Source of the DNA: Thermanaerovibrio acidaminovorans DSM 6589
Lineage (GTDB): Bacteria; Synergistota; Synergistia; Synergistales; Synergistaceae
NCBI RefSeq assembly: GCF_000024905.1
Contig: NC_013522.1
Span: forward strand, 248,001-312,000
Length of the DNA stretch: 64,000 nucleotides
Reading direction: 5' to 3'
Positions 1-64,000 of the stretch are shown here, piece by piece. Positions within the stretch are counted from its first letter, which is position 1, and each line of letters opens with the position of its first letter. A program made the translations under genes and the position numbers. Below the pieces are notes generated by a model. That model was not told where the DNA came from. It worked only from the letters and a program-made list of their open reading frames with translations, and ran no database searches.

Positions 1-726
1 GTCCCGGGCGAACTCCCCGATCCTGTCCAGGTCCTCCAGCTCCCTTGGATCGAACCGGTGGCGCACCCGGTCCAGGAGGGACGGATCCCCCTTCATGTTG
101 GGTATGTCCCGGAGGAGCTGGGCCTTGGGCGGGTCCCCAAGCCCATCCAGGATCCCCCGGTAGGCCACTAGGTCCCGCCGGCGCAGGGCCCCCATGAGCT
201 CCTGCCCCATCCCCCTGGGCAGCCCCCGGAGGGCCCGGCGGAGCATGGCGGGATCCCCCACAACGAAGAGGTGATCCCCCATGCCCATCTCCCGGAGGGC
301 CCGGTCCGCCAGGTAGATGGCCTCGCAGTCTGCCCCCTCCCCGTCGGCCCCCACGATCTCCGCCCCCGTCTGGTAGGCCTCGAAGGACTCCTCCGGGGGA
401 TCCGGCCGGCGGAAGGCCCGCTCGGCGTAGCATATCCTGATGGGCCGCTGGCGCCGCTCCTCCTGGCGCATCAGCTTCAGCACCGCCGATACGGTCACGT
501 CGAAGGTGAGGGCGCAGGGCTCCCCGTGGGGGGACGTGAGGGGTACGATGGAGCCCGCCTTGGAGGGCTCCAGCACCTCCCAAAGGTCGTCCAGCCTCTG
601 CACCGACGGGGGATAGATGGGCCTGTAGCCGTGCCGGATGAAGACCTCCATGGCCTTCATCCGGCAGGCCTCCATGGAGTAGGATAGCTCCTGGTGGGGG
701 TTAAGCGCCCCTCTGGGGACCCGCAT
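1..726 (-). CDS. hisZ: ATP phosphoribosyltransferase regulatory subunit HisZ (3' part beyond window)
   Basis: The minus-strand frame opens with ATG at 726 (MRVPRGALNPHQ...) behind a GGAGGAGGT ribosome site and runs off the window edge, giving 242 residues. It has the class II HisRS-like fold pattern: an N-terminal 'FIRHGYRPIYPPSV' strand-helix, a 'ALTFDVTVSAVLKL' segment at the place of the HisRS 'LRPD.T' motif, and 'YQTGAEIVG' at the place of the HisRS/HisZ 'Q.G.E..G'. In the family HisZ is a catalytically dead HisRS paralogue that activates short-form HisG for the first step of histidine synthesis. hisG would be expected just downstream, outside the window. It is transcribed away from the hisC unit. 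True HisRS is less likely because the ATP-binding motif 2 arginine context is altered. Confidence 0.8.
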   Translation of the reverse strand, partial: MRVPRGALNPHQELSYSMEACRMKAMEVFIRHGYRPIYPPSVQRLDDLWEVLEPSKAGSIVPLTSPHGEPCALTFDVTVSAVLKLMRQEERRQRPIRICYAERAFRRPDPPEESFEAYQTGAEIVGADGEGADCEAIYLADRALREMGMGDHLFVVGDPAMLRRALRGLPRGMGQELMGALRRRDLVAYRGILDGLGDPPKAQLLRDIPNMKGDPSLLDRVRHRFDPRELEDLDRIGEFARD

Positions 727-778
727 TACGGGGCACCTCCTCCCGGGGGACCCACCTGAGTTGGCGGTTAGGTGACAT
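701..778 (-). other. Possible 25-codon leader ORF overlapping the hisZ start
   Basis: On the minus strand a GGAGGT (785-790) is followed 7 nt later by ATG at 778, opening a 25-codon frame that ends with TAA at 701-703, inside hisZ in another frame. It has no histidine codons, so classical his attenuation is not supported. It could couple translation to hisZ or be chance. Inference only. Confidence 0.25.
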
Positions 779-875
779 GGTCATACCTCCAGTGCCTTGT
801 TAGCGTGATGAATTGGTAGCCGAAAGCGTGGTTTGCATGATATCATGGGGGCCGCGGAAAATCAACGGAGGTGTT

Positions 876-1694
876 GTGAAGTTGCGAATCGACGGGGTGA
901 TATTCGACGTGGATGGGGTGCTGGTGGACGTGGGGGGCTCGTATCCAAGGGTTATCCGTAGGGCGGTGGCCTGGGGATGGGAGGCCCTGGGGGGGGAGGT
1001 GGACTGCGAGGGTTACACCGATGAGCATCAGCGGGTCACCAAGGCCCACCGGGCCTTCAACGACGACTACGACATCCCCTGGGCCATGCTGTGCATGGCC
1101 AGATGCCGGGGGATAGGCCCCTTGAGCCGGTCCTTCCCGATCCCTGGTGAGTGGGAGGAGGAGCTGGCCTTATTTGACGGAGACGACCCGGTCCCCTGGG
1201 CCATGGAGCGGTTCGGAGAGCCGGAGTTCGACGGGTCCTTCCGGGAGGCGGTGAGGGGTTTCTGTGACAGGCTCTACGTGGAGGGGCTGGATGGGGAGGA
1301 GCCCTACTTTAAGTACGAGAGCCCCCTGATACGCCGCCGGTTCGACCATATACCCCTGCCGGTGGGGATCTACACCGGGCGTCCCTGGCGGGAGCTGGAC
1401 CTGGCGTTCCGGTTGCTGGGGTGGGAGGACTTCCCCCGGCACCTGGCGGTGACCCCCGACAGTGGGATACTGAAGCCCTCCCCGGAGGGGCTGAGGATCC
1501 TGTGTCAGGAGCTAAACATCTCCAACCCCGCCTTCTTCGGCGACTCGGAGAGCGACCGGGCCGCCATGGAGGCCTTCGGCCGGGGGGTCTTCGTGGCCAT
1601 AGGGGACAGCCCCGGGGGCGATGGTCCCAGGTTCTCCAACGTGGAGGAGGGGTTGGACTGGGTCCTGTCCCAGGCGGGGGGTGAGGGGCCTTGA
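876..1694 (+). CDS. HAD-superfamily phosphatase (subfamily IA, hyp1-like)
   Basis: A 272-residue HAD hydrolase. Motif I is 'FDVDGVLVDVGGSY' with the nucleophile and acid Asp near residues 11 and 13. Motif II is 'IYTGRP', the motif III lysine lies in 'GILKPSPEG', and motif IV is 'FFGDSESDR'. The 'DVDGVLVDV..SY' opening resembles the subfamily IA 'hyp1' group, which is sometimes linked to histidine synthesis. Because it overlaps hisC, a histidinol-phosphatase role is plausible but unproven. I chose GTG 876, four bases after GGAGG (867-871); TTG 882 with a 10-base gap is an equally good start. Its 3' end overlaps hisC by four bases (TTGA), so the two are translationally coupled. Confidence 0.75.
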   Translation: MKLRIDGVIFDVDGVLVDVGGSYPRVIRRAVAWGWEALGGEVDCEGYTDEHQRVTKAHRAFNDDYDIPWAMLCMARCRGIGPLSRSFPIPGEWEEELALFDGDDPVPWAMERFGEPEFDGSFREAVRGFCDRLYVEGLDGEEPYFKYESPLIRRRFDHIPLPVGIYTGRPWRELDLAFRLLGWEDFPRHLAVTPDSGILKPSPEGLRILCQELNISNPAFFGDSESDRAAMEAFGRGVFVAIGDSPGGDGPRFSNVEEGLDWVLSQAGGEGP

Positions 1695-2779
1695 CGTTCC
1701 AGTTCGAGGCGCACCCCAAGCGGTCGCTGGAGAAGCTGGCCCCCTACGAGGCGCTCCCGTCCGGGGTTGACCTGCCCCGAGGGGACCTGGTGGTGATGAA
1801 CGCCAACGAGAGCCCCTACGGTCCCTCTCCCCGGGCGCTGGAGGGTGCCCTGGGGGCCCTCAAGGGAGGGGTGAACCGGTACCCGGACCCCTCCGCCCGG
1901 GACCTCACCGGGGCCTTGAGCGCCCACTGGGGGGTGGAGGAGGACCGGATCCTGGTGGACAACGGGCTGGACGGGGTCATAACCCTGCTGGGGATCACTT
2001 TCCTTGAGGAGGGGGATCAGGTGCTACACGGGGAGGTGACCTTCTCGGTCTACAAGTCTCTGGCCATGAGGCTCGGGGCCGTATCGGTCCCGGTCCCCAT
2101 GGGGGACCGGTGGGAGCTGGACCTGGAAGGCTTCCTCCAGAGGATCGCCGACAGGACCCGGCTCGTCTTCGTGTGCAACCCCAACAACCCCACCGGCACC
2201 CTGGTTTCCCACCGGCGGATGGAGGAGTTCATGAGCCTGGTGCCTCGCCGGGTTCTGGTGGTCTCCGACGAGGCCTACGGGGACTTCGCCGGGGATGACC
2301 TGCCTAGGACCCTGGAGCTCATGGAGAGGTACCCAAACCTGATCATGATGAGGACCTTCTCCAAGGCCTACGGCCTGGCTGGGCTTCGGGTGGGCTACCT
2401 GATCGCCCACCCGTCGGTGGTCATGGCCATGAGGCGGGCCAAGGAGCCCTACGGGGTCAACGCGGTGGCCCTCGGGGCCGCCCTGGGGGCCCTGGAGGAC
2501 CGGGAGCACCTGAGACGCACCGTGGAGGCCCTCCTGGAGGGCCGGCGCTTCCTGGAGGAGGGGCTTGAGAGGCTGAAGGTCCCCTTCGTCCGATCCCACG
2601 CCAACTTCGTGTTCATGCCCCTGGGGGACCGGGCGGGGGACGTCTTCCGGGGACTTGTGGCCCGGGGTGTGCTGGTGAGGCTCTTCGACTCCCTGGGGGC
2701 CATCCGGGTGTCGGTTGGGACCCCCAAGGAGAACCTGGCCTTCCTCAAGGCCCTGTCGGAGGTGATCTGCGATGAGTGA
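1691..2779 (+). CDS. hisC: Histidinol-phosphate aminotransferase
   Basis: A 362-residue class I/II PLP aminotransferase. It converts imidazole-acetol phosphate plus glutamate to histidinol phosphate. Visible signatures are 'NANESPYGPSP' at 38-48, 'VCNPNNPTGT' near 161-170, 'VSDEAYGDF' with the PLP-ring aspartate near 193, and 'RTFSKAYGLAGLRVGY' with the Schiff-base lysine near 225. The length is normal for HisC. The start is TTG at 1691, overlapping the HAD stop. The 3' end overlaps the next gene by eight bases. HisC-type enzymes can also serve phenylalanine/tyrosine synthesis, so the divergent hisZ is the main argument for histidine. Confidence 0.88.
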   Translation: MTFQFEAHPKRSLEKLAPYEALPSGVDLPRGDLVVMNANESPYGPSPRALEGALGALKGGVNRYPDPSARDLTGALSAHWGVEEDRILVDNGLDGVITLLGITFLEEGDQVLHGEVTFSVYKSLAMRLGAVSVPVPMGDRWELDLEGFLQRIADRTRLVFVCNPNNPTGTLVSHRRMEEFMSLVPRRVLVVSDEAYGDFAGDDLPRTLELMERYPNLIMMRTFSKAYGLAGLRVGYLIAHPSVVMAMRRAKEPYGVNAVALGAALGALEDREHLRRTVEALLEGRRFLEEGLERLKVPFVRSHANFVFMPLGDRAGDVFRGLVARGVLVRLFDSLGAIRVSVGTPKENLAFLKALSEVICDE

Positions 2780-3932
2780 CGCCAATGGCGCGGTCTTCGT
2801 GCCCGCCCAGTCGAATCCCGCCAAGGTGAAGGACCGGGCCCTATGCTCCTTCGTTACCTCCGGCAAGGGGGCCTTCAACGCCAAGGAGGGGCGGCTCCTG
2901 CTTCTGCCTCTGGGGCTAGAAGCCCTGGGAGGGGTGGTTAAGCGCCTGTCGGACTGGATCGTATCCCAGGGGGGGGTGATGTGCGGGGGGGCGGAGGATC
3001 ACGGGCACCTCAGGTCCCTGGCGGAGCGGTACATGCGGGACCATCGGCGCACCCTGTGGGGGGCCCACTGGGGCTACCAGTTCATCTTCGCCCGGTTCGA
3101 CTCCCGGGGGGAGGTGTCCATAGGCAAGCCGGACCTGCCGGTGCTGGAGGTGCAGGAGGTGGAGCCCGGGGGGCTCAGGCGCCTCTGGGTGGTGCCCTCC
3201 CATGGGGATGCCCTGACCGGCCGGGAGCTCCTGGGTTGCCAGGGTTGCGGGGCCCTGTGGAGCGGCGACTCCCCCCTGGAGCCCCAGGTGGAGCCGGGGG
3301 AGATGGGGGATTTGCCCCCCATGGAGGAGGTTCACACCCCGTCCACCTCCACCATAGAGGATCTCTGCCGGTTCCTGGGGGTTGAGCCAAGGGACACCAT
3401 CAAGACCGTGGCCCTGATGGAGGATGGGGGAGGCCGGCTGGCCGCCGGGCTTGTGCCGGGTGATATGGGGCTGTCCTACGCCAAGGCCTCCCGGGCCCTG
3501 GGCTACCGGGTGGTGATGGCGGATGACCGGGCGGTCAGGTCCCTTTTCGGCCCCTGCGCGGGCTACCTGGGGCCCGTGGGGATCCAGGGTGGGGATATAA
3601 TAGCCCATGACTCGCTCAGGACCCCGCGCCCCATGGTGGCGGGAGCCAATCGGGTGGATCACCATCTGAGGAACGTGGTGCCCCTCAGGGACTTCCGGTG
3701 CTCCTTTGCGGACCTGGGGGCGCTGACCCCGGGGTCCCCCTGTCCCCGGTGCGGTGGGTCCCTGGCCCCCCGGCCGGTCCGGGTGGTGGGGGAGGTGACG
3801 ATTCCCGACGACCCGGGGGAGATGGGCTTCACGGTCTCCTCCCGGGAGGGCAGGGAGAGCTTCTCCACCGTGGCCCTGGGGCGGGTCGATCTTGTGGCCC
3901 TGCTGTTGGCCATGGAGGAGAGTGAATCGTAG
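2772..3932 (+). CDS. ProRS-derived protein keeping the INS/YbaK-type editing domain, no catalytic core
   Basis: A 386-residue protein that aligns by eye along much of bacterial prolyl-tRNA synthetase. The N-terminus ('SGKGAFNAKEGRLLLLPLG', then a helix) resembles the ProRS opening. A 'CQGCGALW' knuckle near 155 precedes 'EVHTPSTSTIEDLCRFLGV' (about 190-208), the typical entry to the ProRS INS editing domain, with the conserved editing lysine in 'DTIKTVAL' and a 'GYLGPVGIQ' loop. A second CPRC knuckle follows near 325. Motif 2, the motif 3 arginine and the C-terminal anticodon-binding domain are missing, so it should not aminoacylate. A trans-editing role (for example Ala-tRNAPro) is inferred. 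It starts with ATG inside hisC. Confidence 0.7.
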   Translation: MSDANGAVFVPAQSNPAKVKDRALCSFVTSGKGAFNAKEGRLLLLPLGLEALGGVVKRLSDWIVSQGGVMCGGAEDHGHLRSLAERYMRDHRRTLWGAHWGYQFIFARFDSRGEVSIGKPDLPVLEVQEVEPGGLRRLWVVPSHGDALTGRELLGCQGCGALWSGDSPLEPQVEPGEMGDLPPMEEVHTPSTSTIEDLCRFLGVEPRDTIKTVALMEDGGGRLAAGLVPGDMGLSYAKASRALGYRVVMADDRAVRSLFGPCAGYLGPVGIQGGDIIAHDSLRTPRPMVAGANRVDHHLRNVVPLRDFRCSFADLGALTPGSPCPRCGGSLAPRPVRVVGEVTIPDDPGEMGFTVSSREGRESFSTVALGRVDLVALLLAMEESES

Positions 3933-4922
3933 GTGTTGGACCTTCTGACGCCCCCCGATAGGGGGCTGTTCTTCACCAAGGAGGACCCCAAGGACCCCCG
4001 GATGGGGGAACTGGTGATCCCGGTGGACCAGAGCTTCGGGGACCGGGTGGTTAGCGAGTTCGACGCGGTGATCATAGGCATGCCGGAGGACCGGGGCGTG
4101 AGGGCCAACCGGGGCAGGGAGGGGGCCAGGCTGGCCCCCGATGAGGTGCGGCGTCACTTCTACAAGCTCACCCCCGGTTTCGGCCCGTCCCTTTCGGAGC
4201 TCAAGATAGGCGACCTGGGCAACGTCAAGGTGGAGGGGATGACCCTGGATGAGGCCCACGGGGCGTTGCGGTGGGTGGTCCGGTGGGTGTCCTCCATGGG
4301 GATCATCCCCATAGTGATCGGGGGAGGGCACGACAACTCCTACCCGGGGCTCTACGGCTTGAGCGAGGGGCTTAAGCTTGGGGAGGGGGAGCTGGGGGTG
4401 GTCAACGTGGACCAGCACCTGGACGTGAGGGACCTGAGCTGGGGGGGGGTGACCAGCGGGACCCCCTTCTACCGCTCCCTGGAGGAGATGCCCACCAGGT
4501 GCCTTAGGGGGCGGAACTTCGTGGAGTACGCCATCCAGGAGGGTCACAACTCCCCCTACTACTACGAGTGGCTCTGCGAGAGGCACGCCACGGTGATGAC
4601 CTTCGATGAGGTGCAGGGGCGTCCCATGGAGACCTTCATAAGGGCGCTGCAGATAGCGGGCCGGGGCACCCGGGCAATAGCGGTGTCGGTGGACATCGAT
4701 TCGGTCCGGAGCACCGACGCACCTGGGGCCTCGGCGGTGTCCCCCAACGGGCTGTCGTCCCACGAGCTGAACAAGATAGCCTACCTGGCGGGGCGTAGCT
4801 ACAAGGTCAAGTACCTGGACGTGATGGAGATAAGCCCTCCGCTGGACCAGGACGGCAGGACCGCCTCCCTGGGGGCGGACGTGATATTCCGGTTCCTGAA
4901 GGGGATGTGCGAGCGGCGATGA
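3933..4922 (+). CDS. Ureohydrolase-family protein, formimidoylglutamase (HutG)-like
   Basis: A 329-residue arginase/agmatinase-fold protein. The manganese ligands appear as 'GGGHDNSY' (about 128-135), 'NVDQHLDVR' (about 152-160) and 'SVDIDSVRSTDAPG' (about 248-261). The GGGH motif and the 'VDQHLDVR' form are closer to formimidoylglutamase than to agmatinase (which usually has DAHxD), so formiminoglutamate hydrolysis in histidine breakdown is the best guess. Arginase or guanidinobutyrase activity cannot be excluded. GTG at 3933 follows the previous stop directly, with a GGAGAG site upstream. The other hut genes are not in the window. The last four bases overlap the regulator gene. Confidence 0.7.
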   Translation: MLDLLTPPDRGLFFTKEDPKDPRMGELVIPVDQSFGDRVVSEFDAVIIGMPEDRGVRANRGREGARLAPDEVRRHFYKLTPGFGPSLSELKIGDLGNVKVEGMTLDEAHGALRWVVRWVSSMGIIPIVIGGGHDNSYPGLYGLSEGLKLGEGELGVVNVDQHLDVRDLSWGGVTSGTPFYRSLEEMPTRCLRGRNFVEYAIQEGHNSPYYYEWLCERHATVMTFDEVQGRPMETFIRALQIAGRGTRAIAVSVDIDSVRSTDAPGASAVSPNGLSSHELNKIAYLAGRSYKVKYLDVMEISPPLDQDGRTASLGADVIFRFLKGMCERR

Positions 4923-7654
4923 GGCCCATGAAGGCCAGGCTCCTGGGGCCCATGGCCCTTTGGTCCCACGGGGAGGGGGTGCATCTGCCCTTCAAGAAGG
5001 CCTACGGCCTCCTGGCCTATGTGTTGGTGAACCGGCGGGTCCACCGGGACCGGCTGATGGATCTGCTGTGGGGGGATGTGGACCGGGTGAAGGCGTCCGG
5101 CAGTCTTAGGAACGCCCTCTACGAGATAAGGCGTCACCTCCCGCCGGAGGCCCTGGTCCCCCGCCGACTCTGGGTGGAGCGGGGGCCCGGTTGGGAGGTG
5201 GACCTGGATCTCCTGGAGGAGGGGAGGCTACCCCCCGAGGCGGGGGACTTCCTGGAGGGATTCTCCCTTCCCGAGTGCCCCCTCTTCGACGACTGGGTCT
5301 ACCAGGTTCGCCAGCAGGTCCGGGAGCGGATCCGGCGGATGGTGCTGGAAGGCGCCGGTGGTGAAGGGGATCGGCACCTGATGTGGCTCTTCAGGTCCGA
5401 TCCCACGGACCACCGAGTGGTGCCGGTGGTCATGGGTGCCCTGATGGGCTCCAACAGGCCCGGGGAGGCCCTGAGGGCCTTCTGGCTTCACCGTCGTGCC
5501 CTGATGGAGGACCTGGAGGACGGCCCTTCGGAGCAGGTGTTGGAGCTTCGGGATCGGGTGCTGGAGCGGGTGCTCCGCCGATCCAAGCTGGTGGGCAGGG
5601 ACCGGGAGCTCCGGGCCGCCCTTGACTTCGCCGCCTCGCCGGGGGGATCGGTGGTCTGGATCTCCGGCGAGCCCGGGGTGGGGAAGACCCGGTTCGCCCG
5701 GGAGCTGGTCAGGCTCTCGTACCCCGCCAGGGCCCTCTGGGGCAGACCCACCCTCGGCAGGGTGCCCCTCTGGCCATGGGAGGACCTGCTGAAGGGTCTT
5801 AGCCCCATAGGTCATCTCCCTGGCGCGGAGGAGGCGGCCATGCGGCTAGGCCGGGTCTTCCCGTCCCTTGGGGTCAGGGGGCTGGACTTCCAGCCCTCCG
5901 ACGCGGCATCTATAGGCGTCATGGCCTTCCGGATAATCCGGCAGGTGGCCAGGACGGAGGGGCCGGTGTGGCTCTGCTTCGACGACCTGCACCGGTTCGA
6001 CCACCCGTCCCTGGAGGCCTTAAGGGCCTTCCTGTCCTGTCTTGGCGGGGATGGGGGCGTTTCGGTGGCCCTGGTGTCCCGGCGGGGGGATCACCCGATC
6101 CGTCGTCACCTGAGGTCCCTGAAGGGGCGGGGGGTGGAGCTGCTGGAGCTGGAGCTGTCCCCCCTGGACGTTAGATCCGGGGCCGCCATGTACCTGGCCC
6201 TCACCGGCGTGGAGCTCACCCCAAGGGAGGCGGAGGCGCTCCACGCCAGCACTCTGGGGCTTCCCCTCTTCATAGAGGAGGCGGCGGGGCGATCCTCCTG
6301 GCGGACGGACCTTCTATCCGGGGCGGTGGAGGGACTGATGGGGGACCTGTCCGGGCCGGAGGTGGAGCTCATGGAGGCCCTGTCGGTGCTGGACGGGCCG
6401 GTGGAGGTGGAGGACCTTCGGGAGGTTTCGGGCCTTTCGGAGGGGGCCTTCCGGGAGGCATTGAGGTCCCTGCTGGGGCTGAGGCTCGTGCGGCTCGAGG
6501 GGGGAGGAGAAGTGGTGGACGTGTACCACGGCATATTCAGGGAGTGCGTCTACCTTTCCATGGACCCCCTGGTCAAGGGGGAGCTGCACCGGAGGGCCGG
6601 AGGGGTCTTGGGCCGGAAGGGGGACCCCTTCTCGGTCCAGCGGGGGATCCACCACATGCGGCGCGGCGGGGATCCGAGGGGTGAGCTGAAGCTCCGGCTC
6701 AAGGATCTCACCAGGCACATGGAGCTCCACTACGAGCTGTTCCCTCCCCTGCCGGACGAGGCCCTCAAGGCCCCCTCCCCCTTTTACGGGGACCGGGAGG
6801 CCACCCTGGAGATGCTGGATCAGGTGGGCCCCCTGGTGGGCGCCTCCGGGGGGGACCGAGGTTACCTGGCCCGGTTCCTGATGTTGAAGGGGGGCTTCCT
6901 GCTCTGGTGGGGGGAGTACGGCCGAGGAAGGGGCATGGTCCTCCAGGCCCTGGAGCTGGCGGAAGGGCTGGGGGACGGGGTGCTGGTGCTGGGGGCCCTT
7001 CGGCGGCTTGGGTACCTTTACGTCCAGCTGGAGGACCACCGGTCCCTGGGGGACGTGGCGTCCCGGATGGAGGTGGCCTCCGGGGGAGACCTGCCCCACC
7101 TGGGGCTGGCGCTGAGGCTGAGGGGGCTGTCTTTGGCCTTCGCGGGGCTTCACCGGGAGGCGCTGGAGGTCTTTGGGGAGTCCGCCCAGGTGTTCTCCCT
7201 CCTGGGGGAGTCCGGGTTTAGGTACCACCTGAACCGCCTGGCGGCGGAGGCCTACCGGGGGGAGAGCACCTTCGCCATGGGTCGAAGGGAGGAGGGGCTC
7301 CAGCTGGTTCGCCGGTGCCTGGAGGAGGCGGAGTCCCTGGGGATGAGACGCTTGCGTCCATTCATGATGTCCCTGCTGGGGCGGCTGGAGTGCCTGGAGG
7401 GGAGATGGGCCGAGGGGGCCTGGCTGGGGGCGGAAGCCCTGAGGGCCCTGGATCAGATGCCCTGGTGGAGGATAGATGCCCCCACCCTGGCCATGGGGGC
7501 CCTCCAGGAGGCCCTGGAGGGCCGTAGGGACCGGGCCCGGTCCCTCATGGGGGAGGCCCGATCAGCCCTGGGGATCCGGAAGCCCTCCTGGGACAGTTTC
7601 CTGAGGCTGGCCCAGGAGGAGCTCCGGCGGCTCTCATCCTTGCCGGAGGCCTAG
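4919..7654 (+). CDS. Large BTAD (SARP-like) transcriptional activator with AAA ATPase domain
   Basis: About 911 residues. The first 90 or so ('ARLLGPMALWSHGEGVHLPF...' to '...LRNALYEIRRHL') form an OmpR-type winged helix as in SARP proteins. A BTAD domain (about 95-220) ends in 'ALRAFWLHRRALMEDL'. An AAA domain follows with Walker A 'GEPGVGKTR' near 250 and Walker B 'VWLCFDDLHRFD' near 345. The C-terminal half is helical and TPR-like, with no LuxR-type HTH. It probably senses a ligand or partner and activates transcription. Being last in the hisC unit suggests control of these genes. The chosen ATG overlaps the previous stop (ATGA); GTG 4907 is possible. It converges on the EIIA gene with a four-base overlap. 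Confidence 0.75.
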   Translation: MRPMKARLLGPMALWSHGEGVHLPFKKAYGLLAYVLVNRRVHRDRLMDLLWGDVDRVKASGSLRNALYEIRRHLPPEALVPRRLWVERGPGWEVDLDLLEEGRLPPEAGDFLEGFSLPECPLFDDWVYQVRQQVRERIRRMVLEGAGGEGDRHLMWLFRSDPTDHRVVPVVMGALMGSNRPGEALRAFWLHRRALMEDLEDGPSEQVLELRDRVLERVLRRSKLVGRDRELRAALDFAASPGGSVVWISGEPGVGKTRFARELVRLSYPARALWGRPTLGRVPLWPWEDLLKGLSPIGHLPGAEEAAMRLGRVFPSLGVRGLDFQPSDAASIGVMAFRIIRQVARTEGPVWLCFDDLHRFDHPSLEALRAFLSCLGGDGGVSVALVSRRGDHPIRRHLRSLKGRGVELLELELSPLDVRSGAAMYLALTGVELTPREAEALHASTLGLPLFIEEAAGRSSWRTDLLSGAVEGLMGDLSGPEVELMEALSVLDGPVEVEDLREVSGLSEGAFREALRSLLGLRLVRLEGGGEVVDVYHGIFRECVYLSMDPLVKGELHRRAGGVLGRKGDPFSVQRGIHHMRRGGDPRGELKLRLKDLTRHMELHYELFPPLPDEALKAPSPFYGDREATLEMLDQVGPLVGASGGDRGYLARFLMLKGGFLLWWGEYGRGRGMVLQALELAEGLGDGVLVLGALRRLGYLYVQLEDHRSLGDVASRMEVASGGDLPHLGLALRLRGLSLAFAGLHREALEVFGESAQVFSLLGESGFRYHLNRLAAEAYRGESTFAMGRREEGLQLVRRCLEEAESLGMRRLRPFMMSLLGRLECLEGRWAEGAWLGAEALRALDQMPWWRIDAPTLAMGALQEALEGRRDRARSLMGEARSALGIRKPSWDSFLRLAQEELRRLSSLPEA

Positions 7655-8127
7655 GGTTTGTAGGATATGATCTCCTCCCCGGCGCACACGCTGGAGCCCG
7701 GATCCTTGAGGACCCTCACCACCTGACCGGTGGTTATCACCACCGGGGACAGGATGGACGGGGCCTTCTGCCTTATCAGGTCCAGGTGGAACCGGATCAC
7801 CGGCTCCTTTGCGCTCACCCGGTCCCCCTGGCGCCTCAGGGCCTCGAACCCCTCACCCTTGAGGTTCACCGTGTCGATCCCTATGTGGATCAGCACCTCA
7901 ACCCCGTCGGGGGTCCTGACCCCGAAGGCGTGGCCGCTGTCCATGAGGACCTCGATGGTGCCCTCCACGGGGCTCAGCACCAGTCCCTGGGTGGGCTCCA
8001 CCGCCAAGCCGTCCCCCACCAGTCGCTGGGAGAATACCTGGTCGGGCACCTCCGAGAGGGGGCGCAGGATCCCCGTGAAGGGGGACAGGATCTTGAGCTC
8101 CCTTGGTTTGAACCATCCGCTTATCAT
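7651..8127 (-). CDS. PTS glucose/GlcNAc-family EIIA protein
   Basis: A 158-residue free-standing EIIA of the glucose family. It accepts phosphate from HPr and passes it to an EIIB domain. Both conserved histidines are visible: His66 in 'DSGHAFGV' and the phospho-accepting His81 in 'LIHIGIDTVNLKG', along with the family opening 'LSPFTGILRPLSEVPDQVFSQRLVGDG'. The nagE product upstream has only IIC and IIB domains, so this gene supplies the missing IIA. It is last in the nag operon and its start overlaps the previous stop (ATGA). EI and HPr are not in the window. Confidence 0.9.
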   Translation of the reverse strand: MISGWFKPRELKILSPFTGILRPLSEVPDQVFSQRLVGDGLAVEPTQGLVLSPVEGTIEVLMDSGHAFGVRTPDGVEVLIHIGIDTVNLKGEGFEALRRQGDRVSAKEPVIRFHLDLIRQKAPSILSPVVITTGQVVRVLKDPGSSVCAGEEIISYKP

Positions 8128-9062
8128 CGGGCTATCGACCTCGCCATCCGTCTGAAGGTGTGCCGCCGGCCCCTTATGGCCAGCGAGAGGGTCATTATGT
8201 TCTCCGGCACCGCCATCCCCGAGTACCCGGAATCGCCTATGTGCTGCACGTCCGCACCGCCGATCTTGGCCATCAGGGCCATCTGCCGTATGGTCTCCCG
8301 GTCCGAGCCCTCCTGAGAGGTGCCGATGGTGGACATGACCAGTCCCCCGAGCCGGTGGACCCTATCCGCCGCCTGGGCGAAGACCTCCTGGCTGAGGGAC
8401 GGGACCGATCCGGGGCAGGGGATCAGCACCAGGTCCGCCCCGGCGGACATCATCTCCTCCGCCAGGTCCGGCAGGTCACCCCAGGGGGAGTCGGACATGG
8501 CGGCGTGCATCTTCCCGGCCCCTATGATCACCTCCGGCACCGCCCGGCGGATGGACCGGACCGCGTCCATTATGTGCCTCACCCCTATCCTGGTGTGGGG
8601 GTTGGCGGTGACGATAAGGAACGAGGCCCCCAGCTCCGCCGCCCTTCGGGCGTTCTCCGGGGTGGCCAGCCTCCCGGGGGGCAGGCTGACACCTCCCGGG
8701 TCCCCCAGGGGCTCCAGGTTGACCCCCACGGGACATCCGGTCAGGGCCCTGGCGAGGCGGATCCCGTTGGATGGCTCCGGCTCGTCCCCGTGGAAGAAGG
8801 AGGACCGGAAGAGGGACTCCAGGTCCGAGGGGTTGTGTAGCCCCTCCACCCGGGGGTCCTCCATGTCCAGCATGTTGAGTATTATCAGGTCCGCCCCCAT
8901 GGCCTTGGCGAGCTCCGGGTTGCTGACGTCCCCCAGGAGGGGTCTGGAGCGGGCTATGACCTCCGCCGCCACTGTCCGTCCCTCGGCGGAGCGGATGCTC
9001 TCCAGCAGCTCCGCTGGGGACATCCGGTCCAGGTGGCTGGCCTGGAGATCCAGCATCCTCAT
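8124..9062 (-). CDS. TIM-barrel protein of unknown function in the nag operon
   Basis: A 312-residue protein with a repeating strand-helix pattern typical of a (beta/alpha)8 barrel: 'VAAEVIA', 'ADLIILNMLD', 'CPVGVNLEP', 'ASFLIVTANPHTRIG', 'EVIIGAGKMHA', 'ADLVLIPCPG', 'LVMSTIGTSQEG', 'GADVQHIGDSG'. Related proteins are often named PEP-phosphonomutase-like or DUF7916-like; I do not know a proven activity. Its place between nagB and EIIA suggests a role in amino-sugar use. ATG 9062 lies 10 bases after GGAGG, while GTG 9071 would sit one base after it, so I prefer 9062. Confidence 0.6.
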   Translation of the reverse strand: MRMLDLQASHLDRMSPAELLESIRSAEGRTVAAEVIARSRPLLGDVSNPELAKAMGADLIILNMLDMEDPRVEGLHNPSDLESLFRSSFFHGDEPEPSNGIRLARALTGCPVGVNLEPLGDPGGVSLPPGRLATPENARRAAELGASFLIVTANPHTRIGVRHIMDAVRSIRRAVPEVIIGAGKMHAAMSDSPWGDLPDLAEEMMSAGADLVLIPCPGSVPSLSQEVFAQAADRVHRLGGLVMSTIGTSQEGSDRETIRQMALMAKIGGADVQHIGDSGYSGMAVPENIMTLSLAIRGRRHTFRRMARSIAR

Positions 9063-9067
9063 GATCC

Positions 9068-9820
9068 TCACACCTCCGCCCTCTGGATCGCGTCCCCGAT
9101 GAGGGATGCGGCGTCCCGGTCGACGATTATGGTCACGTTGGGGTGAAGTTGCAGGACCGAGGCGGGCAGGGAGGGGGTCACCTCCCCCATTACCGCCCCC
9201 CGTACCGCCCGGGCCTTCTCGGGCCCCGACGCCAGGAGCATGATCCGCCGGGCCATCATTATGGTCCGGATCCCCATGCTTATGGCGTGTCTGGGGACCT
9301 GGTCCGGGCCATCAAAGAACCGGCTGTTGGCCTGGATGGTGCTCTCCGCCAGCTTCACCACCGAGGTGCGGCGCTCGAACTTCACGTCCGGCTCGTTGAA
9401 GCCTATGTGGCCGTCCACCCCAAGCCCAAGGATCTGGAGGTCTATGCCCCCCGCCCGGCGGATCTCCTCCTCGTAGCGGAGGCACTCCCCCTCCAGGTCC
9501 TCCGCATCCCCCCGGGGGATGTGGCACCTCTCGGGGCGCAGGTTCACGTGGTCGAACAGGTTCTCCCTCATGTAGCGGTGGTAGCTGCAGGGGTGGTTTG
9601 GCCCCAGCCCCACGTACTCGTCCAGGTTGAAGGTGGTGACCCGGGAGAAGTCCAGGTCCCCGTGCCGGTAGAACTCCACCAGGTTGCGGTACAGCCCCAC
9701 CGGGGTGCTCCCGGTGGCGAGTCCCAGCACGCAGTTGGGCTGAAGGATCACCCGGCTGGACACCACTATGGCGGCCATCCGGCTCATCTGCTCGTAGTCC
9801 CTGGCTACAACTATCCTCAT
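9068..9820 (-). CDS. nagB: Glucosamine-6-phosphate deaminase
   Basis: A 250-residue enzyme that converts glucosamine-6-P to fructose-6-P and ammonia, the last step of GlcNAc breakdown. Signatures include 'LGLATGSTPVGLYR' near 31-44, 'FNLDEYVGLG' with the catalytic Asp near 70, and 'GLGVDGHIGFNEP' near 130 with the catalytic His. The length matches short bacterial NagB lacking the C-terminal allosteric extension. ATG 9820 overlaps the nagA stop (ATGA); a longer upstream reading has no family similarity. Confidence 0.95.
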   Translation of the reverse strand: MRIVVARDYEQMSRMAAIVVSSRVILQPNCVLGLATGSTPVGLYRNLVEFYRHGDLDFSRVTTFNLDEYVGLGPNHPCSYHRYMRENLFDHVNLRPERCHIPRGDAEDLEGECLRYEEEIRRAGGIDLQILGLGVDGHIGFNEPDVKFERRTSVVKLAESTIQANSRFFDGPDQVPRHAISMGIRTIMMARRIMLLASGPEKARAVRGAVMGEVTPSLPASVLQLHPNVTIIVDRDAASLIGDAIQRAEV

Positions 9821-10944
9821 GAACTGAAGACCTCCCTGCCTTCCACGTAGGTTCTGACCGGTCGATCCCGGTCCCAAAGCACCATGTCCGCCCGCCGGAG
9901 GGGCTCTATGGCCCCCATGGAGCGGTCCTGCAGTAGCTCCGACGGGTTCCTTGAGGCCATCAGGATGCACCTCTCCAGCGGGAGCCCCGTGAAGTCCCGC
10001 AGGTTCCTCACCGCGTCCTCCAGGGTGATCACGCTGCCCGCGATGGCCCCGTTGTCCAGCCGGGCCACCCGTTGGGACACGGTGACCCTTTGTCCCCCCA
10101 GGGAGAAGACCCCCTCTCCCAGGTCCGCGGCCCTCATGGAGTCCGACACGGGCACCAGCCGGTCCTCCCCCAGGGCCTTCAAGGCCAGCCTCACCGCTGC
10201 GGGGTGGCAGTGGATCCCGTCCAGGATGATCTCGCAGTGGACCCGATGGTCCAGGGCGGCGCCAACCAGCCCGGGCTCCCGGTGCTGGAAGGGGGACATG
10301 GCGTTGAACAGGTGGGTGACCGACCGGACCCCGAGGCCGAAGGCCTCGGAGGCCTCCCGGTATGAGGCGTTGGAGTGTCCCGCCGAGGGGATCATCCCGA
10401 GCCTCAGCATGTGGTTGAGCCCCCGGTGGTCCGGGTCCCTCTCGGGGGCGAAGGTCACCACCTTGATCACGGGCCTGAACTCCTCCAGCAGGTCCGGATC
10501 CGGGGCGGCGATGAACTTGGGGTCCTGGGCGCCGGGCCTCTCGGGGCTTATGAAGGGCCCCTCCAGGTGGGCCCCCAGTATCCTGGCCCCCGGCTGGGGG
10601 GATTCCATTGCCCGGCCCACGTTGGCCAGGATGAGGCGGATCTGCTCCCGGGGGAGCGTCATGGTGGCGGGCAGGAAGGAGGTGATGCCGTGCCTTGCGA
10701 GGGCCTCCGACATGGCCATCAGGGCCTCCGGGGTGCCGTCACAACCGTCGAAGCCCGCTATGCCGTGGATGTGCAGGTCCACCATCCCGGGGGTGAGCAG
10801 GAGGCCGTCCCCCGGGATGGTCTCCGCCCCGGGGACATCCGGGGATCCGGGGATCACCTGGCGGATCACCCGGTCGAATACCACCGTGGCCTCCATTGTG
10901 TCTCCGGTGGAGGTCAGGACCCGGACTCCTCGCAAGGCCTTCAT
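9817..10944 (-). CDS. nagA: N-acetylglucosamine-6-phosphate deacetylase
   Basis: A 375-residue amidohydrolase that removes acetate from GlcNAc-6-P. Metal-site and family motifs are visible: 'VDLHIHGIAGFDG' near 55-67, 'GAHLEGPFISPERPGAQDP' near 124-142, 'SAGHSNASY' near 190 and 'VTHLFNAMSPFQHREPG' near 209-225. The usual catalytic aspartate region is 'LVPVSDSMRAADL' near 268. It sits 10 bases after the nagE stop and overlaps nagB. Confidence 0.95.
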   Translation of the reverse strand: MKALRGVRVLTSTGDTMEATVVFDRVIRQVIPGSPDVPGAETIPGDGLLLTPGMVDLHIHGIAGFDGCDGTPEALMAMSEALARHGITSFLPATMTLPREQIRLILANVGRAMESPQPGARILGAHLEGPFISPERPGAQDPKFIAAPDPDLLEEFRPVIKVVTFAPERDPDHRGLNHMLRLGMIPSAGHSNASYREASEAFGLGVRSVTHLFNAMSPFQHREPGLVGAALDHRVHCEIILDGIHCHPAAVRLALKALGEDRLVPVSDSMRAADLGEGVFSLGGQRVTVSQRVARLDNGAIAGSVITLEDAVRNLRDFTGLPLERCILMASRNPSELLQDRSMGAIEPLRRADMVLWDRDRPVRTYVEGREVFSS

Positions 10945-10954
10945 GGCTATCCTC

Positions 10955-12347
10955 CTAGCCCTTGAGGCGCCTCTTGATGGCGCCGGCTATCAGGTCCGCC
11001 TTGGTGCCCACCACTATCTGCATGTCCCGGTCGTTGGGCCTTATGATCCCCGTGGCTCCCAGGCGGCGGATCTCCTCCTCCAGGACCAGCTTGCCGTCCT
11101 TGACGGTGAGGCGTAGCCGGGTTATGCAGGAGTCAAGGGTGGCGATGTTGGCCGCCCCGCCGAGGCTGTCGATGTAGAGCTTGGCCAGCTGGTCTATCTC
11201 CTCCGGGGTGGAGGCGGAGGCGGTCCTGCCCGAGGCGGCCTCCTCCCGGCCGGGGGTCTTGAGGTCCATGGCCTTGATCATGAAGACGAAGAGGAAGTAG
11301 TAGACCGCGCCGAAGGCCAGCCCTATGGGTATCAGCATGAAGGGCTTGGTGGCCAGGCCGTAGTTGAGGAAGTAGTCTATGGCGCCGGCGGAGAATCCGA
11401 AGCCGTGGTGGATGCCCAGGGCCTCGCAGATGGCCAGGGATACGCCAGTGAGGATGGAGTGGGCCACGTAGAGGGCCGGGGCCAGGAACATGAAGGCGAA
11501 CTCGATGGGCTCCGTGATGCCCGTGAGGAAGGAGGTGAGTGCCACGCTGAGGAGGATGCCGCTCACCGCCTTGCGGTTCTCGGACCTGGCGGTGGTGTAC
11601 ATGGCCAGCGCCGCGGCGGGGAGGGCGAACATCATTATGGGGTAGAAGCCGGTCATGAAGGTGCCCGCGGTGGGGTCTCCGGCGAAGAACCTGGAGAGGT
11701 CACCGGTCACCACCTTGCCCGCCTTGTCGGTGAAGGAGCCGAACACGAACCAGACCATGCTGTTTATCACGTGGTGCAGTCCGAAGGGCAGGAGGAGCCT
11801 GTTGAGGGCCCCGAAGGCGAAGGCGCCAATGAGGCCCGCTCCCACGATCCAGTTGCCTACCCCGTGGATGGCCTGCTGGATGGGGGGCCAGATGAACCCG
11901 AAGATGAGGGCCAGCACGATGCTGACCCCGGCGGAGGCGATGGGGACGAAGCGCTTGCCGCCGAAGAAGCCCAGGAAGTCCGGTAGCTTGATGTGGTGGA
12001 ACCGGTTGTAGAGCTGGCCCGCCACTATGCCGGAGAGGATCCCCGCCAGGACCCCCATGTTGATGTCCTTGTTGATGGTCACCATGGCCTTGGTGAGGGT
12101 CAGGTAGCCCACCGCCCCCGCCAGGGCGGCGGCGCCGGCCCCGTCGAAGGCGAAGCCCACCGCCACCCCTATGGCGAACACCAGGGGCAGGTTGTCGAAT
12201 ATGGCTCCGCCGGCCTGCATGATCCTGCATGATGAAGGGTATGTCCAGCACGTCCGAGGCACCGAGTCGCAGCAACAGCGCCGCGGCGGGCAGCACCGCC
12301 ACGGGGAGCATCAGCGCCTTGCCCAGCTTCTGAAGACCTCCAAACAT
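10955..12347 (-). pseudogene. nagE: PTS N-acetylglucosamine permease EIICB, frame broken by a 10-bp duplication
   Basis: The frame starts at ATG 12347 (MFGGLQKLGKALMLPVAVLP...) behind GGAGGT, reads about 41 residues up to 'DIPFIMQ', then is thrown out of frame. The rest continues in another frame from 'AGGAIFDNLPLVFAIG' to the end. Deleting one copy of the tandem 10-mer at 12214-12233 joins them perfectly as 'DIPFIMQAGGAIFD', the normal EIIC sequence. The product would be an EIIC membrane domain plus an EIIB domain with the phospho-cysteine in 'LDSCITRLRL', and no IIA. The mutation should abolish GlcNAc uptake by this route unless ribosomes restart or the repeat slips back. Confidence 0.85.
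12214..12233. repeat. Perfect tandem duplication of a 10-bp unit inside nagE
   Basis: Two head-to-tail copies of cctgcatgat lie at 12214-12223 and 12224-12233, flanked by non-repeated bases. Ten is not a multiple of three, so the second copy shifts the nagE frame. One copy alone restores a canonical EIIC sequence. Confidence 0.95.
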
Positions 12348-12404
12348 CTCTCTCTACCTCCTTGATCTGGCATGTCTAGCTCGAAGGGGTCTCCCCCTAG
12401 GGCC

Positions 12405-13139
12405 CTATATGGAGAAGGTGATCTCGTAGAGGAACCTCTTGCCCCGGTATATGCACTTGGAGAACTCCAGCGGAAGGCCCGTCTCGTCCAGGGCCACCCG
12501 CCGGAAGAGGAGCACCGGGCACCGGGGGGGCACCTCCAACATCCTGGCCTCGTAGTCGCTGGCCAGCACCGGCTCGATGGTCTGCCGGGCCAGCACCGGC
12601 GGCCGACGCAGGTGCTCCCGGAAGAGCCGGTAGAGGGAGTCCCCCTCCAGTAGCTCCCGGGAGAGGTCCGGGAACCGCTCCTTGGGGATCCAGGCGTGCT
12701 CCAGGGAGAAGGGTTCCTCCTCCACCAGTCGGAGCCGCAGCACGCTCAGTACCGGGGAGCCCTTCTGGATCATGAGCCTCTCGGGCAGGCTCCCGTCCGC
12801 CGCCTCCTCCTCGAAGGAGATGATCACCGTCCTGGAGGACAGCCCCGCCTCCCGGATGTTGTCCGTGAAGCCCCCCAGCCGGGAGGAGCTGCACGGGGGC
12901 TTGGGCTGGGCCACGAAGGTGCCTATGCCCCGCTGTCTCACCAGGACCCCCTCGTTTACCAGGGCGGAGACCGCCTTGGCGGCGGTCATGCGGCTTATCT
13001 GGTAGATCTCGCACAGCTCCCTCTCGGAGGGGATGGGATCTCCGGGCTTCAGCTCCCCCTGCTCGATCTTCCGGAGGAGCCGCTCCTTCAGCTGGTAGTA
13101 GAGGGGCACCGGGCTCTCCTTGTGAAGGGTCAAGGCCAC
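12405..13139 (-). CDS. nagR: GntR/HutC-family repressor, NagR (YvoA/DasR)-like
   Basis: A 244-residue regulator with an N-terminal winged helix ('PLYYQLKERLLRKIEQGELKP' then 'PSERELCEIYQISRMTAAKAV', about 11-60) and a UTRA effector domain (about 90-240). The family binds glucosamine-6-P or GlcNAc-6-P and releases dre-type operators. It is the first gene of the nag operon, and a dre-like operator overlaps its own promoter, so autoregulation and control of nagEAB are expected. GTG 13139 is only three bases from GGAGG; TTG 13133 at nine bases is an alternative start. Confidence 0.85.
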   Translation of the reverse strand: MALTLHKESPVPLYYQLKERLLRKIEQGELKPGDPIPSERELCEIYQISRMTAAKAVSALVNEGVLVRQRGIGTFVAQPKPPCSSSRLGGFTDNIREAGLSSRTVIISFEEEAADGSLPERLMIQKGSPVLSVLRLRLVEEEPFSLEHAWIPKERFPDLSRELLEGDSLYRLFREHLRRPPVLARQTIEPVLASDYEARMLEVPPRCPVLLFRRVALDETGLPLEFSKCIYRGKRFLYEITFSI

Positions 13140-13164
13140 ACCTCCAATGTCATCATGTTGTCAT

Positions 13165-13197
13165 GTGGACTATACCACCTCCGGGGGTCCCCTTCAA
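13165..13197 (-). promoter_or_regulatory. nag operon promoter with overlapping DasR/NagR-like operator
   Basis: On the minus strand, TTGAAG (13192-13197), a 17-base spacer and TATAGT (13169-13174) form a sigma-70-type promoter. The -10 box sits inside the imperfect palindrome GTGGTATAGTCCAC (13165-13178), whose core matches the dre core TGGTCTAGACCA at 10 of 12 positions. Repressor binding would block the -10. Confidence 0.65.
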
Positions 13198-13255
13198 GGG
13201 GCCCTCAACGCCCCGGGGGGTGGTATGATGGGCTGGCTTGTCGGAGGTGATGGAT

Positions 13256-14356
13256 GTGAAGCTTCTCTGTCGTTGCGTGCTCCTCCTGGCCCTGGTGGCC
13301 CTCACGTGTCCATCCCGGGCCCTGGCCCAGGGGGAGTCGTTCCTGGTGCGGATCCCACTGGAGGTGGGACGTCAGGCTCGGGTTGAGGTGGAGGGGATAT
13401 CCATGCAGGTGGGGCGGGTGGAGTCGGTGCCCTCCAGGCCCCAAATGAACGCCTTCGGGGCCTCCAAGTGGGGGCAACCCGGCACGGTGGTGGCCACGGC
13501 GGTGAACGCGGTGCATCTGCTGTTGGGCAAGAGGGAAGGCCGGGGAGTGATCGTTAGCCTGTTGCCGTCCTACACCGTGGCCCCTGCTTCCCGTCCGTTC
13601 AGCGCGGTGGTGGTGGACGGGGTGGGTGGTAGCGGCCTCTTCGGCGCCTACGCACCGCCGGTGGGCACCCGGGTCTGGGCGGTCCTCCGGGACGGGAGCC
13701 ACGTGCCCTTGAGCGAGGAGGTCCTGAAGGACGCGGTGGAGATCCGCTATCGGGTGTCGCCCCCCGAGGGGGCCCCGCTCTGGGTGGAGATCGAGAACCG
13801 GCTGGGGGGCAAGGTCCGGGGGGTCTACCAGTCGGGTGTCAAGTTGATAGGGGAGGTGGTTCACCCGGTGGGGGGCATAGGGGTCTTCGAGGGTAGCCAC
13901 TACCAGGGGGTTGGTAGGATAAGGGCCAACCATCCGGGGGTGGTGTGCGTCTCCACCTCGCCGCCGGGGATGATGGGGGGCTTCCAGGTCGTCCCGGAGG
14001 AGCATGCCCTGTCGGCGGAGATGAGATCTGCCTGGTACGAGCCCCAGTGGTTGATCATAAGGGGCCAGGGACCCCTGGCAGGTAGGCCTCCCCTCTTCTC
14101 AGGCTTCCTGGTGCCGGGCCCCTCCGAGAGGGACCTTAAGGGAAGGTACCTGACCCCCCTTCTGATCCCTTCGGTTAAGGTGCGGATCGATGGGGGGGAT
14201 TGGGTGGATATGCCTCCGGCGTGCACCCCGGAGGAGGGGGCCATCCTGCGGCGGGTAACCCACCTGAGGATCCTGTACCCCATGGAGGAGGCGGAGCCCC
14301 AGTGGGTACCCGATCAGGGGGAGCAGGAGGCCCCGGGGGACTCGGTGTCCCCCTAG
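13256..14356 (+). CDS. Secreted protein of unknown function
   Basis: A 366-residue protein. It starts with a clear signal peptide (charged start, 'VLLLALVALTCPSRALAQ', cleavage likely after the AxA-like 'ALA'). The mature part has short beta-rich segments ('VEVEGISMQVGRVESV', 'GTVVATAVNAVHLLLG', 'FSAVVVDGVGGSGLFG', 'VWAVLRDGSHVPL') and no cysteine-rich, repeat or catalytic motif I recognise. It is probably periplasmic. GTG 13256 lies eight bases after GGAGG (13243-13247), which is better than the upstream TTG. It converges on gcdB with a four-base overlap. Confidence 0.65.
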   Translation: MKLLCRCVLLLALVALTCPSRALAQGESFLVRIPLEVGRQARVEVEGISMQVGRVESVPSRPQMNAFGASKWGQPGTVVATAVNAVHLLLGKREGRGVIVSLLPSYTVAPASRPFSAVVVDGVGGSGLFGAYAPPVGTRVWAVLRDGSHVPLSEEVLKDAVEIRYRVSPPEGAPLWVEIENRLGGKVRGVYQSGVKLIGEVVHPVGGIGVFEGSHYQGVGRIRANHPGVVCVSTSPPGMMGGFQVVPEEHALSAEMRSAWYEPQWLIIRGQGPLAGRPPLFSGFLVPGPSERDLKGRYLTPLLIPSVKVRIDGGDWVDMPPACTPEEGAILRRVTHLRILYPMEEAEPQWVPDQGEQEAPGDSVSP

Positions 14357-15495
14357 CTCAGCAGGGCCAGCAGGAGCCCCCCCGCCAGGACGGAGCCTAT
14401 CTGGCCCGACACGTTGGCCCCCACGGCGTGCATCAGGAGGAAGTTCCCTGGGTCTGCCTCCTGGCCCAGCTTCTGGATGGTCCGGGCGGACATGGGGAAG
14501 GCGGAGATCCCCGCGGCGCCCACCATGGGGTTCACCTTCAGGTGCTTGGGGAGGAACAGGTTTAGCCCCTTGGCCATCAGGATACCGCAGGCGGTGTCGA
14601 GCACGAAGGCCACAAGCCCCATGGAGATTATGAGCAACGTGGATGGATTCACGAACCGCTCCCCCGTCATGGTGGCCGCTATGGTGAAGCCCAGCAGGAT
14701 GGTCACTATGTTGGCCAGCTCGTTCTGGGCCGCCTGGGATAGCCGTTCGGTGACGCCGCTTACCCTGAGCAGGTTGCCGAACATGAGGAATCCTATGAGG
14801 GCTGCGGATGGGGGGGCCACTATGGAGGCCGCCACGGTTATGACTATGGGGAAGGCGATCAGCTTGAATCGGGAAACGTCCCTTTGGACGTAGGTCATCC
14901 TCATGGCCCGCTCGGATCGGGTGGTGAGGAGCTTGATCACCGGAGGCTGTATTAGGGGTACCAGGGCCATGTAGGTGTAGGCCGCCACCGATATGGGGCC
15001 CAAAAGGTGCGGGGCGAACCGGTTGGAGACGTATATGGAGGTGGGCCCGTCGGCGGCACCTATTATGCCGATGGAGGCCGCCTCGTTGATGTCGAAGCCC
15101 ATGAGTAGCGCCAGCCCCATGGTGAGGAAAATGCCCCCCTGGGCCGCCAGGCCGAAGACGAACATCCTGGGGTTGGAGATGAGGGGTGAGAAGTCGCACA
15201 TGGCCCCAACTGCGATGAAAATGAGCAGCGGGAACAGCTCCGTGGCGATACCCAGGTTGAAGAGCAGCGAAAGCGCCCCCTCGGAGAGCTTGCCGTCCAC
15301 CAGCTGGTCCAGGGCGGAGCTGAAGGGGATGTTCACCAGGATGGTGCCGAACCCCATGGACAACAGCAGGTTGGGCTCAAAGTCCTTGACCACCGCCAGG
15401 TATATGAGCCCCAGCCCCACCAGGATCATGACCAGCTCCTTGTAGGTGAAGGCCGATAGGGTCTTCCCGAAGTACAGCAGAAGTTGGTGAGCCAT
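14353..15495 (-). CDS. gcdB: Sodium-translocating decarboxylase beta subunit (GcdB/OadB family)
   Basis: A 380-residue polytopic membrane protein. This family couples decarboxylation of a biotin-bound carboxyl group (glutaconyl-, methylmalonyl-CoA or oxaloacetate) to sodium export. Family stretches are visible: 'NIPFSSALDQ' type loop, 'PLLIFIAVGAMCDFSPLISNP' with the key Asp near 118, 'GIIGAADGPTSIYVSNRFAPHLLGPI' and 'GAAGISAFPMSARTIQKLG'. No alpha, gamma or delta subunit lies beside it, so it is an orphan here; the biotin genes nearby would supply the cofactor. ATG 15495 has GGAGG upstream, so the longer upstream reading is rejected. Confidence 0.9.
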   Translation of the reverse strand: MAHQLLLYFGKTLSAFTYKELVMILVGLGLIYLAVVKDFEPNLLLSMGFGTILVNIPFSSALDQLVDGKLSEGALSLLFNLGIATELFPLLIFIAVGAMCDFSPLISNPRMFVFGLAAQGGIFLTMGLALLMGFDINEAASIGIIGAADGPTSIYVSNRFAPHLLGPISVAAYTYMALVPLIQPPVIKLLTTRSERAMRMTYVQRDVSRFKLIAFPIVITVAASIVAPPSAALIGFLMFGNLLRVSGVTERLSQAAQNELANIVTILLGFTIAATMTGERFVNPSTLLIISMGLVAFVLDTACGILMAKGLNLFLPKHLKVNPMVGAAGISAFPMSARTIQKLGQEADPGNFLLMHAVGANVSGQIGSVLAGGLLLALLS

Positions 15496-15655
15496 ATCCA
15501 ATTTTGAACCTCCCTTTCTGGTTTTCGAACCCCAATTTTGCACCCCCGGGGCGGAGTTGTAAACCCGCATAGGCTAGGCATTTTCGCCGTTGCGGCCCCG
15601 GGGCCCTTGGAAGATAATATGCCCACCTTAGAACCCTTTGGGAGGTTTTGCGAAC

Positions 15656-17110
15656 ATGATCCGAGCCCTTTTCATGGCCCTGGCAGGCCTGGTGCTACCC
15701 CTTATCCTGGTCCCCGGGGCGGTGGGCTCCGAGGGGGTCCCCGCGGAGCAGAGGGCCGTCGAAGTGCCCCTCTACGTGTCCACCCTGGGGGATAGGCCGG
15801 TGAGGTTCGGCTCCGCCATCCAGGACGGGGAGAGGCTCCTCTTCCCGTTGAGCGTCCTGCGCCGCACCGGGGCCAACGTGGCCTTCAACCAGGAGTCGAA
15901 GCTGGTGGTCATGGAGGTCCAACGGAGCCCGCTAATCGATTTCCCGGTGCCGGCGGAGGGCATGAGGCTCACCGCCCCGGGCCGGTCGGTGAACGGCGAC
16001 GTTTACATGGACGTGGCGGGCTTCGAGCCCGTTCTTGGCATCGCCTTCCAGCCCCTGGATGACGGGGTGGTGCTCATGAGGGCCTCATCCAGGGGGGAGC
16101 TGCCCCTCAGGTCCCCCCTGGGGAACCAGATCCAGCACCCCTTCTCCCTGGTCTGGGACCCCCTCTACAGGACCGATCCCCACCAGGACCCCTCTTTCCC
16201 CCCCGTGTCGGTGGTCTCCCCATCCTGGTTCAGGATCCGCCCCGACGGGGAGGTGGAGTTCAAGGGCCGGGCCTCCTACGTGGAGGGGGCCCACCGGCTG
16301 GGGGCCCAGGTGTGGCCCCTGGTGAACAACGGCTTCGATCCCTCCGCCACCAAGACGTTCCTCAACGACCCTGCGGCGGTGAACCGGGCGGTGGCACGAC
16401 TGGCCGCCTATGCGATGCTCTTCGGGGTCGATGGCTTCAACCTGGACTTCGAGAACATGGATCCCGCAGACCGGGACGCCTACAGCGCCTTCGTCCAGGC
16501 GGTGGCGGAGCGGATGCGCCCCCTGGGGCGCAAGACCTCGGTGGACGTCACCGTGGAGTCCACCAGCGCCTTCTGGTCCCGGTGCTACGACCGGCGGGCC
16601 CTGGGGGAGGCGGCGGACTACGTGATGGTGATGACCTACGACGAGCACTGGGGCCGCAGCCCCGTGGCGGGCTCCGTGGCGTCCCTTCCCTGGGTCCAGC
16701 GGGGGGTGGAGGGGCTGCTTAGGAGCGTCCCGGCGGAGAAGCTCCTGCTGGGGCTCCCCTTCTACACCCGGGAGTGGGAGGAGACCCAGACCCAGTCGGG
16801 GGTCAAGGTGAGGTCCAAGGCCCTCTCCATGGCCGCCGCGGAGGCCCGGGTCCGGGATAACTCCGCATCCCTCACCTGGCTGGAGGAGGCGGGGCAGATG
16901 TACGCGGAGTACAGGAGCGGGGGCAAGCGCTACCGCATATGGCTGGAGGACGAGAGGTCCCTGGCCCTTAAGTCCTCCCTGGTGCCCCGGTACGGCCTGG
17001 CGGGGGTGGCCGCCTGGCGGCGGGGCTTCGAGCGCCCCGAGGTGTGGGCGGCGATCCACAACACCATCGGCGCCGCCGCCGCCAGATCGAGAGTGTCAAC
17101 CGCACAGTAA
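15656..17110 (+). CDS. Secreted GH18-family glycosyl hydrolase with copper-amine-oxidase-like N-domain
   Basis: A 484-residue exported protein. A signal peptide ('ALFMALAGLVLPLILVPGAVGS') is followed by a domain like the copper amine oxidase N-terminal domain ('GERLLFPLSVLRRTGANVAFNQESKLVVM', about 55-140). A GH18 barrel then carries the catalytic DxxDxE signature as 'GFNLDFENMD' near 257-266, with 'VMVMTYDEHWGRS' near 325 and 'LPFYTREW' near 363. The resemblance is to YaaH/YdhD-type peptidoglycan-acting GH18 proteins, so wall remodelling is likelier than chitin degradation. The stop codon lies inside the bio operator. Substrate is inferred. Confidence 0.8.
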   Translation: MIRALFMALAGLVLPLILVPGAVGSEGVPAEQRAVEVPLYVSTLGDRPVRFGSAIQDGERLLFPLSVLRRTGANVAFNQESKLVVMEVQRSPLIDFPVPAEGMRLTAPGRSVNGDVYMDVAGFEPVLGIAFQPLDDGVVLMRASSRGELPLRSPLGNQIQHPFSLVWDPLYRTDPHQDPSFPPVSVVSPSWFRIRPDGEVEFKGRASYVEGAHRLGAQVWPLVNNGFDPSATKTFLNDPAAVNRAVARLAAYAMLFGVDGFNLDFENMDPADRDAYSAFVQAVAERMRPLGRKTSVDVTVESTSAFWSRCYDRRALGEAADYVMVMTYDEHWGRSPVAGSVASLPWVQRGVEGLLRSVPAEKLLLGLPFYTREWEETQTQSGVKVRSKALSMAAAEARVRDNSASLTWLEEAGQMYAEYRSGGKRYRIWLEDERSLALKSSLVPRYGLAGVAAWRRGFERPEVWAAIHNTIGAAAARSRVSTAQ

Positions 17111-17122
17111 TATAGGTTGACA
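17094..17122. promoter_or_regulatory. BirA-type biotin operator
   Basis: A perfect 8-bp inverted repeat, TGTCAACC (17094-17101) and GGTTGACA (17115-17122), separated by 13 bases, upstream of bioY. Known BirA operators have AACC...GGTT halves with about 14-16 bases between, so this is one base short of the usual range but otherwise a good match. The right half is also the -35 box. Confidence 0.7.
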
Positions 17123-17145
17123 TATTCCCCAAGGGGGGCTAAACT
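17117..17145 (+). promoter_or_regulatory. bioY-bioB-bioD-bioA promoter
   Basis: TTGACA (17117-17122), a 17-base spacer and TAAACT (17140-17145). The -35 box lies in the right half of the BirA-type operator, so bound BirA-biotinyl-AMP would exclude RNA polymerase. Confidence 0.7.
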
Positions 17146-17187
17146 TGCCACATCCCGGGCTCAGCCCGTAAATGGGGGTGTGGCAAG
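17143..17187 (+). promoter_or_regulatory. Leader hairpin covering the bioY ribosome-binding region
   Basis: CTTGCCACATCCC on the left can pair with GGGTGTGGCAAG on the right, which ends just before the bioY TTG start. The only purine-rich Shine-Dalgarno candidate (GGGGGTG, about 17174-17180) is inside the right arm, so the hairpin may lower bioY translation. It would be at or just after the transcription start. Confidence 0.45.
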
Positions 17188-17760
17188 TTGCATTCCATAA
17201 GCGCTTCTTCCTCTAGGACCAGGCATTGGGTTTTGGCGGGGCTCTTCGCCGCCCTGACCGCGGTTGGGGCCTTCATCCGGATCCCCATCCCTTACGTCCC
17301 CTTCACGCTCCAGTTCTTCTTCTGCGCCCTGTCGGGGATCCTGCTGGGCTCCCGGTGGGGCTTCGCCTCCCAGGTGATCTACGTCCTCATGGGGCTTTCT
17401 GGCCTTCCGGTCTTCACCGCCGGCGGCGGCCCCTCCTACGTCTTCCAGCCCACCTTCGGCTACCTGGTGGGCTTCTGCCTCGGGGGGTACCTGACGGGGC
17501 TCATCTGGGAGAGGGCCAAAGCAAGGAACTTCCTGTGGGCCTACCTGGCGGCCCTGGGGGGCCTTGCGGTGATCTACCTGGTGGGGGTCCCGTACCTGTG
17601 GATGATCGTGGACATGTACCTGGGCAAGGGGCGCGGAGTGGCCTGGGCGGTCAAGGTGGGTTTCCTGACCCCCATAGGCGGGGACCTGGTGCTGTGCGCC
17701 CTGATCGCCATGGTGGCCCTCCGGCTCGATAAGCTGGGTGTCCGGCTGGTGAGGGGGTAG
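17188..17760 (+). CDS. bioY: Biotin transporter BioY (ECF S component)
   Basis: A 190-residue membrane protein with about six hydrophobic helices. Family features are 'FIRIPIPYVPFTLQFFFCALSGILLGSRWG' (about 30-60), 'SGLPVFTAGGGPSYVFQPTFGYLVGF' (about 71-96) and 'GVPYLW'. It binds biotin and works with the ECF ATPases and T component, which are not here. The start is TTG 17188; no better start lies upstream in frame. It heads the biotin operon, four bases before bioB, so uptake and synthesis are co-regulated. Confidence 0.92.
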   Translation: MHSISASSSRTRHWVLAGLFAALTAVGAFIRIPIPYVPFTLQFFFCALSGILLGSRWGFASQVIYVLMGLSGLPVFTAGGGPSYVFQPTFGYLVGFCLGGYLTGLIWERAKARNFLWAYLAALGGLAVIYLVGVPYLWMIVDMYLGKGRGVAWAVKVGFLTPIGGDLVLCALIAMVALRLDKLGVRLVRG

Positions 17761-17764
17761 GGTC

Positions 17765-18724
17765 GTGTCCCTGGCCATCTCCGCCGCCCGGTCGGTCCTG
17801 TGCGGCGGGTCCATCCATGTGGAGGATGCGCTGGAGCTGCTCTCCTGTCCCCTGGAGGAGCTGGAGGAGGGGGCCCGCATGATCCGGCGGGCCCTGGTGC
17901 CGGCCGGGGTGGAGCTCTGCTCCATATGCTCGGTACACACCGGGGGTTGCTCCGAGGACTGCGCCTTCTGCGCCCAGTCCACCCGGGCCCCTGGGGGGGC
18001 AGTGGTGGACCTGGACCTGGACTCGGTGATCTCCATGGCCCGCAGGGCCCGGTCCTTCGGGGTGGCCCGGTTCTCCCTGGTCTCCTCGGGGCTCAGGGCC
18101 CCCGGATGGGTGGTGGACCTGGCGGTCCAGGCGGCCCCCATCCTCCGGGACATGGGGCTCTCCCCCTGCGTGTCCCTGGGGATGTTGGACCGGCGGGATC
18201 TACTGCGGCTCCAGCTGGCCGGGGTGGAGCGGATCCACTGCAACCTGGAGGCCTCCCCCGCCTTCTTCCCCAAGGTCTGCTCCACCCACTGGTGGGGGCA
18301 GAAGATGGAGTTCATAAGCATGGCCCGGACCATGGGGTTCCAGGTCTGTTGCGGTGGCATCATCGGCATGGGGGAGGGCTGGGAGGACCGGCTAGCCCTG
18401 TCGGTCTGGAGCCGCCGGCTGGGGGCGCAATCCTTCCCGGTGAACGTTCTGGATCCCATAGGGGGGACCCCCCTGGAGGGGGCCGCCCCCCTTCCCCCCG
18501 AGGACTTCCTCCGGTTCGTCTGCGTCCTGCGCTACATCCATCCCACGGCGAGGATCCGGATCGCCGGTGGGCGTCGGCTCATCCGCCCCATGGACCGGCG
18601 CTCCCTGGAGGGGCCGGTGGACTCCCTCATGACCGGCGACTACCTGACAACCCGGGGGGTGTCCTTCCAGGAGGACCTGGAGATGATCTCCTCCCTTGGG
18701 CTGGCCCCGGTGATGGCTCGGTGA
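17765..18724 (+). CDS. bioB: Biotin synthase
   Basis: A 319-residue radical SAM enzyme inserting sulfur into dethiobiotin. The 4Fe-4S ligands are Cys62, Cys66 and Cys69 in 'GGCSEDCAFCAQS'. Further family segments are 'FSLVSSGLRAP', 'HCNLEASPAFFPKVCSTHWW', 'CCGGIIGMGEGWEDR', 'SFPVNVLDPIGGTPLEG' and 'RIAGGRR'. The usual 'YNHNLD.' substrate loop reads 'HCNLEAS', a conservative variant. GTG 17765 starts it; its stop overlaps the bioD GTG. Confidence 0.93.
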   Translation: MSLAISAARSVLCGGSIHVEDALELLSCPLEELEEGARMIRRALVPAGVELCSICSVHTGGCSEDCAFCAQSTRAPGGAVVDLDLDSVISMARRARSFGVARFSLVSSGLRAPGWVVDLAVQAAPILRDMGLSPCVSLGMLDRRDLLRLQLAGVERIHCNLEASPAFFPKVCSTHWWGQKMEFISMARTMGFQVCCGGIIGMGEGWEDRLALSVWSRRLGAQSFPVNVLDPIGGTPLEGAAPLPPEDFLRFVCVLRYIHPTARIRIAGGRRLIRPMDRRSLEGPVDSLMTGDYLTTRGVSFQEDLEMISSLGLAPVMAR

Positions 18725-19413
18725 GCGGCGCCTTCTGGATCCTTGGCACCGGGACCGACGTGGGGAAGACCCACCTGTCCTGCCTGATCCTCCGGGCCGC
18801 CGGCGCCATGGGGCGGCGCTGGGGCTACTTCAAGCCCGTGGGCACCGGGGTCCGGCTGGTGGACCGGGTGCCCATGCCGGAGGACGGGGTGGCGGTCTCC
18901 CGGGTCACCGGCGCGGACCCAAGGGACCTGGTGGGCCTATGGTTCCGCTTCCCCGCCTCGCCCCACCTTTCCGCCTCCCTGGAGGGGGCCTCCATAGGGC
19001 CCAGGGAGGAGGCGCTGGTGAGGGACCGGCTGGACCTGGTTATCCGGTCCCACCCGGTGACCCTCATCGAGGGGGCCGGGGGGGCGGCGGTACCCCTGGG
19101 GGATGGGCTCATGCTGGCCCACTGGGTGGCCCGATGGGGTCATCCCGCCGCCCTTGTGGCCCCCGGGGGCCTTGGGACCTTGAGCTGTGTGGTGACCGGC
19201 CTGGAGTACCTACGGTCCCTGGGGGTGGACGTACGGTGCGTCGTCCTGAACCGTTTCGACCCGGAGGACCCGATCCACCGGGACAACGCCCGCTGGATCC
19301 GGGACAACTGTGGGGTCCCGGTGTTCACCGTGGCCCCGGAGGGGTCTCACGGGGACCTGGTGGGGGAGTGGATGGAGACCTTCATGGAGGTGATGGGGCT
19401 TGAGGATGAGTAG
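18721..19413 (+). CDS. bioD: Dethiobiotin synthetase
   Basis: A 230-residue P-loop enzyme that closes the ureido ring of dethiobiotin from DAPA, CO2 and ATP. The P-loop is 'ILGTGTDVGKTHLS' at the N-terminus, followed by 'YFKPVGTGV' with the conserved lysine, 'LIEGAGGAAVPLGDG' near 114-128 and 'VVLNRFDP'. GTG 18721 overlaps the bioB stop (GTGA); the long upstream extension in the same frame is a shadow of bioB. It overlaps the start of bioA. Confidence 0.92.
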   Translation: MSGAFWILGTGTDVGKTHLSCLILRAAGAMGRRWGYFKPVGTGVRLVDRVPMPEDGVAVSRVTGADPRDLVGLWFRFPASPHLSASLEGASIGPREEALVRDRLDLVIRSHPVTLIEGAGGAAVPLGDGLMLAHWVARWGHPAALVAPGGLGTLSCVVTGLEYLRSLGVDVRCVVLNRFDPEDPIHRDNARWIRDNCGVPVFTVAPEGSHGDLVGEWMETFMEVMGLEDE

Positions 19414-20746
19414 CCTGGTGGAGCGGGATCTAAGGGTCAACTGGCATCCCTGCACCCAGATGGCGGACCACCAAGATTTCCCCCCCCTGGTGGTCACCTC
19501 CGCCAGGGGGGTGTGGCTCCACCTGGAGAACGGGGGCCGTCTCCTGGACGGCATATCCTCCTGGTGGGTGAACCTCTTCGGCCACTGCCACCCACGGTTG
19601 TTGAGGGTCCTGGCGGATCAGGCCTCCCGGCTGGACCACTGCATGTTCGCCTCCCTCACCCACCCCTGGGCGGTGGAGCTCTCCGAGCGGCTCACCGCCC
19701 TGTCGGGCCTCCATCGGGTCTTCTACGCGGACAACGGGTCCTCCGCGGTGGAGCTGGCCATGAAGATGGCCTACCACTACCAGGTCAATCTTGGGCACCC
19801 GGAGCGGAAGTTGTTCGCCCACCTGTCGGGTAGCTACCACGGGGAGACCCTGGGGGCCTTGAGCGTGGGAGACCTGGGGCTATACGGGGAGCCCTACCGG
19901 GGTATAACCCGCCGCAATCTGAGGCTAGAGGGTCCCAACTGTGTCGACTGCTCCTACGGAGGTACGCGGAGCTTCTGCTCCCTTGAGTGTCTCAAGAGGG
20001 ACGTGGCAACCCTCGAAGCGGCCGCACCGGAGGTCTGTGCGGTGATCGTGGAGCCCCTGGTCCAGGGGGCGGCGGGGATGAGGATGTACCCCGCCGGATA
20101 CTTCCGGGGGCTCCGGGAGGCGGCGGGGCGCCTGGGGATCCTCTTCATCGACGACGAGATAGCCATGGGGTTCGGCCGGACCGGAAGGATCTTCGCCTAC
20201 CAGCACGCGGGGGTGGTGCCGGACCTGGTGTGCCTATCCAAGGGCATAACCGGCGGGATGATGCCCTTCTCGGCGGTGCTGGCCACCGAAGGGATCTACC
20301 AGGCCTTCTACGGAGGGGGCCTGGAGCGGGCCTTCCTCCACAGCCACAGCTACTGCGGCAACCCCCTGGGGTGTGCCCTGGGGATAGAGGTGCTGAAGAT
20401 GCTGGAGGATATGGAGGTAACGGCCCTGGTGGGACGACTCGGGGATCGCCTCGTGGACCTGATGGAGCGATACTTCAGGCCCTTTAGGTACACATGGGAC
20501 ATTAGGTCCTTGGGGCTGGTGGGGGCGGTTGAGTTGCGCCGTCCCGACGGATCTCTCCTGCCGCCTCAAATGAGGCTAGGGCGACAGATCGGGCTTGAGT
20601 GCATGAGGCGGGGGGTGCTCTTGAGGCCCCTGGGGGATGTCATCTACTTCCTCCCGCCGTACGTTATAGGGGAAGACGAGCTGGAACTAATGGTCAGGAC
20701 CGCATGCCAGGCGGCGGAGAGGGTGCTCGAAGGGGCAGATCTTTAA
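19400..20746 (+). CDS. bioA: Adenosylmethionine-8-amino-7-oxononanoate aminotransferase
   Basis: A 448-residue class III PLP aminotransferase making DAPA from KAPA, with SAM as usual donor. Visible features: 'WHPCTQMADH' at the N-terminus, 'GISSWWVNLFGHCHP', 'YADNGSSAVELAMKMAY', 'GSYHGETLGALSVG', 'FIDDEIAMGFGRTG', and the PLP lysine in 'CLSKGITGGMMP' near 281. A four-cysteine patch (CVDC...CSLEC, about 176-195) resembles the cysteine loop of other class III enzymes. TTG 19400 is nine bases from GGAGG; ATG 19406 is an alternative. bioF and the pimelate genes are absent from this cluster, so KAPA is made elsewhere or imported. Confidence 0.92.
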   Translation: MRMSSLVERDLRVNWHPCTQMADHQDFPPLVVTSARGVWLHLENGGRLLDGISSWWVNLFGHCHPRLLRVLADQASRLDHCMFASLTHPWAVELSERLTALSGLHRVFYADNGSSAVELAMKMAYHYQVNLGHPERKLFAHLSGSYHGETLGALSVGDLGLYGEPYRGITRRNLRLEGPNCVDCSYGGTRSFCSLECLKRDVATLEAAAPEVCAVIVEPLVQGAAGMRMYPAGYFRGLREAAGRLGILFIDDEIAMGFGRTGRIFAYQHAGVVPDLVCLSKGITGGMMPFSAVLATEGIYQAFYGGGLERAFLHSHSYCGNPLGCALGIEVLKMLEDMEVTALVGRLGDRLVDLMERYFRPFRYTWDIRSLGLVGAVELRRPDGSLLPPQMRLGRQIGLECMRRGVLLRPLGDVIYFLPPYVIGEDELELMVRTACQAAERVLEGADL

Positions 20747-20751
20747 AACGG

Positions 20752-20778
20752 GAAGGGGGGGCATAGCCCCCCTTCTAA
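20752..20778 (+). terminator. Terminator of the biotin operon
   Basis: A 9-bp stem, GAAGGGGGG (20752-20760) with CCCCCCTTC (20767-20775), and a six-base loop, beginning five bases after the bioA stop. Its downstream T-run is weak. It also faces the converging small secreted gene and may serve both. Confidence 0.7.
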
Positions 20779-20788
20779 TCGCCCTCCC

Positions 20789-21144
20789 TCAGGGCCAAGT
20801 GGCCGTCACGGATACCCTCGCCTTCTGCTGGGGAAACTGCCCCTCCTTGAGGTTAGGATAGAACCGGTACGTGCCGCTGGGAAGCCTGAACCCTATGGCC
20901 TCTGCACCGGTGCTGAAGGAGGCGGATACGGGACCCTCGATCCAGAACCCATCCCCATCGCAGGTGACGTTGGTTATCGTGGCGGTGACCCCCGCGGGGA
21001 CAATTAAGGGCGTTGACGTCAGCTCCGCGTTCCTCCCCGCGCGCCTCTAACCTGGGTGCCCGATCCGGTGCCACTTCCCGCCAGGGCGGACCCGGCCACC
21101 AACAGCACCAGCACCATCGCAAGTGCCAAACTGGTTCCCCTCAT
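20789..21144 (-). pseudogene. Small secreted protein with a frameshift
   Basis: ATG 21144 opens a signal peptide (MRGTSLALAMVLVLLVAGSALA) and the frame stops early with TGA at 21022. From about 21045 down, a second frame reads smoothly from 'AELTSTPLIVPAGVTATITN' to 'QQKARVSVTATWP' and stops at 20789. The two parts join if one base is added in the GC-rich stretch at 21022-21046 (a GGGG run lies at 21035-21038). The joined product would be a small exported beta-rich protein of about 118 residues with one cysteine in the mature part. I do not recognise the family. A good promoter lies upstream. Confidence 0.55.
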
Positions 21145-21176
21145 GGTTATCGTCCCCGATCCTGAATATTCAGATT

Positions 21177-21205
21177 GTTATACGAGAAGTCTCTGGACAT
21201 GTAAA
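21177..21205 (-). promoter_or_regulatory. Promoter of the small secreted protein
   Basis: On the minus strand TTTACA (21200-21205), 17 bases, then TATAAC (21177-21182), about 33 bases before the ATG at 21144. Confidence 0.6.
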
Positions 21206-21229
21206 GCCCCCCTTCCGCGGATGGGGGGC
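21206..21229 (-). terminator. Terminator hairpin of the soluble chemoreceptor gene
   Basis: GCCCCCC at 21206-21212 pairs with GGGGGGC at 21223-21229, 15 bases past the receptor stop, followed on the minus strand by TTTAC. The following T bases are part of the next promoter's -35 box. Confidence 0.5.
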
Positions 21230-21243
21230 GGTAAGCCAGGTTA

Positions 21244-22830
21244 TCAGATGGCGCCGTTCAGCCTCTGGAGCAGATCCTGTCGGTCCCGGTGGACCAGCAT
21301 GACCACGTTGACCGTCTCAAGCACGTCCCCCACGGGCTCGAAGAGCCCGTCGTAGATGGTGTCGTTCAGGTGCTTGGCCACCCGCTCCTCGCAGGCCACC
21401 AGGTCCACCCGGTTCCACATGTGTTCCGCGAAGCTCAGCGGGTCGTTATCTATCTCAACCACCCTTGCCCCCCGGGACTTGAGGATGGATATGAGGTTGC
21501 CGGTGCCCCCCCTCTGGACCCCAACGGACATCCCCTTCATGTCCCGGAGGGATCCCAGGTCCCTGGTCCTTCCGAGACCGTCCTTCCGGGAGGCGTAGAT
21601 GCGGGTCTTGAAGGTCCCGTAGGGCCTGGTGGCCGCCACGGGGAAGCTGTCGAAGTAGGAGTTCGGCCAGCCGGCGTTCAGGATGACGTCTATCCGGCCC
21701 TCCACAAGCAGGGGGAAGACCTGGTCCCACGGGGCACCGATGAAGTCCCCATTTAGCCCCAGGGCGGAGGCGGCCTTCCGGGCCACCTCCACGCTTATCC
21801 CCTTGGAGGTCCCCTCGGACAGGTAGACCCAGGGGGCGTAGGAGTCGTCGTGGCCGAAGGTGATCCTCCCCGGGACGGAAGCGGCGGACCGGATCTTGAG
21901 GAACCGATCGAAGTTCCTCCTGGCCTCCTTGGCGTACCGCTCCAGGCCGGAGAAGAGGGACCTCCGCTTGGCCTCCTGGGCGGTGGACACCTCCACCGCC
22001 TCGCTTATCTTGTGTCCGATGGCGCAGGTCCTCTCCAGCACCGCCCCCTCGATCTCACCCTGTTCCTCCACCCGCCTGGATATGTCCTGCAACTTCGTGG
22101 AGGAGGCCCTGAGGTTCGCCATGGAGCCCTTGAGGGTCCTGGCCCCCTCCAGGATCTCCTGGACCGTGGCCTCCTTCAGCTCCCGGAAGGTCGCGATCCC
22201 CTCCTGGGTTTCCTGGGTCTTCTTGGACAGCATCTCCATCAGGGAGGCGATCCTCTTGGTTATCCCGGTGCTCTCCGCCGCCAGCTTCCGCACCTCGTCG
22301 GCCACCACAGCAAAGCCCTTGCCGTGCTCCCCCGCCCGGGCGGCCTCGATGGCGGCGTTGAGGGCCAGCAGGTTGGTCTGCTTGGCCACCCGCTCGATGC
22401 CGTTGAGCATCTCCGCCACGTCCTTGGCCACCGACGCCAGGGAGGCCACCAGCCCCTGAACGTCCTCGAAGGACCGGTTCATCTCGTCCAGGGACCTGGT
22501 GGCCCGCTCCATCATGTCCGTGCTCCTGTCCCCGTCCTGGACCGCCATCTCCAGGCTGCCCTTCATGGACTCCACGTCCCTTATGACCTCCGCCATCCGC
22601 CTGCGGCTGCTCTCCATCTCGTTGCAGGCCTTGTCCAGCGCCAGCCGCCCCTGGTCTAGCTCCCTCAGGAGCCCCGAGGAGTCAGCGCTAGCCAGCGCCA
22701 CCGCCAGATGCTGCTCCCGGAGGAACGACCTCAGCAGCCCGTCCAGGTCCGACAGGGCCTCTATCATCTGATCGGCCGATGCGCCGCCCCCGTCGCCGGA
22801 GGGCAGGCCGAGCCCGGGTCTCTGATCCAT
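21244..22830 (-). CDS. Soluble methyl-accepting chemotaxis protein with C-terminal SBP_bac_3 solute-binding domain
   Basis: 528 residues. There is no signal peptide and no membrane helix. Residues about 1-300 are a long coiled coil with the MCP hairpin tip '[35 protein letters not shown]' written here in two parts: '[18 protein letters not shown]' and '[17 protein letters not shown]' (about 148-185). From about 305 a type 3 periplasmic-binding-protein domain follows: '[15 protein letters not shown]', '[16 protein letters not shown]', '[20 protein letters not shown]', '[18 protein letters not shown]', '[12 protein letters not shown]'. This places a normally extracytoplasmic amino-acid-binding fold in the cytoplasm at the end of a receptor. 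It may sense internal amino acids. ATG 22830 is five bases after GGGGGAG; GTG 22836 is possible. Confidence 0.8.
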
Positions 22831-22936
22831 CTCCACTCCCCCTCACCGTAGGGTAGTCCATGCAAATTCTCACACGGATCCACCCCAAGAGGTACCTCAA
22901 CGGTTTACACCCCCGGTGGCACCGGTTGACCTAAAT

Positions 22937-22963
22937 GAAAAGGGAGGGGGTCACCCCCCTCCC
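22937..22963 (-). terminator. Terminator of the selenium/sulfur operon
   Basis: On the minus strand GGGAGGGGG and CCCCCTCCC form a stem with a short loop followed by TTTTC, 19 bases after the tusA-like stop. Confidence 0.75.
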
Positions 22964-22981
22964 GCCAGATGACCTCTATCA

Positions 22982-23203
22982 CTAGCGGCTGAAGGTCACC
23001 CTGAAGTCCCCCTCCGGGGTCTCCTCGAAGCTGACCTTGAGGCCCTTCGACGTGCCGAACCGGATCACGTTCTCCCTGGAGGTCACGGTGCTCACCAGCA
23101 CCGTCAGGGGCAGGTCACCGGACTCCTCCAGGGCCCGCCGGGTCATGAGAACCGGCTGGGGGCACGACAGCCCCCGGGCGTCCACTATCCTGTCGGAAGA
23201 CAT
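22982..23203 (-). CDS. TusA/YeeD-family sulfur-carrier-like protein
   Basis: A 73-residue protein of the TusA/SirA/YeeD fold. The carrier cysteine is in 'DARGLSCPQPVLMTRRALEE' (Cys14), the family signature CPxP, followed by the 'VLVSTVTSRENVIRFGTSKG' core. It sits directly after yedE, the arrangement known for YeeE/YedE transporter partners, so it probably accepts imported sulfur or selenium species as a persulfide or perselenide. ATG 23203 has GGAGG about ten bases upstream. It is last in the operon. Confidence 0.88.
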   Translation of the reverse strand: MSSDRIVDARGLSCPQPVLMTRRALEESGDLPLTVLVSTVTSRENVIRFGTSKGLKVSFEETPEGDFRVTFSR

Positions 23204-23219
23204 GGGAAAACCCTCCTCC

Positions 23220-24323
23220 CTAGACGTTCTCGTTCCTGTTGAGGAAGCCCACCGCCACGCAGAAGGCCATACCCAGCGCCCAGGCCCCCATCACGTAGGG
23301 GGACGGCCCCTTTGGAGTGCTGGCCAGTGTGAAGTTGTGGGCGAAGGCGGCCCCTACCAGCATGCCCAGCACGAACACCGACGCATCCGAGTCCCCCTCG
23401 CCGGCCATTATCACCTGCCTGCCCGGGCAACCCCCCGCCAGGGTGAACGCCAGCCCCGACAGGACCATCCCAAGGAAGTTCCAAAGGTGGTTGGCGTGGG
23501 CCACCGGCTGTCCCTCCATTCCGAGCTTGAACTGCCCGAGCGCCAGGTTGGTGATCACCGCCGTCACCACCAGGGCACCTATGCCCCAGAAGAGGTGGGG
23601 GTCCTTCAGCATCATCAGGTCCCGGAAGGCCCCAACGGTGCAGAACCGGCTCCTCTGGGCCATCCAGCCGATAAGTAGCCCCGCTACCAGGGATATGGCC
23701 ACCGAGGCGTGCATGGCCCCCGGCCCCTGGGCGGAGAAGAAGATGGGACCCGTAGGGTCCCCGTCGGGGGTGCGCCCCATGAGTGGAGACGCCACCAGCA
23801 GGGCCAGGAGCCCCAGCATGGCCACGGGCATCACGTAGCCCGTGGCCCGGGTGGCGGGCCTGGACCTGCCCAGGTTGAACCCGTTCCAGAGGAAGTATAT
23901 GCCCAACGCTATGCCGGCGATCAGCCCCGCTATCCCCGCCACGGCGGTAAGGTCCCCCGCGGCGAGCCTCAGGTACGCCCGCCAGGGGCAGCCCAGGAAT
24001 ATCAGCGCCCCCACCATGGCGAAGAAGCCCAGGAAGAAACGGATGATGGGGGAGGAGCCCGCCCGGGGCCTCATCTCCCCGAATACCAACGAGGCCCCTA
24101 AGGCCCCCAACAGGATGCCCGGTATCTCGGGCCTCAGGTATTGAACCACCGCCGCCCGGTGCAGCCCGAGTCCCCCCGCTATGTCCCGGGTGAAGCAAGC
24201 CACGCAGATCCCCATGTTCCCCGGGTTCCCCAGGTGCACCAGGAGCGGTGCCAGGACCCCCACCGCCACGCCGGTTATCACCGGACCCAACCGGGACGTG
24301 AGCAAGCCGCCTGCCTTGTTCAA
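23220..24323 (-). CDS. yedE: YedE/YeeE-family membrane transporter linked to selenium metabolism
   Basis: About 367 residues with roughly ten membrane helices and two internal sulf_transp repeats. Conserved cysteine-glycine spots are visible: 'NMGICVACFTRDIAGG' near 34-49, 'FLGCPWRAYLRLAAGD' near 105, 'RSRFCTVGAFRD' near 225 and 'LAGGCPGRQVI' near 300. Family members next to yedF and a class V desulfurase are associated with selenium use; a thiosulfate or selenium-compound importer is inferred. TTG 24323 is eight bases after GGAGG; ATG 24329 would be only two bases away and GTG 24365 lies in the intergenic stretch. Confidence 0.82.
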   Translation of the reverse strand: MNKAGGLLTSRLGPVITGVAVGVLAPLLVHLGNPGNMGICVACFTRDIAGGLGLHRAAVVQYLRPEIPGILLGALGASLVFGEMRPRAGSSPIIRFFLGFFAMVGALIFLGCPWRAYLRLAAGDLTAVAGIAGLIAGIALGIYFLWNGFNLGRSRPATRATGYVMPVAMLGLLALLVASPLMGRTPDGDPTGPIFFSAQGPGAMHASVAISLVAGLLIGWMAQRSRFCTVGAFRDLMMLKDPHLFWGIGALVVTAVITNLALGQFKLGMEGQPVAHANHLWNFLGMVLSGLAFTLAGGCPGRQVIMAGEGDSDASVFVLGMLVGAAFAHNFTLASTPKGPSPYVMGAWALGMAFCVAVGFLNRNENV

Positions 24324-24366
24324 ACCCATCGCCTCCTTCACAAGTATTCCATAATGAGGTCCCACC

Positions 24367-25530
24367 TCACATGTGGGATCTCAAGACCTCCTGGATGGCC
24401 CCCACCGCCATCCGGACCTCCTCCTCGGTGTTGAAGTACCCCACCGAGAGCCTAAGCGCCCCCTGGGGGAAGGTCCCCAGGGTCCTGTGGGCCAGGGGTG
24501 CACAGTGGAGCCCCGGCCGGGTCTCTATGCCCCGCTCGGATAGCTCCATGGCCAGGGTCCCGTTGTCCACCGACGGGTGGTTCAATGCCACCACCCCGAG
24601 GCCACGCCGGGAGTCCCTGGGCCCCAGGATCTGGACCCCCTTGATCTGGGAGAGCCCCTCCAGCAGGATCCCCTTGAGGGCCATCTCCCTCTCCCGGATC
24701 CCTTGGATCCCCACCTCCCGGATCCAGCCCAGCGCAGCCCGGAGTCCCACTATGCCCGGAAGGTTTGGGGTCCCCGCCTCGAACTTGTCGGGCATCACAT
24801 TAGGCTGCACCTCCTCATGGGAGAAGCTACCGGTGCCCCCGTCCACCAGAGGGGAGCAGGCCTCCGCCATGTGGGGGTTCCAAACGATCCCCCCTACCCC
24901 CTGGGGCCCCATGAGCCCCTTGTGTCCGGTGAAGCACAGGGCCCCAAGGCCCAGATCCTCCACGCTGATGGGCTCCACCCCGGCGGTCTGGGCGGAATCC
25001 AGCACCAGCGGGACCCCACGCAGGCGGCAGGCTTCGGATATGGCCTCCAGGTCCTGCAGGGTGCCGCACACGTTGCTGCCGTGGCACAGCACCGCCAGAT
25101 CCGCCCCCTGGAGGGCCTGGCCCAGGTCGCCAAGGGGCAGGAACCCCTCAGCATCGCACTGCACCACCCGCACAGTGACCCCCGAGGCCTCAAGGCGCCT
25201 CAAGGGGCGAATCACCGCGTTGTGCTCCATGGAGGAGGTTACCACCGTCATGCCAGGCCTCAGGTACCCCTTGAGCACCACGTTCAACGCCTCGGTGACG
25301 TTGGATGTGAAGGTAACGTACCTGGGATCCCCGTCGGGAGCGCCCAGGAGATCCGCCAGCTCCTCCCGGCAGGAGAGGACCTGGTCCATGGTCTCCAGGT
25401 CCCCCGGGGAGGCGGAGCCCCTGGCCAGGTTGGCCCCCCCATGGGTCATGAAGCGGTACATGGCCTCCGCCACCGCCGGCGGCTTGGGCCAGGTGGTGGC
25501 CGCGTTGTTGAGGTAAACCCGGCAGGACAT
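24367..25530 (-). CDS. Class V aminotransferase, cysteine desulfurase/selenocysteine lyase family
   Basis: A 387-residue PLP enzyme. It opens with 'VYLNNAATTWPKPPAV', typical of the cysteine-desulfurase family found with selenium genes. PLP-site residues: 'TSSMEHNAVIRP' with the stacking His near 100, 'LVLDSAQTAG' near 177, and the Schiff-base lysine in 'CFTGHKGLMGPQGVGG' near 203. The flexible catalytic loop reads 'TRPGLHCAPLAHRTLGT' with a cysteine near 340, as in active desulfurases. It likely releases sulfur or selenium for the YedF/TusA-like carriers. ATG 25530 overlaps the yedF stop. Confidence 0.87.
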   Translation of the reverse strand: MSCRVYLNNAATTWPKPPAVAEAMYRFMTHGGANLARGSASPGDLETMDQVLSCREELADLLGAPDGDPRYVTFTSNVTEALNVVLKGYLRPGMTVVTSSMEHNAVIRPLRRLEASGVTVRVVQCDAEGFLPLGDLGQALQGADLAVLCHGSNVCGTLQDLEAISEACRLRGVPLVLDSAQTAGVEPISVEDLGLGALCFTGHKGLMGPQGVGGIVWNPHMAEACSPLVDGGTGSFSHEEVQPNVMPDKFEAGTPNLPGIVGLRAALGWIREVGIQGIREREMALKGILLEGLSQIKGVQILGPRDSRRGLGVVALNHPSVDNGTLAMELSERGIETRPGLHCAPLAHRTLGTFPQGALRLSVGYFNTEEEVRMAVGAIQEVLRSHM

Positions 25531-26138
25531 CAGCCGATCACCACCGGCTTCGCCGCGGCGAACACCTCGGACGTGATCTCGAACATGTTGGATATGGAGC
25601 CCACGCACACCCGGTCGGTGACGCCGAAGTGCTTGGTGCAGGTGCCGCAGACCAGCACCCTGGTGCCCTGGGCCTCCATCTCCTTCAGCGTGTCGCTGGC
25701 GGAGGAGTCGGGCAGGGAGAGGAACACCCCGCCGTTCATGAGGGCCACCACCGACACGGTCCCCGCCTGCCTCATGGTGTCCAGGAAGGCCTTCATGAGC
25801 GCCTCCCCCAGCTCCGCCGACTCGCCCCCCAGGGTCCTGGACAGGATGAGGAGCCCCATGGGGGCCTTGGACGGCGCGTCGGACGGGCAGGAGCAGGGCG
25901 GGTGATCCTCGGGCACCTCCGCCGGGGGAGCGGACCTCTCGGCGGTCAGCAGGATCCCCTCCGGTCCCTCGGACCTGGTCACCTGGAACCCCTGCCCCTT
26001 GAGGAACCTGGTCACGTTCTCCCCGGAGACCGGATTGTCCACCAGCACCTCCAGCCGGGAGGCCCCGCGGTCCACCGCCTCCTTGGCCATCATCACCGGC
26101 TTGGGGCACGACTGACCCCGGGCATCCACCTTAACCAA
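25530..26138 (-). CDS. yedF: YedF-like selenium-metabolism protein (TusA domain plus DsrE-like domain)
   Basis: A 202-residue two-domain protein. Residues 1-70 are a TusA-like domain with 'VDARGQSCPKPVMMAKEAV' carrying the carrier cysteine. Residues about 95-200 form a DsrE/peroxiredoxin-like domain with 'APMGLLILSRTLG', 'SVVALMNGGVFLSL' and a cysteine pair in 'VLVCGTCTKHFGV'. A linker has 'CSC'. This fusion defines YedF of selenium clusters. TTG 26138 is eight bases after GGAGG and gives the expected N-terminus; the longer frame upstream overlaps DUF3343 in another frame. Confidence 0.87.
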   Translation of the reverse strand: MVKVDARGQSCPKPVMMAKEAVDRGASRLEVLVDNPVSGENVTRFLKGQGFQVTRSEGPEGILLTAERSAPPAEVPEDHPPCSCPSDAPSKAPMGLLILSRTLGGESAELGEALMKAFLDTMRQAGTVSVVALMNGGVFLSLPDSSASDTLKEMEAQGTRVLVCGTCTKHFGVTDRVCVGSISNMFEITSEVFAAAKPVVIG

Positions 26139-26158
26139 AGGGATCACCTCCGTAGTTT

Positions 26159-26380
26159 TCAATTGGATTCCACCACCCGTACCCTCAGTTTGAGCTCCGA
26201 GGCGGCCTCCAGGGCCCGCTCCACCAGCTCCCCACTCATCTTCAGGGCTATGCCGCAGCTCTCGGTCAGGTGCCTGGGGGAGGGGCATATGTGGTGCTCC
26301 AGCCCCACCTCCCTGAGACGTCGGTGCAACATCATCCCCTCCGAGGCGCTCTCGAAGAGGCAGTAGACCCACCCGGCCAT
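26159..26380 (-). CDS. DUF3343 putative Se/S carrier-like protein
   Basis: A 73-residue protein matching the DUF3343 (putative Se/S carrier) pattern: 'YCLFESASEGMMLHRRLRE', then 'ICPSPRHLTESCGIALKM' with the conserved CGIALK-type motif near 42-47, ending in a basic strand. In selenium clusters it accompanies yedF and the desulfurase, and sulfur or selenium transfer through the cysteine is the usual proposal. ATG 26380 has a weak ribosome site but lies two bases after the activase stop, so coupling is likely. Confidence 0.83.
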   Translation of the reverse strand: MAGWVYCLFESASEGMMLHRRLREVGLEHHICPSPRHLTESCGIALKMSGELVERALEAASELKLRVRVVESN

Positions 26381-26382
26381 CC

Positions 26383-27117
26383 TTAATTACCCATGGCCGC
26401 CAGGGCGGCGCCGATGGCCCCCGCGTAGGCCCCGTTGGGGAGCGGGATCAGCCGCACCGACCGGGACGACAGGGCCTCCCCCGCGCCGGATACCTCCGAC
26501 AGCCCCCCGGTGAAGGCGAAGTCCCCCTTGGACAGGCAGGACGCCAACGCCTCGAGCCGGCCCCTGAGGGACTCGAATATGCCCCTGGCCACCTCCCCCC
26601 TGGGGGTCCCCTTCGAGAGGAGGGAGATCACCTCGCTCTCGGCGAAGACGGCGCACATGGAGCTCACCGGTGCGGACCGCTGGGCCCTAATGGCCTCCTG
26701 GATCATATCCTGCACTCCTATCCCCAGCACCCGCCCCATGTTCTCCAGGAACCTGCCGGTGCCGGCGGCGCAACGGTCGTTGACCCGGAAGTCCAGCACC
26801 CTCCCGGATCGGTCCATCTCTATTGCCTTGCTGTCCTGGCCCCCCACGTCCAGCACCAGGGTGGTGTCCCCCTTAAGGTGCCTGGCCCCCAGGGCGTGGG
26901 CGGATATCTCGGACAGGACCCGACACGCGGGGAAGACCTCCCGGAGAAGGTGCCGGCCGTAGCCGGTCACCCCCGCGGAGGATGCGCGGGGCAGGAGCTT
27001 AGGAAGGCCTGTCAGGTCCGCCCCCTCGGAGGAGATCCTCCCCAGGTCCGCCACCCGGTGCCGGTCCATCAGGGCCCACTTTATGAACCGGCTGCCTGCG
27101 TCTATCCCAAGGATCAC
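26383..27117 (-). CDS. 2-hydroxyacyl-CoA dehydratase activase-like ATPase (HgdC/BadF family)
   Basis: A 244-residue ASKHA-fold ATPase. Phosphate-binding loops are 'LGIDAGSRFIKWAL' at the N-terminus and 'LVLDVGGQDSKAI' near 92-104. The two cysteines that hold the single 4Fe-4S cluster between monomers are in 'VNDRCAAGTGRFLE' near 121 and 'SSMCAVFAESEV' near 160. The family injects an electron into a partner dehydratase or double-cubane protein at the cost of ATP; the partner is the gene just upstream. GTG 27117 is chosen. It reads directly into DUF3343. Confidence 0.85.
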   Translation of the reverse strand: MILGIDAGSRFIKWALMDRHRVADLGRISSEGADLTGLPKLLPRASSAGVTGYGRHLLREVFPACRVLSEISAHALGARHLKGDTTLVLDVGGQDSKAIEMDRSGRVLDFRVNDRCAAGTGRFLENMGRVLGIGVQDMIQEAIRAQRSAPVSSMCAVFAESEVISLLSKGTPRGEVARGIFESLRGRLEALASCLSKGDFAFTGGLSEVSGAGEALSSRSVRLIPLPNGAYAGAIGAALAAMGN

Positions 27118-27137
27118 GGTGATGACTTTCCCCTGCC

Positions 27138-28409
27138 CTAGAGGCTCTCCAGGAAGGCCTCTATCCTGGTCCTCATCTGTCCCTCGTCCCCGGGGGCGTA
27201 GTCGGTCTCCAGCGCCAGGAAGGGGATCCCCTCCGCCTTCATCCGGCGCTGCAGAGACCCCTGTTCCACCTGGTAGGTGGAGCAGAAGCTCAGCGTAACG
27301 TCCACCACCCCGTCCACCTTGTACTCCCGGGCCAGGCGCACCACGTCGTCTGCCCGGCCGTCGTTGGGGGAGAAGCAGGCGCAGTTGATGTCCCGGATGT
27401 ACCGGTCCGCCAGGGCGTCCAGGAGACCATCCAGGTCCCTGGGGGAGCGATCCACCGAGCCGGTGAAGTACCTGGTCCCGGTGCAGTTCTCTTCCACCAC
27501 CACCACGGCCCCGGTGGTCTCGATCACGTGATGGACCTTCCAGTTGGGGACCACTATGGGGCTTCCGGTCAGCAGTATCCGCTTGGTTCCCTTGGGGAAT
27601 ACCCCAATACCCCCCTGCACCCTTTGGGCACACTCCTGGGCAAGCTGGGCGGTCATGGCGGTGAATCGGTCCGGATCGTCGTAGAAGGCTATCTGGGAGG
27701 CCACCAAGGCGTCGATCCCCGATATGGGGACCGGGTCCGCCTTGCGGGTCTCGTAGAGCTCCCGCAGGGCCTGCCTCTTGGCCTCCACCTTGTCTATGGC
27801 GGAGAGCAGGGAGTCGTAGGTGAGCTTCCGGCCCGAGATCCCCTCCAGGCGGGAGACCAGCCGCCGCACCTCCGCCCGCCAGAGGGCCAGCCCCTCGGGG
27901 GACTTCCGGTTCGGCAGGTCCATCACGTGGGTGGGCACCAGGCGCCCCATCTCCTCCCAGGCCTTCTTCTTGCCGTCGCAGGTGTTCTCCGCTATCACCA
28001 GGTCCACCGACTGGAAGTAGGGACAGGTCTTGGAGAGCTTGGCCCCCAGGGCGGCCTTGATCAGCGGACACAGGTTCCGGGGAAGCACCTTCTCACCCTC
28101 CGGGACCCAGAACTGGGATCCCGCGCAGAGCCCCACCATGACGCCCCCGAGGGCCATCACCAGCTCCTCCGGCACGTAGACGCAGAAGGACCCGGCCACG
28201 AAGCCCCCGTTGCGCTTGTGGTCCACCAGCTCCTTGATCCTTAGCCCGTGAACCTCCGCTATCACCATGTTGAAGTAGTCCATGCCCGATGGCCTGTCCT
28301 TCTGGTGAAGGAAGGCCCCCTCGAAGAGGGGGGGAAGGGCCGCGCAGAGCTGGTCGTGAAGCTCCAGATCCAGGCCCAGTTGGCTCCACATCTCCCGGTA
28401 GTCCGCCAT
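27138..28409 (-). CDS. 2-hydroxyacyl-CoA dehydratase subunit D / double-cubane-cluster protein family
   Basis: A 423-residue HgdB-like iron-sulfur protein. Cysteines in family positions: 'GSFCVYVPEELVMALGG' near 72, 'VGLCAGSQFW', 'PRNLCPLIKAALG', 'KTCPYFQSVDLVIAENTCDGKKK' represented by 'ENTCDGKKKAWE' near 150, 'VVVEENCTGTRYF' near 305, 'DINCACFSPN' near 340 and 'VTLSFCSTYQVEQGSL' near 370. Only one D-component gene accompanies the activase, which fits homodimeric double-cubane-cluster ATP-dependent reductases better than a heterodimeric dehydratase. Its substrate is unknown; the selenium cluster downstream hints at a difficult reduction linked to Se or S. ATG 28409 follows GGAGGA. Confidence 0.78.
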   Translation of the reverse strand: MADYREMWSQLGLDLELHDQLCAALPPLFEGAFLHQKDRPSGMDYFNMVIAEVHGLRIKELVDHKRNGGFVAGSFCVYVPEELVMALGGVMVGLCAGSQFWVPEGEKVLPRNLCPLIKAALGAKLSKTCPYFQSVDLVIAENTCDGKKKAWEEMGRLVPTHVMDLPNRKSPEGLALWRAEVRRLVSRLEGISGRKLTYDSLLSAIDKVEAKRQALRELYETRKADPVPISGIDALVASQIAFYDDPDRFTAMTAQLAQECAQRVQGGIGVFPKGTKRILLTGSPIVVPNWKVHHVIETTGAVVVVEENCTGTRYFTGSVDRSPRDLDGLLDALADRYIRDINCACFSPNDGRADDVVRLAREYKVDGVVDVTLSFCSTYQVEQGSLQRRMKAEGIPFLALETDYAPGDEGQMRTRIEAFLESL

Positions 28410-28648
28410 TGGTACACTCTCCTCCTTCCGGATCAAAGAGGGCTATAGCCTCTCTATGGACCGGAGGACGGCGGCTCGATTTGACAAGGTCCGTAAGATC
28501 TCACCCGTGGTGGACCAAGGACCTCAAGGGGAGGGTTCGACACCGCCGGCCTCCGGTAGACTCAAGGGGTGCGCGCATGACATGCGGCCTAACGATAGCT
28601 CACATAACGCGCATTCCAACCCCTCCTTCGCCGGCGATGTCCGGTACA
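28410..28648 (-). promoter_or_regulatory. Long structured 5' leader of the dehydratase/selenium operon (candidate riboregulator)
   Basis: If transcription starts from the extended -10 at 28655-28663, the leader is about 240 nt with no gene. It can form a 12-bp helix with one mismatch (28463-28474 with 28543-28554), nested AGGTCC/GGACCT pairing (28488-28493 region with 28530 region), a CACC-CGT-GGTG hairpin (28502-28512), and TGCGCG/CGCGCA pairing (about 28569 and 28608). It does not match a riboswitch class I know. No protein is evident in it. Confidence 0.4.
28463..28554. repeat. 12-bp inverted repeat bounding a 68-nt structured segment
   Basis: ggaggacggcgg at 28463-28474 is complementary, with one mismatch, to ccgccggcctcc at 28543-28554. 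The enclosed bases hold further inverted repeats. Confidence 0.8.
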
Positions 28649-28654
28649 CCGTAG

Positions 28655-28663
28655 ATTATAGCA
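28655..28663 (-). promoter_or_regulatory. Extended -10 promoter of the dehydratase/selenium operon
   Basis: TGCTATAAT on the minus strand, a perfect -10 with the TG extension. No good -35 is seen, which is normal for extended -10 promoters. Confidence 0.55.
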
Positions 28664-28714
28664 TCGGTTGGATCTTTCAGAATGGAAAATTATTTTCCTT
28701 TACGGCGCCCCAGT

Positions 28715-28723
28715 TGCTATAAT
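28715..28723 (+). promoter_or_regulatory. Extended -10 promoter of the MATE gene
   Basis: TGCTATAAT on the plus strand, about 41 bases before the TTG start at 28764. It is divergent from, and 55 bases away from, the matching minus-strand element. Confidence 0.6.
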
Positions 28724-28763
28724 TATATCATAATTTTAGGGTGGTCCAAGGGGGGTAATTCGA

Positions 28764-30110
28764 TTGAGAGACGAGATCCTGGGCAGGGATCCGATACCGT
28801 CGCTGATAGTTCGCTTCTCGGGTCCCGCCATCGTGGCCCTGCTGGCCCACGCGCTCTACAACATAACTGACCGGGTGTTCGTCGGCAGGGCGGTGGGATC
28901 CTCCGGTTTAGCGGCCCTGTCGCTGGCATTTCCCTTCATGCTGGCCTTCATATCCTGGGGGCTGGTGTGCGGGGTTGGCACCTCCGCCCGGATGGCCATA
29001 TCGCTGGGAGCCTCGGATCGGGAGGGGGCCAGGCGGTACCTGGGTAACGGGATCCTGATGGCCCTGGTGGGCTCGGTGGTGATGCTGGCCCTGGGCTTCT
29101 GGGGGATGGAGGGGCTCTTGAGGTCCCAGGGAGGATCGGGGGAGATACTGCCCATGGCGCAACGGTACCTACGGGTGATCCTTTTGGGTGCCCCCTTCTC
29201 GGTGCTGGGGATGACCTTCACCCCGGTGCTTCGTCCCATGGGCAGGCCCAACGCCGCCATGGGGATCCAGCTGGTGGGGGCCTTCCTCAACATAGCCCTG
29301 GACTGGTGGTGGGTAATGGTCCTCCACATGGGGGTTGAAGGGGCCGCTTGGGCCACCGTTGCGTCCCAGGCCGTTCAGGCCCTCCTGGGCGCCGCCCTGG
29401 TGCTAAACTCATCCCGAATCCGCCCTCGGCACATGGTCCCGGAGCCATCCCGGATGGGCCGAATCTTCTCCGTTGGGCTCCCATCGGGGCTCACCGAGAT
29501 GGGATTCACCATCGTGATCGCCATCATGAACCGTCAGGTGAAGCTCTACGGGGGCGACGCGGGGCTCTCTGCGCTGGGGATATTCTTCGGCCTGGACGCC
29601 CTTTTCTTCCTTCCCGCCATAGGGGTTGGGGAGGGGGCCCAGCCCATCATAGGCTACAACTATGGAGCCGGGAACCTGCAACGGGTCAGAAGGGCAATCT
29701 GGACCGCGGTGGGCTACGCGGTGGGCTACTTCTGCTTGAGCCTGCTCTTGGTGCAGATCTTCGCCCCGGAGCTGGTCTCCCTGTTCGTGAAGGACGACCC
29801 AGTTCTGCTGGACATGGCTGCCTGGGGGCTAAGGGTATCCTATGCGGGGGCCCCCATGGCGGGCATGTCCATAACCGCCGCCTATTACTTCCAGGGCATA
29901 GGCAACTGGCGGGCGGGGCTAATCACCGCCATGTGCCGCATCGTGATCTTCGTAATGATCCCGCTGATGATACTTCCACCCATAATGGGCATAACCGGCG
30001 TATGGGCCTCCCTGCCCGTAGCGGATGTGGGGGGATGTATGCTAGGGTTTCTCATGGTGCGCCGGAGTCTTCGTTCCATTGGGGCTTGCGACCCCAGCGG
30101 GCCAGCGTAG
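28764..30110 (+). CDS. MATE-family multidrug/cation antiporter (MepA-like)
   Basis: A 448-residue transporter with about twelve helices in two MATE repeats. Signature regions: 'PAIVALLAHALYNITDRVFVGRAVG' (represented near 20-44), 'PFSVLGMTFTPVLRPMGRPNAAM' near 145-167, 'GAFLNIALDWWWV' and, in the second half, 'GEGAQPIIGYNYGAGNLQRVRRA' near 288-310. MATE exporters use a sodium or proton gradient to expel cationic compounds. The TTG 28764 start (LRDEILGRDPIPSL) fits the usual MATE N-terminus and has GGGGGG upstream. It ends against a hairpin and the converging EAL gene. Confidence 0.9.
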   Translation: MRDEILGRDPIPSLIVRFSGPAIVALLAHALYNITDRVFVGRAVGSSGLAALSLAFPFMLAFISWGLVCGVGTSARMAISLGASDREGARRYLGNGILMALVGSVVMLALGFWGMEGLLRSQGGSGEILPMAQRYLRVILLGAPFSVLGMTFTPVLRPMGRPNAAMGIQLVGAFLNIALDWWWVMVLHMGVEGAAWATVASQAVQALLGAALVLNSSRIRPRHMVPEPSRMGRIFSVGLPSGLTEMGFTIVIAIMNRQVKLYGGDAGLSALGIFFGLDALFFLPAIGVGEGAQPIIGYNYGAGNLQRVRRAIWTAVGYAVGYFCLSLLLVQIFAPELVSLFVKDDPVLLDMAAWGLRVSYAGAPMAGMSITAAYYFQGIGNWRAGLITAMCRIVIFVMIPLMILPPIMGITGVWASLPVADVGGCMLGFLMVRRSLRSIGACDPSGPA

Positions 30111-30111
30111 G

Positions 30112-30144
30112 TCCCGCGGAAGGGGCGGGCCTACCTCCGCGGGA
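30112..30144. terminator. Hairpin between MATE and the EAL gene
   Basis: TCCCGCGGA (30112-30120) pairs with TCCGCGGGA (30136-30144), lying between the two converging stop codons. It lacks a T-run, so intrinsic termination is uncertain. Confidence 0.4.
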
Positions 30145-30146
30145 GG

Positions 30147-32146
30147 CTAAGCCTCCTGGTTGCCCCTGGGCGCCGCTGGGGGCAACAATATGCCCCGGGA
30201 GTTTACCATGGCCTCTATGTGCTCCAGGGGCCTTGGGGGACTGAAGAGGAAACCCTGGACGCAGTCAATTCCCATGTTGCTCATGGCGGAGCACTGCTCC
30301 TGGGTCTCCACCCCCTCAACCACCGTGTCCAGGCACAGCGCCTTGGCCATCCCCAGGATGGCGGATATGAGGGCTAGGTCCTTCTCGTTCCTTGGAACCC
30401 CGCTCACGAAGGCCTTGTCCACCTTGAGGCCGTCCAGGGTGAAGTCCCGAAGGTAGCTCAGGGACGAGTAGCCGGTTCCGAAGTCGTCGATGTAGACCCT
30501 TACGCCGGTCTTTCTCAAGTCGCAGAAGACCCGCTCCGCCCGGCGGCGTTCCTCCAGGAGGGCGTTCTCCGATATTTCAACTATGAGCATCGACGGGTCC
30601 AACCCAGACTTGTCAAGGGCCCGTCGGATCTTCTCCTCCGGATTGCCCAGCCTCAGCTCCGTGCCAGACAGGTTCACCGACACGGGAACCTGCCCTATGG
30701 GCCCCTGGGACCAGCGCTTGGCGTCCGTGCAGGCCCTGTTCAGCACCCACTCGCCATCTCAAGGATGAGCCCCGTGGCCTCCGCTATGGGGATGAACTTG
30801 GAGGGGGGGACGTAGGTCCCCTTGCCGGTGGGCCACCGGAGCAACGCCTCCATGGCCACCACCCGGCAGGACAGGGGGTTCACCAGCGGCTGATAGTAGA
30901 GCTCGAACTGCCCTTCCTTTATGGCCCGACGCATGCTGTTCTCCAGCACCATCCGCATGTTAAACTCCCGGCGGATCTGCCGATCGAACCGGACGCATCG
31001 GCCACCCCCCAGCTCCTTGGCCCGACGAAGGGCATGGAGGGCCTTGTCCAGCAGCTCGTCCCCCCGGGTCCCGTCCTGGGGGGCCACCGATATGCCCACG
31101 CTACACCCAACGGTTATGACCGGCTGGGTCTCCGTTATGGGGGCCTTGAAGACCTCCACCAGCTGATCCCCCGCCATGGTGGCCTCCGGATCGCCGCACC
31201 GGATCACCGCGCAGAAGGTGTTGCCGTCCAGCCGGAAGATGCCCTCCACGGGCCCTAACGCCTCCCTTATGCGCCTTAAGGCCAGCATCAGCACCCGGTC
31301 CCCGCCGTCGTGCCCCAGGAGGACGTTCACGTCTCGGAACCGGTCCAGGTCCACCAGGAGGATGGCCAGGGGAGGGGAGTCGGGGGTCAGCCCCTCCTCC
31401 TTGAGCATGTCCAGGAGCACCGGCCGGGTTGGCAGGGCGGTCACCGGGTCGTGGCTCGCCTCCCAGCCGTAGCTGGCCTCCCGCTTGGCGGTCTCCAGCG
31501 TCACGCAGTAGCTCCCCTTTGGGTGGTGAATCTCCCCGGTGGAGCGGACCCGGATCCTCATGGGCACCACCCCCCCGTCCAGGCGCCGGACGTTGGCCTC
31601 CCCCTCCCAGAGGCCCTTATCCTTCACTATGAAGGCTATGCTGGATGCGGTGGCGGGGCTCTGGAGGAACCTGGAGAACCGGCGTCCCAACACATCCCCC
31701 CTGGTGGCCTTTAGGCCCTCCAGCATGGCGGTGGTCACCGCCCGGACCCGCCCCGAGCCGTCCAGGACGGCGCACATCTGGTCCACCTCCTGGATCAACG
31801 CCCCCTCCCAGCTTGATAGGCGGGGCAGAACCGCCACCGAGGCCCCGTCCCCGAAGGGCTGTACGCACACCACCAGCCCCAGGTCCCCGGTGCTCACCTT
31901 GAGCACCGACGAGCGGCCCTTAAGGGCCCCCACGAAGGCCTCCCTAAGGCCCAGCTGGTCCCTCCGGCTCATGGACCTGAGGAGTGAGTCCACTCCTCCC
32001 ACCCGGTCCAGAAGCTCCCGGGCGGAGTCCTCCAGCTGGACCACCTCACCCCCTCTGGATAGGACCGCCAATCGGACCTCCCAGTCCCTCCGGGTCACGG
32101 GGGTGAATGCGCTCTGGATGGTGGTGGGCCACTGGGTGGGTGACAT
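30147..32146 (-). pseudogene. PAS-GGDEF-EAL signalling protein, frameshifted before the EAL core
   Basis: ATG 32146 opens about 460 residues: an N-terminal region, a PAS domain ('IQEVDQMCAVLDGSGRVRAVT...'), a GGDEF domain and the start of EAL ('YYQPLVNPLSCRVVAMEALLRW'). The GGDEF signature is 'RLDGNTFC', so cyclase activity is not expected. At about 30753 one base is missing: 'GLILEMA' should continue into 'EWVLNRACTDAKRW', which lies in the next frame and runs to 30147 with good phosphodiesterase motifs ('IDDFGTGYSSLSYLR', 'VEGVETQEQ'). One added base would restore a roughly 665-residue c-di-GMP phosphodiesterase. Initiation at the GTG of the second frame could give a free EAL fragment. Confidence 0.8.
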
Positions 32147-32297
32147 GAGGACTCTCCTTTTTGCGTTTTGTCCGCCCCGGGGCGATCATCTCTGTCATCA
32201 GATATTTTACAGGCACCCGTCAAAGTTGAGTCGCCGAGGCACGGGTAGATGGTACCAAAAAATGTTTAACAAACCAAGACTCAATCTTCAATTTAAT

Positions 32298-32336
32298 CGG
32301 GACCTGGGGTGGCCGATGGCCGATCCCCTGGTCCCG
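32298..32336 (-). terminator. Terminator-like hairpin after the class IV aminotransferase
   Basis: CGGGACCTGGGG (32298-32309) pairs with CCCCTGGTCCCG (32325-32336) apart from one mismatch. On the minus strand it is followed by ATTAAATT, 31 bases past the aminotransferase stop. Confidence 0.6.
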
Positions 32337-32367
32337 ATCGTCTGGCCGTATTTGTTAATCTTGCCCG

Positions 32368-33201
32368 TCAGCCCAGCCACTTGTGAATGGAGGCCCGGTA
32401 GAGGCGGTGGAGGTGTTGGGTGACCGGTCCGGGCCTGCCGTTTCCAATGCGCCGGCCCCCTATCCGGGTCACCCCCAGGACCTCCTTTATGGAGCCGGTT
32501 ATGAACGCCTCGTCCGCCCGGTCCAGCTCGGTCACCTTGGGGCAGCGCTCCTCCACCTTGAAGCCCGCCTCCCTGGCCAGGTGCAGCACGATGCCCCGGG
32601 TTATGCCCGGGAGCACCCGCCCCACCGGGGCGGTTACCAGCTTGCCGTCCACGCAGAGGAAGAAGTTGCTGGATGAGGCCTCGGTGATCTCCCCGTCGGG
32701 GCAGAAAAGGGACTCGAACACGTCCCCCCGGCCCGCAACGGGGATGTAGCCGAACATGTAGTTTATGCTCTTTATGAGGGGGAACGGACGCTCCATGTTC
32801 ACCGGCTCCAGGGTTATCCCTGTCTGATAGAGCCCCGGGTCCGGCAACTCCAGGGGCTCGAAGAGCACGTAGAGCCTGGGGTTGGGGAAGCGCTTGTTAA
32901 CCATCACGTCCCCGCCGGTGACGTAGGGCTTCATTATTATCTCCCCGCCCTGTAGCTCCGGCCTGCCTAGCCCCTCCCGGAAGACGGCGGGGATCTGGGA
33001 GATTATCTCCCTGGCCTCTATGCCCGCCTGCTCGGCGCTCCGAAGTAGCCGCTCCAGGTGGGGCCCCGGGGCGAAGGGGCGCCGATCGTAGGTCCTTATG
33101 GACTCGAAGACCCCTATGCCCCTCTGGATGGCGTAGTCCGACAGGGGGACGTAAGCCTTCTCCAAGGGAGTGAACTGCCCATCGTGATAGCAGAGCATCA
33201 T
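32368..33201 (-). CDS. Class IV PLP aminotransferase (branched-chain / D-amino-acid type)
   Basis: A 277-residue fold-type IV aminotransferase. The opening 'DGQFTPLEKAYVPLSDYAIQRGIGVFESIRTYD' is family-typical. The Schiff-base lysine is in 'FPLIKSINYMFGYI' near 145, and 'DGEITEASSSNFFLCVDGKL' near 175 provides the phosphate cup. 'PGITRGIVLHLAREAG' and 'EAFITGSIKEVLGVTRI' complete the pattern. IlvE is most likely by length, but ADC lyase and D-alanine aminotransferase share this fold and cannot be separated by eye. ATG 33201 follows AAGGG; the upstream extension lacks similarity. Confidence 0.78.
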   Translation of the reverse strand: MMLCYHDGQFTPLEKAYVPLSDYAIQRGIGVFESIRTYDRRPFAPGPHLERLLRSAEQAGIEAREIISQIPAVFREGLGRPELQGGEIIMKPYVTGGDVMVNKRFPNPRLYVLFEPLELPDPGLYQTGITLEPVNMERPFPLIKSINYMFGYIPVAGRGDVFESLFCPDGEITEASSSNFFLCVDGKLVTAPVGRVLPGITRGIVLHLAREAGFKVEERCPKVTELDRADEAFITGSIKEVLGVTRIGGRRIGNGRPGPVTQHLHRLYRASIHKWLG

Positions 33202-33334
33202 ACCAAACCCTTCTTTCCCGTTAGTGATCAAGCCATAAGTATAAACCAAAAGGCCCCGGCCGGCAGGTCCTTGCGGAGTTTTCCTTTACGTTGGATGATG
33301 TTGAAGCCATTCCTGAGTCCGAGGGGGAGTTGCC

Positions 33335-34336
33335 ATGAGATGCTTGCTGGGCCTGAACCTGAGCTCCAGAGGGCTGGAGTTCCTGGCCAGAAGGGACGAC
33401 GGGACCACCCCGTTGAGCGGCTTGATTCAGCTGGGGCAGGGGGACCGCCCATCCGCCTCGGGCCTGGCTGAGAGGACCGTCTCCTCCTTGGGGGACCTTG
33501 TGGTCTCGGCCGTGGCGGCCAGCGGCGGCTTCGACGGCTGCACCGAAGGGGGTGTCCTCCCCCTGTCCGACCCGGACCGGGACATGCTGGCCTCATCGGG
33601 CCCCATGGGGCTCGCCCCACTGGTGGCCCTGGAGCTGTCGCACATGCTTGGGGTGGAGGCCCTGCTGGTGGAGCCCTTCACCGCCCGGGAGGGGGTCCGG
33701 GGCCTCACGGGGTTGCCGGAGCTCCCCATAAGGCCCCTGCGCCACGCCCCCCAGGTCAAGTGGTGCTACCTTAGGGCCCGGGAGGAGGGGCTGTATCCCC
33801 CCGAGGCCTCGGCGGTGGTGGCCTACCTGGGCAGGGGAACTTCGGTCTGTGCCCTCAAGGGGGGGCGCGTGGTGGACTCCAACAACCCGGAGGAGACCGG
33901 CCCCTTCTCGGTGGCCTTCGCCGGCTCCCTCCCCGCCATGGAGCTGGTTCGGCGCGCCATGAGCGGGGCGCTGAGGCGGGAGGACCTGACCCGCCTGGTG
34001 GCGGGGGGAGGAGGGGTGGTGGGTTACCTGGGCACCTACGACCTGGTGGAGGTGGAGGCTTTGTACCACCGGGGGGACCAGAAGGCCCGGCTGGTGGTGG
34101 AGGCCATGGCCCACCAGCTGGCCCAGGAGATGGGATCCATGGCCCAGTCTCTGGGTGGACGGGTGGACTTCATGGCCCTCTGCGGCGGTGGGGCCGCCTT
34201 CGCCGCCCTGGCGGAGAGGGTGTCCCAGCGGGTCCAGTGGATAGCCCCGGTGTTGCGGTACCCGGAGGTGGACGCCCTGGAGTCGGTGGTCCAGCTGGCC
34301 TTGCGGCACCTGGCCACCCGGGGTCAGCCCGGGTAG
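33335..34336 (+). CDS. Butyrate-kinase-like (acetokinase family) protein with altered active-site motifs
   Basis: A 333-residue protein with butyrate-kinase architecture. Recognisable blocks: 'GPMGLAPLVALELSHMLGVEALLVEPFT' region near 88-115, 'RGLTGLPELPIRPLRHAPQ' near 123-141, 'RVVDSNNPEETGPFSVAFAGSLP' near 178-200, 'GYLGTYDLVEVEALYHRGDQKA' near 229-250 and 'IAPVLRYPEVDALESVVQLAL' near 304-324. Key kinase motifs are changed: the N-terminal NPGSTSTK loop reads 'NLSSRGLE', and HMGGGIS reads 'YLGRGTS'. Loss or change of kinase function is inferred. Its 3' end overlaps gpsA, which converges. Confidence 0.68.
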   Translation: MRCLLGLNLSSRGLEFLARRDDGTTPLSGLIQLGQGDRPSASGLAERTVSSLGDLVVSAVAASGGFDGCTEGGVLPLSDPDRDMLASSGPMGLAPLVALELSHMLGVEALLVEPFTAREGVRGLTGLPELPIRPLRHAPQVKWCYLRAREEGLYPPEASAVVAYLGRGTSVCALKGGRVVDSNNPEETGPFSVAFAGSLPAMELVRRAMSGALRREDLTRLVAGGGGVVGYLGTYDLVEVEALYHRGDQKARLVVEAMAHQLAQEMGSMAQSLGGRVDFMALCGGGAAFAALAERVSQRVQWIAPVLRYPEVDALESVVQLALRHLATRGQPG

Positions 34337-35352
34337 ATCTCCATCTTGGGCTCCCGGCAGAGCAGCTCCTCCATGAGGCGCCTGGGCAGCTCCCCCTCGA
34401 AGAGGACCCGGTAGACCCCCTCGCATATGGGCATCTCCACCCCCCAGCTTCTGGCGTGGTTGCGGATCGCCTGGGCGGTGAAGGCCCCCTCCGCCACCTG
34501 GCCCAGCTCCTGCCGGGCCTCCTGCAGGTCCTTGCCGGAACCCACCAGCATCCCCAGCTTAAGGTTTCTGGAGTTCATGCTGAAGCAGGTGGCCATCAGG
34601 TCCCCCACCCCCGCCAGGCCCGACAGGGTAAGGGGGTCCGCCCCCATCCTGGATGCCAGCCGGGTCATCTCCGCCAGGCCCCGGGTGGCCAGGGCGGAGA
34701 TCCCGTTGTCCCCCATCCTCATGGCCCGGGCCATCCCGCAGGCTATGGCTATCACGTTCTTCACCGCCCCGCCGAGCTCAACCCCCACCACGTCGGAGCT
34801 GGCGTAGACCCTGAACCGGCTGGAGTTGAGCACCTCCTGCCAGAGCCGGGCGTCCTCCGGGCGGGAGGATGCCACCACCACCGCGGTGGGTAGTCCCCGG
34901 GCAACCTCCTCCGCGTGGCTGGGGCCGGACAGGATCGAGTAGGAGACGCCGGGGAGTTGCTCCTCGAATACCTGGTGGAGCAGCTTGCCGGTGGATATCT
35001 CTATCCCCTTCGCCAGGTTGAGCCACCGGGCGGAGGGGGGAGCCGCGGATGAGCTGGCCTTGAGCAGCTCCCTCACCGCCTGGGCGGGCACCGCGGACAC
35101 GATGAGTTCCGCTCCCTCCAGGGCCTCCTCCAGATGGTGGGTCACCGTCACGTTGGACCCGAGCAACACCTCCGTCAGGTACCTGGGGTTCCTTCCCGAG
35201 GAGTTCATCCGCCTGGCCCCCTCCGGATCCCTACACCATATGGTGACCTCCAGCCCTCCCCGGGCTATCAGGTCCGCCACCGCAGTCCCCCAGCTCCCAG
35301 CCCCCAGCACCGATACCCTGCCCGTCCTCTCATTCTTCTCTCCGGAACCCAA
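34324..35352 (-). CDS. gpsA: Glycerol-3-phosphate dehydrogenase [NAD(P)+]
   Basis: A 342-residue dehydrogenase making sn-glycerol-3-P for phospholipids. The Rossmann loop is 'VLGAGSWGTAVADL' near 15-28. Other motifs are 'NLAKGIEI' near 117, 'LSGPSHAEEVARGLPTAVVVAS' near 142-163, 'VVGVELGGAVKNVIAIACGMARAMRMGDN' region with the catalytic lysine near 200, and 'GLAGVGDLMATCFSMNSRN' near 258. Start is TTG 35352 behind AGGGGGGT; no ATG is better placed. It converges on and overlaps the kinase-like gene by 13 bases. Confidence 0.94.
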   Translation of the reverse strand: MGSGEKNERTGRVSVLGAGSWGTAVADLIARGGLEVTIWCRDPEGARRMNSSGRNPRYLTEVLLGSNVTVTHHLEEALEGAELIVSAVPAQAVRELLKASSSAAPPSARWLNLAKGIEISTGKLLHQVFEEQLPGVSYSILSGPSHAEEVARGLPTAVVVASSRPEDARLWQEVLNSSRFRVYASSDVVGVELGGAVKNVIAIACGMARAMRMGDNGISALATRGLAEMTRLASRMGADPLTLSGLAGVGDLMATCFSMNSRNLKLGMLVGSGKDLQEARQELGQVAEGAFTAQAIRNHARSWGVEMPICEGVYRVLFEGELPRRLMEELLCREPKMEIYPG

Positions 35353-35425
35353 TCGGGCTACCCCCCTTGGTTAGTGCTAAAGTCCCTTCCTTGCGGATCC
35401 TTTCGGAGGATCCCGGAGTATAGTT

Positions 35426-35431
35426 TATAAT
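35426..35431 (+). promoter_or_regulatory. Candidate -10 box for the queT-like gene
   Basis: TATAAT with TTTCGG 18 bases upstream as a weak -35. A GGATCC/GGATCC hairpin (about 35396-35414) precedes it. Confidence 0.35.
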
Positions 35432-35439
35432 ACGAAAGG

Positions 35440-35467
35440 CCGGGGCGTCCGCCCCGGAGGATTTTTT
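35440..35467 (+). terminator. Hairpin with T-run in the queT-like leader
   Basis: CCGGGGC (35440-35446), a four-base loop and GCCCCGG (35451-35457), then six Ts at 35462-35467. It lies 33 bases before the next gene, so it may be an attenuator or the end of a short upstream transcript. I see no preQ1 aptamer in front of it. Confidence 0.5.
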
Positions 35468-35499
35468 GATACCTTTTTCCACGTCGGGGAGGCATCATC

Positions 35500-35991
35500 A
35501 TGTGGGATCCTAAGGTTTCCAAGCTTTCCAGGGCAGGGCTTATCGGGGCCGCCTACGTGGCGCTCACCCTGGCCTTCGCCCCCATATCCTACGGGGCGGT
35601 CCAGTTCCGGGTGTCGGAGGTGCTGACCCTCTTCCCGTTCCTGTGGCCCGAGGCGGCGGCGGGACTGGTTGTTGGGTGCCTCATATCCAACCTGCTGGGG
35701 GGCTTAGGCTGGGTGGACGTGGTGTTCGGCACCCTGGCCACCGGCCTGGCGGCGTACCTCACCATGAGGGCCAGGAACGAGTACTGGGCGGCCCTCTGGC
35801 CCGTGCTGGTGAACGGCCTCGTAGTGGGGGGGTACCTGTCGGTCCTCCTAGGGATGCCCTGGTACCTCTCCATGGCCTACGTGGCGGTGGGGGAGGCGGG
35901 GGTCTGTTTCGGCCTGGGGGTGCCTCTGGTTAAGGCCCTGAGGGCCATGCCCCTGGTTAGCCGCCTGGTCCCCCCCAGGGGTGGCCAGTGA
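35500..35991 (+). CDS. QueT-family ECF transporter S component
   Basis: A 163-residue membrane protein with about five helices. 'AAYVALTLAFAPISYGAVQFRVSEVLTLFPFLWP' (about 13-46) is the QueT-family hallmark, followed by 'GLVVGCLISNLLGG' and 'VFGTLATGLAAYLTMRAR'. Members bind a queuosine precursor and use the shared ECF module, which is not here. ATG 35500 has GGGGAGG seven bases upstream. It is followed by the GrpE-like gene in the same direction, 34 bases on. Confidence 0.78.
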   Translation: MWDPKVSKLSRAGLIGAAYVALTLAFAPISYGAVQFRVSEVLTLFPFLWPEAAAGLVVGCLISNLLGGLGWVDVVFGTLATGLAAYLTMRARNEYWAALWPVLVNGLVVGGYLSVLLGMPWYLSMAYVAVGEAGVCFGLGVPLVKALRAMPLVSRLVPPRGGQ

Positions 35992-36025
35992 TCATCGCAA
36001 TCAAAGGGAGCGGAGGGATCCCCTC

Positions 36026-36544
36026 ATGAGCTTGCGATCTAAGCTGTCTTGGAAGCTGAGGCAGCTCCTCTACCCGGAGGAGCTACGGTTGCCTGAGCCC
36101 GAGTTCGACGGGGATCAGCTGGACACCCTTGAGGAGCTGATCCAGCTCATCCAGCCGGCGCTGATCTCCGCGGAGGACGTGCACCGCCGGGACAAGAGGG
36201 ACCTGGCCCGGTTCCTGGCGGAGCTGGGCACCGGGGTCTGGCGGGTCAAGAAGAAGGTGGAGGCCATGAAGAGGGTCCCAAAGGAGATAAAGGAGGCCAT
36301 CTTCGCCCTGGAGAGCACCTGGGAGTCCATGGCAAGTCAGGGGGTTCAGCTGATCGATCACGTGGGGGAGGTCCCCCTGGGCATGGTCCCCAAGGTGGTC
36401 CAGGTGGTGCAGGTGCCGGGGCTGGAGAGGGAGATGATCGTGGAGGCCCTGCGCCCCACCATCATGCTGAAGGGCGAGGTGATCCAGGTGGGGGAGGTCA
36501 TCCTGGGTCGTCCAGGGGGTGAGGCGGATGGCGATCCCGCATAG
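36026..36544 (+). CDS. GrpE-like nucleotide-exchange-factor homologue
   Basis: A 172-residue soluble protein. The first two thirds are helical and charged ('DTLEELIQLIQPALISAED...', 'KRDLARFLAELGTGVWRVKKKVEAM'). The C-terminal 60 residues follow the GrpE beta-domain pattern: 'GVQLIDHVGEVPLGM', then 'VVQVPGLEREMIVEALRPT', then 'KGEVIQVGEVILG'. No dnaK or dnaJ is adjacent, so it may serve a separate Hsp70 or another partner. ATG 36026 is eight bases after GGAGGG. It overlaps the next gene and probably forms a unit with it and the small membrane gene. Confidence 0.6.
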   Translation: MSLRSKLSWKLRQLLYPEELRLPEPEFDGDQLDTLEELIQLIQPALISAEDVHRRDKRDLARFLAELGTGVWRVKKKVEAMKRVPKEIKEAIFALESTWESMASQGVQLIDHVGEVPLGMVPKVVQVVQVPGLEREMIVEALRPTIMLKGEVIQVGEVILGRPGGEADGDPA

Positions 36545-37484
36545 GCGGCATCACGGGGCCCCGAAGCTGGAGGGGCTTCCCGGTGCCTCGGGGGCCAAGG
36601 CGGTCCTGGAGGGCTACCAGAGGGTGGAGGCCATAGCGGCCCTGGTGGAGTCGGTGATCATCTGGCGGGCCCAGTGGCTGGTCCGGTGCGGCGACATGCT
36701 CGAGGCGGAGGAGATCCTGTTCCGGCTCATATACAAGGAGGGCTCCACGAACCCCCAGGCCATGGACCTCTTGGCCCGGATATACTTCCACAAGGGGCAG
36801 GACCAGAAGGCGGTGGAGCTGTGGCGCCGGGCGGCGGAACTGCAGCCGGGCAACTTCGCCCTCAAGCGGACCCTGTCGCTGGCCAAGAGCATAGAGGAGG
36901 GCAAGAGGTCCGTCATCCTGGCGGCCTACCGGATGGGGCTGGCGGTGAAGTCCCTCATGGCCGTCGGCGGGGTGGCGGTGCTGCTGGTGGCCCTTTCCCT
37001 GGGGGCCAAGGGGATCGAGCGGTGGCTCCGGGGTCCGGAACCGACCCCCCTGGAGGCCCACTACTACTACGACATCTCCAAGCTCTCCGAGCCTGTCAAG
37101 GGAACCTACACCCTGGGCTTCACCCGGGTGAGGCAGGGCACATCAGCCTCCCGGGGCAGGGTGGAGGTCCTGGTGGAGCAGGATGGGGACTCCGTACGGG
37201 CCTACGGCAAGGTGCCAAGCCTCCTCACCCGCTATCAGGTGGAGATGGCCCTCTACGCCATGGAGGGGATCAAGAACGTGGACCTGAGGGGGCTCCAGGT
37301 GGAGCGGAGCTACACTGTCCAGCGGGGAGACAGCCTGTGGCTCATCTCCCGCCGGCTCTACGGGGAGGGGCAGGCCTGGACGGTGCTGTCCCGGCACAAC
37401 GGCCTGTCCGATCCGTCTCGGCTGAAGGTGGGGCAGGTGCTCAACCTTCCCCTGGGGGACGAGGAACTGGTGCCGGACCGCTGA
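36528..37484 (+). CDS. TPR, transmembrane and LysM-domain protein
   Basis: A 318-residue protein. Residues about 35-110 hold two TPR-like repeats ('AQWLVRCGDMLEAEEILFRLIYKEG', then 'MDLLARIYFHKGQDQKAVELW'). One membrane helix follows ('SLMAVGGVAVLLVALSLGA', about 140-160). A BON-like alpha/beta segment ('RVEVLVEQDGDSVRAYGKVPS', then 'MALYAMEGIKNVDLRGLQV') leads to a C-terminal LysM domain ('YTVQRGDSLWLISRRLYGEG' to 'LKVGQVLNLP', about 263-310). Topology suggests cytoplasmic TPRs and a periplasmic peptidoglycan-binding end. ATG 36528 is used, overlapping the GrpE-like stop; GTG 36519 is possible. Confidence 0.7.
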   Translation: MAIPHRRHHGAPKLEGLPGASGAKAVLEGYQRVEAIAALVESVIIWRAQWLVRCGDMLEAEEILFRLIYKEGSTNPQAMDLLARIYFHKGQDQKAVELWRRAAELQPGNFALKRTLSLAKSIEEGKRSVILAAYRMGLAVKSLMAVGGVAVLLVALSLGAKGIERWLRGPEPTPLEAHYYYDISKLSEPVKGTYTLGFTRVRQGTSASRGRVEVLVEQDGDSVRAYGKVPSLLTRYQVEMALYAMEGIKNVDLRGLQVERSYTVQRGDSLWLISRRLYGEGQAWTVLSRHNGLSDPSRLKVGQVLNLPLGDEELVPDR

Positions 37485-37774
37485 TGGCCAGGTCCTTCGA
37501 AGACCGGATGGGTTGCGTGGAGGCCATCCTCCGGGTTGGCCTCCTCTGGGGGGGATACCTTATCTACAGCCTGGCGGTGAGGGCCCTGTGGCCGGGCCTG
37601 TCGCTGGACTTGAGGCCCGTGACCCCCCTCAAGCTCCTGATTGCCCTGGCGGGCCTATGGGGTTGTTTCAAGGTCAGTGGGCTCGTCACCCTGCGCACCA
37701 TGGGGTGCCTGCGGCACCGGATGGAATCAGGCGAAGATGCCGGGGGGGATGTGAGCGCTGGACCTCCTGCATAG
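37484..37774 (+). CDS. Small membrane protein
   Basis: A 96-residue protein starting at ATG 37484, overlapping the previous stop by one base. Two hydrophobic segments are likely membrane helices ('VGLLWGGYLIYSLAVRALW' near 18-36 and 'LLIALAGLWGCFKVSGLVTL' near 51-70), with a short polar tail. I do not recognise a family. Coupling to the TPR-LysM gene suggests a shared complex. Its last 48 bases overlap the converging sensor gene. Confidence 0.6.
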   Translation: MARSFEDRMGCVEAILRVGLLWGGYLIYSLAVRALWPGLSLDLRPVTPLKLLIALAGLWGCFKVSGLVTLRTMGCLRHRMESGEDAGGDVSAGPPA

Positions 37775-39088
37775 GACCAGCACCTCCCCGTCGCCTCCCA
37801 CCCGGTGAACGTGGGACATGTTCATCACCATGGACGTGCGCTTCTCCCTCAGGTGGACCCTTATCAGCTGAGGGGCCCCCTCGGCGGTGGCCAGGAACCG
37901 GTCCCTGATCCTCTCCCGGTCCTCCACGTCCCCGATCTCCCATATCTTCCGGCCCACCAGGGGCTCCAGGGAGTCGAAGAGGTCCCTCATGGCCCGGTTG
38001 GCGAAGGTCACGTCCCCGGAGGTGGTGCAAAGGGCCACCAACAGGTCCATCCCGTCCAGGATCTCCCGGATCCGCCGGTTCTCCCCTATGAGCCGCCGCT
38101 CCATGGTGGTGCAGTGCCTTATCAGCAGGTTGGCGAGCCCCACCACCGACTCCAGCTCCTCCGATGGAGCCTCCAGGGGCCTCAAGCCCCCCTCGGAGAT
38201 CATTCGGGATATCCGGCGCCGCATCTCCTCCAACGGCTGGGATATGCTGGTCCTGTGCCATAGGAATATGGCGGTGCCTAGGCTCACCCCCAGCATGGCG
38301 ATCCCCACCAGCACCATCCCCATGAGCTCCCGAAGCCCCATGGCGATCCACCGATCCACCCGGAGCCGGGCCTCCATGGACCAGCGGCCGGTTATGTCCA
38401 TCAGGGGGACCCGGGTCTCCATCACCGAGGGGCTCACCGGCACGGTGACCACCTTGGGCTCCATGGCCACCTGGGAGGGACGGACGTCAACCAGGCTGGG
38501 CAACACCCTCCGGAGCTCCCCGGCGGAGGCCAGGGGCCTGGCCAGGACAAGCCATCCATTGTACGGGAGCCCCATGGCGGTGTCCTTGACCTGCCTGGCG
38601 GATACCATCAGTATCCGGTCCGACATGACCGTGAGCCCCCGGGCGTACCCGTACCTCTCCGCCCGGATCACCGTCTCCCGCAGCTTGGTGAGCTCCTCCG
38701 GGGCGCAGGGCACCACGGACCTGATCCTCCCCTCGGGCTTCCCGTGCCAGACCACCGTGAGGTCCCTGCGGAACAACGCCCCGTGGGAGACCTCCGCGTT
38801 CTCCAGGCTCTCGTAGCTCAGGATCTGCCTCTCGAAGGACTCCATCCGCCCCTCAACGAAGTGGTACATCTGATCCCAGCTGGCCCAGTCCAGACAGAGG
38901 AGGTCCAGCTGCCGGGCCTGGTGGTCCAGGAAGTTCCTGACCGCCTCGCCCCCCTTGATCCCGTTGGACAGCTCGAGCTGGTAGAGGACCCGGTCCGCCC
39001 GGGCCAACAGTGAAAGGTACAGAATCCCCGACAGGGCCAGGAAGAGAAGGGTGAACATGAGGGGGACCTTGAAGCGCACCTCCCTCAT
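37727..39088 (-). CDS. CHASE4-HAMP-PAS membrane sensor with no output domain
   Basis: A 453-residue protein. An N-terminal helix ('VPLMFTLLFLALSGILYLSLL'), a CHASE4-type periplasmic domain (about 35-245, with the hallmark 'LDWASWDQMYHFVEG'), a second helix ('LMGMVLVGIAMLGVSLGTAIFLW'), a HAMP linker ('SISQPLEEMRRRISRM') and a PAS domain (about 345-440, 'ILDGMDLLVALCTTSGDVTFANRAM'). It ends 12 residues after the PAS domain without GGDEF, EAL, kinase or MCP part. It may act by protein contact, perhaps with the divergent response regulator. ATG 39088 chosen. Confidence 0.75.
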   Translation of the reverse strand: MREVRFKVPLMFTLLFLALSGILYLSLLARADRVLYQLELSNGIKGGEAVRNFLDHQARQLDLLCLDWASWDQMYHFVEGRMESFERQILSYESLENAEVSHGALFRRDLTVVWHGKPEGRIRSVVPCAPEELTKLRETVIRAERYGYARGLTVMSDRILMVSARQVKDTAMGLPYNGWLVLARPLASAGELRRVLPSLVDVRPSQVAMEPKVVTVPVSPSVMETRVPLMDITGRWSMEARLRVDRWIAMGLRELMGMVLVGIAMLGVSLGTAIFLWHRTSISQPLEEMRRRISRMISEGGLRPLEAPSEELESVVGLANLLIRHCTTMERRLIGENRRIREILDGMDLLVALCTTSGDVTFANRAMRDLFDSLEPLVGRKIWEIGDVEDRERIRDRFLATAEGAPQLIRVHLREKRTSMVMNMSHVHRVGGDGEVLVLCRRSSAHIPPGIFA

Positions 39089-39222
39089 CAAACCCCCCCC
39101 AGCTTAATTTGAACTTTATGGGGGTTAAGTTACCCCTCGGATCTGAAGAAAATTATAACATCACCGGCGGTTCCCGCCCCCCCATCCCATGGTTGGGGAT
39201 CCTTCCGCGGGCTGGGATCGGA

Positions 39223-39231
39223 TGGTAAAAT
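39223..39231 (+). promoter_or_regulatory. Extended -10 promoter of the response regulator/sda unit
   Basis: TGGTAAAAT, 26 bases before the ATG at 39258. No clear -35. Confidence 0.4.
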
Positions 39232-39257
39232 TGAACTTAAAGTGAGATTGTGGGGTG

Positions 39258-39623
39258 ATGGCCTTGCGTTTCCTGGTGGCGGATGATGACGTCAGCAGCG
39301 GCCGGCTGTTCAGGATATACCTGGAGGATATGGGGGAAGTGGTCCTGGCGGAGGATGGCCAGGAGGCGCTGAGGCTCTTCGAGGAGGCGCTGGATCTGGG
39401 CAATCCCTTCGACGGGGTGGTGCTTGACATGCTGATGCCCCGGGCGGACGGGGCGGAGGTGCTGGAGGGGATCCGGACCCTGGAATCCTCCCGGGGGCTA
39501 AAGCCCGTGCCGGTGGTGGTGATCAGCGCCCTGGACCAGGAGGAGGTGGAGGAGGCCATGGCGAGGGACCCCATGGTGGCCATGGTTCAGAAGCCGGTCC
39601 TCAAGGGGCTCATGAGCGGCTAG
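39258..39623 (+). CDS. Single-domain response regulator (CheY-like)
   Basis: A 121-residue receiver domain. The acidic pair is 'VADDD' at 7-11, the phospho-acceptor Asp57 is in 'VVLDMLMPRADG', the switch Ser/Thr position is 'VVISALDQ', and the conserved lysine is in 'MVQKPV' near 113. There is no output domain. It may answer to a chemoreceptor kinase or the neighbouring CHASE4-PAS protein. ATG 39258 is preferred over the GTG just before it. It is 16 bases upstream of sdaAB. Confidence 0.88.
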   Translation: MALRFLVADDDVSSGRLFRIYLEDMGEVVLAEDGQEALRLFEEALDLGNPFDGVVLDMLMPRADGAEVLEGIRTLESSRGLKPVPVVVISALDQEEVEEAMARDPMVAMVQKPVLKGLMSG

Positions 39624-39639
39624 TTTTGGAGGTGTTCAG

Positions 39640-40314
39640 ATGGCTTTGGAGGAGATAGTGGGTCCCGTGATGGTGGGGCCCTCATCCAGCCACACCGCCG
39701 GGGCGGTGAGGCTGGGCAACCTGGCGAGGCTTTGTTGGGGAGGCGAGGTGACCGACGTGGACATATACCTTCGGTGCAGCTTCGCCGCCACGTTCTGGGG
39801 ACACGGGACCGACAGGGCCCTTTTGGCGGGGCTCATGGGCTTCTCCCCCAGCGATGAGGCGCTGAAGGACTCGTTCCGGATCGCCGCCGAGCGGGGGGTC
39901 CGCTACCGGTTCCACGGGGAGAAGGTGGATGGGGCCCATCCAAACTCGGTCCGGTTCGTCATCCGGGAGGGGGAGAGGACCATGGAGGTGGTGGGTGCCT
40001 CCCTTGGCGGGGGGGCGGTGGAGCTCCAGGAGGTGGACGGCTTCGTCCTCAGAGCCACTGGTGAGCTGCCCACCATGGTGACCTTTCACCGGGATGAGCC
40101 GGGGGTCATAGCAGCGGTCACCGCCATCCTGGCGGAGGCGGGCATCAACGTGGGGTCCATGAACGTCCACCGGCAGGGGCGTGGCAAGGGGGCCGCCATG
40201 GTGCTTGAGCTGGACGGCCTGCCCCCGGAGCAGGTGGTGGAGAGGATAAAGGGCTGCCACAGTGCGATAAGGCGCCTGATGTTGATACCCGCCGGCGGGG
40301 AGGAAGTGCGATGA
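39640..40314 (+). CDS. sdaAB: L-serine dehydratase, beta subunit
   Basis: A 224-residue protein of the iron-dependent L-serine dehydratase. The opening 'EEIVGPVMVGPSSSHTAGAVRLG' carries the SSSHT substrate-binding signature. A C-terminal ACT domain (about 145-215, 'TMVTFHRDEPGVIAAVTAILAEAGINVGSM' region) suggests amino-acid regulation. ATG 39640 follows GGAGGT. It overlaps sdaAA (ATGA) and together they turn serine into pyruvate and ammonia. Confidence 0.94.
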   Translation: MALEEIVGPVMVGPSSSHTAGAVRLGNLARLCWGGEVTDVDIYLRCSFAATFWGHGTDRALLAGLMGFSPSDEALKDSFRIAAERGVRYRFHGEKVDGAHPNSVRFVIREGERTMEVVGASLGGGAVELQEVDGFVLRATGELPTMVTFHRDEPGVIAAVTAILAEAGINVGSMNVHRQGRGKGAAMVLELDGLPPEQVVERIKGCHSAIRRLMLIPAGGEEVR

Positions 40315-41183
40315 GATCCTTCGAGTCCATACTGGAACGTTGCAGGAGCCTGCCCCTGCCGGAGGCCATCCTCTCCATGGAGGAGGAGGAGAGGGGGCTT
40401 CCCAGGGACGTGATAGCCGGCCGGATGCTGGACCGGCTCCGGGAGATGAAGTCCTCGGTCCTGTCGGTGGAGCAGCGCCCCCCCCGGGGGCGGCTGGTGG
40501 GGGGAGAGGGGGAGGCCCTGGAGGCCTACCGGAGGTCCCAGGGGGCCCTCTCGGGGGACCTGGTGGCCACCGCCTGCTCCATGGCCATGAAGGTGGCGGT
40601 GGGGAACGCCGCCATGAGGCGCATCGTGGCATGCCCCACCGCGGGCAGCTGCGGCATAGTGCCCGGGGTCCTTGGGGCCTACTCCAGGCTCAACGACCCA
40701 TCGGAGGAGGAGCTGCTCAAGGCCCTCATCGTGGCGGGGGCAGTGGGGTCCGTCATCGCCCAGAGGGCCACCCTGGCGGGGGCCGAGGGGGGATGCCAGG
40801 CGGAGTGCGGCGCCGCCGCCGCCATGGCCGCCGCGGCCCTCACGTACCTGAGGGGGGGAGATCCGGAGGCGGTCTTCCACTCCTCCGCCCTGGTCCTCCA
40901 GTCAATCATGGGGTTGGTGTGCGATCCCATAGCGGGGCTGGTGGAGGTCCCCTGCGTGCTCAGGAACGGCACCATGGTGGGCATGGCGGTGCTCTGTTCC
41001 GACCTGGCCATGGCGGGGATCAGGTCCACCGTGCCCCCCGACGAGGTGGTGGACGCCATGGACAGCGTTGGCCTGGCCCTGCCCTCCGCCCTGAGGGAGA
41101 CCTCCGAGGGGGGACTCGCCGCCACCCCTACGGGCCAGCGGATAGCCCGGCAACTCCTGTCCGAGGCCCCCAGGCTGGATTAG
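40311..41183 (+). CDS. sdaAA: L-serine dehydratase, alpha subunit
   Basis: The 290-residue catalytic subunit with the 4Fe-4S cluster. Probable ligand cysteines are in 'CPTAGSCGIVPGVLGA' near 105-115, 'GGCQAECGAAAAMAAAAL' near 163-168 and 'VCDPIAGLVEVPCVLRNG' near 203-215. The length is normal. ATG 40311 overlaps the beta-subunit stop. A strong terminator follows. Confidence 0.94.
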   Translation: MRSFESILERCRSLPLPEAILSMEEEERGLPRDVIAGRMLDRLREMKSSVLSVEQRPPRGRLVGGEGEALEAYRRSQGALSGDLVATACSMAMKVAVGNAAMRRIVACPTAGSCGIVPGVLGAYSRLNDPSEEELLKALIVAGAVGSVIAQRATLAGAEGGCQAECGAAAAMAAAALTYLRGGDPEAVFHSSALVLQSIMGLVCDPIAGLVEVPCVLRNGTMVGMAVLCSDLAMAGIRSTVPPDEVVDAMDSVGLALPSALRETSEGGLAATPTGQRIARQLLSEAPRLD

Positions 41184-41190
41184 AGAGTGG

Positions 41191-41215
41191 CCGGGGGAGG
41201 GCGACCCTCCCCCGG
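41191..41215. terminator. Bidirectional terminator between sdaAA and sfsA
   Basis: CCGGGGGAGGG and CCCTCCCCCGG form an 11-bp stem with a three-base loop between the two converging genes. Only short T-runs follow. Confidence 0.7.
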
Positions 41216-41218
41216 TGG

Positions 41219-42307
41219 TTAAATATCTATCCCCGCCCGGACCTCCAGCACCAGTTCGAAGATCTCCCTTGGTGTCCCGGGTCCCAGGGAGACCTTGAAG
41301 TCCCTGCCCAGGGTGGGGCCCCCCGCAACCTCCCGGCCCCCAAGGGCGGCTAGCCCCTCCGCCAGGCGGTCCGTCACCGGATCGGCGCTCCTCACCGGGA
41401 AGATCCGGACGAGATTGGGGCCCGCGGGGTCTGCCTTGGACGTCCTCTGAGCCCACCTGGAGAAGGCCCCCATCCGCCGGGACAGCAGGTCCCCGTGGGG
41501 GGAGACGTGCACCGTTAGCTCCTCGCCCTCCTGGAGCCCCTGCTGGCCCCCGTGGGCCATCATGGCCAGGAATGCCCCCCGATCCGCCAGGTGTGGGCGC
41601 ACCCCCTCCAGGGGGATCGCCAGCTCCCTTGGCTCCTGGAGGAGCTCCAGCCGGTGGTCCAGGTGGATCCCCACCGCCATCGTCGATACCCCCGCCTCCC
41701 GTGCGTCCAGCAGCGCCCGGGCGAAGTCCGGGTCCGTGTGCCAGTCGGGCAGGAAGCGGGTGGGGGATGGGGACTGGACCAGGAAGAGGATGCCGGTCCT
41801 GACCTGTCCGGTGAGGTGGGAGAGGTGTCTCGCGTGTCTGGCGGCCCTCTCGGAGGGGGCGTCGGGGAAGAAGGCGGTGTCCCGGGTGAACAGGGTGCAG
41901 GTCTTTACCTCCAGGAGCATATCCCCTTGGGGTCCCCCCAGCAGGAGGTCGAACCTGGAGTCCTGGGACCTGACCTCCCGGCCCTTGACGGTCATCCCCT
42001 GGAGGGGGGCTATCAGTTCCCGTCGGATCAGGTCCTCCGCCACCCGGTTCATGGCCACCGTGTCCAGGTAGACGAAGTCCCCGTACCTGAAGGTGCCGTA
42101 TATGCGGTAGGGTTTGGATCCCCCGGATGGGAGTAGCATGACCCTCTGTCCTGGGAAGAGCAGCTCCAGTAGCCGCCCCGGGTTTGGGAGGTGGGCCTGG
42201 ACCGGTTCCGATCCCGACGGTTGAACTAGGGCCACGAAGCGGTTGAGGCGCCTTACAAAGGTGCCGGTTATGGGGTCCGGGTCGGTTGGGCTCATGGGCT
42301 GGTTCAT
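41219..42307 (-). CDS. sfsA: SfsA-family nuclease with a C-terminal extension
   Basis: 362 residues. The first 235 match SfsA: an OB-like N-terminus ('FVRRLNRFVALVQPSG...VQAHLPNPGRLLELLFPG'), then a nuclease-like core with 'SRFDLLL', 'MLLEVKTCTLF' (the E-x-K pair) near 145 and 'HLSHLTGQVRTGILFLVQ'. SfsA is normally about 230-240 residues. The extra 125 ('GAFLAMMAHGGQQGLQEG' to 'FELVLEVRAGIDI') are unrecognised. The family was first linked to maltose-gene regulation and binds DNA; nuclease function rests on fold. ATG 42307 has no good ribosome site. Confidence 0.78.
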   Translation of the reverse strand: MNQPMSPTDPDPITGTFVRRLNRFVALVQPSGSEPVQAHLPNPGRLLELLFPGQRVMLLPSGGSKPYRIYGTFRYGDFVYLDTVAMNRVAEDLIRRELIAPLQGMTVKGREVRSQDSRFDLLLGGPQGDMLLEVKTCTLFTRDTAFFPDAPSERAARHARHLSHLTGQVRTGILFLVQSPSPTRFLPDWHTDPDFARALLDAREAGVSTMAVGIHLDHRLELLQEPRELAIPLEGVRPHLADRGAFLAMMAHGGQQGLQEGEELTVHVSPHGDLLSRRMGAFSRWAQRTSKADPAGPNLVRIFPVRSADPVTDRLAEGLAALGGREVAGGPTLGRDFKVSLGPGTPREIFELVLEVRAGIDI

Positions 42308-42319
42308 TGGGTAAAGGAT

Positions 42320-42343
42320 GGGGGCCCGGCTCTCCGGGCCCCC
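42320..42343 (-). terminator. Terminator of arcC
   Basis: A perfect 10-bp GC stem (GGGGGCCCGG with CCGGGCCCCC) and a four-base loop, between the arcC stop at 42366 and the sfsA start. No strong T-run follows on the minus strand, so sfsA may be partly read through. Confidence 0.55.
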
Positions 42344-42365
42344 CGCTGAGTTTCCTGGTATGGCC

Positions 42366-43322
42366 TTAGGCCATGGTTACCACGGTGCCCTCCCGGCCCT
42401 CCAGGGCGTCCACCGCCTTGTAGAGGGAGGTGATGATGGCCTTCTTGCCCGGGAAGGTCCTGGCGAACTTTACCGCCGCCATCACCTTGGGGAGCATGCT
42501 CCCGGGGGCGAAGTGGCCCTCTTCCATGTACTTTATGGCCTCCGCCACGGTCATGTGGGAGAGTTCCTGCTGGTTGGGCTTCTTGAAGTTTATGCAGACC
42601 TTGTCGACCTCGGTGAGGATGAGGAGGATGTCCGCCTCGATCTCCTCCGCCAGCTTCTCCGCCGCCAGGTCCTTGTCGATGACCGCCGCGACCCCGGAGA
42701 GGGAGCCGTCCATGTTCTCCACCACCGGGATGCCGCCGCCGCCGGCGGTGACCACTATGGTGGTGTCCCACAGGCGCTTGACCGCGGAGATCTCAGTGAT
42801 CTTCTTGGGCTCCGGGGAGGCCACCACCCGGCGCCAGCCGCGGCCCGCGTCCTCCTTCATCACGTAGCCCTTCTCGGCCATGAGCTTCTTGGCCTCCTCC
42901 TCGGTGTAGAAGGGGCCGATGGGCTTGGTGGGGTTCTTGAAGGCCGGGTCGTTGGCGTCCACCACCACCTGGGTGACCAGGGTCACCACCGGGATGTTCA
43001 GGTTCCGGTTCCGGAGGGCGTCCCTCAGGGCCTGCTGGATCTGGTAGCCGATGTAGCCCTGGCTCATGGCGCCGCACACGTCGAAGGGCATGGCGGGGGT
43101 CTCAGGGTTGGCCTGGGCGGCGATCTCCTGGCTCAGGACGATCCTGCCCACCTGGGGCCCGTTGCCGTGCACAACCGCCATCTCGTAACCCCTCTTGCTT
43201 ATCTCCGCCAGGTAGGTGGCGGTCTTCTTCACCACTTCCAGCTGGGCCTCCGCGGTGGGCGGGGTCCCAGCCTCCTGGAGGGCGTTGCCCCCCAGCGCTA
43301 CTACGACCTTGGTGGCGGCCAT
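42366..43322 (-). CDS. arcC: Carbamate kinase
   Basis: A 318-residue amino-acid-kinase-fold enzyme making ATP from carbamoyl phosphate and ADP, the energy-yielding end of arginine or citrulline fermentation. Motifs are 'VVALGGNALQEAG' at the N-terminus, 'VVHGNGPQVGRIVLSQ' near 50, 'VVTAGGGGIPVV' near 209 and 'AVIDKDLAAEKLAEEIEADILLILTEVDKV' near 227-256 (shown in part). ATG 43322 is eight bases after GGAG; GTG 43331 would lie on top of it. arcA and arcB are not beside it. Confidence 0.95.
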   Translation of the reverse strand: MAATKVVVALGGNALQEAGTPPTAEAQLEVVKKTATYLAEISKRGYEMAVVHGNGPQVGRIVLSQEIAAQANPETPAMPFDVCGAMSQGYIGYQIQQALRDALRNRNLNIPVVTLVTQVVVDANDPAFKNPTKPIGPFYTEEEAKKLMAEKGYVMKEDAGRGWRRVVASPEPKKITEISAVKRLWDTTIVVTAGGGGIPVVENMDGSLSGVAAVIDKDLAAEKLAEEIEADILLILTEVDKVCINFKKPNQQELSHMTVAEAIKYMEEGHFAPGSMLPKVMAAVKFARTFPGKKAIITSLYKAVDALEGREGTVVTMA

Positions 43323-43360
43323 CTCGATCACTCCTCGTTACAATTTTGGGATGTAAGGAC

Positions 43361-43390
43361 ATTGTAAACCATAAACCTCTTTTGGTTCAA
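43361..43390 (-). promoter_or_regulatory. arcC promoter
   Basis: On the minus strand TTGAAC (43385-43390), 18 bases, TACAAT (43361-43366), about 38 bases before the ATG. Confidence 0.6.
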
Positions 43391-43444
43391 TATGATATGG
43401 GCACAAGGTCCGCTCCCGGGTTGCCAAGTTGGAGGGGCAAGGTG

Positions 43445-43473
43445 TTTGGAAAAACGGGGAAGTAGGGTATTAT
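43445..43473 (+). promoter_or_regulatory. Promoter of the Lrp-type regulator
   Basis: TTTGGA (43445-43450), 17 bases, TATTAT (43468-43473). It is divergent from the arcC promoter 55 bases away, so the regulator could control both. Confidence 0.5.
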
Positions 43474-43538
43474 TTTAAGGGATATCCCCGATCTTTGGGG
43501 GACTAAAATTGCGGAACGACGGAAGCGGGGGAAGTGCG

Positions 43539-44012
43539 ATGCAGGTTGAAAAGTGCCTTGACGAGGTTGGGCGCAAGATACTGAGGGCTCTTCAGGAGGA
43601 CGCCAGGATATCCTACAGCGAGCTGGGCCGCAAGGTGGGGCTCTCGTCCCCTGCCATAGCGGAGCGGATAAGGCGGATGGAGAACGCGGGGATAATAAAG
43701 GGCTACAAGGCGGTGGTGAGCTACGAGAAGCTGGGCTTCCCCATCACCGCATTCATAAGGATAGCCATCCCCGCCAGCCGGATCCACGAGGCGGACCAGA
43801 TCGCTGAGAGGATCCCGGAGGTGTTGGAGTGCCACCACGTGACCGGCACTGACGGGATCATCCTGAAGGTGGTGGTGTCCTCGGTGGGTCACCTGGAGGA
43901 GGTTGTCAACCAGATGGGCTTCTACGGTCAGACCACCACTTCGGTGGTGCTCTCGTCCCCAATAACCGGCCGGGTGGTGGAGCCCGCTTCGTCCGACAGG
44001 GAGGATGATTGA
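43539..44012 (+). CDS. Lrp/AsnC-family transcriptional regulator
   Basis: A 157-residue regulator. The N-terminal HTH ('DEVGRKILRALQEDARISYSELGRKVGLS' to 'ERIRRMENAGIIKGYKAVV', about 8-60) and a C-terminal RAM/ACT ligand domain ('FIRIAIPASRIHEADQIAERIPEV...VTGTDGIILKVV') are clear. Lrp proteins respond to amino acids. It is divergent from arcC and co-directional with the nitroreductase. ATG 43539 follows GGGGAAG; the upstream TTG reading adds only low-complexity residues. Confidence 0.9.
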   Translation: MQVEKCLDEVGRKILRALQEDARISYSELGRKVGLSSPAIAERIRRMENAGIIKGYKAVVSYEKLGFPITAFIRIAIPASRIHEADQIAERIPEVLECHHVTGTDGIILKVVVSSVGHLEEVVNQMGFYGQTTTSVVLSSPITGRVVEPASSDREDD

Positions 44013-44013
44013 C

Positions 44014-44529
44014 GTGAACGATATGATCCGAACCATACTTTCTAGGAGGAGCATAAGGCGCTTCAGGCCCGGGGAGGTGGGGGAGGAGGTTATCAGCCTC
44101 CTGTTGCAGTGCGCCTGCGCGGCCCCCAGCGCCGCCAACTCCAGGCCCTGGCACTTCATCGTGGTCACCGACCGGCAGGTGCTGGACCGGATGGCGGACG
44201 CTCACCCCTACGGCAAGATGCTCTTCCAGGCCCAGCTGGCCATCGTGGTCTGCGGGGATCCCACGAAGAACGACTACGCCGCCAGGTACTGGGAGGAGGA
44301 CTGCTCCGCCGCCATGCAGAACATCCTTCTGGGGGCCACCGCCCTTGGGCTGGGGTCCGTGTGGCTGGGGGTCAAGCACTCCCCGGAGAGGGAGGCGGCC
44401 ATGAGGATGATCCTCTCCGTGCCGGACCACATCGCCATAATGGGCATAGCCGCCATAGGGCATCCAGACGAGGAGAAGGAGCCCCATAGGGGAATAGATG
44501 AAGGGGTGGTTCACCGGGACCGCTGGTGA
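44014..44529 (+). CDS. Nitroreductase-family flavoprotein
   Basis: A 171-residue FMN-dependent oxidoreductase-fold protein. Signatures: 'ILSRRSIRRFRPGEV' with the FMN-phosphate arginines at the start, 'CACAAPSAANSRPWHFIVV' near 35-53, 'EEDCSAAMQNILLGATALGLGSVWLG' region near 92-117 and the C-terminal 'GIAAIGHPDEE' near 147. The substrate is unknown; in anaerobes such enzymes reduce nitro compounds, quinones or thiols. GTG 44014 lies nine bases after GGGAGG, while the ATG at 44005 would touch it. Confidence 0.88.
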   Translation: MNDMIRTILSRRSIRRFRPGEVGEEVISLLLQCACAAPSAANSRPWHFIVVTDRQVLDRMADAHPYGKMLFQAQLAIVVCGDPTKNDYAARYWEEDCSAAMQNILLGATALGLGSVWLGVKHSPEREAAMRMILSVPDHIAIMGIAAIGHPDEEKEPHRGIDEGVVHRDRW

Positions 44530-44554
44530 GCCCGCTGTTTCATCAGGACTTAAA

Positions 44555-44563
44555 TGGTAGAAT
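44555..44563 (+). promoter_or_regulatory. Extended -10 promoter of gyrA
   Basis: TGGTAGAAT, about 72 bases before the gyrA ATG; no convincing -35. Confidence 0.4.
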
Positions 44564-44634
44564 GCTAGGGGCGCCCGCCGGGACAGGCAGCTCCGGCAGG
44601 GCGGTTCATTTCTTTTCGTCGGAGGCACGATTGG

Positions 44635-47081
<2,447 letters not shown>

Positions 47082-47085
<4 letters not shown>

Positions 47086-47699
47086 TAAACCGGCACGGAC
47101 TTCCGTCCATAGGGGCGGTGCTGTTCATGATGGCCGGCGCCTGGTTCATCTCCAGGCCCGTCTCCCTGGCGCTCGCGTTGCCGTTGGGGTTCCTCTTCTG
47201 GTTCTACCGGGACCCGGAGAGACGCCCCCCGGAGGATCCCTCCGTCTGGGTCAGCCCAGCGGACGGCAAGGTGGTGGAGATCCAGCCGATAGATGACCCG
47301 GTGGTGGGCCGGTGCTGCAAGGTGGGGATCTTCATGAGCCCCCTGGACGTGCACGTGAACCGGATGCCCTTCCAGGGGGAGGTGTTCCACCTCCGCTACG
47401 TGCCGGGCCGCAAGTGGCTGGCCTTCGAGCCCAAGGCGTCGGAGAACAACGAGCGGCTCTACGTGGGGATAAGGACCCCCCACGGGGACGCCATGCTGGT
47501 CCAGATAGCGGGGCTGCTTGCCCGGCGCATCGTGGCCTGGGCCCCGGTGGGCTCCAGGTTCGCCCGGGGGGAGCGGTATGGTATGATCAAGTTGGGGAGC
47601 AAGGTGGACCTTTACCTTCCTGCCTCGGTGGAGCCGGTGGTGAGTCTGGGGCAGAGGGTGAGGGCCGGAGAGACCCCGGTGGGAGTGGTGAAGAGTTGA
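47082..47699 (+). CDS. psd: Phosphatidylserine decarboxylase proenzyme
   Basis: A 205-residue short-type Psd. It cleaves itself at the LGS motif (residues 171-173 in '[14 protein letters not shown]') to form the pyruvoyl group, and makes phosphatidylethanolamine. Two N-terminal hydrophobic stretches anchor it. '[11 protein letters not shown]' near 58-68 and '[18 protein letters not shown]' near 84-101 are family blocks. ATG 47082 overlaps the gyrA stop; it overlaps pssA at its own end. Confidence 0.95.
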
Positions 47700-48424
47700 G
47701 AAGACGTTTCAAGCGGGACCTGCCCTTCAGGAAGATAGTGCCCAACATGATAACCAGCGGCAGCGTGCTGTGCGGCTTCCTGGCGCTGGCGCTGTGCTAC
47801 TACGACCGTTTCCTGCCCGCCGCGTGGCTGGTGGGGGTGGCGGTTATCTTCGACTACATGGACGGCCGGGTGGCCAGGATGCTGGGGGGTAGTAGCGACT
47901 TCGGTGTGGAGCTGGACAGCCTGGCGGACGCGCTCAGTTTCGGGGCGGTGCCCGCCTTCATGACCTACAGCGCCTACGTGGGTCTGGAGGGGGGGCTGAT
48001 AGGGGCCCTCTCCGGGGCCTTCTTCACCCTCTGCGGGGTTCTGAGGCTTGCCCGGTTCAACGTGACCCACGTGGTGGGTCCCTTTCAGGGGCTCCCCATA
48101 CCGGCCGCGGGGCTGACCCTGGTCTCCTTCGTGATGGGGGGCATATACATTCCCTGGTGGGCCGCCTCGGCCCTCATGGCGGTCTTGGGGGGCCTCATGG
48201 TCTCCAGAGTCCCCTACGGTAACCTGAAGAAGGTCCACCGGGGCGACCTCAACCGCCTCAGGGCCACCGCCCTCCTGGTGACCCTGGGGGTGGTCTCGGT
48301 GGTTCTCAAGGAGCGGGCCCCTGTGGTGTTGTGCTTCACCTACGTCCTGAGCGGTCCCGTGGGGCTCGACTGGGGCCGGTGGCTGGTCAAGAAGGAGTCG
48401 GTGGAGGCGGAGGGCAAGATCTGA
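47696..48424 (+). CDS. pssA: CDP-diacylglycerol-serine O-phosphatidyltransferase
   Basis: A 242-residue membrane enzyme of the CDP-alcohol phosphatidyltransferase family. The catalytic motif is present as 'DYMDGRVARM' followed by 'SDFGVELDSLADALSFG' (about 60-90), fitting D-x2-DG-x2-AR-x8-G-x3-D-x3-D. It makes phosphatidylserine, the substrate of the psd product just upstream. About six to eight hydrophobic helices follow. TTG 47696 overlaps the psd stop (TTGA). Confidence 0.93.
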   Translation: MRRRFKRDLPFRKIVPNMITSGSVLCGFLALALCYYDRFLPAAWLVGVAVIFDYMDGRVARMLGGSSDFGVELDSLADALSFGAVPAFMTYSAYVGLEGGLIGALSGAFFTLCGVLRLARFNVTHVVGPFQGLPIPAAGLTLVSFVMGGIYIPWWAASALMAVLGGLMVSRVPYGNLKKVHRGDLNRLRATALLVTLGVVSVVLKERAPVVLCFTYVLSGPVGLDWGRWLVKKESVEAEGKI

Positions 48425-48447
48425 GCCTCTGAGTTTGGAGGATTTTG

Positions 48448-48470
48448 GAGGGGGCCCCTGGGGCCCCCTC
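48448..48470. terminator. Terminator between pssA and thiT
   Basis: GAGGGGGCCC pairs with GGGCCCCCTC around a short loop, between the two converging genes. Confidence 0.7.
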
Positions 48471-48482
48471 TTCGCGTAGGTC

Positions 48483-48995
48483 CTATATCCGTCCCTTTAA
48501 GCGCCTCACCAGGGGCAGGGCGATGAGCATCGATATGGCCAGGGAGGGGACAAGGAACGTGGCGTTGTAGGTGATGGAGTAGACCCACACGTTGCTCCCC
48601 TCCGGTGCGAAGGAGGCGAAGAAGATGACCCCGGACAGCACGTGGCAGGTCAGCCTGGCCAGCCCCGCCAGGATCATGGCCAAGGCGGTACCCTTGAGGT
48701 CCCGGGTCTGTAGGCCCCCGAGGGCCAGGAGGCCGAAGGCAAGGGGGTAGTCCAGCACCGCCTGGACGGGGTTCACCACGTAGCCGTTGAGCATCATCTG
48801 CAGCAGCCCCGAAGTGGCGCCGCACATGGCCCCGGCCCTCACGCCCCTCATGGCGGCGAAGGCTAGCAGGGGCACCATCTCCAGGGTTATGGAGCCCCCC
48901 TGGGGCATCTGAAAGACCTTGAGGAACGACAACGCCAGCGACAGGGCCGCCGCCACCGCCCCCTCGGTCAGCATCCTAACCCTTGTGTTATCCAA
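48483..48995 (-). CDS. thiT: Thiamine transporter ThiT (ECF S component)
   Basis: A 170-residue membrane protein with about six helices. 'FLKVFQMPQGGSITLEMVPLLAFAAMRG' (about 25-52) and 'NPVQAVLDYPLAFGLLALGG' (about 76-95) are ThiT family blocks; the latter holds the thiamine-binding region. The TPP riboswitch directly upstream confirms the substrate. TTG 48995 is eight bases after AGGGGAG. ECF ATPase and T genes are elsewhere. Confidence 0.93.
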   Translation of the reverse strand: MDNTRVRMLTEGAVAAALSLALSFLKVFQMPQGGSITLEMVPLLAFAAMRGVRAGAMCGATSGLLQMMLNGYVVNPVQAVLDYPLAFGLLALGGLQTRDLKGTALAMILAGLARLTCHVLSGVIFFASFAPEGSNVWVYSITYNATFLVPSLAISMLIALPLVRRLKGRI

Positions 48996-49016
48996 CCGAA
49001 TCACTCCCCTTTGGTG

Positions 49017-49052
49017 AAAAATGAAATCGCCGCCCCCGCATCGGGGACGGCG
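49017..49052 (-). terminator. Riboswitch-controlled intrinsic terminator of thiT
   Basis: On the minus strand a stem built on CGCCGTCCCC and GGGGCGGCG (49028-49052) is followed by ATTTCATTTTT. Its CCCCGATGC segment is also complementary to GCATCGGGG at the 5' end of the riboswitch, so the two structures exclude each other. Confidence 0.75.
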
Positions 49053-49062
49053 TATTGAATCC

Positions 49063-49154
49063 CGCACCTTCCCTTCGTCGGCGTTACCCGGATCAGGTTC
49101 AAGGGGTCGGGAAGGATGGCCTTCCCCTCTCAGCCCTTCGGCTCCCCCGATGCG
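49063..49154 (-). promoter_or_regulatory. TPP (THI-box) riboswitch
   Basis: The minus strand carries the conserved CTGAGA (49128-49133) and 'CTTGAACCTGATCCGGGTAA' (about 49084-49103) of the TPP aptamer. P1 can form from CGCATC (49149-49154) and GGTGCG (49063-49068). It lies between a good promoter and the thiT terminator, so TPP should switch thiT off by premature termination. Confidence 0.95.
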
Positions 49155-49159
49155 TTGCA

Positions 49160-49188
49160 AGTTTAAATTTTTTTTAGCCTCAGGTCAA
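49160..49188 (-). promoter_or_regulatory. thiT promoter
   Basis: TTGACC (49183-49188), 17 bases, TAAACT (49160-49165); transcription would begin right at the riboswitch P1. Confidence 0.7.
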
Positions 49189-49231
49189 GGGTGATATTGC
49201 GGATGGCCCCTGGCCGCCTGGATGCCAGGCC

Positions 49232-50557
49232 CTAGCCCTTGTTGGGTCGTCCTATGGCGTAATACGTGAAGCCCAGGCGGCGCATCTCCTGGGGGGAGTA
49301 CTGGTTCCGGCCGTCGAATATCACCGGGCTCTCCATCTCCTCCCGGATCCGCTGGAAGTCCGGCTGCTTGTACACGTCCCACTCGGTCACCAGCGCCAGC
49401 CCCTGGGCTCCCTTGATGGCCTCGTACTGGTCCTCCACGAAGGTTACCCCGCTACGACCCTCCAGGATGTGGCGGGCCTCATCCATGGCCTTGGGGTCGT
49501 GGAGCCTCACCCGGGCCCCGGCCCCCAGGAGGTCCTGGATCAGGGTCACCGACGACGCCTCCCTCATGTCCGACGTGTTGGGTTTGAAGGACAGGCCCCA
49601 TATGGCGAAGGTGAGCCCCGATATGTCCTGGCCGAAGTGGCGAAGGATCTTCTGGAAGATCACGTGCTTCTGGGACTCGTTCACGTCCTCCACCGCCTGC
49701 AATATCCGGGGGGAGTAGCCGTGCCTCAGGGCGGTGTGCCTCAGGGCCCTCACGTCCTTGGGGAAGCAGGAGCCCCCGTAGCCGCAACCGGGGGATATGA
49801 AGGCGTAGCCTATCCGGGAGTCGGAGCCTATCCCAAGTCTGACCTTCTCCACGTCTGCCCCCACCAGCTCACAGATCCGGGCCATCTCGTTCATGAAGGA
49901 TATCTTGGTGGCCAGCATGGCGTTGGCGGCGTACTTGGTCATCTCCGACGACCGGATGTCCATGCATAGCACCTTCTCCGGCGGAAGGAAAGAGTAGAGC
50001 TCCTTCAATGTCTCCTCCGTGGCGGGGTCGTCGGTGCCTATCACCACCCGGTCGGGGCACATGAAGTCCGACACAGCCGCCCCCTCCCTGAGGAACTCCG
50101 GGTTGGACGCCACGGTGAAGGGTATCTGGACCCCCCTGGCTTCCAGCTCCTCCCGGATGGCGGCCCTCACCTTGTCCGCGGTGCCCACCGGCACGGTGGA
50201 CTTGGTGACCACCACCAGGGGCTCCTCCATGTGGGCCCCTATCTGCCGGGCCACCGCCAGCACGTACTGGAGGTCCGCGCTGCCGTCCACGTCTGACGGG
50301 GTCCCCACGGTTATGAAGCAGACCGACGCCCCCCGGATCCCCTCCTCCAGGCTACAGGTGAAGCCAAGCCTGCCGGCGGTCCGGTTGTTCCGTATGATAT
50401 CCTCGAGCCCTGGCTCGTAGAAGGGCACCCGGTCCTGGTTCAGCATCCGGACCTTCTCCTGGTCCACGTCCACGCACACCACCCGGTTGCCGAAGCCCGC
50501 AAGGCAGGCGCCGGTCACCAGACCGACGTAGCCGGTTCCTATGACGGATATCCTCAT
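49232..50557 (-). CDS. ugd: UDP-glucose 6-dehydrogenase
   Basis: A 441-residue enzyme making UDP-glucuronate, the entry compound for Ara4N synthesis. The NAD-binding loop is 'VIGTGYVGLVTGACLAGFG' at the start. Central motifs are 'KSTVPVGTADKV' near 127, 'NPEFLREGAAVSDFMCPDRVVIG' region near 158-180, 'EMTKYAANAMLATKISFMNEMA' near 210 and the catalytic cysteine in 'PGCGYGGSCFPKDVRAL' near 265. ATG 50557 follows GGAGGT. It is last in the arn operon. Confidence 0.95.
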   Translation of the reverse strand: MRISVIGTGYVGLVTGACLAGFGNRVVCVDVDQEKVRMLNQDRVPFYEPGLEDIIRNNRTAGRLGFTCSLEEGIRGASVCFITVGTPSDVDGSADLQYVLAVARQIGAHMEEPLVVVTKSTVPVGTADKVRAAIREELEARGVQIPFTVASNPEFLREGAAVSDFMCPDRVVIGTDDPATEETLKELYSFLPPEKVLCMDIRSSEMTKYAANAMLATKISFMNEMARICELVGADVEKVRLGIGSDSRIGYAFISPGCGYGGSCFPKDVRALRHTALRHGYSPRILQAVEDVNESQKHVIFQKILRHFGQDISGLTFAIWGLSFKPNTSDMREASSVTLIQDLLGAGARVRLHDPKAMDEARHILEGRSGVTFVEDQYEAIKGAQGLALVTEWDVYKQPDFQRIREEMESPVIFDGRNQYSPQEMRRLGFTYYAIGRPNKG

Positions 50558-50594
50558 GTGGGATCGTTACCTCCTGTTTAAATTGCCCTGGGTC

Positions 50595-51491
50595 TCAGGC
50601 CTCCGTAGCCTGGACCGCCAATGTCCCCGCCCGGCCCTCCACGGTGCCAATCCCGATCTCGCACCTGGGCAGCTCGTCCCGGGGTATCTGGTCCGCCACG
50701 AAGGACAGGGGAACGCACTTGGCCCCCTGGTCCATGGCGGACCGGAGGAAGGACTCGAAGACCCCGATCTGGGACAGCCCCTCCATCTCCGCGTGGAGGG
50801 TGAACACGTTGAGCCCCTCCTTGAGCAACGAAGCCAGGTGCCGGGCCATCTCCTCCCCCTTCAGTCCCCGCCGTCCCAGGAGCTCGTCCATGGTGGGCAG
50901 GGTGGTGGGGATCTCCAGGGTGGAGAAGGCCTTCCGGCCCCAGCGGGGAACGTACGGGAAGAGCCCCCGGGTGTTGCTGGTGTACCGGAGCCTCATGGAG
51001 TCCAGCACCAGCAGGGCGTCCTGGCTCACCTGCCAGCCCGGGGCGGCGAAGCTCCGGGGCTGATGTCCCGTGTACTGGTAGAAAAGATCGAAGGCCCGCC
51101 GCAGGTCCGCCTCGATGGTGGTCACCGGGAGCTTGTGGATCCGGTCCTGCCACTTCACGTGGTCCCAGGCGTGGATGCCGAAGTCGTGTCCTCGGCGCGC
51201 CGTCTCCTTCAGGAGCCCCGGGAACGACTGGGCTATCATGGGGGCCTTGATCAGGGTCCCGTAGAACAGGGTCTTGAACCCGTAGGTGGACGGGGCCTTG
51301 GTGCGCAGCATCTTCCCCAGGAACCCCTTGCGGAAGATGCGGACTATGGCCTTGCCCGAGTTGTCGGGCCCCATGCTGAAGAAGAAGCTGGCCTTCAGAG
51401 ACAGGCGATCGAAGAGGTTCAGCAGGTTCAGCACCCCCTCCCGATGCCCCCTGAGGGTGTCCACGTCCACCTTCAAGGCCAGGATCTTCAT
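50595..51491 (-). CDS. arnD: ArnD-type polysaccharide deacetylase (deformylase)
   Basis: A 298-residue NodB-like deacetylase. In the pathway it removes the formyl group from undecaprenyl-phosphate-Ara4FN. Visible: 'LALKVDVDTLRGHREGV' at the start with the metal Asp, 'HDFGIHAWDHVKWQD' near 103-117 with the HxxxH ligands, 'SFAAPGWQVSQDAL' near 146 and 'VFTLHAEMEG' near 234. ATG 51491 follows GGAGGT. It lies between the ArnA dehydrogenase-domain gene and ugd. Confidence 0.92.
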   Translation of the reverse strand: MKILALKVDVDTLRGHREGVLNLLNLFDRLSLKASFFFSMGPDNSGKAIVRIFRKGFLGKMLRTKAPSTYGFKTLFYGTLIKAPMIAQSFPGLLKETARRGHDFGIHAWDHVKWQDRIHKLPVTTIEADLRRAFDLFYQYTGHQPRSFAAPGWQVSQDALLVLDSMRLRYTSNTRGLFPYVPRWGRKAFSTLEIPTTLPTMDELLGRRGLKGEEMARHLASLLKEGLNVFTLHAEMEGLSQIGVFESFLRSAMDQGAKCVPLSFVADQIPRDELPRCEIGIGTVEGRAGTLAVQATEA

Positions 51492-51502
51492 GGGCCCACC
51501 TC

Positions 51503-52507
51503 CTACAGGTAGTATCGGACGGTCCTGTCCAGGATCTCGTCCAGGGTGGCCTTGGGCACCCATCCCAGCTTTGACGCCGCCTTATCCACGCTGGGTAGCC
51601 GGTCCTGGACGTCCTCGTATCCCTTGCCGTAGTGTTCCTCCCCGGAGACCTCCACCAGGGGGATCTCCAAGGCGTACTCGTAGCCGGGGATTCGGGAAGC
51701 GGCCCTCACCAGCGCCAGGGCCACCTCCCGGACCGAGTGGTTGTTCCTCGGGTTCCCCAGGTTGAAGATCTCCCCCACCGCCGCATCCGGGTTCCTGAGG
51801 ATGCTCAGGATCCCCATGACCCCCTCCTCGATGTCGGTGAAGCTCCTCCGCTGATGTCCCCCGTTAACCAGCCTTATGGGTTCCCGCCTTATTATGTTGC
51901 CCAGCATCTGGGGGACCAGCCGGTTGCCTTTAGGCGTCCTTGGGTCGTCCTGCCGGGGACCTATCCAGTTGAAGGGCCGGAAGAGTGTGAAGGGGAGCCC
52001 CTTGGAGATCCCCATGGCCCATATGACCCGGTCCATCATCTGCTTGCTGCAGCTGTATATCCACCGGACGTTGCGGATGGGGCCTAGCACCAGGTTGCTC
52101 TCGTCCTCCTTCAGCTCCCGGTCGGGGCACATGCCGTAGACCTCCGAGGTGGAGGGGAAGATGACCCACTGCCTCAGCTCCGCGCATATCCGGACCACCT
52201 TGAGGTTCTCCTCGAAGTCCAGCTCATAGGTGTAGAGGGGGTCCTCGATGTACATGGCGGGCCTGGCGATGCCCGCCAGGGGCACAACCGCGAAGGCCTC
52301 CCGGGCCCTGTCCCTTATCCAGTCCCAGGCGGAGCCCATGGGGGACTCCACGAACTCCACCCGGGGGCTCTCAAGCACCCCCGACAGGTTGTGGGACCCC
52401 ACGTCCAGGGCACATATCTCCCAGTCGGTGTGCTCCAGTATCTTCTCGCACAGGTGGCTCCCGATGAAGCCGTTGGCCCCCAGTATAAGCACCTTCTTCA
52501 AACGCAT
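51503..52507 (-). CDS. arnA: Stand-alone ArnA dehydrogenase/decarboxylase domain
   Basis: A 334-residue SDR enzyme equivalent to the C-terminal half of ArnA. It oxidises and decarboxylates UDP-glucuronate to UDP-4-keto-pentose. The NAD loop is 'ILGANGFIGSHLCEKIL', then 'FPSTSEVYGMCPD' near 117, the catalytic tyrosine in 'IYSCSKQMMDRVIW' near 149, 'FRPFNWIGPRQDD' near 176 and 'GGHQRRSFTDIEEGV' near 212 with the ArnA-type arginine. In E. coli it is fused to the formyltransferase; here that is the upstream gene. ATG 52507 chosen. Confidence 0.9.
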   Translation of the reverse strand: MRLKKVLILGANGFIGSHLCEKILEHTDWEICALDVGSHNLSGVLESPRVEFVESPMGSAWDWIRDRAREAFAVVPLAGIARPAMYIEDPLYTYELDFEENLKVVRICAELRQWVIFPSTSEVYGMCPDRELKEDESNLVLGPIRNVRWIYSCSKQMMDRVIWAMGISKGLPFTLFRPFNWIGPRQDDPRTPKGNRLVPQMLGNIIRREPIRLVNGGHQRRSFTDIEEGVMGILSILRNPDAAVGEIFNLGNPRNNHSVREVALALVRAASRIPGYEYALEIPLVEVSGEEHYGKGYEDVQDRLPSVDKAASKLGWVPKATLDEILDRTVRYYL

Positions 52508-52553
52508 CAGATCCTTTCCGTTCCTCGTGTTCGTTGACGGTCCCGCTGGGCCG

Positions 52554-53483
52554 TCAGCCCAGCAGCTGACCCCTCATATCTCCAAGTCCCAGGTCCAGGG
52601 GATGCCCGCACCGCCCGTCCAGCTCCGCCTCCAGGATCCTCAGGGCTCCCGCCATGCACCTGACCAGCACGTACCCCTCCGGGTCCTCCATCAAGGTTCC
52701 CGGCTCCGCCCTCGGGACCGCCTTCTCCGGCAGGGGATGGGCCCTCCAGATCGTCAGCCTTCGCCCGTCGGCCAGGGTGGAGAAGGCCCCCGGGTAGGGC
52801 CTGGTGAGGGCCCTGACCATGTGATAGGCTCCCAGGGAGTCCTCCCGGTCCCACTGGATCAGCCCGTCCTCCGGGCGCCGGCCGCCGAAGTAGGAGGCTG
52901 CCCCCTGGTCCTGGGGCACAGCCCGGTAGCTCCCGTCCTCCAGGGTGGGGTAGGCCCGCCGTATCAACCGGTGGGCCGCCTCCGCCAGTCGCTCCATCAC
53001 GTCCCGGGATGTGTCGTGCAGGTGGATCGGCACCTCCTCCCGGTCCACCACCGGTCCGTCGTCCGGCCGGGGGGTCATAACGTGAAGGGTGGCGCCGGTC
53101 CTCATCTCCCCCATGATCATGGCCCAGTGGACCGACACCCGCCCCCGGTAGCGAGGCAGTAGCGACCCGTGCACGTTGAAGGCCCCTAGAGGGGGGATCT
53201 CCAGCAGCTCCCCGGGGATCATGTCCCGGTAGTAGAAGGAGAGCAGGAGATCCGGCTTCAGTTCCCGAAGGGCCATGGCCCCCTCCGGGGAGCGGAGGCT
53301 GTCCCTTATTACCGGTATGCGGTGCCGCTCCGCCACCCGGTCCGGTGTCCTGAACCACAGGTTCTCCGACGGGTTGTCCTGGTGGGTGAAGAGGGCGACC
53401 ACGTTGGCCCCCAGCTCCAGCAGGGACTCCAGGCACCGGGTCCCCACCTGGCTGTAGGCGCAGACCGCCACCCTGGGCCTCAT
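52554..53483 (-). CDS. arnA: Stand-alone ArnA formyltransferase domain
   Basis: A 309-residue formyltransferase equivalent to the N-terminal half of ArnA, formylating UDP-Ara4N. The active-site features are 'FNVHGSLLPRYRGRVSVHWAMI' (about 103-124) with the Asn-His pair and the Arg-Gly loop, 'DDGPVVDREEVPIHLHD' near 140-156 with the aspartate, and a C-terminal OB-like domain from about 205. ATG 53483 overlaps the arnC stop. A methionyl-tRNA formyltransferase is excluded by context and by 'AYSQVGTRCLESLLELGANVVALFTH'-type N-terminal similarity, seen in 'VVALFTHQDNPSENLWF'. Confidence 0.9.
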   Translation of the reverse strand: MRPRVAVCAYSQVGTRCLESLLELGANVVALFTHQDNPSENLWFRTPDRVAERHRIPVIRDSLRSPEGAMALRELKPDLLLSFYYRDMIPGELLEIPPLGAFNVHGSLLPRYRGRVSVHWAMIMGEMRTGATLHVMTPRPDDGPVVDREEVPIHLHDTSRDVMERLAEAAHRLIRRAYPTLEDGSYRAVPQDQGAASYFGGRRPEDGLIQWDREDSLGAYHMVRALTRPYPGAFSTLADGRRLTIWRAHPLPEKAVPRAEPGTLMEDPEGYVLVRCMAGALRILEAELDGRCGHPLDLGLGDMRGQLLG

Positions 53484-54418
53484 GGCTTCGGATCCTCCGG
53501 GTAGACCGCCCTTATGAGGTACCTGGGGCGTTGCCGGACCTCCAGGTATATGCGCCCCACGTACTCCCCCGCTATCCCCACGCCGAAGAGCAGGATCCCC
53601 ATGAGGAAGAAGTTTATGGCCATCAGGGTGAAGAGCCCCTCCGCCTCGGATCCCACCAGGAGGCGCCGGATCAGGAGGTAGAGGGCGAAGACCAGGCTGC
53701 CGACGGAGACCAGAAGGCCCGTTATGGTGACCGCCTGGAGGGGCACCATGGAGAAGCCGGTCATCAGGTCGAAGTTCAGCCGGATCAGCTGGTAGAGGCC
53801 GTACTTGGAGGTCCCCTTGTGCCGCTCCTCGTGGGAGACCGGTATCTCCACCGGGTTCTGGGCGAACCGCTTCCCCAGGGCGGGCAGGAACGTGGTGGTC
53901 TCTTTGCACATGTTTATCAGGTCCACGATCCGCCGGTCGTAGCCCCGGAGCATGCAGCCGTAGTCCCTTATGTTGAGCCCCGTTATCCGGTTGGTTACCC
54001 AGTTAACCAGCTTTGAGGGTATCTTGCGGGTTATTGCCGGGTCCTTTCGCATGGCCCGGTAGGTGCCCACCATGTCGTGTCCCCGGTCCATCTCCGCCAC
54101 GATGCGGGGTATCTCCTCCGGCGGGTTCTGCAGGTCCGCGTCCAAGGTTATTATCTTGTCCCCCCTGGCCATGGAGAACCCGGCCATTATGGCCATGTGC
54201 TGGCCGAAGTTGCCGTTGAAGTCTACCACCCGCACGTAGTCCTTCCGGCGGGCCTCCTCCAGCAACATCCTTAGGGACCCGTCGGAGCTGCCATCGTTGA
54301 CGAATATCACCTCCGCGGGCCTATCTAGGGCCTCCACCACCGGGAAGAGCCGCCCGAAGAGGTCCGGGAGGGACTCCTCCTCGTTGTAGACCGGTATGAC
54401 GATGGAGACGTCGATCAT
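53480..54418 (-). CDS. arnC: Undecaprenyl-phosphate Ara4FN transferase
   Basis: A 312-residue GT2 glycosyltransferase. It moves formyl-aminoarabinose from UDP to undecaprenyl phosphate. The catalytic half has 'VSIVIPVYNEEESLPDLF', 'VIFVNDGSSDGSL', 'ITLDADLQNPPEEIP' (the DxD-like site) and 'DYGCMLRGYDRRIVDLI'. Two C-terminal membrane helices ('VTITGLLVSVGSLVFALYLL' and 'FFLMGILLFGVGIAGEYVG') anchor it. ATG 54418 is seven bases after GGAGG and overlaps the arnB stop. Confidence 0.92.
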   Translation of the reverse strand: MIDVSIVIPVYNEEESLPDLFGRLFPVVEALDRPAEVIFVNDGSSDGSLRMLLEEARRKDYVRVVDFNGNFGQHMAIMAGFSMARGDKIITLDADLQNPPEEIPRIVAEMDRGHDMVGTYRAMRKDPAITRKIPSKLVNWVTNRITGLNIRDYGCMLRGYDRRIVDLINMCKETTTFLPALGKRFAQNPVEIPVSHEERHKGTSKYGLYQLIRLNFDLMTGFSMVPLQAVTITGLLVSVGSLVFALYLLIRRLLVGSEAEGLFTLMAINFFLMGILLFGVGIAGEYVGRIYLEVRQRPRYLIRAVYPEDPKP

Positions 54419-55566
54419 CGGCATACCTCCCACAGGGCCCTAACCACGTCCATGGCGTCCTCCCGGGTCATCTCCGGGAAGAGGGGGATGGACATGACCC
54501 GGCTGGAGGCGTAGGAGGCGTTGGGCAGGTCCTGGTCGCTCCAGCCGAACTCCCGGTACCTCACGTGGTGGTGCACCGCCTTGTAGTGGACCCCAGTGCC
54601 TATGTTCATCTCCTTGAGCCGGGCCATGACCTCCTCCCGGGACATGCCAAGCTCCTCGGTCTTGAGCATCACCCAGTAGAGGTGGTGCCCGTGCACGTGG
54701 GGGTACCGGGGGGTGCCGGGGGTGATGAGGCCCTTGAGTCCCCGGAGCTCCGAGTCGTATATCTGGGCTATCTGGGAGCGCCTCTCCTGGAAGTGGCTCA
54801 GCTTCTTGAGCTGCTCCAGCCCTATGGCGGACTGGAGGTCCGTCAGGTTGGCCTTGATCCCCGGGGAGACGATCTCGTAGTCCGGCCTGCCCGATTGGGC
54901 GAACCTCTTCCAGGCCCCCTTGGACATGCCGTGCTGGCGCATCACCCGGCACGCGTCCGCCAGGTCCTCCCGATCGGTGACGATAATTCCCCCCTCGGCG
55001 GTGGTCATGTTTTTGGCGGGGTGGAAGCTGAAGACCCCCAGCGGGCTGGGGGAGGAGCCGATGGGGCGCCCCTTGTAGGCGGAGCCTATGGCGTGGGCGC
55101 AGTCCTCCACCAGGTGAAGCCGGTGCCGGGATGCGATCTCCCGGATGGGGTCCAGGTCCACCGGGAGCCCGGCGAAGTGGACCGGCATTATGGCCCGGGT
55201 GCGATCCGTGATGGCTCCCTCGATCTTCGACGGGTCCATGTTGAGGGTGTCCCCCTCCACGTCCACCAGAACCGGGGTAGCTCCGGTGTAGATTATGGCG
55301 TTCACCGTGGCGGCGAAGGTCATGGGGGTGGTTATCACCTGGTCGCCGGGGCCCACCCCCAGGGCCATCAGGGCGATCTGAAGACCCGCGGTGGCGGACG
55401 AGACCGACACCCCGTGGGCGGCCCCCACCAGCCGGGCGAACTCCTCCTCAAACCTCTGGGTGACCGGGCCGGTGGTGATCCACCCGGACAGCAGGACCTC
55501 CCGGACGGCGCTCACCTCCTCCTCCCCTATGGAGGGGCGGGAGAAGGGAAGGAAGCTTTCTCTCAT
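54415..55566 (-). CDS. arnB: UDP-4-amino-4-deoxy-L-arabinose aminotransferase
   Basis: A 383-residue DegT/DnrJ/EryC1-family PLP enzyme that aminates UDP-4-keto-pentose with glutamate. Motifs: 'FSRPSIGEEEVSAVREVLLSGWIT' near 8-31, 'VEDCAHAIGSAYKG' near 155, and the PLP lysine in 'FSFHPAKNMTTAEGGI' near 186. The length and 'YGEVCR'-like end match ArnB. ATG 55566 chosen. It is second in the operon and overlaps arnC by four bases. Confidence 0.93.
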   Translation of the reverse strand: MRESFLPFSRPSIGEEEVSAVREVLLSGWITTGPVTQRFEEEFARLVGAAHGVSVSSATAGLQIALMALGVGPGDQVITTPMTFAATVNAIIYTGATPVLVDVEGDTLNMDPSKIEGAITDRTRAIMPVHFAGLPVDLDPIREIASRHRLHLVEDCAHAIGSAYKGRPIGSSPSPLGVFSFHPAKNMTTAEGGIIVTDREDLADACRVMRQHGMSKGAWKRFAQSGRPDYEIVSPGIKANLTDLQSAIGLEQLKKLSHFQERRSQIAQIYDSELRGLKGLITPGTPRYPHVHGHHLYWVMLKTEELGMSREEVMARLKEMNIGTGVHYKAVHHHVRYREFGWSDQDLPNASYASSRVMSIPLFPEMTREDAMDVVRALWEVCR

Positions 55567-55594
55567 CTGGCTGTGATCTCCTCTCGTGATCGTA

Positions 55595-57274
55595 TCAACG
55601 GTTGACCAATATCATTTTCCCGTAGTAGGCGGGATCCTGGCCTGCCACCTGGTATTTTAATCCCAGTTGTTGGATCTCCTGTAGATGTTCCGGCCGGAGG
55701 ATCATAACGCAGGCCTCCGCCTGCCACATCTCCTGGAGCCCCTTGGGGTCCGTGAACCAGCTGGGCCTCTCGGCCCGGTAGCCGAAGGTGAGCTCCCCGT
55801 AGTCGCCCCCCTCCTGGACCAGGGTGACGGTCCGGTTCAGGTAGAAGGGGATTGCCTGGTCGTAGTCCTTGTAGATGATCACCCGGCTATCGGGGGTAAC
55901 CAGGGGTTGGGCCATGGAGGCCAGCGCCTTTGGGGACCTGGCCTGGGCCACCAGGGGGAACACCTGCTTCATGGCCAGGAGGAATACGATGGCCGCCACG
56001 CACCCTATGGCCACCGGGCTCCGCCTCATGAGGGCCACCCCCAGGGGGATCACGCCGCAGGCGATGGTGACGGACCCCACCACCGCCCCCAGTTGTCTTA
56101 GTGCTTGGGGGTCGAACCGGTCCTGGTAGGAGGGGTACACAATCAGGGCCGCCCCCAGGAGGACCATCAGGACCGCGGTGATGCCGAAGCCCAGAGACAC
56201 GGCGCCGTATCGGCGGCCGTACAGCCCCCGGTCCAGGAAGATGCCCCCCAGGAGCCCCAGGGGGGGCATGGCGGGCACCATGTAGGGGATCAGCTTGGAC
56301 CTGGAGGCGGAGAAGAAGGCCAGGATCACCGCCGCCCACAGGAGCATGAACAGGGCCTCCTCCGCCTCCGATGGGGTCTCGTGGTCCCTGATGCGGCTCG
56401 ACACGTCGGATCTCAGGTACCTGAGCTCCCCCAGGGCGGATACGACCCCCTGAAGGACCGTGCCGGTCCAGGGGAGTAGCGCCACCGGGAGGATGGCCAG
56501 GAAGAACCACCAGGGCTGGTAGCGGTTGGAGACCATGGTGGAGTACCTGAGCAGGTGTTCGTGGACGAAGAAGAACCATGCGAAGTCCGGGTTGGCCTTG
56601 ATGACCCGGTAGAACCAGGGGCCCGCCACCCCCAGGAAGGCTAGGATCCCCACCGGGGAGATGCCCTTGAGGATCAGGCGCCACCGCCGGGTGAGGGCTA
56701 TCCAGGTGAGGAAGACCAGCCCGGGGAGGACGATGCCTATGAGCCCCTTGGTGAGCACCGACAGCCCCATGGCGGCGTAGCCCAGCCATAGGGCGGGTCT
56801 TGATCCGGTGAGGCCCTTGAAGATTAGCACCATGGAGAGGGTCATGAAGGCCCCCAGCGCCATGTCGGTGAGGGTTATGTGGGCCAGGGCGAACCATAGG
56901 AAGCCGGTGCCGGTGATGAAGGCCCCCAGGAAGGCGGCGGAGGGACCGTAGCTGGCCCCCATGGCGTAGGTGCCCATGGCCCCCAGGAGGGCGGAGGCGG
57001 CGCAGGGGATCCGGGCGGACAGCTCCGACGGGCCGAAGGCCTTGAGGGAGGAGGCCACCATCCAGTAGTACATGACGGGCTTCTCGAAGTACTTGACCCC
57101 GTTTAGTCTGGGGGTCACCCAGTCGCCGGAGGCGATCATCTCCCGGGGGATCTCGCTGTACCGGCCCTCGTCGGGCTCGATGAGGCCCCATCCGCCCAGG
57201 TTGTAGAAGTAGACCAGGCTCAGGAGCGTCACCAGCGCCGCCAGGGCGGCCGCATGGCTTCTGAAGGTGGACAT
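55595..57274 (-). CDS. arnT: ArnT-like lipid A aminoarabinose transferase (PMT family)
   Basis: A 559-residue glycosyltransferase with about twelve membrane helices. The GT83 start 'LIEPDEGRYSEIPREMIASGDWVTPRLNG' (about 31-59, given in part) carries the catalytic DE pair, followed by 'YFEKPVMYYWMVA'. The soluble C-terminal part is about 100 residues. It adds Ara4N from undecaprenyl phosphate to lipid A on the periplasmic face, lowering negative charge and giving resistance to cationic peptides. It heads the arn operon; ATG 57274 has GGAGG upstream. Confidence 0.9.
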   Translation of the reverse strand: MSTFRSHAAALAALVTLLSLVYFYNLGGWGLIEPDEGRYSEIPREMIASGDWVTPRLNGVKYFEKPVMYYWMVASSLKAFGPSELSARIPCAASALLGAMGTYAMGASYGPSAAFLGAFITGTGFLWFALAHITLTDMALGAFMTLSMVLIFKGLTGSRPALWLGYAAMGLSVLTKGLIGIVLPGLVFLTWIALTRRWRLILKGISPVGILAFLGVAGPWFYRVIKANPDFAWFFFVHEHLLRYSTMVSNRYQPWWFFLAILPVALLPWTGTVLQGVVSALGELRYLRSDVSSRIRDHETPSEAEEALFMLLWAAVILAFFSASRSKLIPYMVPAMPPLGLLGGIFLDRGLYGRRYGAVSLGFGITAVLMVLLGAALIVYPSYQDRFDPQALRQLGAVVGSVTIACGVIPLGVALMRRSPVAIGCVAAIVFLLAMKQVFPLVAQARSPKALASMAQPLVTPDSRVIIYKDYDQAIPFYLNRTVTLVQEGGDYGELTFGYRAERPSWFTDPKGLQEMWQAEACVMILRPEHLQEIQQLGLKYQVAGQDPAYYGKMILVNR

Positions 57275-57350
57275 CCGGGCTTTACCTCCTTAAGGGACAG
57301 GTTCTTTGGGATCCATGGGACGTAAATGCTTTGCGGCGGATCGCCCGCAT

Positions 57351-57359
57351 ATGATAGCA
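57351..57359 (-). promoter_or_regulatory. Candidate extended -10 for the arn operon
   Basis: TGCTATCAT on the minus strand, about 77 bases before arnT. An alternative is TTGAGT, 17 bases, TATGCG in the same region. Neither is strong. Confidence 0.3.
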
Positions 57360-57401
57360 TCATCTCAAACTCAAATTCCACTTTGAGGGAGGTTTCATGT
57401 C

Positions 57402-58664
57402 ATGCGTTTCCTCCGTTCCTTCCGCTCCTCCGTTCGTATCTGGTTCATACTGGTGCTGGGCCTTGCGGTGGCCCTGGGGTCCCACTGGCTTCCCACCCCC
57501 TTCGCGGTGGGGCTTGCGGCGGCGTACCTGTTGGTGGCGGGCCTGGTGGGGCACTCCATATACGCCCCGGTGGGGGACATGGAGAGGGGCATGAGGGAGA
57601 TAAGCTCCAGGCTGGACCTCACGTTCAGGACCTTCACCTGGGCTGGGGACGAGGTGGGGGAGGTGAGCCGGTCGGTGAACTCCTTCCTGACCGCCCTGGA
57701 CGAGGCCATGGGGAAGGTCAAGGGGGCCCATGGCAGGAACGAGCAGGCGGCGTCCAAGCTGGCGGAGGCGTCGAACCGGCTGGGGCAGCTGGCGGGTGAG
57801 GTGGTCCGGTCCATAGGGGACTCCAGGGCCAGGGTTAGCCGGGCCGCCTCGTCCATAGAGGAGATAAACGCCGGAGTGGAGGAGGTGGCCGCCGGGGCCC
57901 AGACGGTGGCCCAGCGGAGCAGCGACATGGCGGAGCAGGCCGCGTCCGCCACCAGGGCCGGGGAGGCGGGGCTTGCGTCGGTCAAGGAGGCCACGGAGGT
58001 CATAGGTTCCCTGGCGGAGGAGGCGGTGGGGTCCTCCAAGCGGGTCAGGGAGCTGGCGGAGCGGGCCCATCAGATCCAGTCCATCGTGGGCAGCATCTCC
58101 CAGATAGCGGATCAGACCAACCTTTTGGCGCTGAACGCCGCCATCGAGGCGGCCCGTGCCGGGGAGGCGGGCCGGGGCTTTGCAGTGGTGGCCGAGGAGG
58201 TCCGGAAGCTGGCGGAGGAGAGCAACCAGGCGGCCAAGAACATAGCCCAGCTGGCGGGGGTCATAGTGAACGACCTGGAGGAGGTGGTCCGCTCGGTGGA
58301 CAGGACCGCGGAGCGGGCGGACCTGGCCCGGGAGAGGGCCGCCTCGGTGGACAGTTCCATCCGGTCCATCCAGGAGTCCTTGAGGAGCATAAGCATGGCC
58401 ACCCAGGACATGGCGGCGGTGGCCCAGGAGCAGGCGGCGTCCAGCCAGGAGATAGCCGAGTCGGTCCAGGGGGCGGCGGACATGGTTATGGAGGTGGACA
58501 GGGCCTTCGAGGTCCTGGCCCGGGTCTCCGAGGAGTTCAAGGGGGCGACGGGATCCGTGGAGGGGGCCATGAGGGACCTGGAGGCCACCGCGAAGGAGCT
58601 GGGCCGGGCCATAGGGGCCTTCAAGATATCCGGCGCCTCGTCGGTTCCCGCCCTGAGGGGCTGA
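57402..58664 (+). CDS. Methyl-accepting chemotaxis protein without a large sensor domain
   Basis: A 420-residue receptor. Two N-terminal hydrophobic helices ('[17 protein letters not shown]' and '[20 protein letters not shown]') are separated by only a few residues, so there is almost no periplasmic domain. A HAMP-like segment and a long cytoplasmic coiled coil follow, with the tip '[20 protein letters not shown]' and '[19 protein letters not shown]' near 235-272. It may sense membrane or cytoplasmic state or couple to another sensor. ATG 57402 is nine bases after GGGAGG. A strong terminator follows. Confidence 0.9.
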
Positions 58665-58683
58665 GGGGGCAAACTCTTGATCC

Positions 58684-58716
58684 GGGAGGGGGAGATCCCC
58701 CTCCCCTTTTTATTGG
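58684..58716 (+). terminator. Terminator of the first chemoreceptor
   Basis: GGGAGGGGG and CCCCCTCCC stem followed by CTTTTTATT, 20 bases after the stop. Confidence 0.85.
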
Positions 58717-58725
58717 CCCGGGTAG

Positions 58726-58753
58726 TTGTAGCGGGTCGCGTCTGTGATATATA
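58726..58753 (+). promoter_or_regulatory. Candidate promoter of the Cache chemoreceptor
   Basis: TTGTAG (58726-58731), 16 bases, TATATA (58748-58753), about 55 bases before the GTG start. Confidence 0.45.
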
Positions 58754-58808
58754 TTTGTCGAGGCTTTGGGCAGCCAGTCCAGGTTTTCGTCCGAGAGGGG
58801 ATGGTACG

Positions 58809-60823
58809 GTGAACAGCGTAAGGGGTCGTCTCATCGGGGTTTTTCTTTTGGTGTCGCTCTTGGCGTTGGGAAGCCTCGGCTACGTGACCCTTCATCGAAC
58901 CGAGGCGCTCCTCACCGAGGGGGCCCAGCGGGAGGGGATGGCCCTGGCGGAGGGGGCCTCCGCCAAGACGGACGCCCTGATAGGACGCCTTTTAGCCCTC
59001 CTGGAGTTCCAGGCCCAGAGGCCGGAGGTGCTCGGCATGGACTGGACGGTCCAGAGGGACGCCCTGGCGGCGGGGAGCAAGGGTGCGGGTTTCCTCGATG
59101 TCTTCGTGCTGGATCCGGCGGGGAAGGGGCGGTCCATATCGGGCAAGGAGGGGGACTATTCGGACCGGGGCTACTTCAAGGAGGTGCTTTCCACCAGGCG
59201 CTCCTACGTGGCGGATCCGGTCATATCCAAGAGCACCTGGGAGAGCGTGGTGGTCTTCGCGGTCCCCATAGTGAAGGGACCCGAACTTAGGGGGATCCTC
59301 ATGGCCACCATGAGGACCAAGGACCTGGCGGCCTTCGCCGCCTCCATGAGGTGGGCCAAGACCGGCTACGCCTTCATAGTGGATCGCAAGGGGCTGATAG
59401 CCGCTCACCCGAACGCGGAGCTGGTGGGTAAGCTGAACCTGGCGGAGGCGGGCGAGAAGGTCCCCCGCAACTTGCGGAGGCGGTCCGCTCCGCTCTTGGG
59501 GGGAGTGCGGCGGTTAGGTTCTACCCCTTCGATGGGAAGGATACCATGGGGGCCTTTGTGCCCATTCGGAGCACCGGGTGGTGTCTAGTGCTTCTGGCGC
59601 CTCTCTCTGAGGTGCTGGCCCCGGTCAGGGCCTTGAGGGTCCTGGTGCTCTCCTCCCTGGTGCTGCTGTCCCTCCTGGTGCTGGCCGCCTCGGTGTGGAT
59701 GGGGAACAGCATGTCCCGGCCGATCGCAGCGGTGGTGGAGGGGATGGGCCGGATCGCCCGGGGGGACCTGTCGGTCCGGCTGGAGGTCCGGTCGTCCCTG
59801 CGGGAGGTATCGGACCTGGTGTCGTGCATAAACGGCACCACCGAGGCCATGAGGCGTTCGGTGCTGGGGATACTGGACGCGTCCCAGGTGCTTCTATCCA
59901 AGGCCCAGGACGTGAGCTCTTCCGCCGAGGAGCTGGCCGCCGGTGCCTCCGAGGTGGCCTCCATGGCGGGTCGGGTGAGCTCCAACGTTCAGGACACGGT
60001 GGCCGCCATAGAGGAGACCACCGCAGGGGTCAACGAGGTATCCCTGGCGGCCCAGGAGGGGGCCAAGGGGGCCATGGGGGCGGGGGAGGAGGCGGAGGCC
60101 ATATCCCATCTGGCCCAGATGGGTGGCCGGTCCGTGGAGGAGATGGCCGCCCTCATGGGGAGGATGTCCGAGTCGGGCCGGGCGGTGAGCTCCGCCATAG
60201 AGGACCTGGCCTCCTCGGTGGGTCAGATATCCGGCTTCGTCAGCACCATAAGCCAGATAGCGGACCAGACGAACCTTCTGGCGCTGAACGCCGCCATCGA
60301 GGCCGCCCGGGCCGGGGAGGCGGGCAAGGGGTTCGCGGTGGTGGCCGAGGAGGTGCGTAAGCTGGCGGAGGAGAGCAACCAGGCGGCGGCCCAGATCAGC
60401 GGCCTCATAGACCAGGTGACCAGCAAGACCCGGGGGGCCCTGGAGCACACCCGGAGCAGCGGTGAGCAGCTGGAGGCGGTGGTGGCCAAGACCTACGAGA
60501 CTCGGGACGTGATCCTGGACGTGGTCCAAAAGGTTGGGGCCATATCGGACCGGGTGAGGTCCATAGCCTCCGCCATGGAGGAGCAGTCCGCCAGCGCGGA
60601 GGAGATGAACGCCGGCATGGACTCCATATCCCGCTCCAGCCAGGAGGTGGCGGAGCAGACCCTGAGGATCACCCAGACCATGGAGGAGCAGCGCCGGGCG
60701 GTGGAGGCCCTGGCGGGTGCGGCGGAGGAGCTGCTCTCCCTGAGCGAGTCCCTCAGGTCCTCTGTGTCCGCCTTCAAGGTCCGGGGGGAGTCGGAGGGAG
60801 GTCTGGTCCCCTTGGGGGCCTGA
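58809..60823 (+). pseudogene. Cache-HAMP methyl-accepting chemotaxis protein, frameshifted in a C-tract
   Basis: GTG 58809 opens a transmembrane helix ('LIGVFLLVSLLALGSLGYVTL') and a dCache sensor ('DYSDRGYFKEVLSTRRSYVADPVISKSTWE' region, then 'AKTGYAFIVDRKGLIAAHPN'). After 'EAGEKVP' the frame is lost. The following frame continues the same domain as '[20 protein letters not shown]', then '[20 protein letters not shown]', a second helix, HAMP and the MCP tip ('[20 protein letters not shown]'). Adding one C to the run at 59462-59466 rejoins everything into about 671 residues. The second part alone lacks a complete sensor. Confidence 0.85.
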
Positions 60824-60850
60824 CCGCGGCTGGAACTGTAGCGTGAACTG

Positions 60851-60882
60851 CGAAGCGGGGAAGCTTTGGCTTCCCCGCTTCG
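60851..60882. terminator. Bidirectional terminator
   Basis: A perfect 14-bp stem (CGAAGCGGGGAAGC with GCTTCCCCGCTTCG) and a TTTG loop, between converging genes. Confidence 0.8.
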
Positions 60883-60909
60883 TTTCGGTCCCGGTGGTGA
60901 TCCGGCGGA

Positions 60910-62106
60910 TCAGGCCCGCTTTATGGCCTTGGCCATGTTCTGTCCCAGGAGCCAGCAGGCCTGGATGTCCTCCTCGGTGGGGGAGGACTTGACCTCCACG
61001 GTGGGGTCCACCCGATCCCACTCCCCCTTCTCCGCGAAGGCCAGTAGCTCCGCCAGGGCCCCCTTGCTCCAGCTGTAGGAGCCGCAGAGCCCCAGGACCC
61101 GGTTCTTCATCATCTTGTTGGCCAGGGTCCTTGCCAGGTAGGCCATGGGGGGGAAGAGCTCCGTGTTGTAGGTGCAGCTCCCCATCACCAGCCCCCGGTA
61201 TTTCCATATGTCCCTCACCATGAAGGACATGTTGGACCTGGAGACGTCGTGGACGATTATCTTCTGGATCCCCGACTCGGTGAGGGACCTGGCGATGGCG
61301 TCGGTCATCTTCTTGGTGTTGCCGTACATGGAGCCGTAGACGATGACGCAGCCCTCCTCGGTTTCGTGTCGGCTCCAGCGGTCGTAGAGGTCCACCACCC
61401 GCCAGGGGTTGGAGCGAAGTATTGGTCCGTGGGAGGGGCAGATGACCGATATCTCCAGGGTCCTCAGCTTGGCTATGGCCTTCTGGACGAAGGAGCTGTA
61501 GCGGCCCACGATGTTGGCGAAGTAGCGGAGGATCTCGTCCTCGTAGTAGTCCATGTCCACCTCGTCATCGAAGACCCCCCCCTCCAGGGCGCTGAAGCCC
61601 CCGAAGGCGTCGCAGGTGAATATCACCTTGGTGGTCTGGTCGTAGGTGACCATGGTCTCTGGCCAGTGGACCATGGGGATCATGTGGAACGACAGCTTGT
61701 GGGAGCCCAGGTCGATCACGTCCCCCTCGGAGACCTCGACGAGGCCGTCTTCGATGTCGTAGAAGGCCTTGATCATCTCTAGGGTCTTCTTGTTGCCCAC
61801 GATCTTCATGTCCGGGTAGACCTTGCGCATCATGGCGATGGACCCCGAGTGGTCCGGCTCCATGTGGTTGATGATCAGGTAGTCCACTGGCTTGCAGTCC
61901 CTGAGAACCCAGGAGAGACGCTGGAGGTAGTCCCTCATGAAGGAGCTCTTGACCGTGTCGATGACCGCCACCTTGTCGTCGCAGATAAGGTAGGAGTTGT
62001 AGGAGACCCCTCTGGGCAGCGTCCATAGGGCCTCGAAGAGGTCCGTCTCCCGGTCGTTGGCCCCGATCCAGTAGATACCCTCTCTGATGGGAATGGCCTT
62101 TTCCAC
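60910..62106 (-). CDS. Flavodiiron protein (A-type flavoprotein, FprA-like)
   Basis: A 398-residue protein. A beta-lactamase-like domain (1-250) carries the diiron ligands: 'NHMEPDHSGSI' near 80-90 (H-x-E-x-D-H), 'MVHWPETMVTYD' near 147, 'FTCDAFGGFSA' near 166 and 'CPSHGPI' near 225. A flavodoxin domain follows with the FMN loop 'VIVYGSMYGNTKKMTDAI' near 253. The rubredoxin tail of some members is absent. It reduces oxygen to water (or NO to N2O) and protects strict anaerobes. GTG 62106 is behind AGGGGGA. Confidence 0.93.
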   Translation of the reverse strand: MEKAIPIREGIYWIGANDRETDLFEALWTLPRGVSYNSYLICDDKVAVIDTVKSSFMRDYLQRLSWVLRDCKPVDYLIINHMEPDHSGSIAMMRKVYPDMKIVGNKKTLEMIKAFYDIEDGLVEVSEGDVIDLGSHKLSFHMIPMVHWPETMVTYDQTTKVIFTCDAFGGFSALEGGVFDDEVDMDYYEDEILRYFANIVGRYSSFVQKAIAKLRTLEISVICPSHGPILRSNPWRVVDLYDRWSRHETEEGCVIVYGSMYGNTKKMTDAIARSLTESGIQKIIVHDVSRSNMSFMVRDIWKYRGLVMGSCTYNTELFPPMAYLARTLANKMMKNRVLGLCGSYSWSKGALAELLAFAEKGEWDRVDPTVEVKSSPTEEDIQACWLLGQNMAKAIKRA

Positions 62107-62194
62107 CCCAAGTTCCCCCTCTCTTAACTTATGGTTGATAGGTTGATAAAAACCCTTTTAGTTTTACTCCCCCTGGGGGAGGAGGTCAAGGGGT

Positions 62195-62569
62195 TCAGGC
62201 TATGCCCTTCCCGTGCCGGTCCTTTCCGTAGGTGGTCTTCTTCTGTTCCTGCAGGGCCCTCAGGTTCTCCTGAGTCTTGCTCAGGGACTTCTGGAACTCG
62301 TTGAGCAGCTGTTGGCGGCGGATGTCGTTGAGGTCCTCCGCCAGGTCCCTCTCGAATCGTCCCTCGGCTATGAGGATCTCGATGTCCAGAACGTCCTCAT
62401 CGATGGCTTCCGCCAGCTCCTTGGCGTTCAGGTTCGCGTCCGGATTGTCCCTGAGGTAGGACCGGGCCTTCTCGTAGACCCTGTCCAGCCTCTTGATGCA
62501 GGATGGGCATATCTTGGGGCCCGACGAGGCGAAGAGCTTTCGGCATACTTGGCACTGATGCATCTCCAT
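62195..62569 (-). CDS. YvyF-like flagellar-operon zinc-ribbon protein
   Basis: A 124-residue protein. A four-cysteine knuckle at the N-terminus ('HQCQVCRKLFASSGPKICPSC', in short CxxC...CxxC) is followed by 'LDRVYEKARSYLRDNPDANL' and an HTH-like 'NAKELAEAIDEDVLDIEILIAEG', then a charged coiled-coil tail. This matches the YvyF (flagellar operon protein) family, whose role is thought to be regulatory. No flagellar gene adjoins it here. ATG 62569 lies nine bases after GGAGG. Confidence 0.75.
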   Translation of the reverse strand: MEMHQCQVCRKLFASSGPKICPSCIKRLDRVYEKARSYLRDNPDANLNAKELAEAIDEDVLDIEILIAEGRFERDLAEDLNDIRRQQLLNEFQKSLSKTQENLRALQEQKKTTYGKDRHGKGIA

Positions 62570-62772
62570 GGGGGCACACCTCCACATTTAAGCGAGTATA
62601 GGGTTAGGAATAGTATTATAACCGGAAGGGGCTCCTCTTTGTGAGTCCTGATCGAAGGGGAGTTCTGGACAGTTGTTTGTAATTTTCTTGAAAAAACAGA
62701 TAACGCCTTGCGTAGGGTTCGCGGGTGTTGAATAATAGACCGTGAGCCGTACCAGGTCAATGGTAGGCCCTC

Positions 62773-62803
62773 GGGGATTGGGCAGCCCCGATTTTCCTTT
62801 AAG
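62773..62803 (+). promoter_or_regulatory. Leader hairpin before the mutase gene
   Basis: TCGGGG pairs with CCCCGA around a nine-base loop and is followed by TTTTCC, just before the mutase ribosome site. Upstream, TTGCGT with ATAATA 18 bases on is a possible promoter. It could be a weak attenuator; no cobalamin aptamer is seen. Confidence 0.3.
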
Positions 62804-62821
62804 CAGGAGGAGGCGGAGCGC

Positions 62822-64000
62822 GTGTTTGAGGAGAAGGAACTGCAGGCCATAGCGGAGAAGCGGGGGCAGTACGAGGCGGCGGTTGAGAAGGCCTTGGCCA
62901 AGAACCCGGAGATGCGGAAGGAGTTCACCACCGGAGGCGGGATCCCTCTCAAGAGGGTCTACACCCCGGAGGACGTCAAGGACCTGGACTACAATCGGGA
63001 CCTGGGTTTCCCCGGGGCCTTCCCTTACACCAGGGGAGTGCAGCCCACCATGTACCGGGGGCGTTTCTGGACCATGCGCCAGTATGCGGGTTTCGCCACC
63101 GCGGAGGAGTCCAACGCCCGTTACCGCTATCTTTTGAGCCAGGGCACCACGGGGCTATCGGTGGCCTTCGACCTTCCCACCCAGATAGGCTACGACTCGG
63201 ACCATCCCATGGCCCAGGGTGAGGTGGGCAAGGTGGGGGTGGCCATCGACAGCCTGGCGGACATGGAGATCCTCTTCGACCAGATACCGCTGGACAAGGT
63301 CTCCACCTCGATGACCATAAACGCCCCCGCGTCGGTGCTTCTGGCCATGTACATAGCGGTGGGGGAGAAGCAGGGGGTTCCCTCCACGGAGCTCTCGGGC
63401 ACCATCCAGAACGACATCCTTAAGGAGTACATCGCCCGGGGCACCTACATCTTCCCTCCCAAGCCCTCCATGAGGCTCATCACCGACATATTCGAGTTCT
63501 GCAGCACCCACGTTCCCAAGTGGAACACCATATCCATCTCGGGCTACCACATAAGGGAGGCGGGGTCCACCGCCATCCAGGAGGTGGCCTTCACCCTGGC
63601 GGACGGGATCGCCTACGTGGAGGCGGCGGTCAAGAAGGGTCAGGACCCCAACGTGTTCGGCAAGCGGCTCTCGTTCTTCTTCAACGCCCACAACGACTTC
63701 CTGGAGGAGGTGGCCAAGTTCCGGGCTGCTCGGAGGCTCTGGGCCAAGATAATGAGGGACCGCTTCGGCGTCACCGACAAGAGCGCCCAGATGTTGCGCT
63801 TCCACACCCAGACGGCGGGTAGCACCCTCACCGCCCAGCAGCCGGAGAACAACATAGTCCGGGTGGCCATCCAGACCCTGGCGGCGGTGCTGGGGGGCAC
63901 CCAGTCGTTGCACACCAACAGTCTGGACGAGGCGCTGGCGTTGCCCACCGAGAAGTCGGTCCGCATAGCCCTTAGGACCCAGCAGATAGTGGCCTACGAG
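62822..64000 (+). CDS. Methylmalonyl-CoA mutase, large-subunit N-terminal (substrate-binding) part; continues past window
   Basis: At least 393 residues of the acyl-CoA mutase TIM barrel. Landmarks: '[20 protein letters not shown]' with the catalytic YTRG segment near 63-82, '[20 protein letters not shown]' near 109-128, '[19 protein letters not shown]' near 160, '[21 protein letters not shown]' near 195 and '[19 protein letters not shown]' near 338-356. With B12 it interconverts succinyl- and methylmalonyl-CoA on the route to propionate. GTG 62822 follows GGAGGAGGC. Whether the B12-binding domain is fused lies outside the window. Confidence 0.92.

Follow-up and report, generated by a model that had tools for sequence, protein, structure and literature searches.

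To our knowledge, what cytoplasmic chemoreceptors sense is mostly unknown. In the cytoplasmic CZB chemoreceptors – Helicobacter pylori TlpD and Salmonella McpA – the sensor is C-terminal (PMC13001251), and Pfam domains of the binding-protein kind are already known to serve cytosolic signalling proteins as sensors (PMC9602780). Neither C-terminal sensors in cytoplasmic receptors nor binding-protein domains as cytosolic sensors are new in themselves; in the literature searched, which is a part of the whole, we found no paper on an MCP that ends in an SBP_bac_3 or PhnD domain. Such a protein, P0001, is encoded by Thermanaerovibrio acidaminovorans Su883, a motile, thermophilic amino-acid fermenter with a chromosome of 1,848,474 bp (PMC3035242). 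In our main reading, to which we give a probability of roughly two in three, P0001 would be a soluble chemoreceptor that works in CheA/CheW arrays and reads a small cytoplasmic molecule through its flytrap domain.

Gene, topology and conservation of P0001

The features discussed below are listed by their positions in the window, by which we mean the whole 64,000-nucleotide stretch of DNA that was analysed, contig positions 248001-312000.

21244..22836 (-): P0001, soluble MCP with C-terminal SBP_bac_3 domain; single open frame; orthologues L002, L003 and L004
22519..22767 (-): N-terminal coiled-coil arm of the hairpin, residues 24-106, placed by alignment with the orthologues and the genome's own MCPs
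22054..22518 (-): MCPsignal domain, residues 107-261 (Pfam PF00015, 2.5e-32)
22327..22380 (-): hairpin tip predicted to contact CheA/CheW, residues 153-170 (18 residues), consensus sequence
21886..22053 (-): C-terminal coiled-coil arm running into the sensor, residues 262-317, lacking a consensus methylation site
21247..21885 (-): SBP_bac_3 (Venus flytrap) sensor, residues 318-530, lacking the last helix and the carboxylate-binding Arg
22942..22963 (-): terminator-like hairpin, 9 pairs then TTTTCATTT, between the selenium cluster and P0001

The initial annotation had described one intact frame reaching 22830, with an MCP signalling hairpin in its N-terminal part, the sensor after the hairpin and neither signal peptide nor membrane helix – in short, a cytoplasmic receptor in an amino-acid fermenter – and in all of this it holds up. 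The frame opens with a GTG at 22836 (530 aa), and 22830 is an ATG two codons in (528 aa), which is the likelier start because a better-spaced GGGGGAG lies ahead of it. Pfam places MCPsignal (E 2.5e-32; 112.5 bits, cut-off 34.6) before SBP_bac_3 (PF00497, residues 325-530; E 9.3e-13; 48.5 bits, cut-off 26.4), and the hairpin tip follows the MCP consensus. The C-terminal arm aligns without gaps to the other MCPs of the genome, so that the sensor replaces the short C-terminal tail found in those proteins. The two arms of an MCP hairpin finish at one and the same pole, and a C-terminal sensor therefore sits where an N-terminal one would. The domain order had been called reversed: the sensor does come last in P0001, but the term overstates the matter, C-terminal sensors being known from the TlpD/CZB receptors (PMC13001251).

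A hydropathy scan found neither a signal peptide nor a membrane helix in P0001, whose top 19-residue value is 1.27 against 1.8-3.1 in the membrane-bound MCPs of the same genome. A missed upstream membrane segment was considered and ruled out, since only 2 codons separate the GTG from the upstream stop; in the orthologues, too, the upstream region was checked and no membrane segment was found. P0001 is accordingly predicted to be cytoplasmic.

Three further Synergistota genomes encode orthologues, which are 74, 73 and 56% identical to P0001; two of these genomes belong to the same genus and the third to a sister genus. Domain order, C-terminal end and synteny are kept throughout the four genomes and two genera. 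The type is thus conserved vertically, and its order, shared by three orthologues, is neither a chance arrangement nor a frameshift artefact. Identity between orthologues is higher in the SBP domain (64-77%) than in the N-terminal arm (41-69%). Between P0001 and bioA, at about 20750-21142 (-) of the window, lies a gene for a small secreted protein that is present in the three Thermanaerovibrio-genus genomes and was not detected in genome G124.

The pocket, the missing helix and the candidate ligands

Of the full SBP_bac_3-like fold that had been proposed for the C-terminus, most stands. In profile searches, the last 214 residues of P0001 align from end to end with solved amino-acid-binding proteins, the best matches including AncQR (4zv1, 2.7e-13) and Thermotoga maritima ArgBP (6ggp/6ggv, 2.1e-10). 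What is missing is the last helix: the domain ends where it would begin, 14-25 residues short of its homologues, in all four orthologous proteins. T. maritima ArgBP built without its C-terminal helix retains its stability and its affinity for arginine, and in simulations this helix-less protein opens and closes more freely (PMC9402392); the truncated structures, 6ggp and 6ggv, are among the best matches to the P0001 sensor. By this analogy, the natural absence of the helix is compatible with function. AlphaFold2, run on the sensor domain with single-sequence input, gave no usable model (mean pLDDT 30.7).

The clamp of the SBP_bac_3 fold, as known from the LAO, HisJ and GlnBP structures, consists of an Arg that grips the alpha-carboxylate of the ligand and an Asp that grips its ammonium group. 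In an alignment with free binding proteins, AncQR and ArgBP, the Arg position is Asp or Asn and the Asp position is Glu in P0001 and its orthologues (4/4 in both cases). Loss of the Arg clamp makes an ordinary amino-acid ligand doubtful, and the ligand of P0001 is probably not a standard alpha-amino acid. An invariant Arg442 (QRGG) lies in the pocket loop and could in principle stand in for the lost Arg. Apart from the clamp, the pocket is unusually conserved – invariant residues fill 14 of 16 ligand-site positions, compared with 96 of the 197 other positions of the domain (Fisher p 0.002, indicative, as only four related sequences enter the count) – so that some ligand is likely. We read the sensor as a putative working flytrap whose specificity has changed.

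The strongest competitor of that reading is the sensor of internal amino acids proposed by the initial annotation, in which the flytrap would take arginine, glutamate, histidine or another amino acid that the cell can ferment. It draws on the best solved relatives of the domain, which bind Arg or Gln, and on the habits of the host, which ferments Glu, His, Arg, Orn, Lys and Thr (PMC3035242). However, both clamp residues are replaced in all four orthologues, and the paralogue P0002, whose sensor retains the canonical Arg and Asp, fits such a role better; the proposal is not supported for P0001, and we regard it as unlikely.

The altered pocket could also mean that ligand binding was lost and that the domain became a docking or spacer module. 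The SBP domain would then serve in dimerisation, array packing or protein docking, and the receptor would sense by other means or act as array filler. Both the Arg clamp and the last helix have gone, as this account would have it, and flytraps of the BvgS type are SBP_bac_3 sensors that can act without a classical amino-acid ligand (PMC5829827). Against it stand the pocket, which is better conserved than the remaining domain, and two more receptor types with binding-protein tails, which argue for sensing; we hold it to be somewhat less probable again than the amino-acid sensor.

A last candidate ligand comes from the genome context. Upstream of P0001 on the same strand (window 22982-28436 (-)) lies a selenium cluster comprising TusA-like, YedE, Sec-lyase-like, YedF, acyl-CoA dehydratase activase and double-cubane reductase genes, with YedE (TIGR04112, 487 bits, cut-off 200) and YedF (TIGR03527, 129 bits, cut-off 110) both above threshold. 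The SelD frame of the genome (contig 842885-843811, L097) contains one in-frame TGA, which suggests that selenocysteine is probably used. The cluster adjoins P0001 in all four genomes; the GH18 and bio (biotin) genes on the other side are equally syntenic (4/4). The terminator-like hairpin suggests that P0001 has its own transcript. That P0001, as the next gene downstream of the cluster in four genomes, senses a selenium or sulfur metabolite is improbable, for although the YedE and YedF matches, the link of the family to selenium (PMC5322559), the probable selenocysteine and a pocket of a non-amino-acid kind all point that way, the entire block is syntenic, so that adjacency is not independent evidence, and the terminator-like hairpin parts the cluster from P0001.

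Signalling, methylation and related fusions in Synergistota

Returning to the soluble flytrap receptor, we picture the following course. P0001 would enter CheA/CheW arrays through its normal hairpin tip. Its Venus-flytrap domain, of a fold that usually serves outside the cell membrane, would derive from a periplasmic solute-binding protein and is attached where the second coiled-coil arm ends. Ligand would close the flytrap, which lies at the end of the hairpin dimer away from the tip, and closure would shift the C-terminal arm or alter its packing, changing CheA activity at the tip and, with it, swimming. Ligand binding and the effect on CheA are both inferred from sequence. Homologues of CheA and CheW are present by domain match: six CheW-domain matches, including two in CheA-sized frames (680 and 698 aa). 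Cytoplasmic arrays in other bacteria have two CheA/CheW layers, and the sensor ends of the receptors come together in the space between them (PMC3964821); by analogy the binding-protein tails could lie there.

P0001 is an MCP-type receptor by fold, its methyl-accepting status being at most putative. Each of the genome's 11 standard full-length MCPs (L059-L069) has a consensus methylation motif near +95, counted from the tip, and L071 has one at +102. The +95 site was found in none of the 15 SBP_bac_3 fusion frames and none of the 15 PhnD fusion frames scanned, and P0001 has neither a full nor a relaxed motif, nor do its orthologues, although the motif used is a simple consensus and weaker sites could exist. 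The site is also missing from L072, a cytoplasmic-type receptor with no binding-protein sensor, so these fusions are not alone in lacking it. The missing site suggests that P0001 probably reports a standing ligand level – a metabolic state – with little methylation-based adaptation, and that such receptors report a set level instead of adapting.

P0001 is one of three types of C-terminal binding-protein fusion in its genome, the other two, P0002 and MCP-PhnD, being newly recognised here as further cytoplasmic MCPs with this arrangement. P0002 (contig 141406-143082, L008/L009) is a second MCP-SBP_bac_3 fusion in the same order (MCPsignal 7.3e-29, SBP_bac_3 5.3e-10), of a type present in Synergistota families f1, f3, f6 and f7; some of these proteins have short hydrophobic N-terminal segments, a topology in which the sensor would still be cytoplasmic. 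Proteins that are related to the P0002 sensor but stand free (36-44% identical) have signal peptides, which argues that this sensor was internalised. In the SBP-domain tree, the P0002 sensors group with the free proteins, apart from P0001, and one origin for both types is rejected (p 0.027); on this tree, the two fused SBP_bac_3 sensors arose independently. The third receptor, MCP-PhnD, lies about 17 kb left of the window (contig 229123-230847, L100:924-2648; Phosphonate-bd PF12974 1.4e-65, MCPsignal 1.4e-28) and belongs to a type found in families f1, f3, f4, f5, f6 and f11; among the loci inspected, 15 have hairpin and PhnD domain in a single frame. On the question whether the fusion hairpins share one origin, the hairpin tree returned a borderline AU p of 0.05.

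Several irregularities were seen among these and neighbouring receptors. The hairpin tip of P0002 is odd (QTKLLSLNASIEAERAGE), and its orthologue L010 (G174) has an in-frame TAG within the MCP part, from a pseudogene or a draft-assembly error. The tandem MCP-SBP genes L027 and L012 of G124 differ at the conserved tip, with AGEHGRASPWWRRRCAPLAE in one copy and AGEHGRGFSVVAEEVRTLAE in the other, as if by two compensating frameshifts or through an assembly error. At contig 133618-134028 (L073), a soluble MCP begins with a Rossmann/NAD-binding-like segment (weak PF03447 match, 0.004), possibly a redox sensor or one derived from a dehydrogenase.

With three separate fusion types in one genome, the cell probably monitors its own small molecules and steers its swimming by them, and their number in so small a genome suggests a general path from transport protein to internal metabolic sensor. 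Synergistota may repeatedly have taken a periplasmic binding protein – from two SBP_bac_3 lineages and from PhnD – and made it the C-terminal sensor of a cytoplasmic chemoreceptor lacking consensus methylation sites. The result would be a phylum-wide class through which metabolite levels inside the cell act on swimming with no ordinary adaptation by methylation; on this wider proposal we are evenly divided. As the ligand chemistry of this domain class is well understood, its placement inside the cell opens the question of what such receptors sense to direct test.

Comparison with known systems

Genome contigs were scanned with full-length P0001 and with a concatenated alignment that covered the two C-domain types, and no relatives were confirmed; only exact short patterns were scanned, so close relatives appear rare, and absence of the architecture outside Synergistota is not implied. 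Scans of viral contigs returned nothing useful, and a tblastn search of plasmids found no fusion of the P0002 or PhnD type. Plasmid matches from Salinivibrio and Vibrio were rejected as fusions, each being two adjacent genes (the Salinivibrio locus is annotated as such). These loci resemble P0001 in having the MCP and SBP families side by side in the same order; they differ in that two genes are involved, the Vibrio SBP having a signal peptide and the Vibrio MCP membrane helices.

The periplasmic SBP_bac_3 proteins ArgBP (6ggp/6ggv) and AncQR (4zv1) are homologous to P0001 across its whole sensor domain (E about 1e-10 to 1e-13). Unlike them, P0001 is fused to an MCP and lacks a signal peptide, the carboxylate-binding Arg and the C-terminal helix.

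With TlpD and McpA, P0001 shares a soluble MCP, a sensor placed after the signalling domain and the absence of a membrane helix (PMC13001251), but the sensor there is a small zinc-binding CZB domain, of which Pfam found no match in P0001, and here a Venus-flytrap binding protein. In the BvgS family, as is proposed for P0001, a flytrap drives a cytoplasmic signalling coiled coil (PMC5829827), yet the BvgS flytrap is N-terminal and lies outside the membrane, whereas that of P0001 is C-terminal and, with no membrane segment in the protein, would lie inside the cell.
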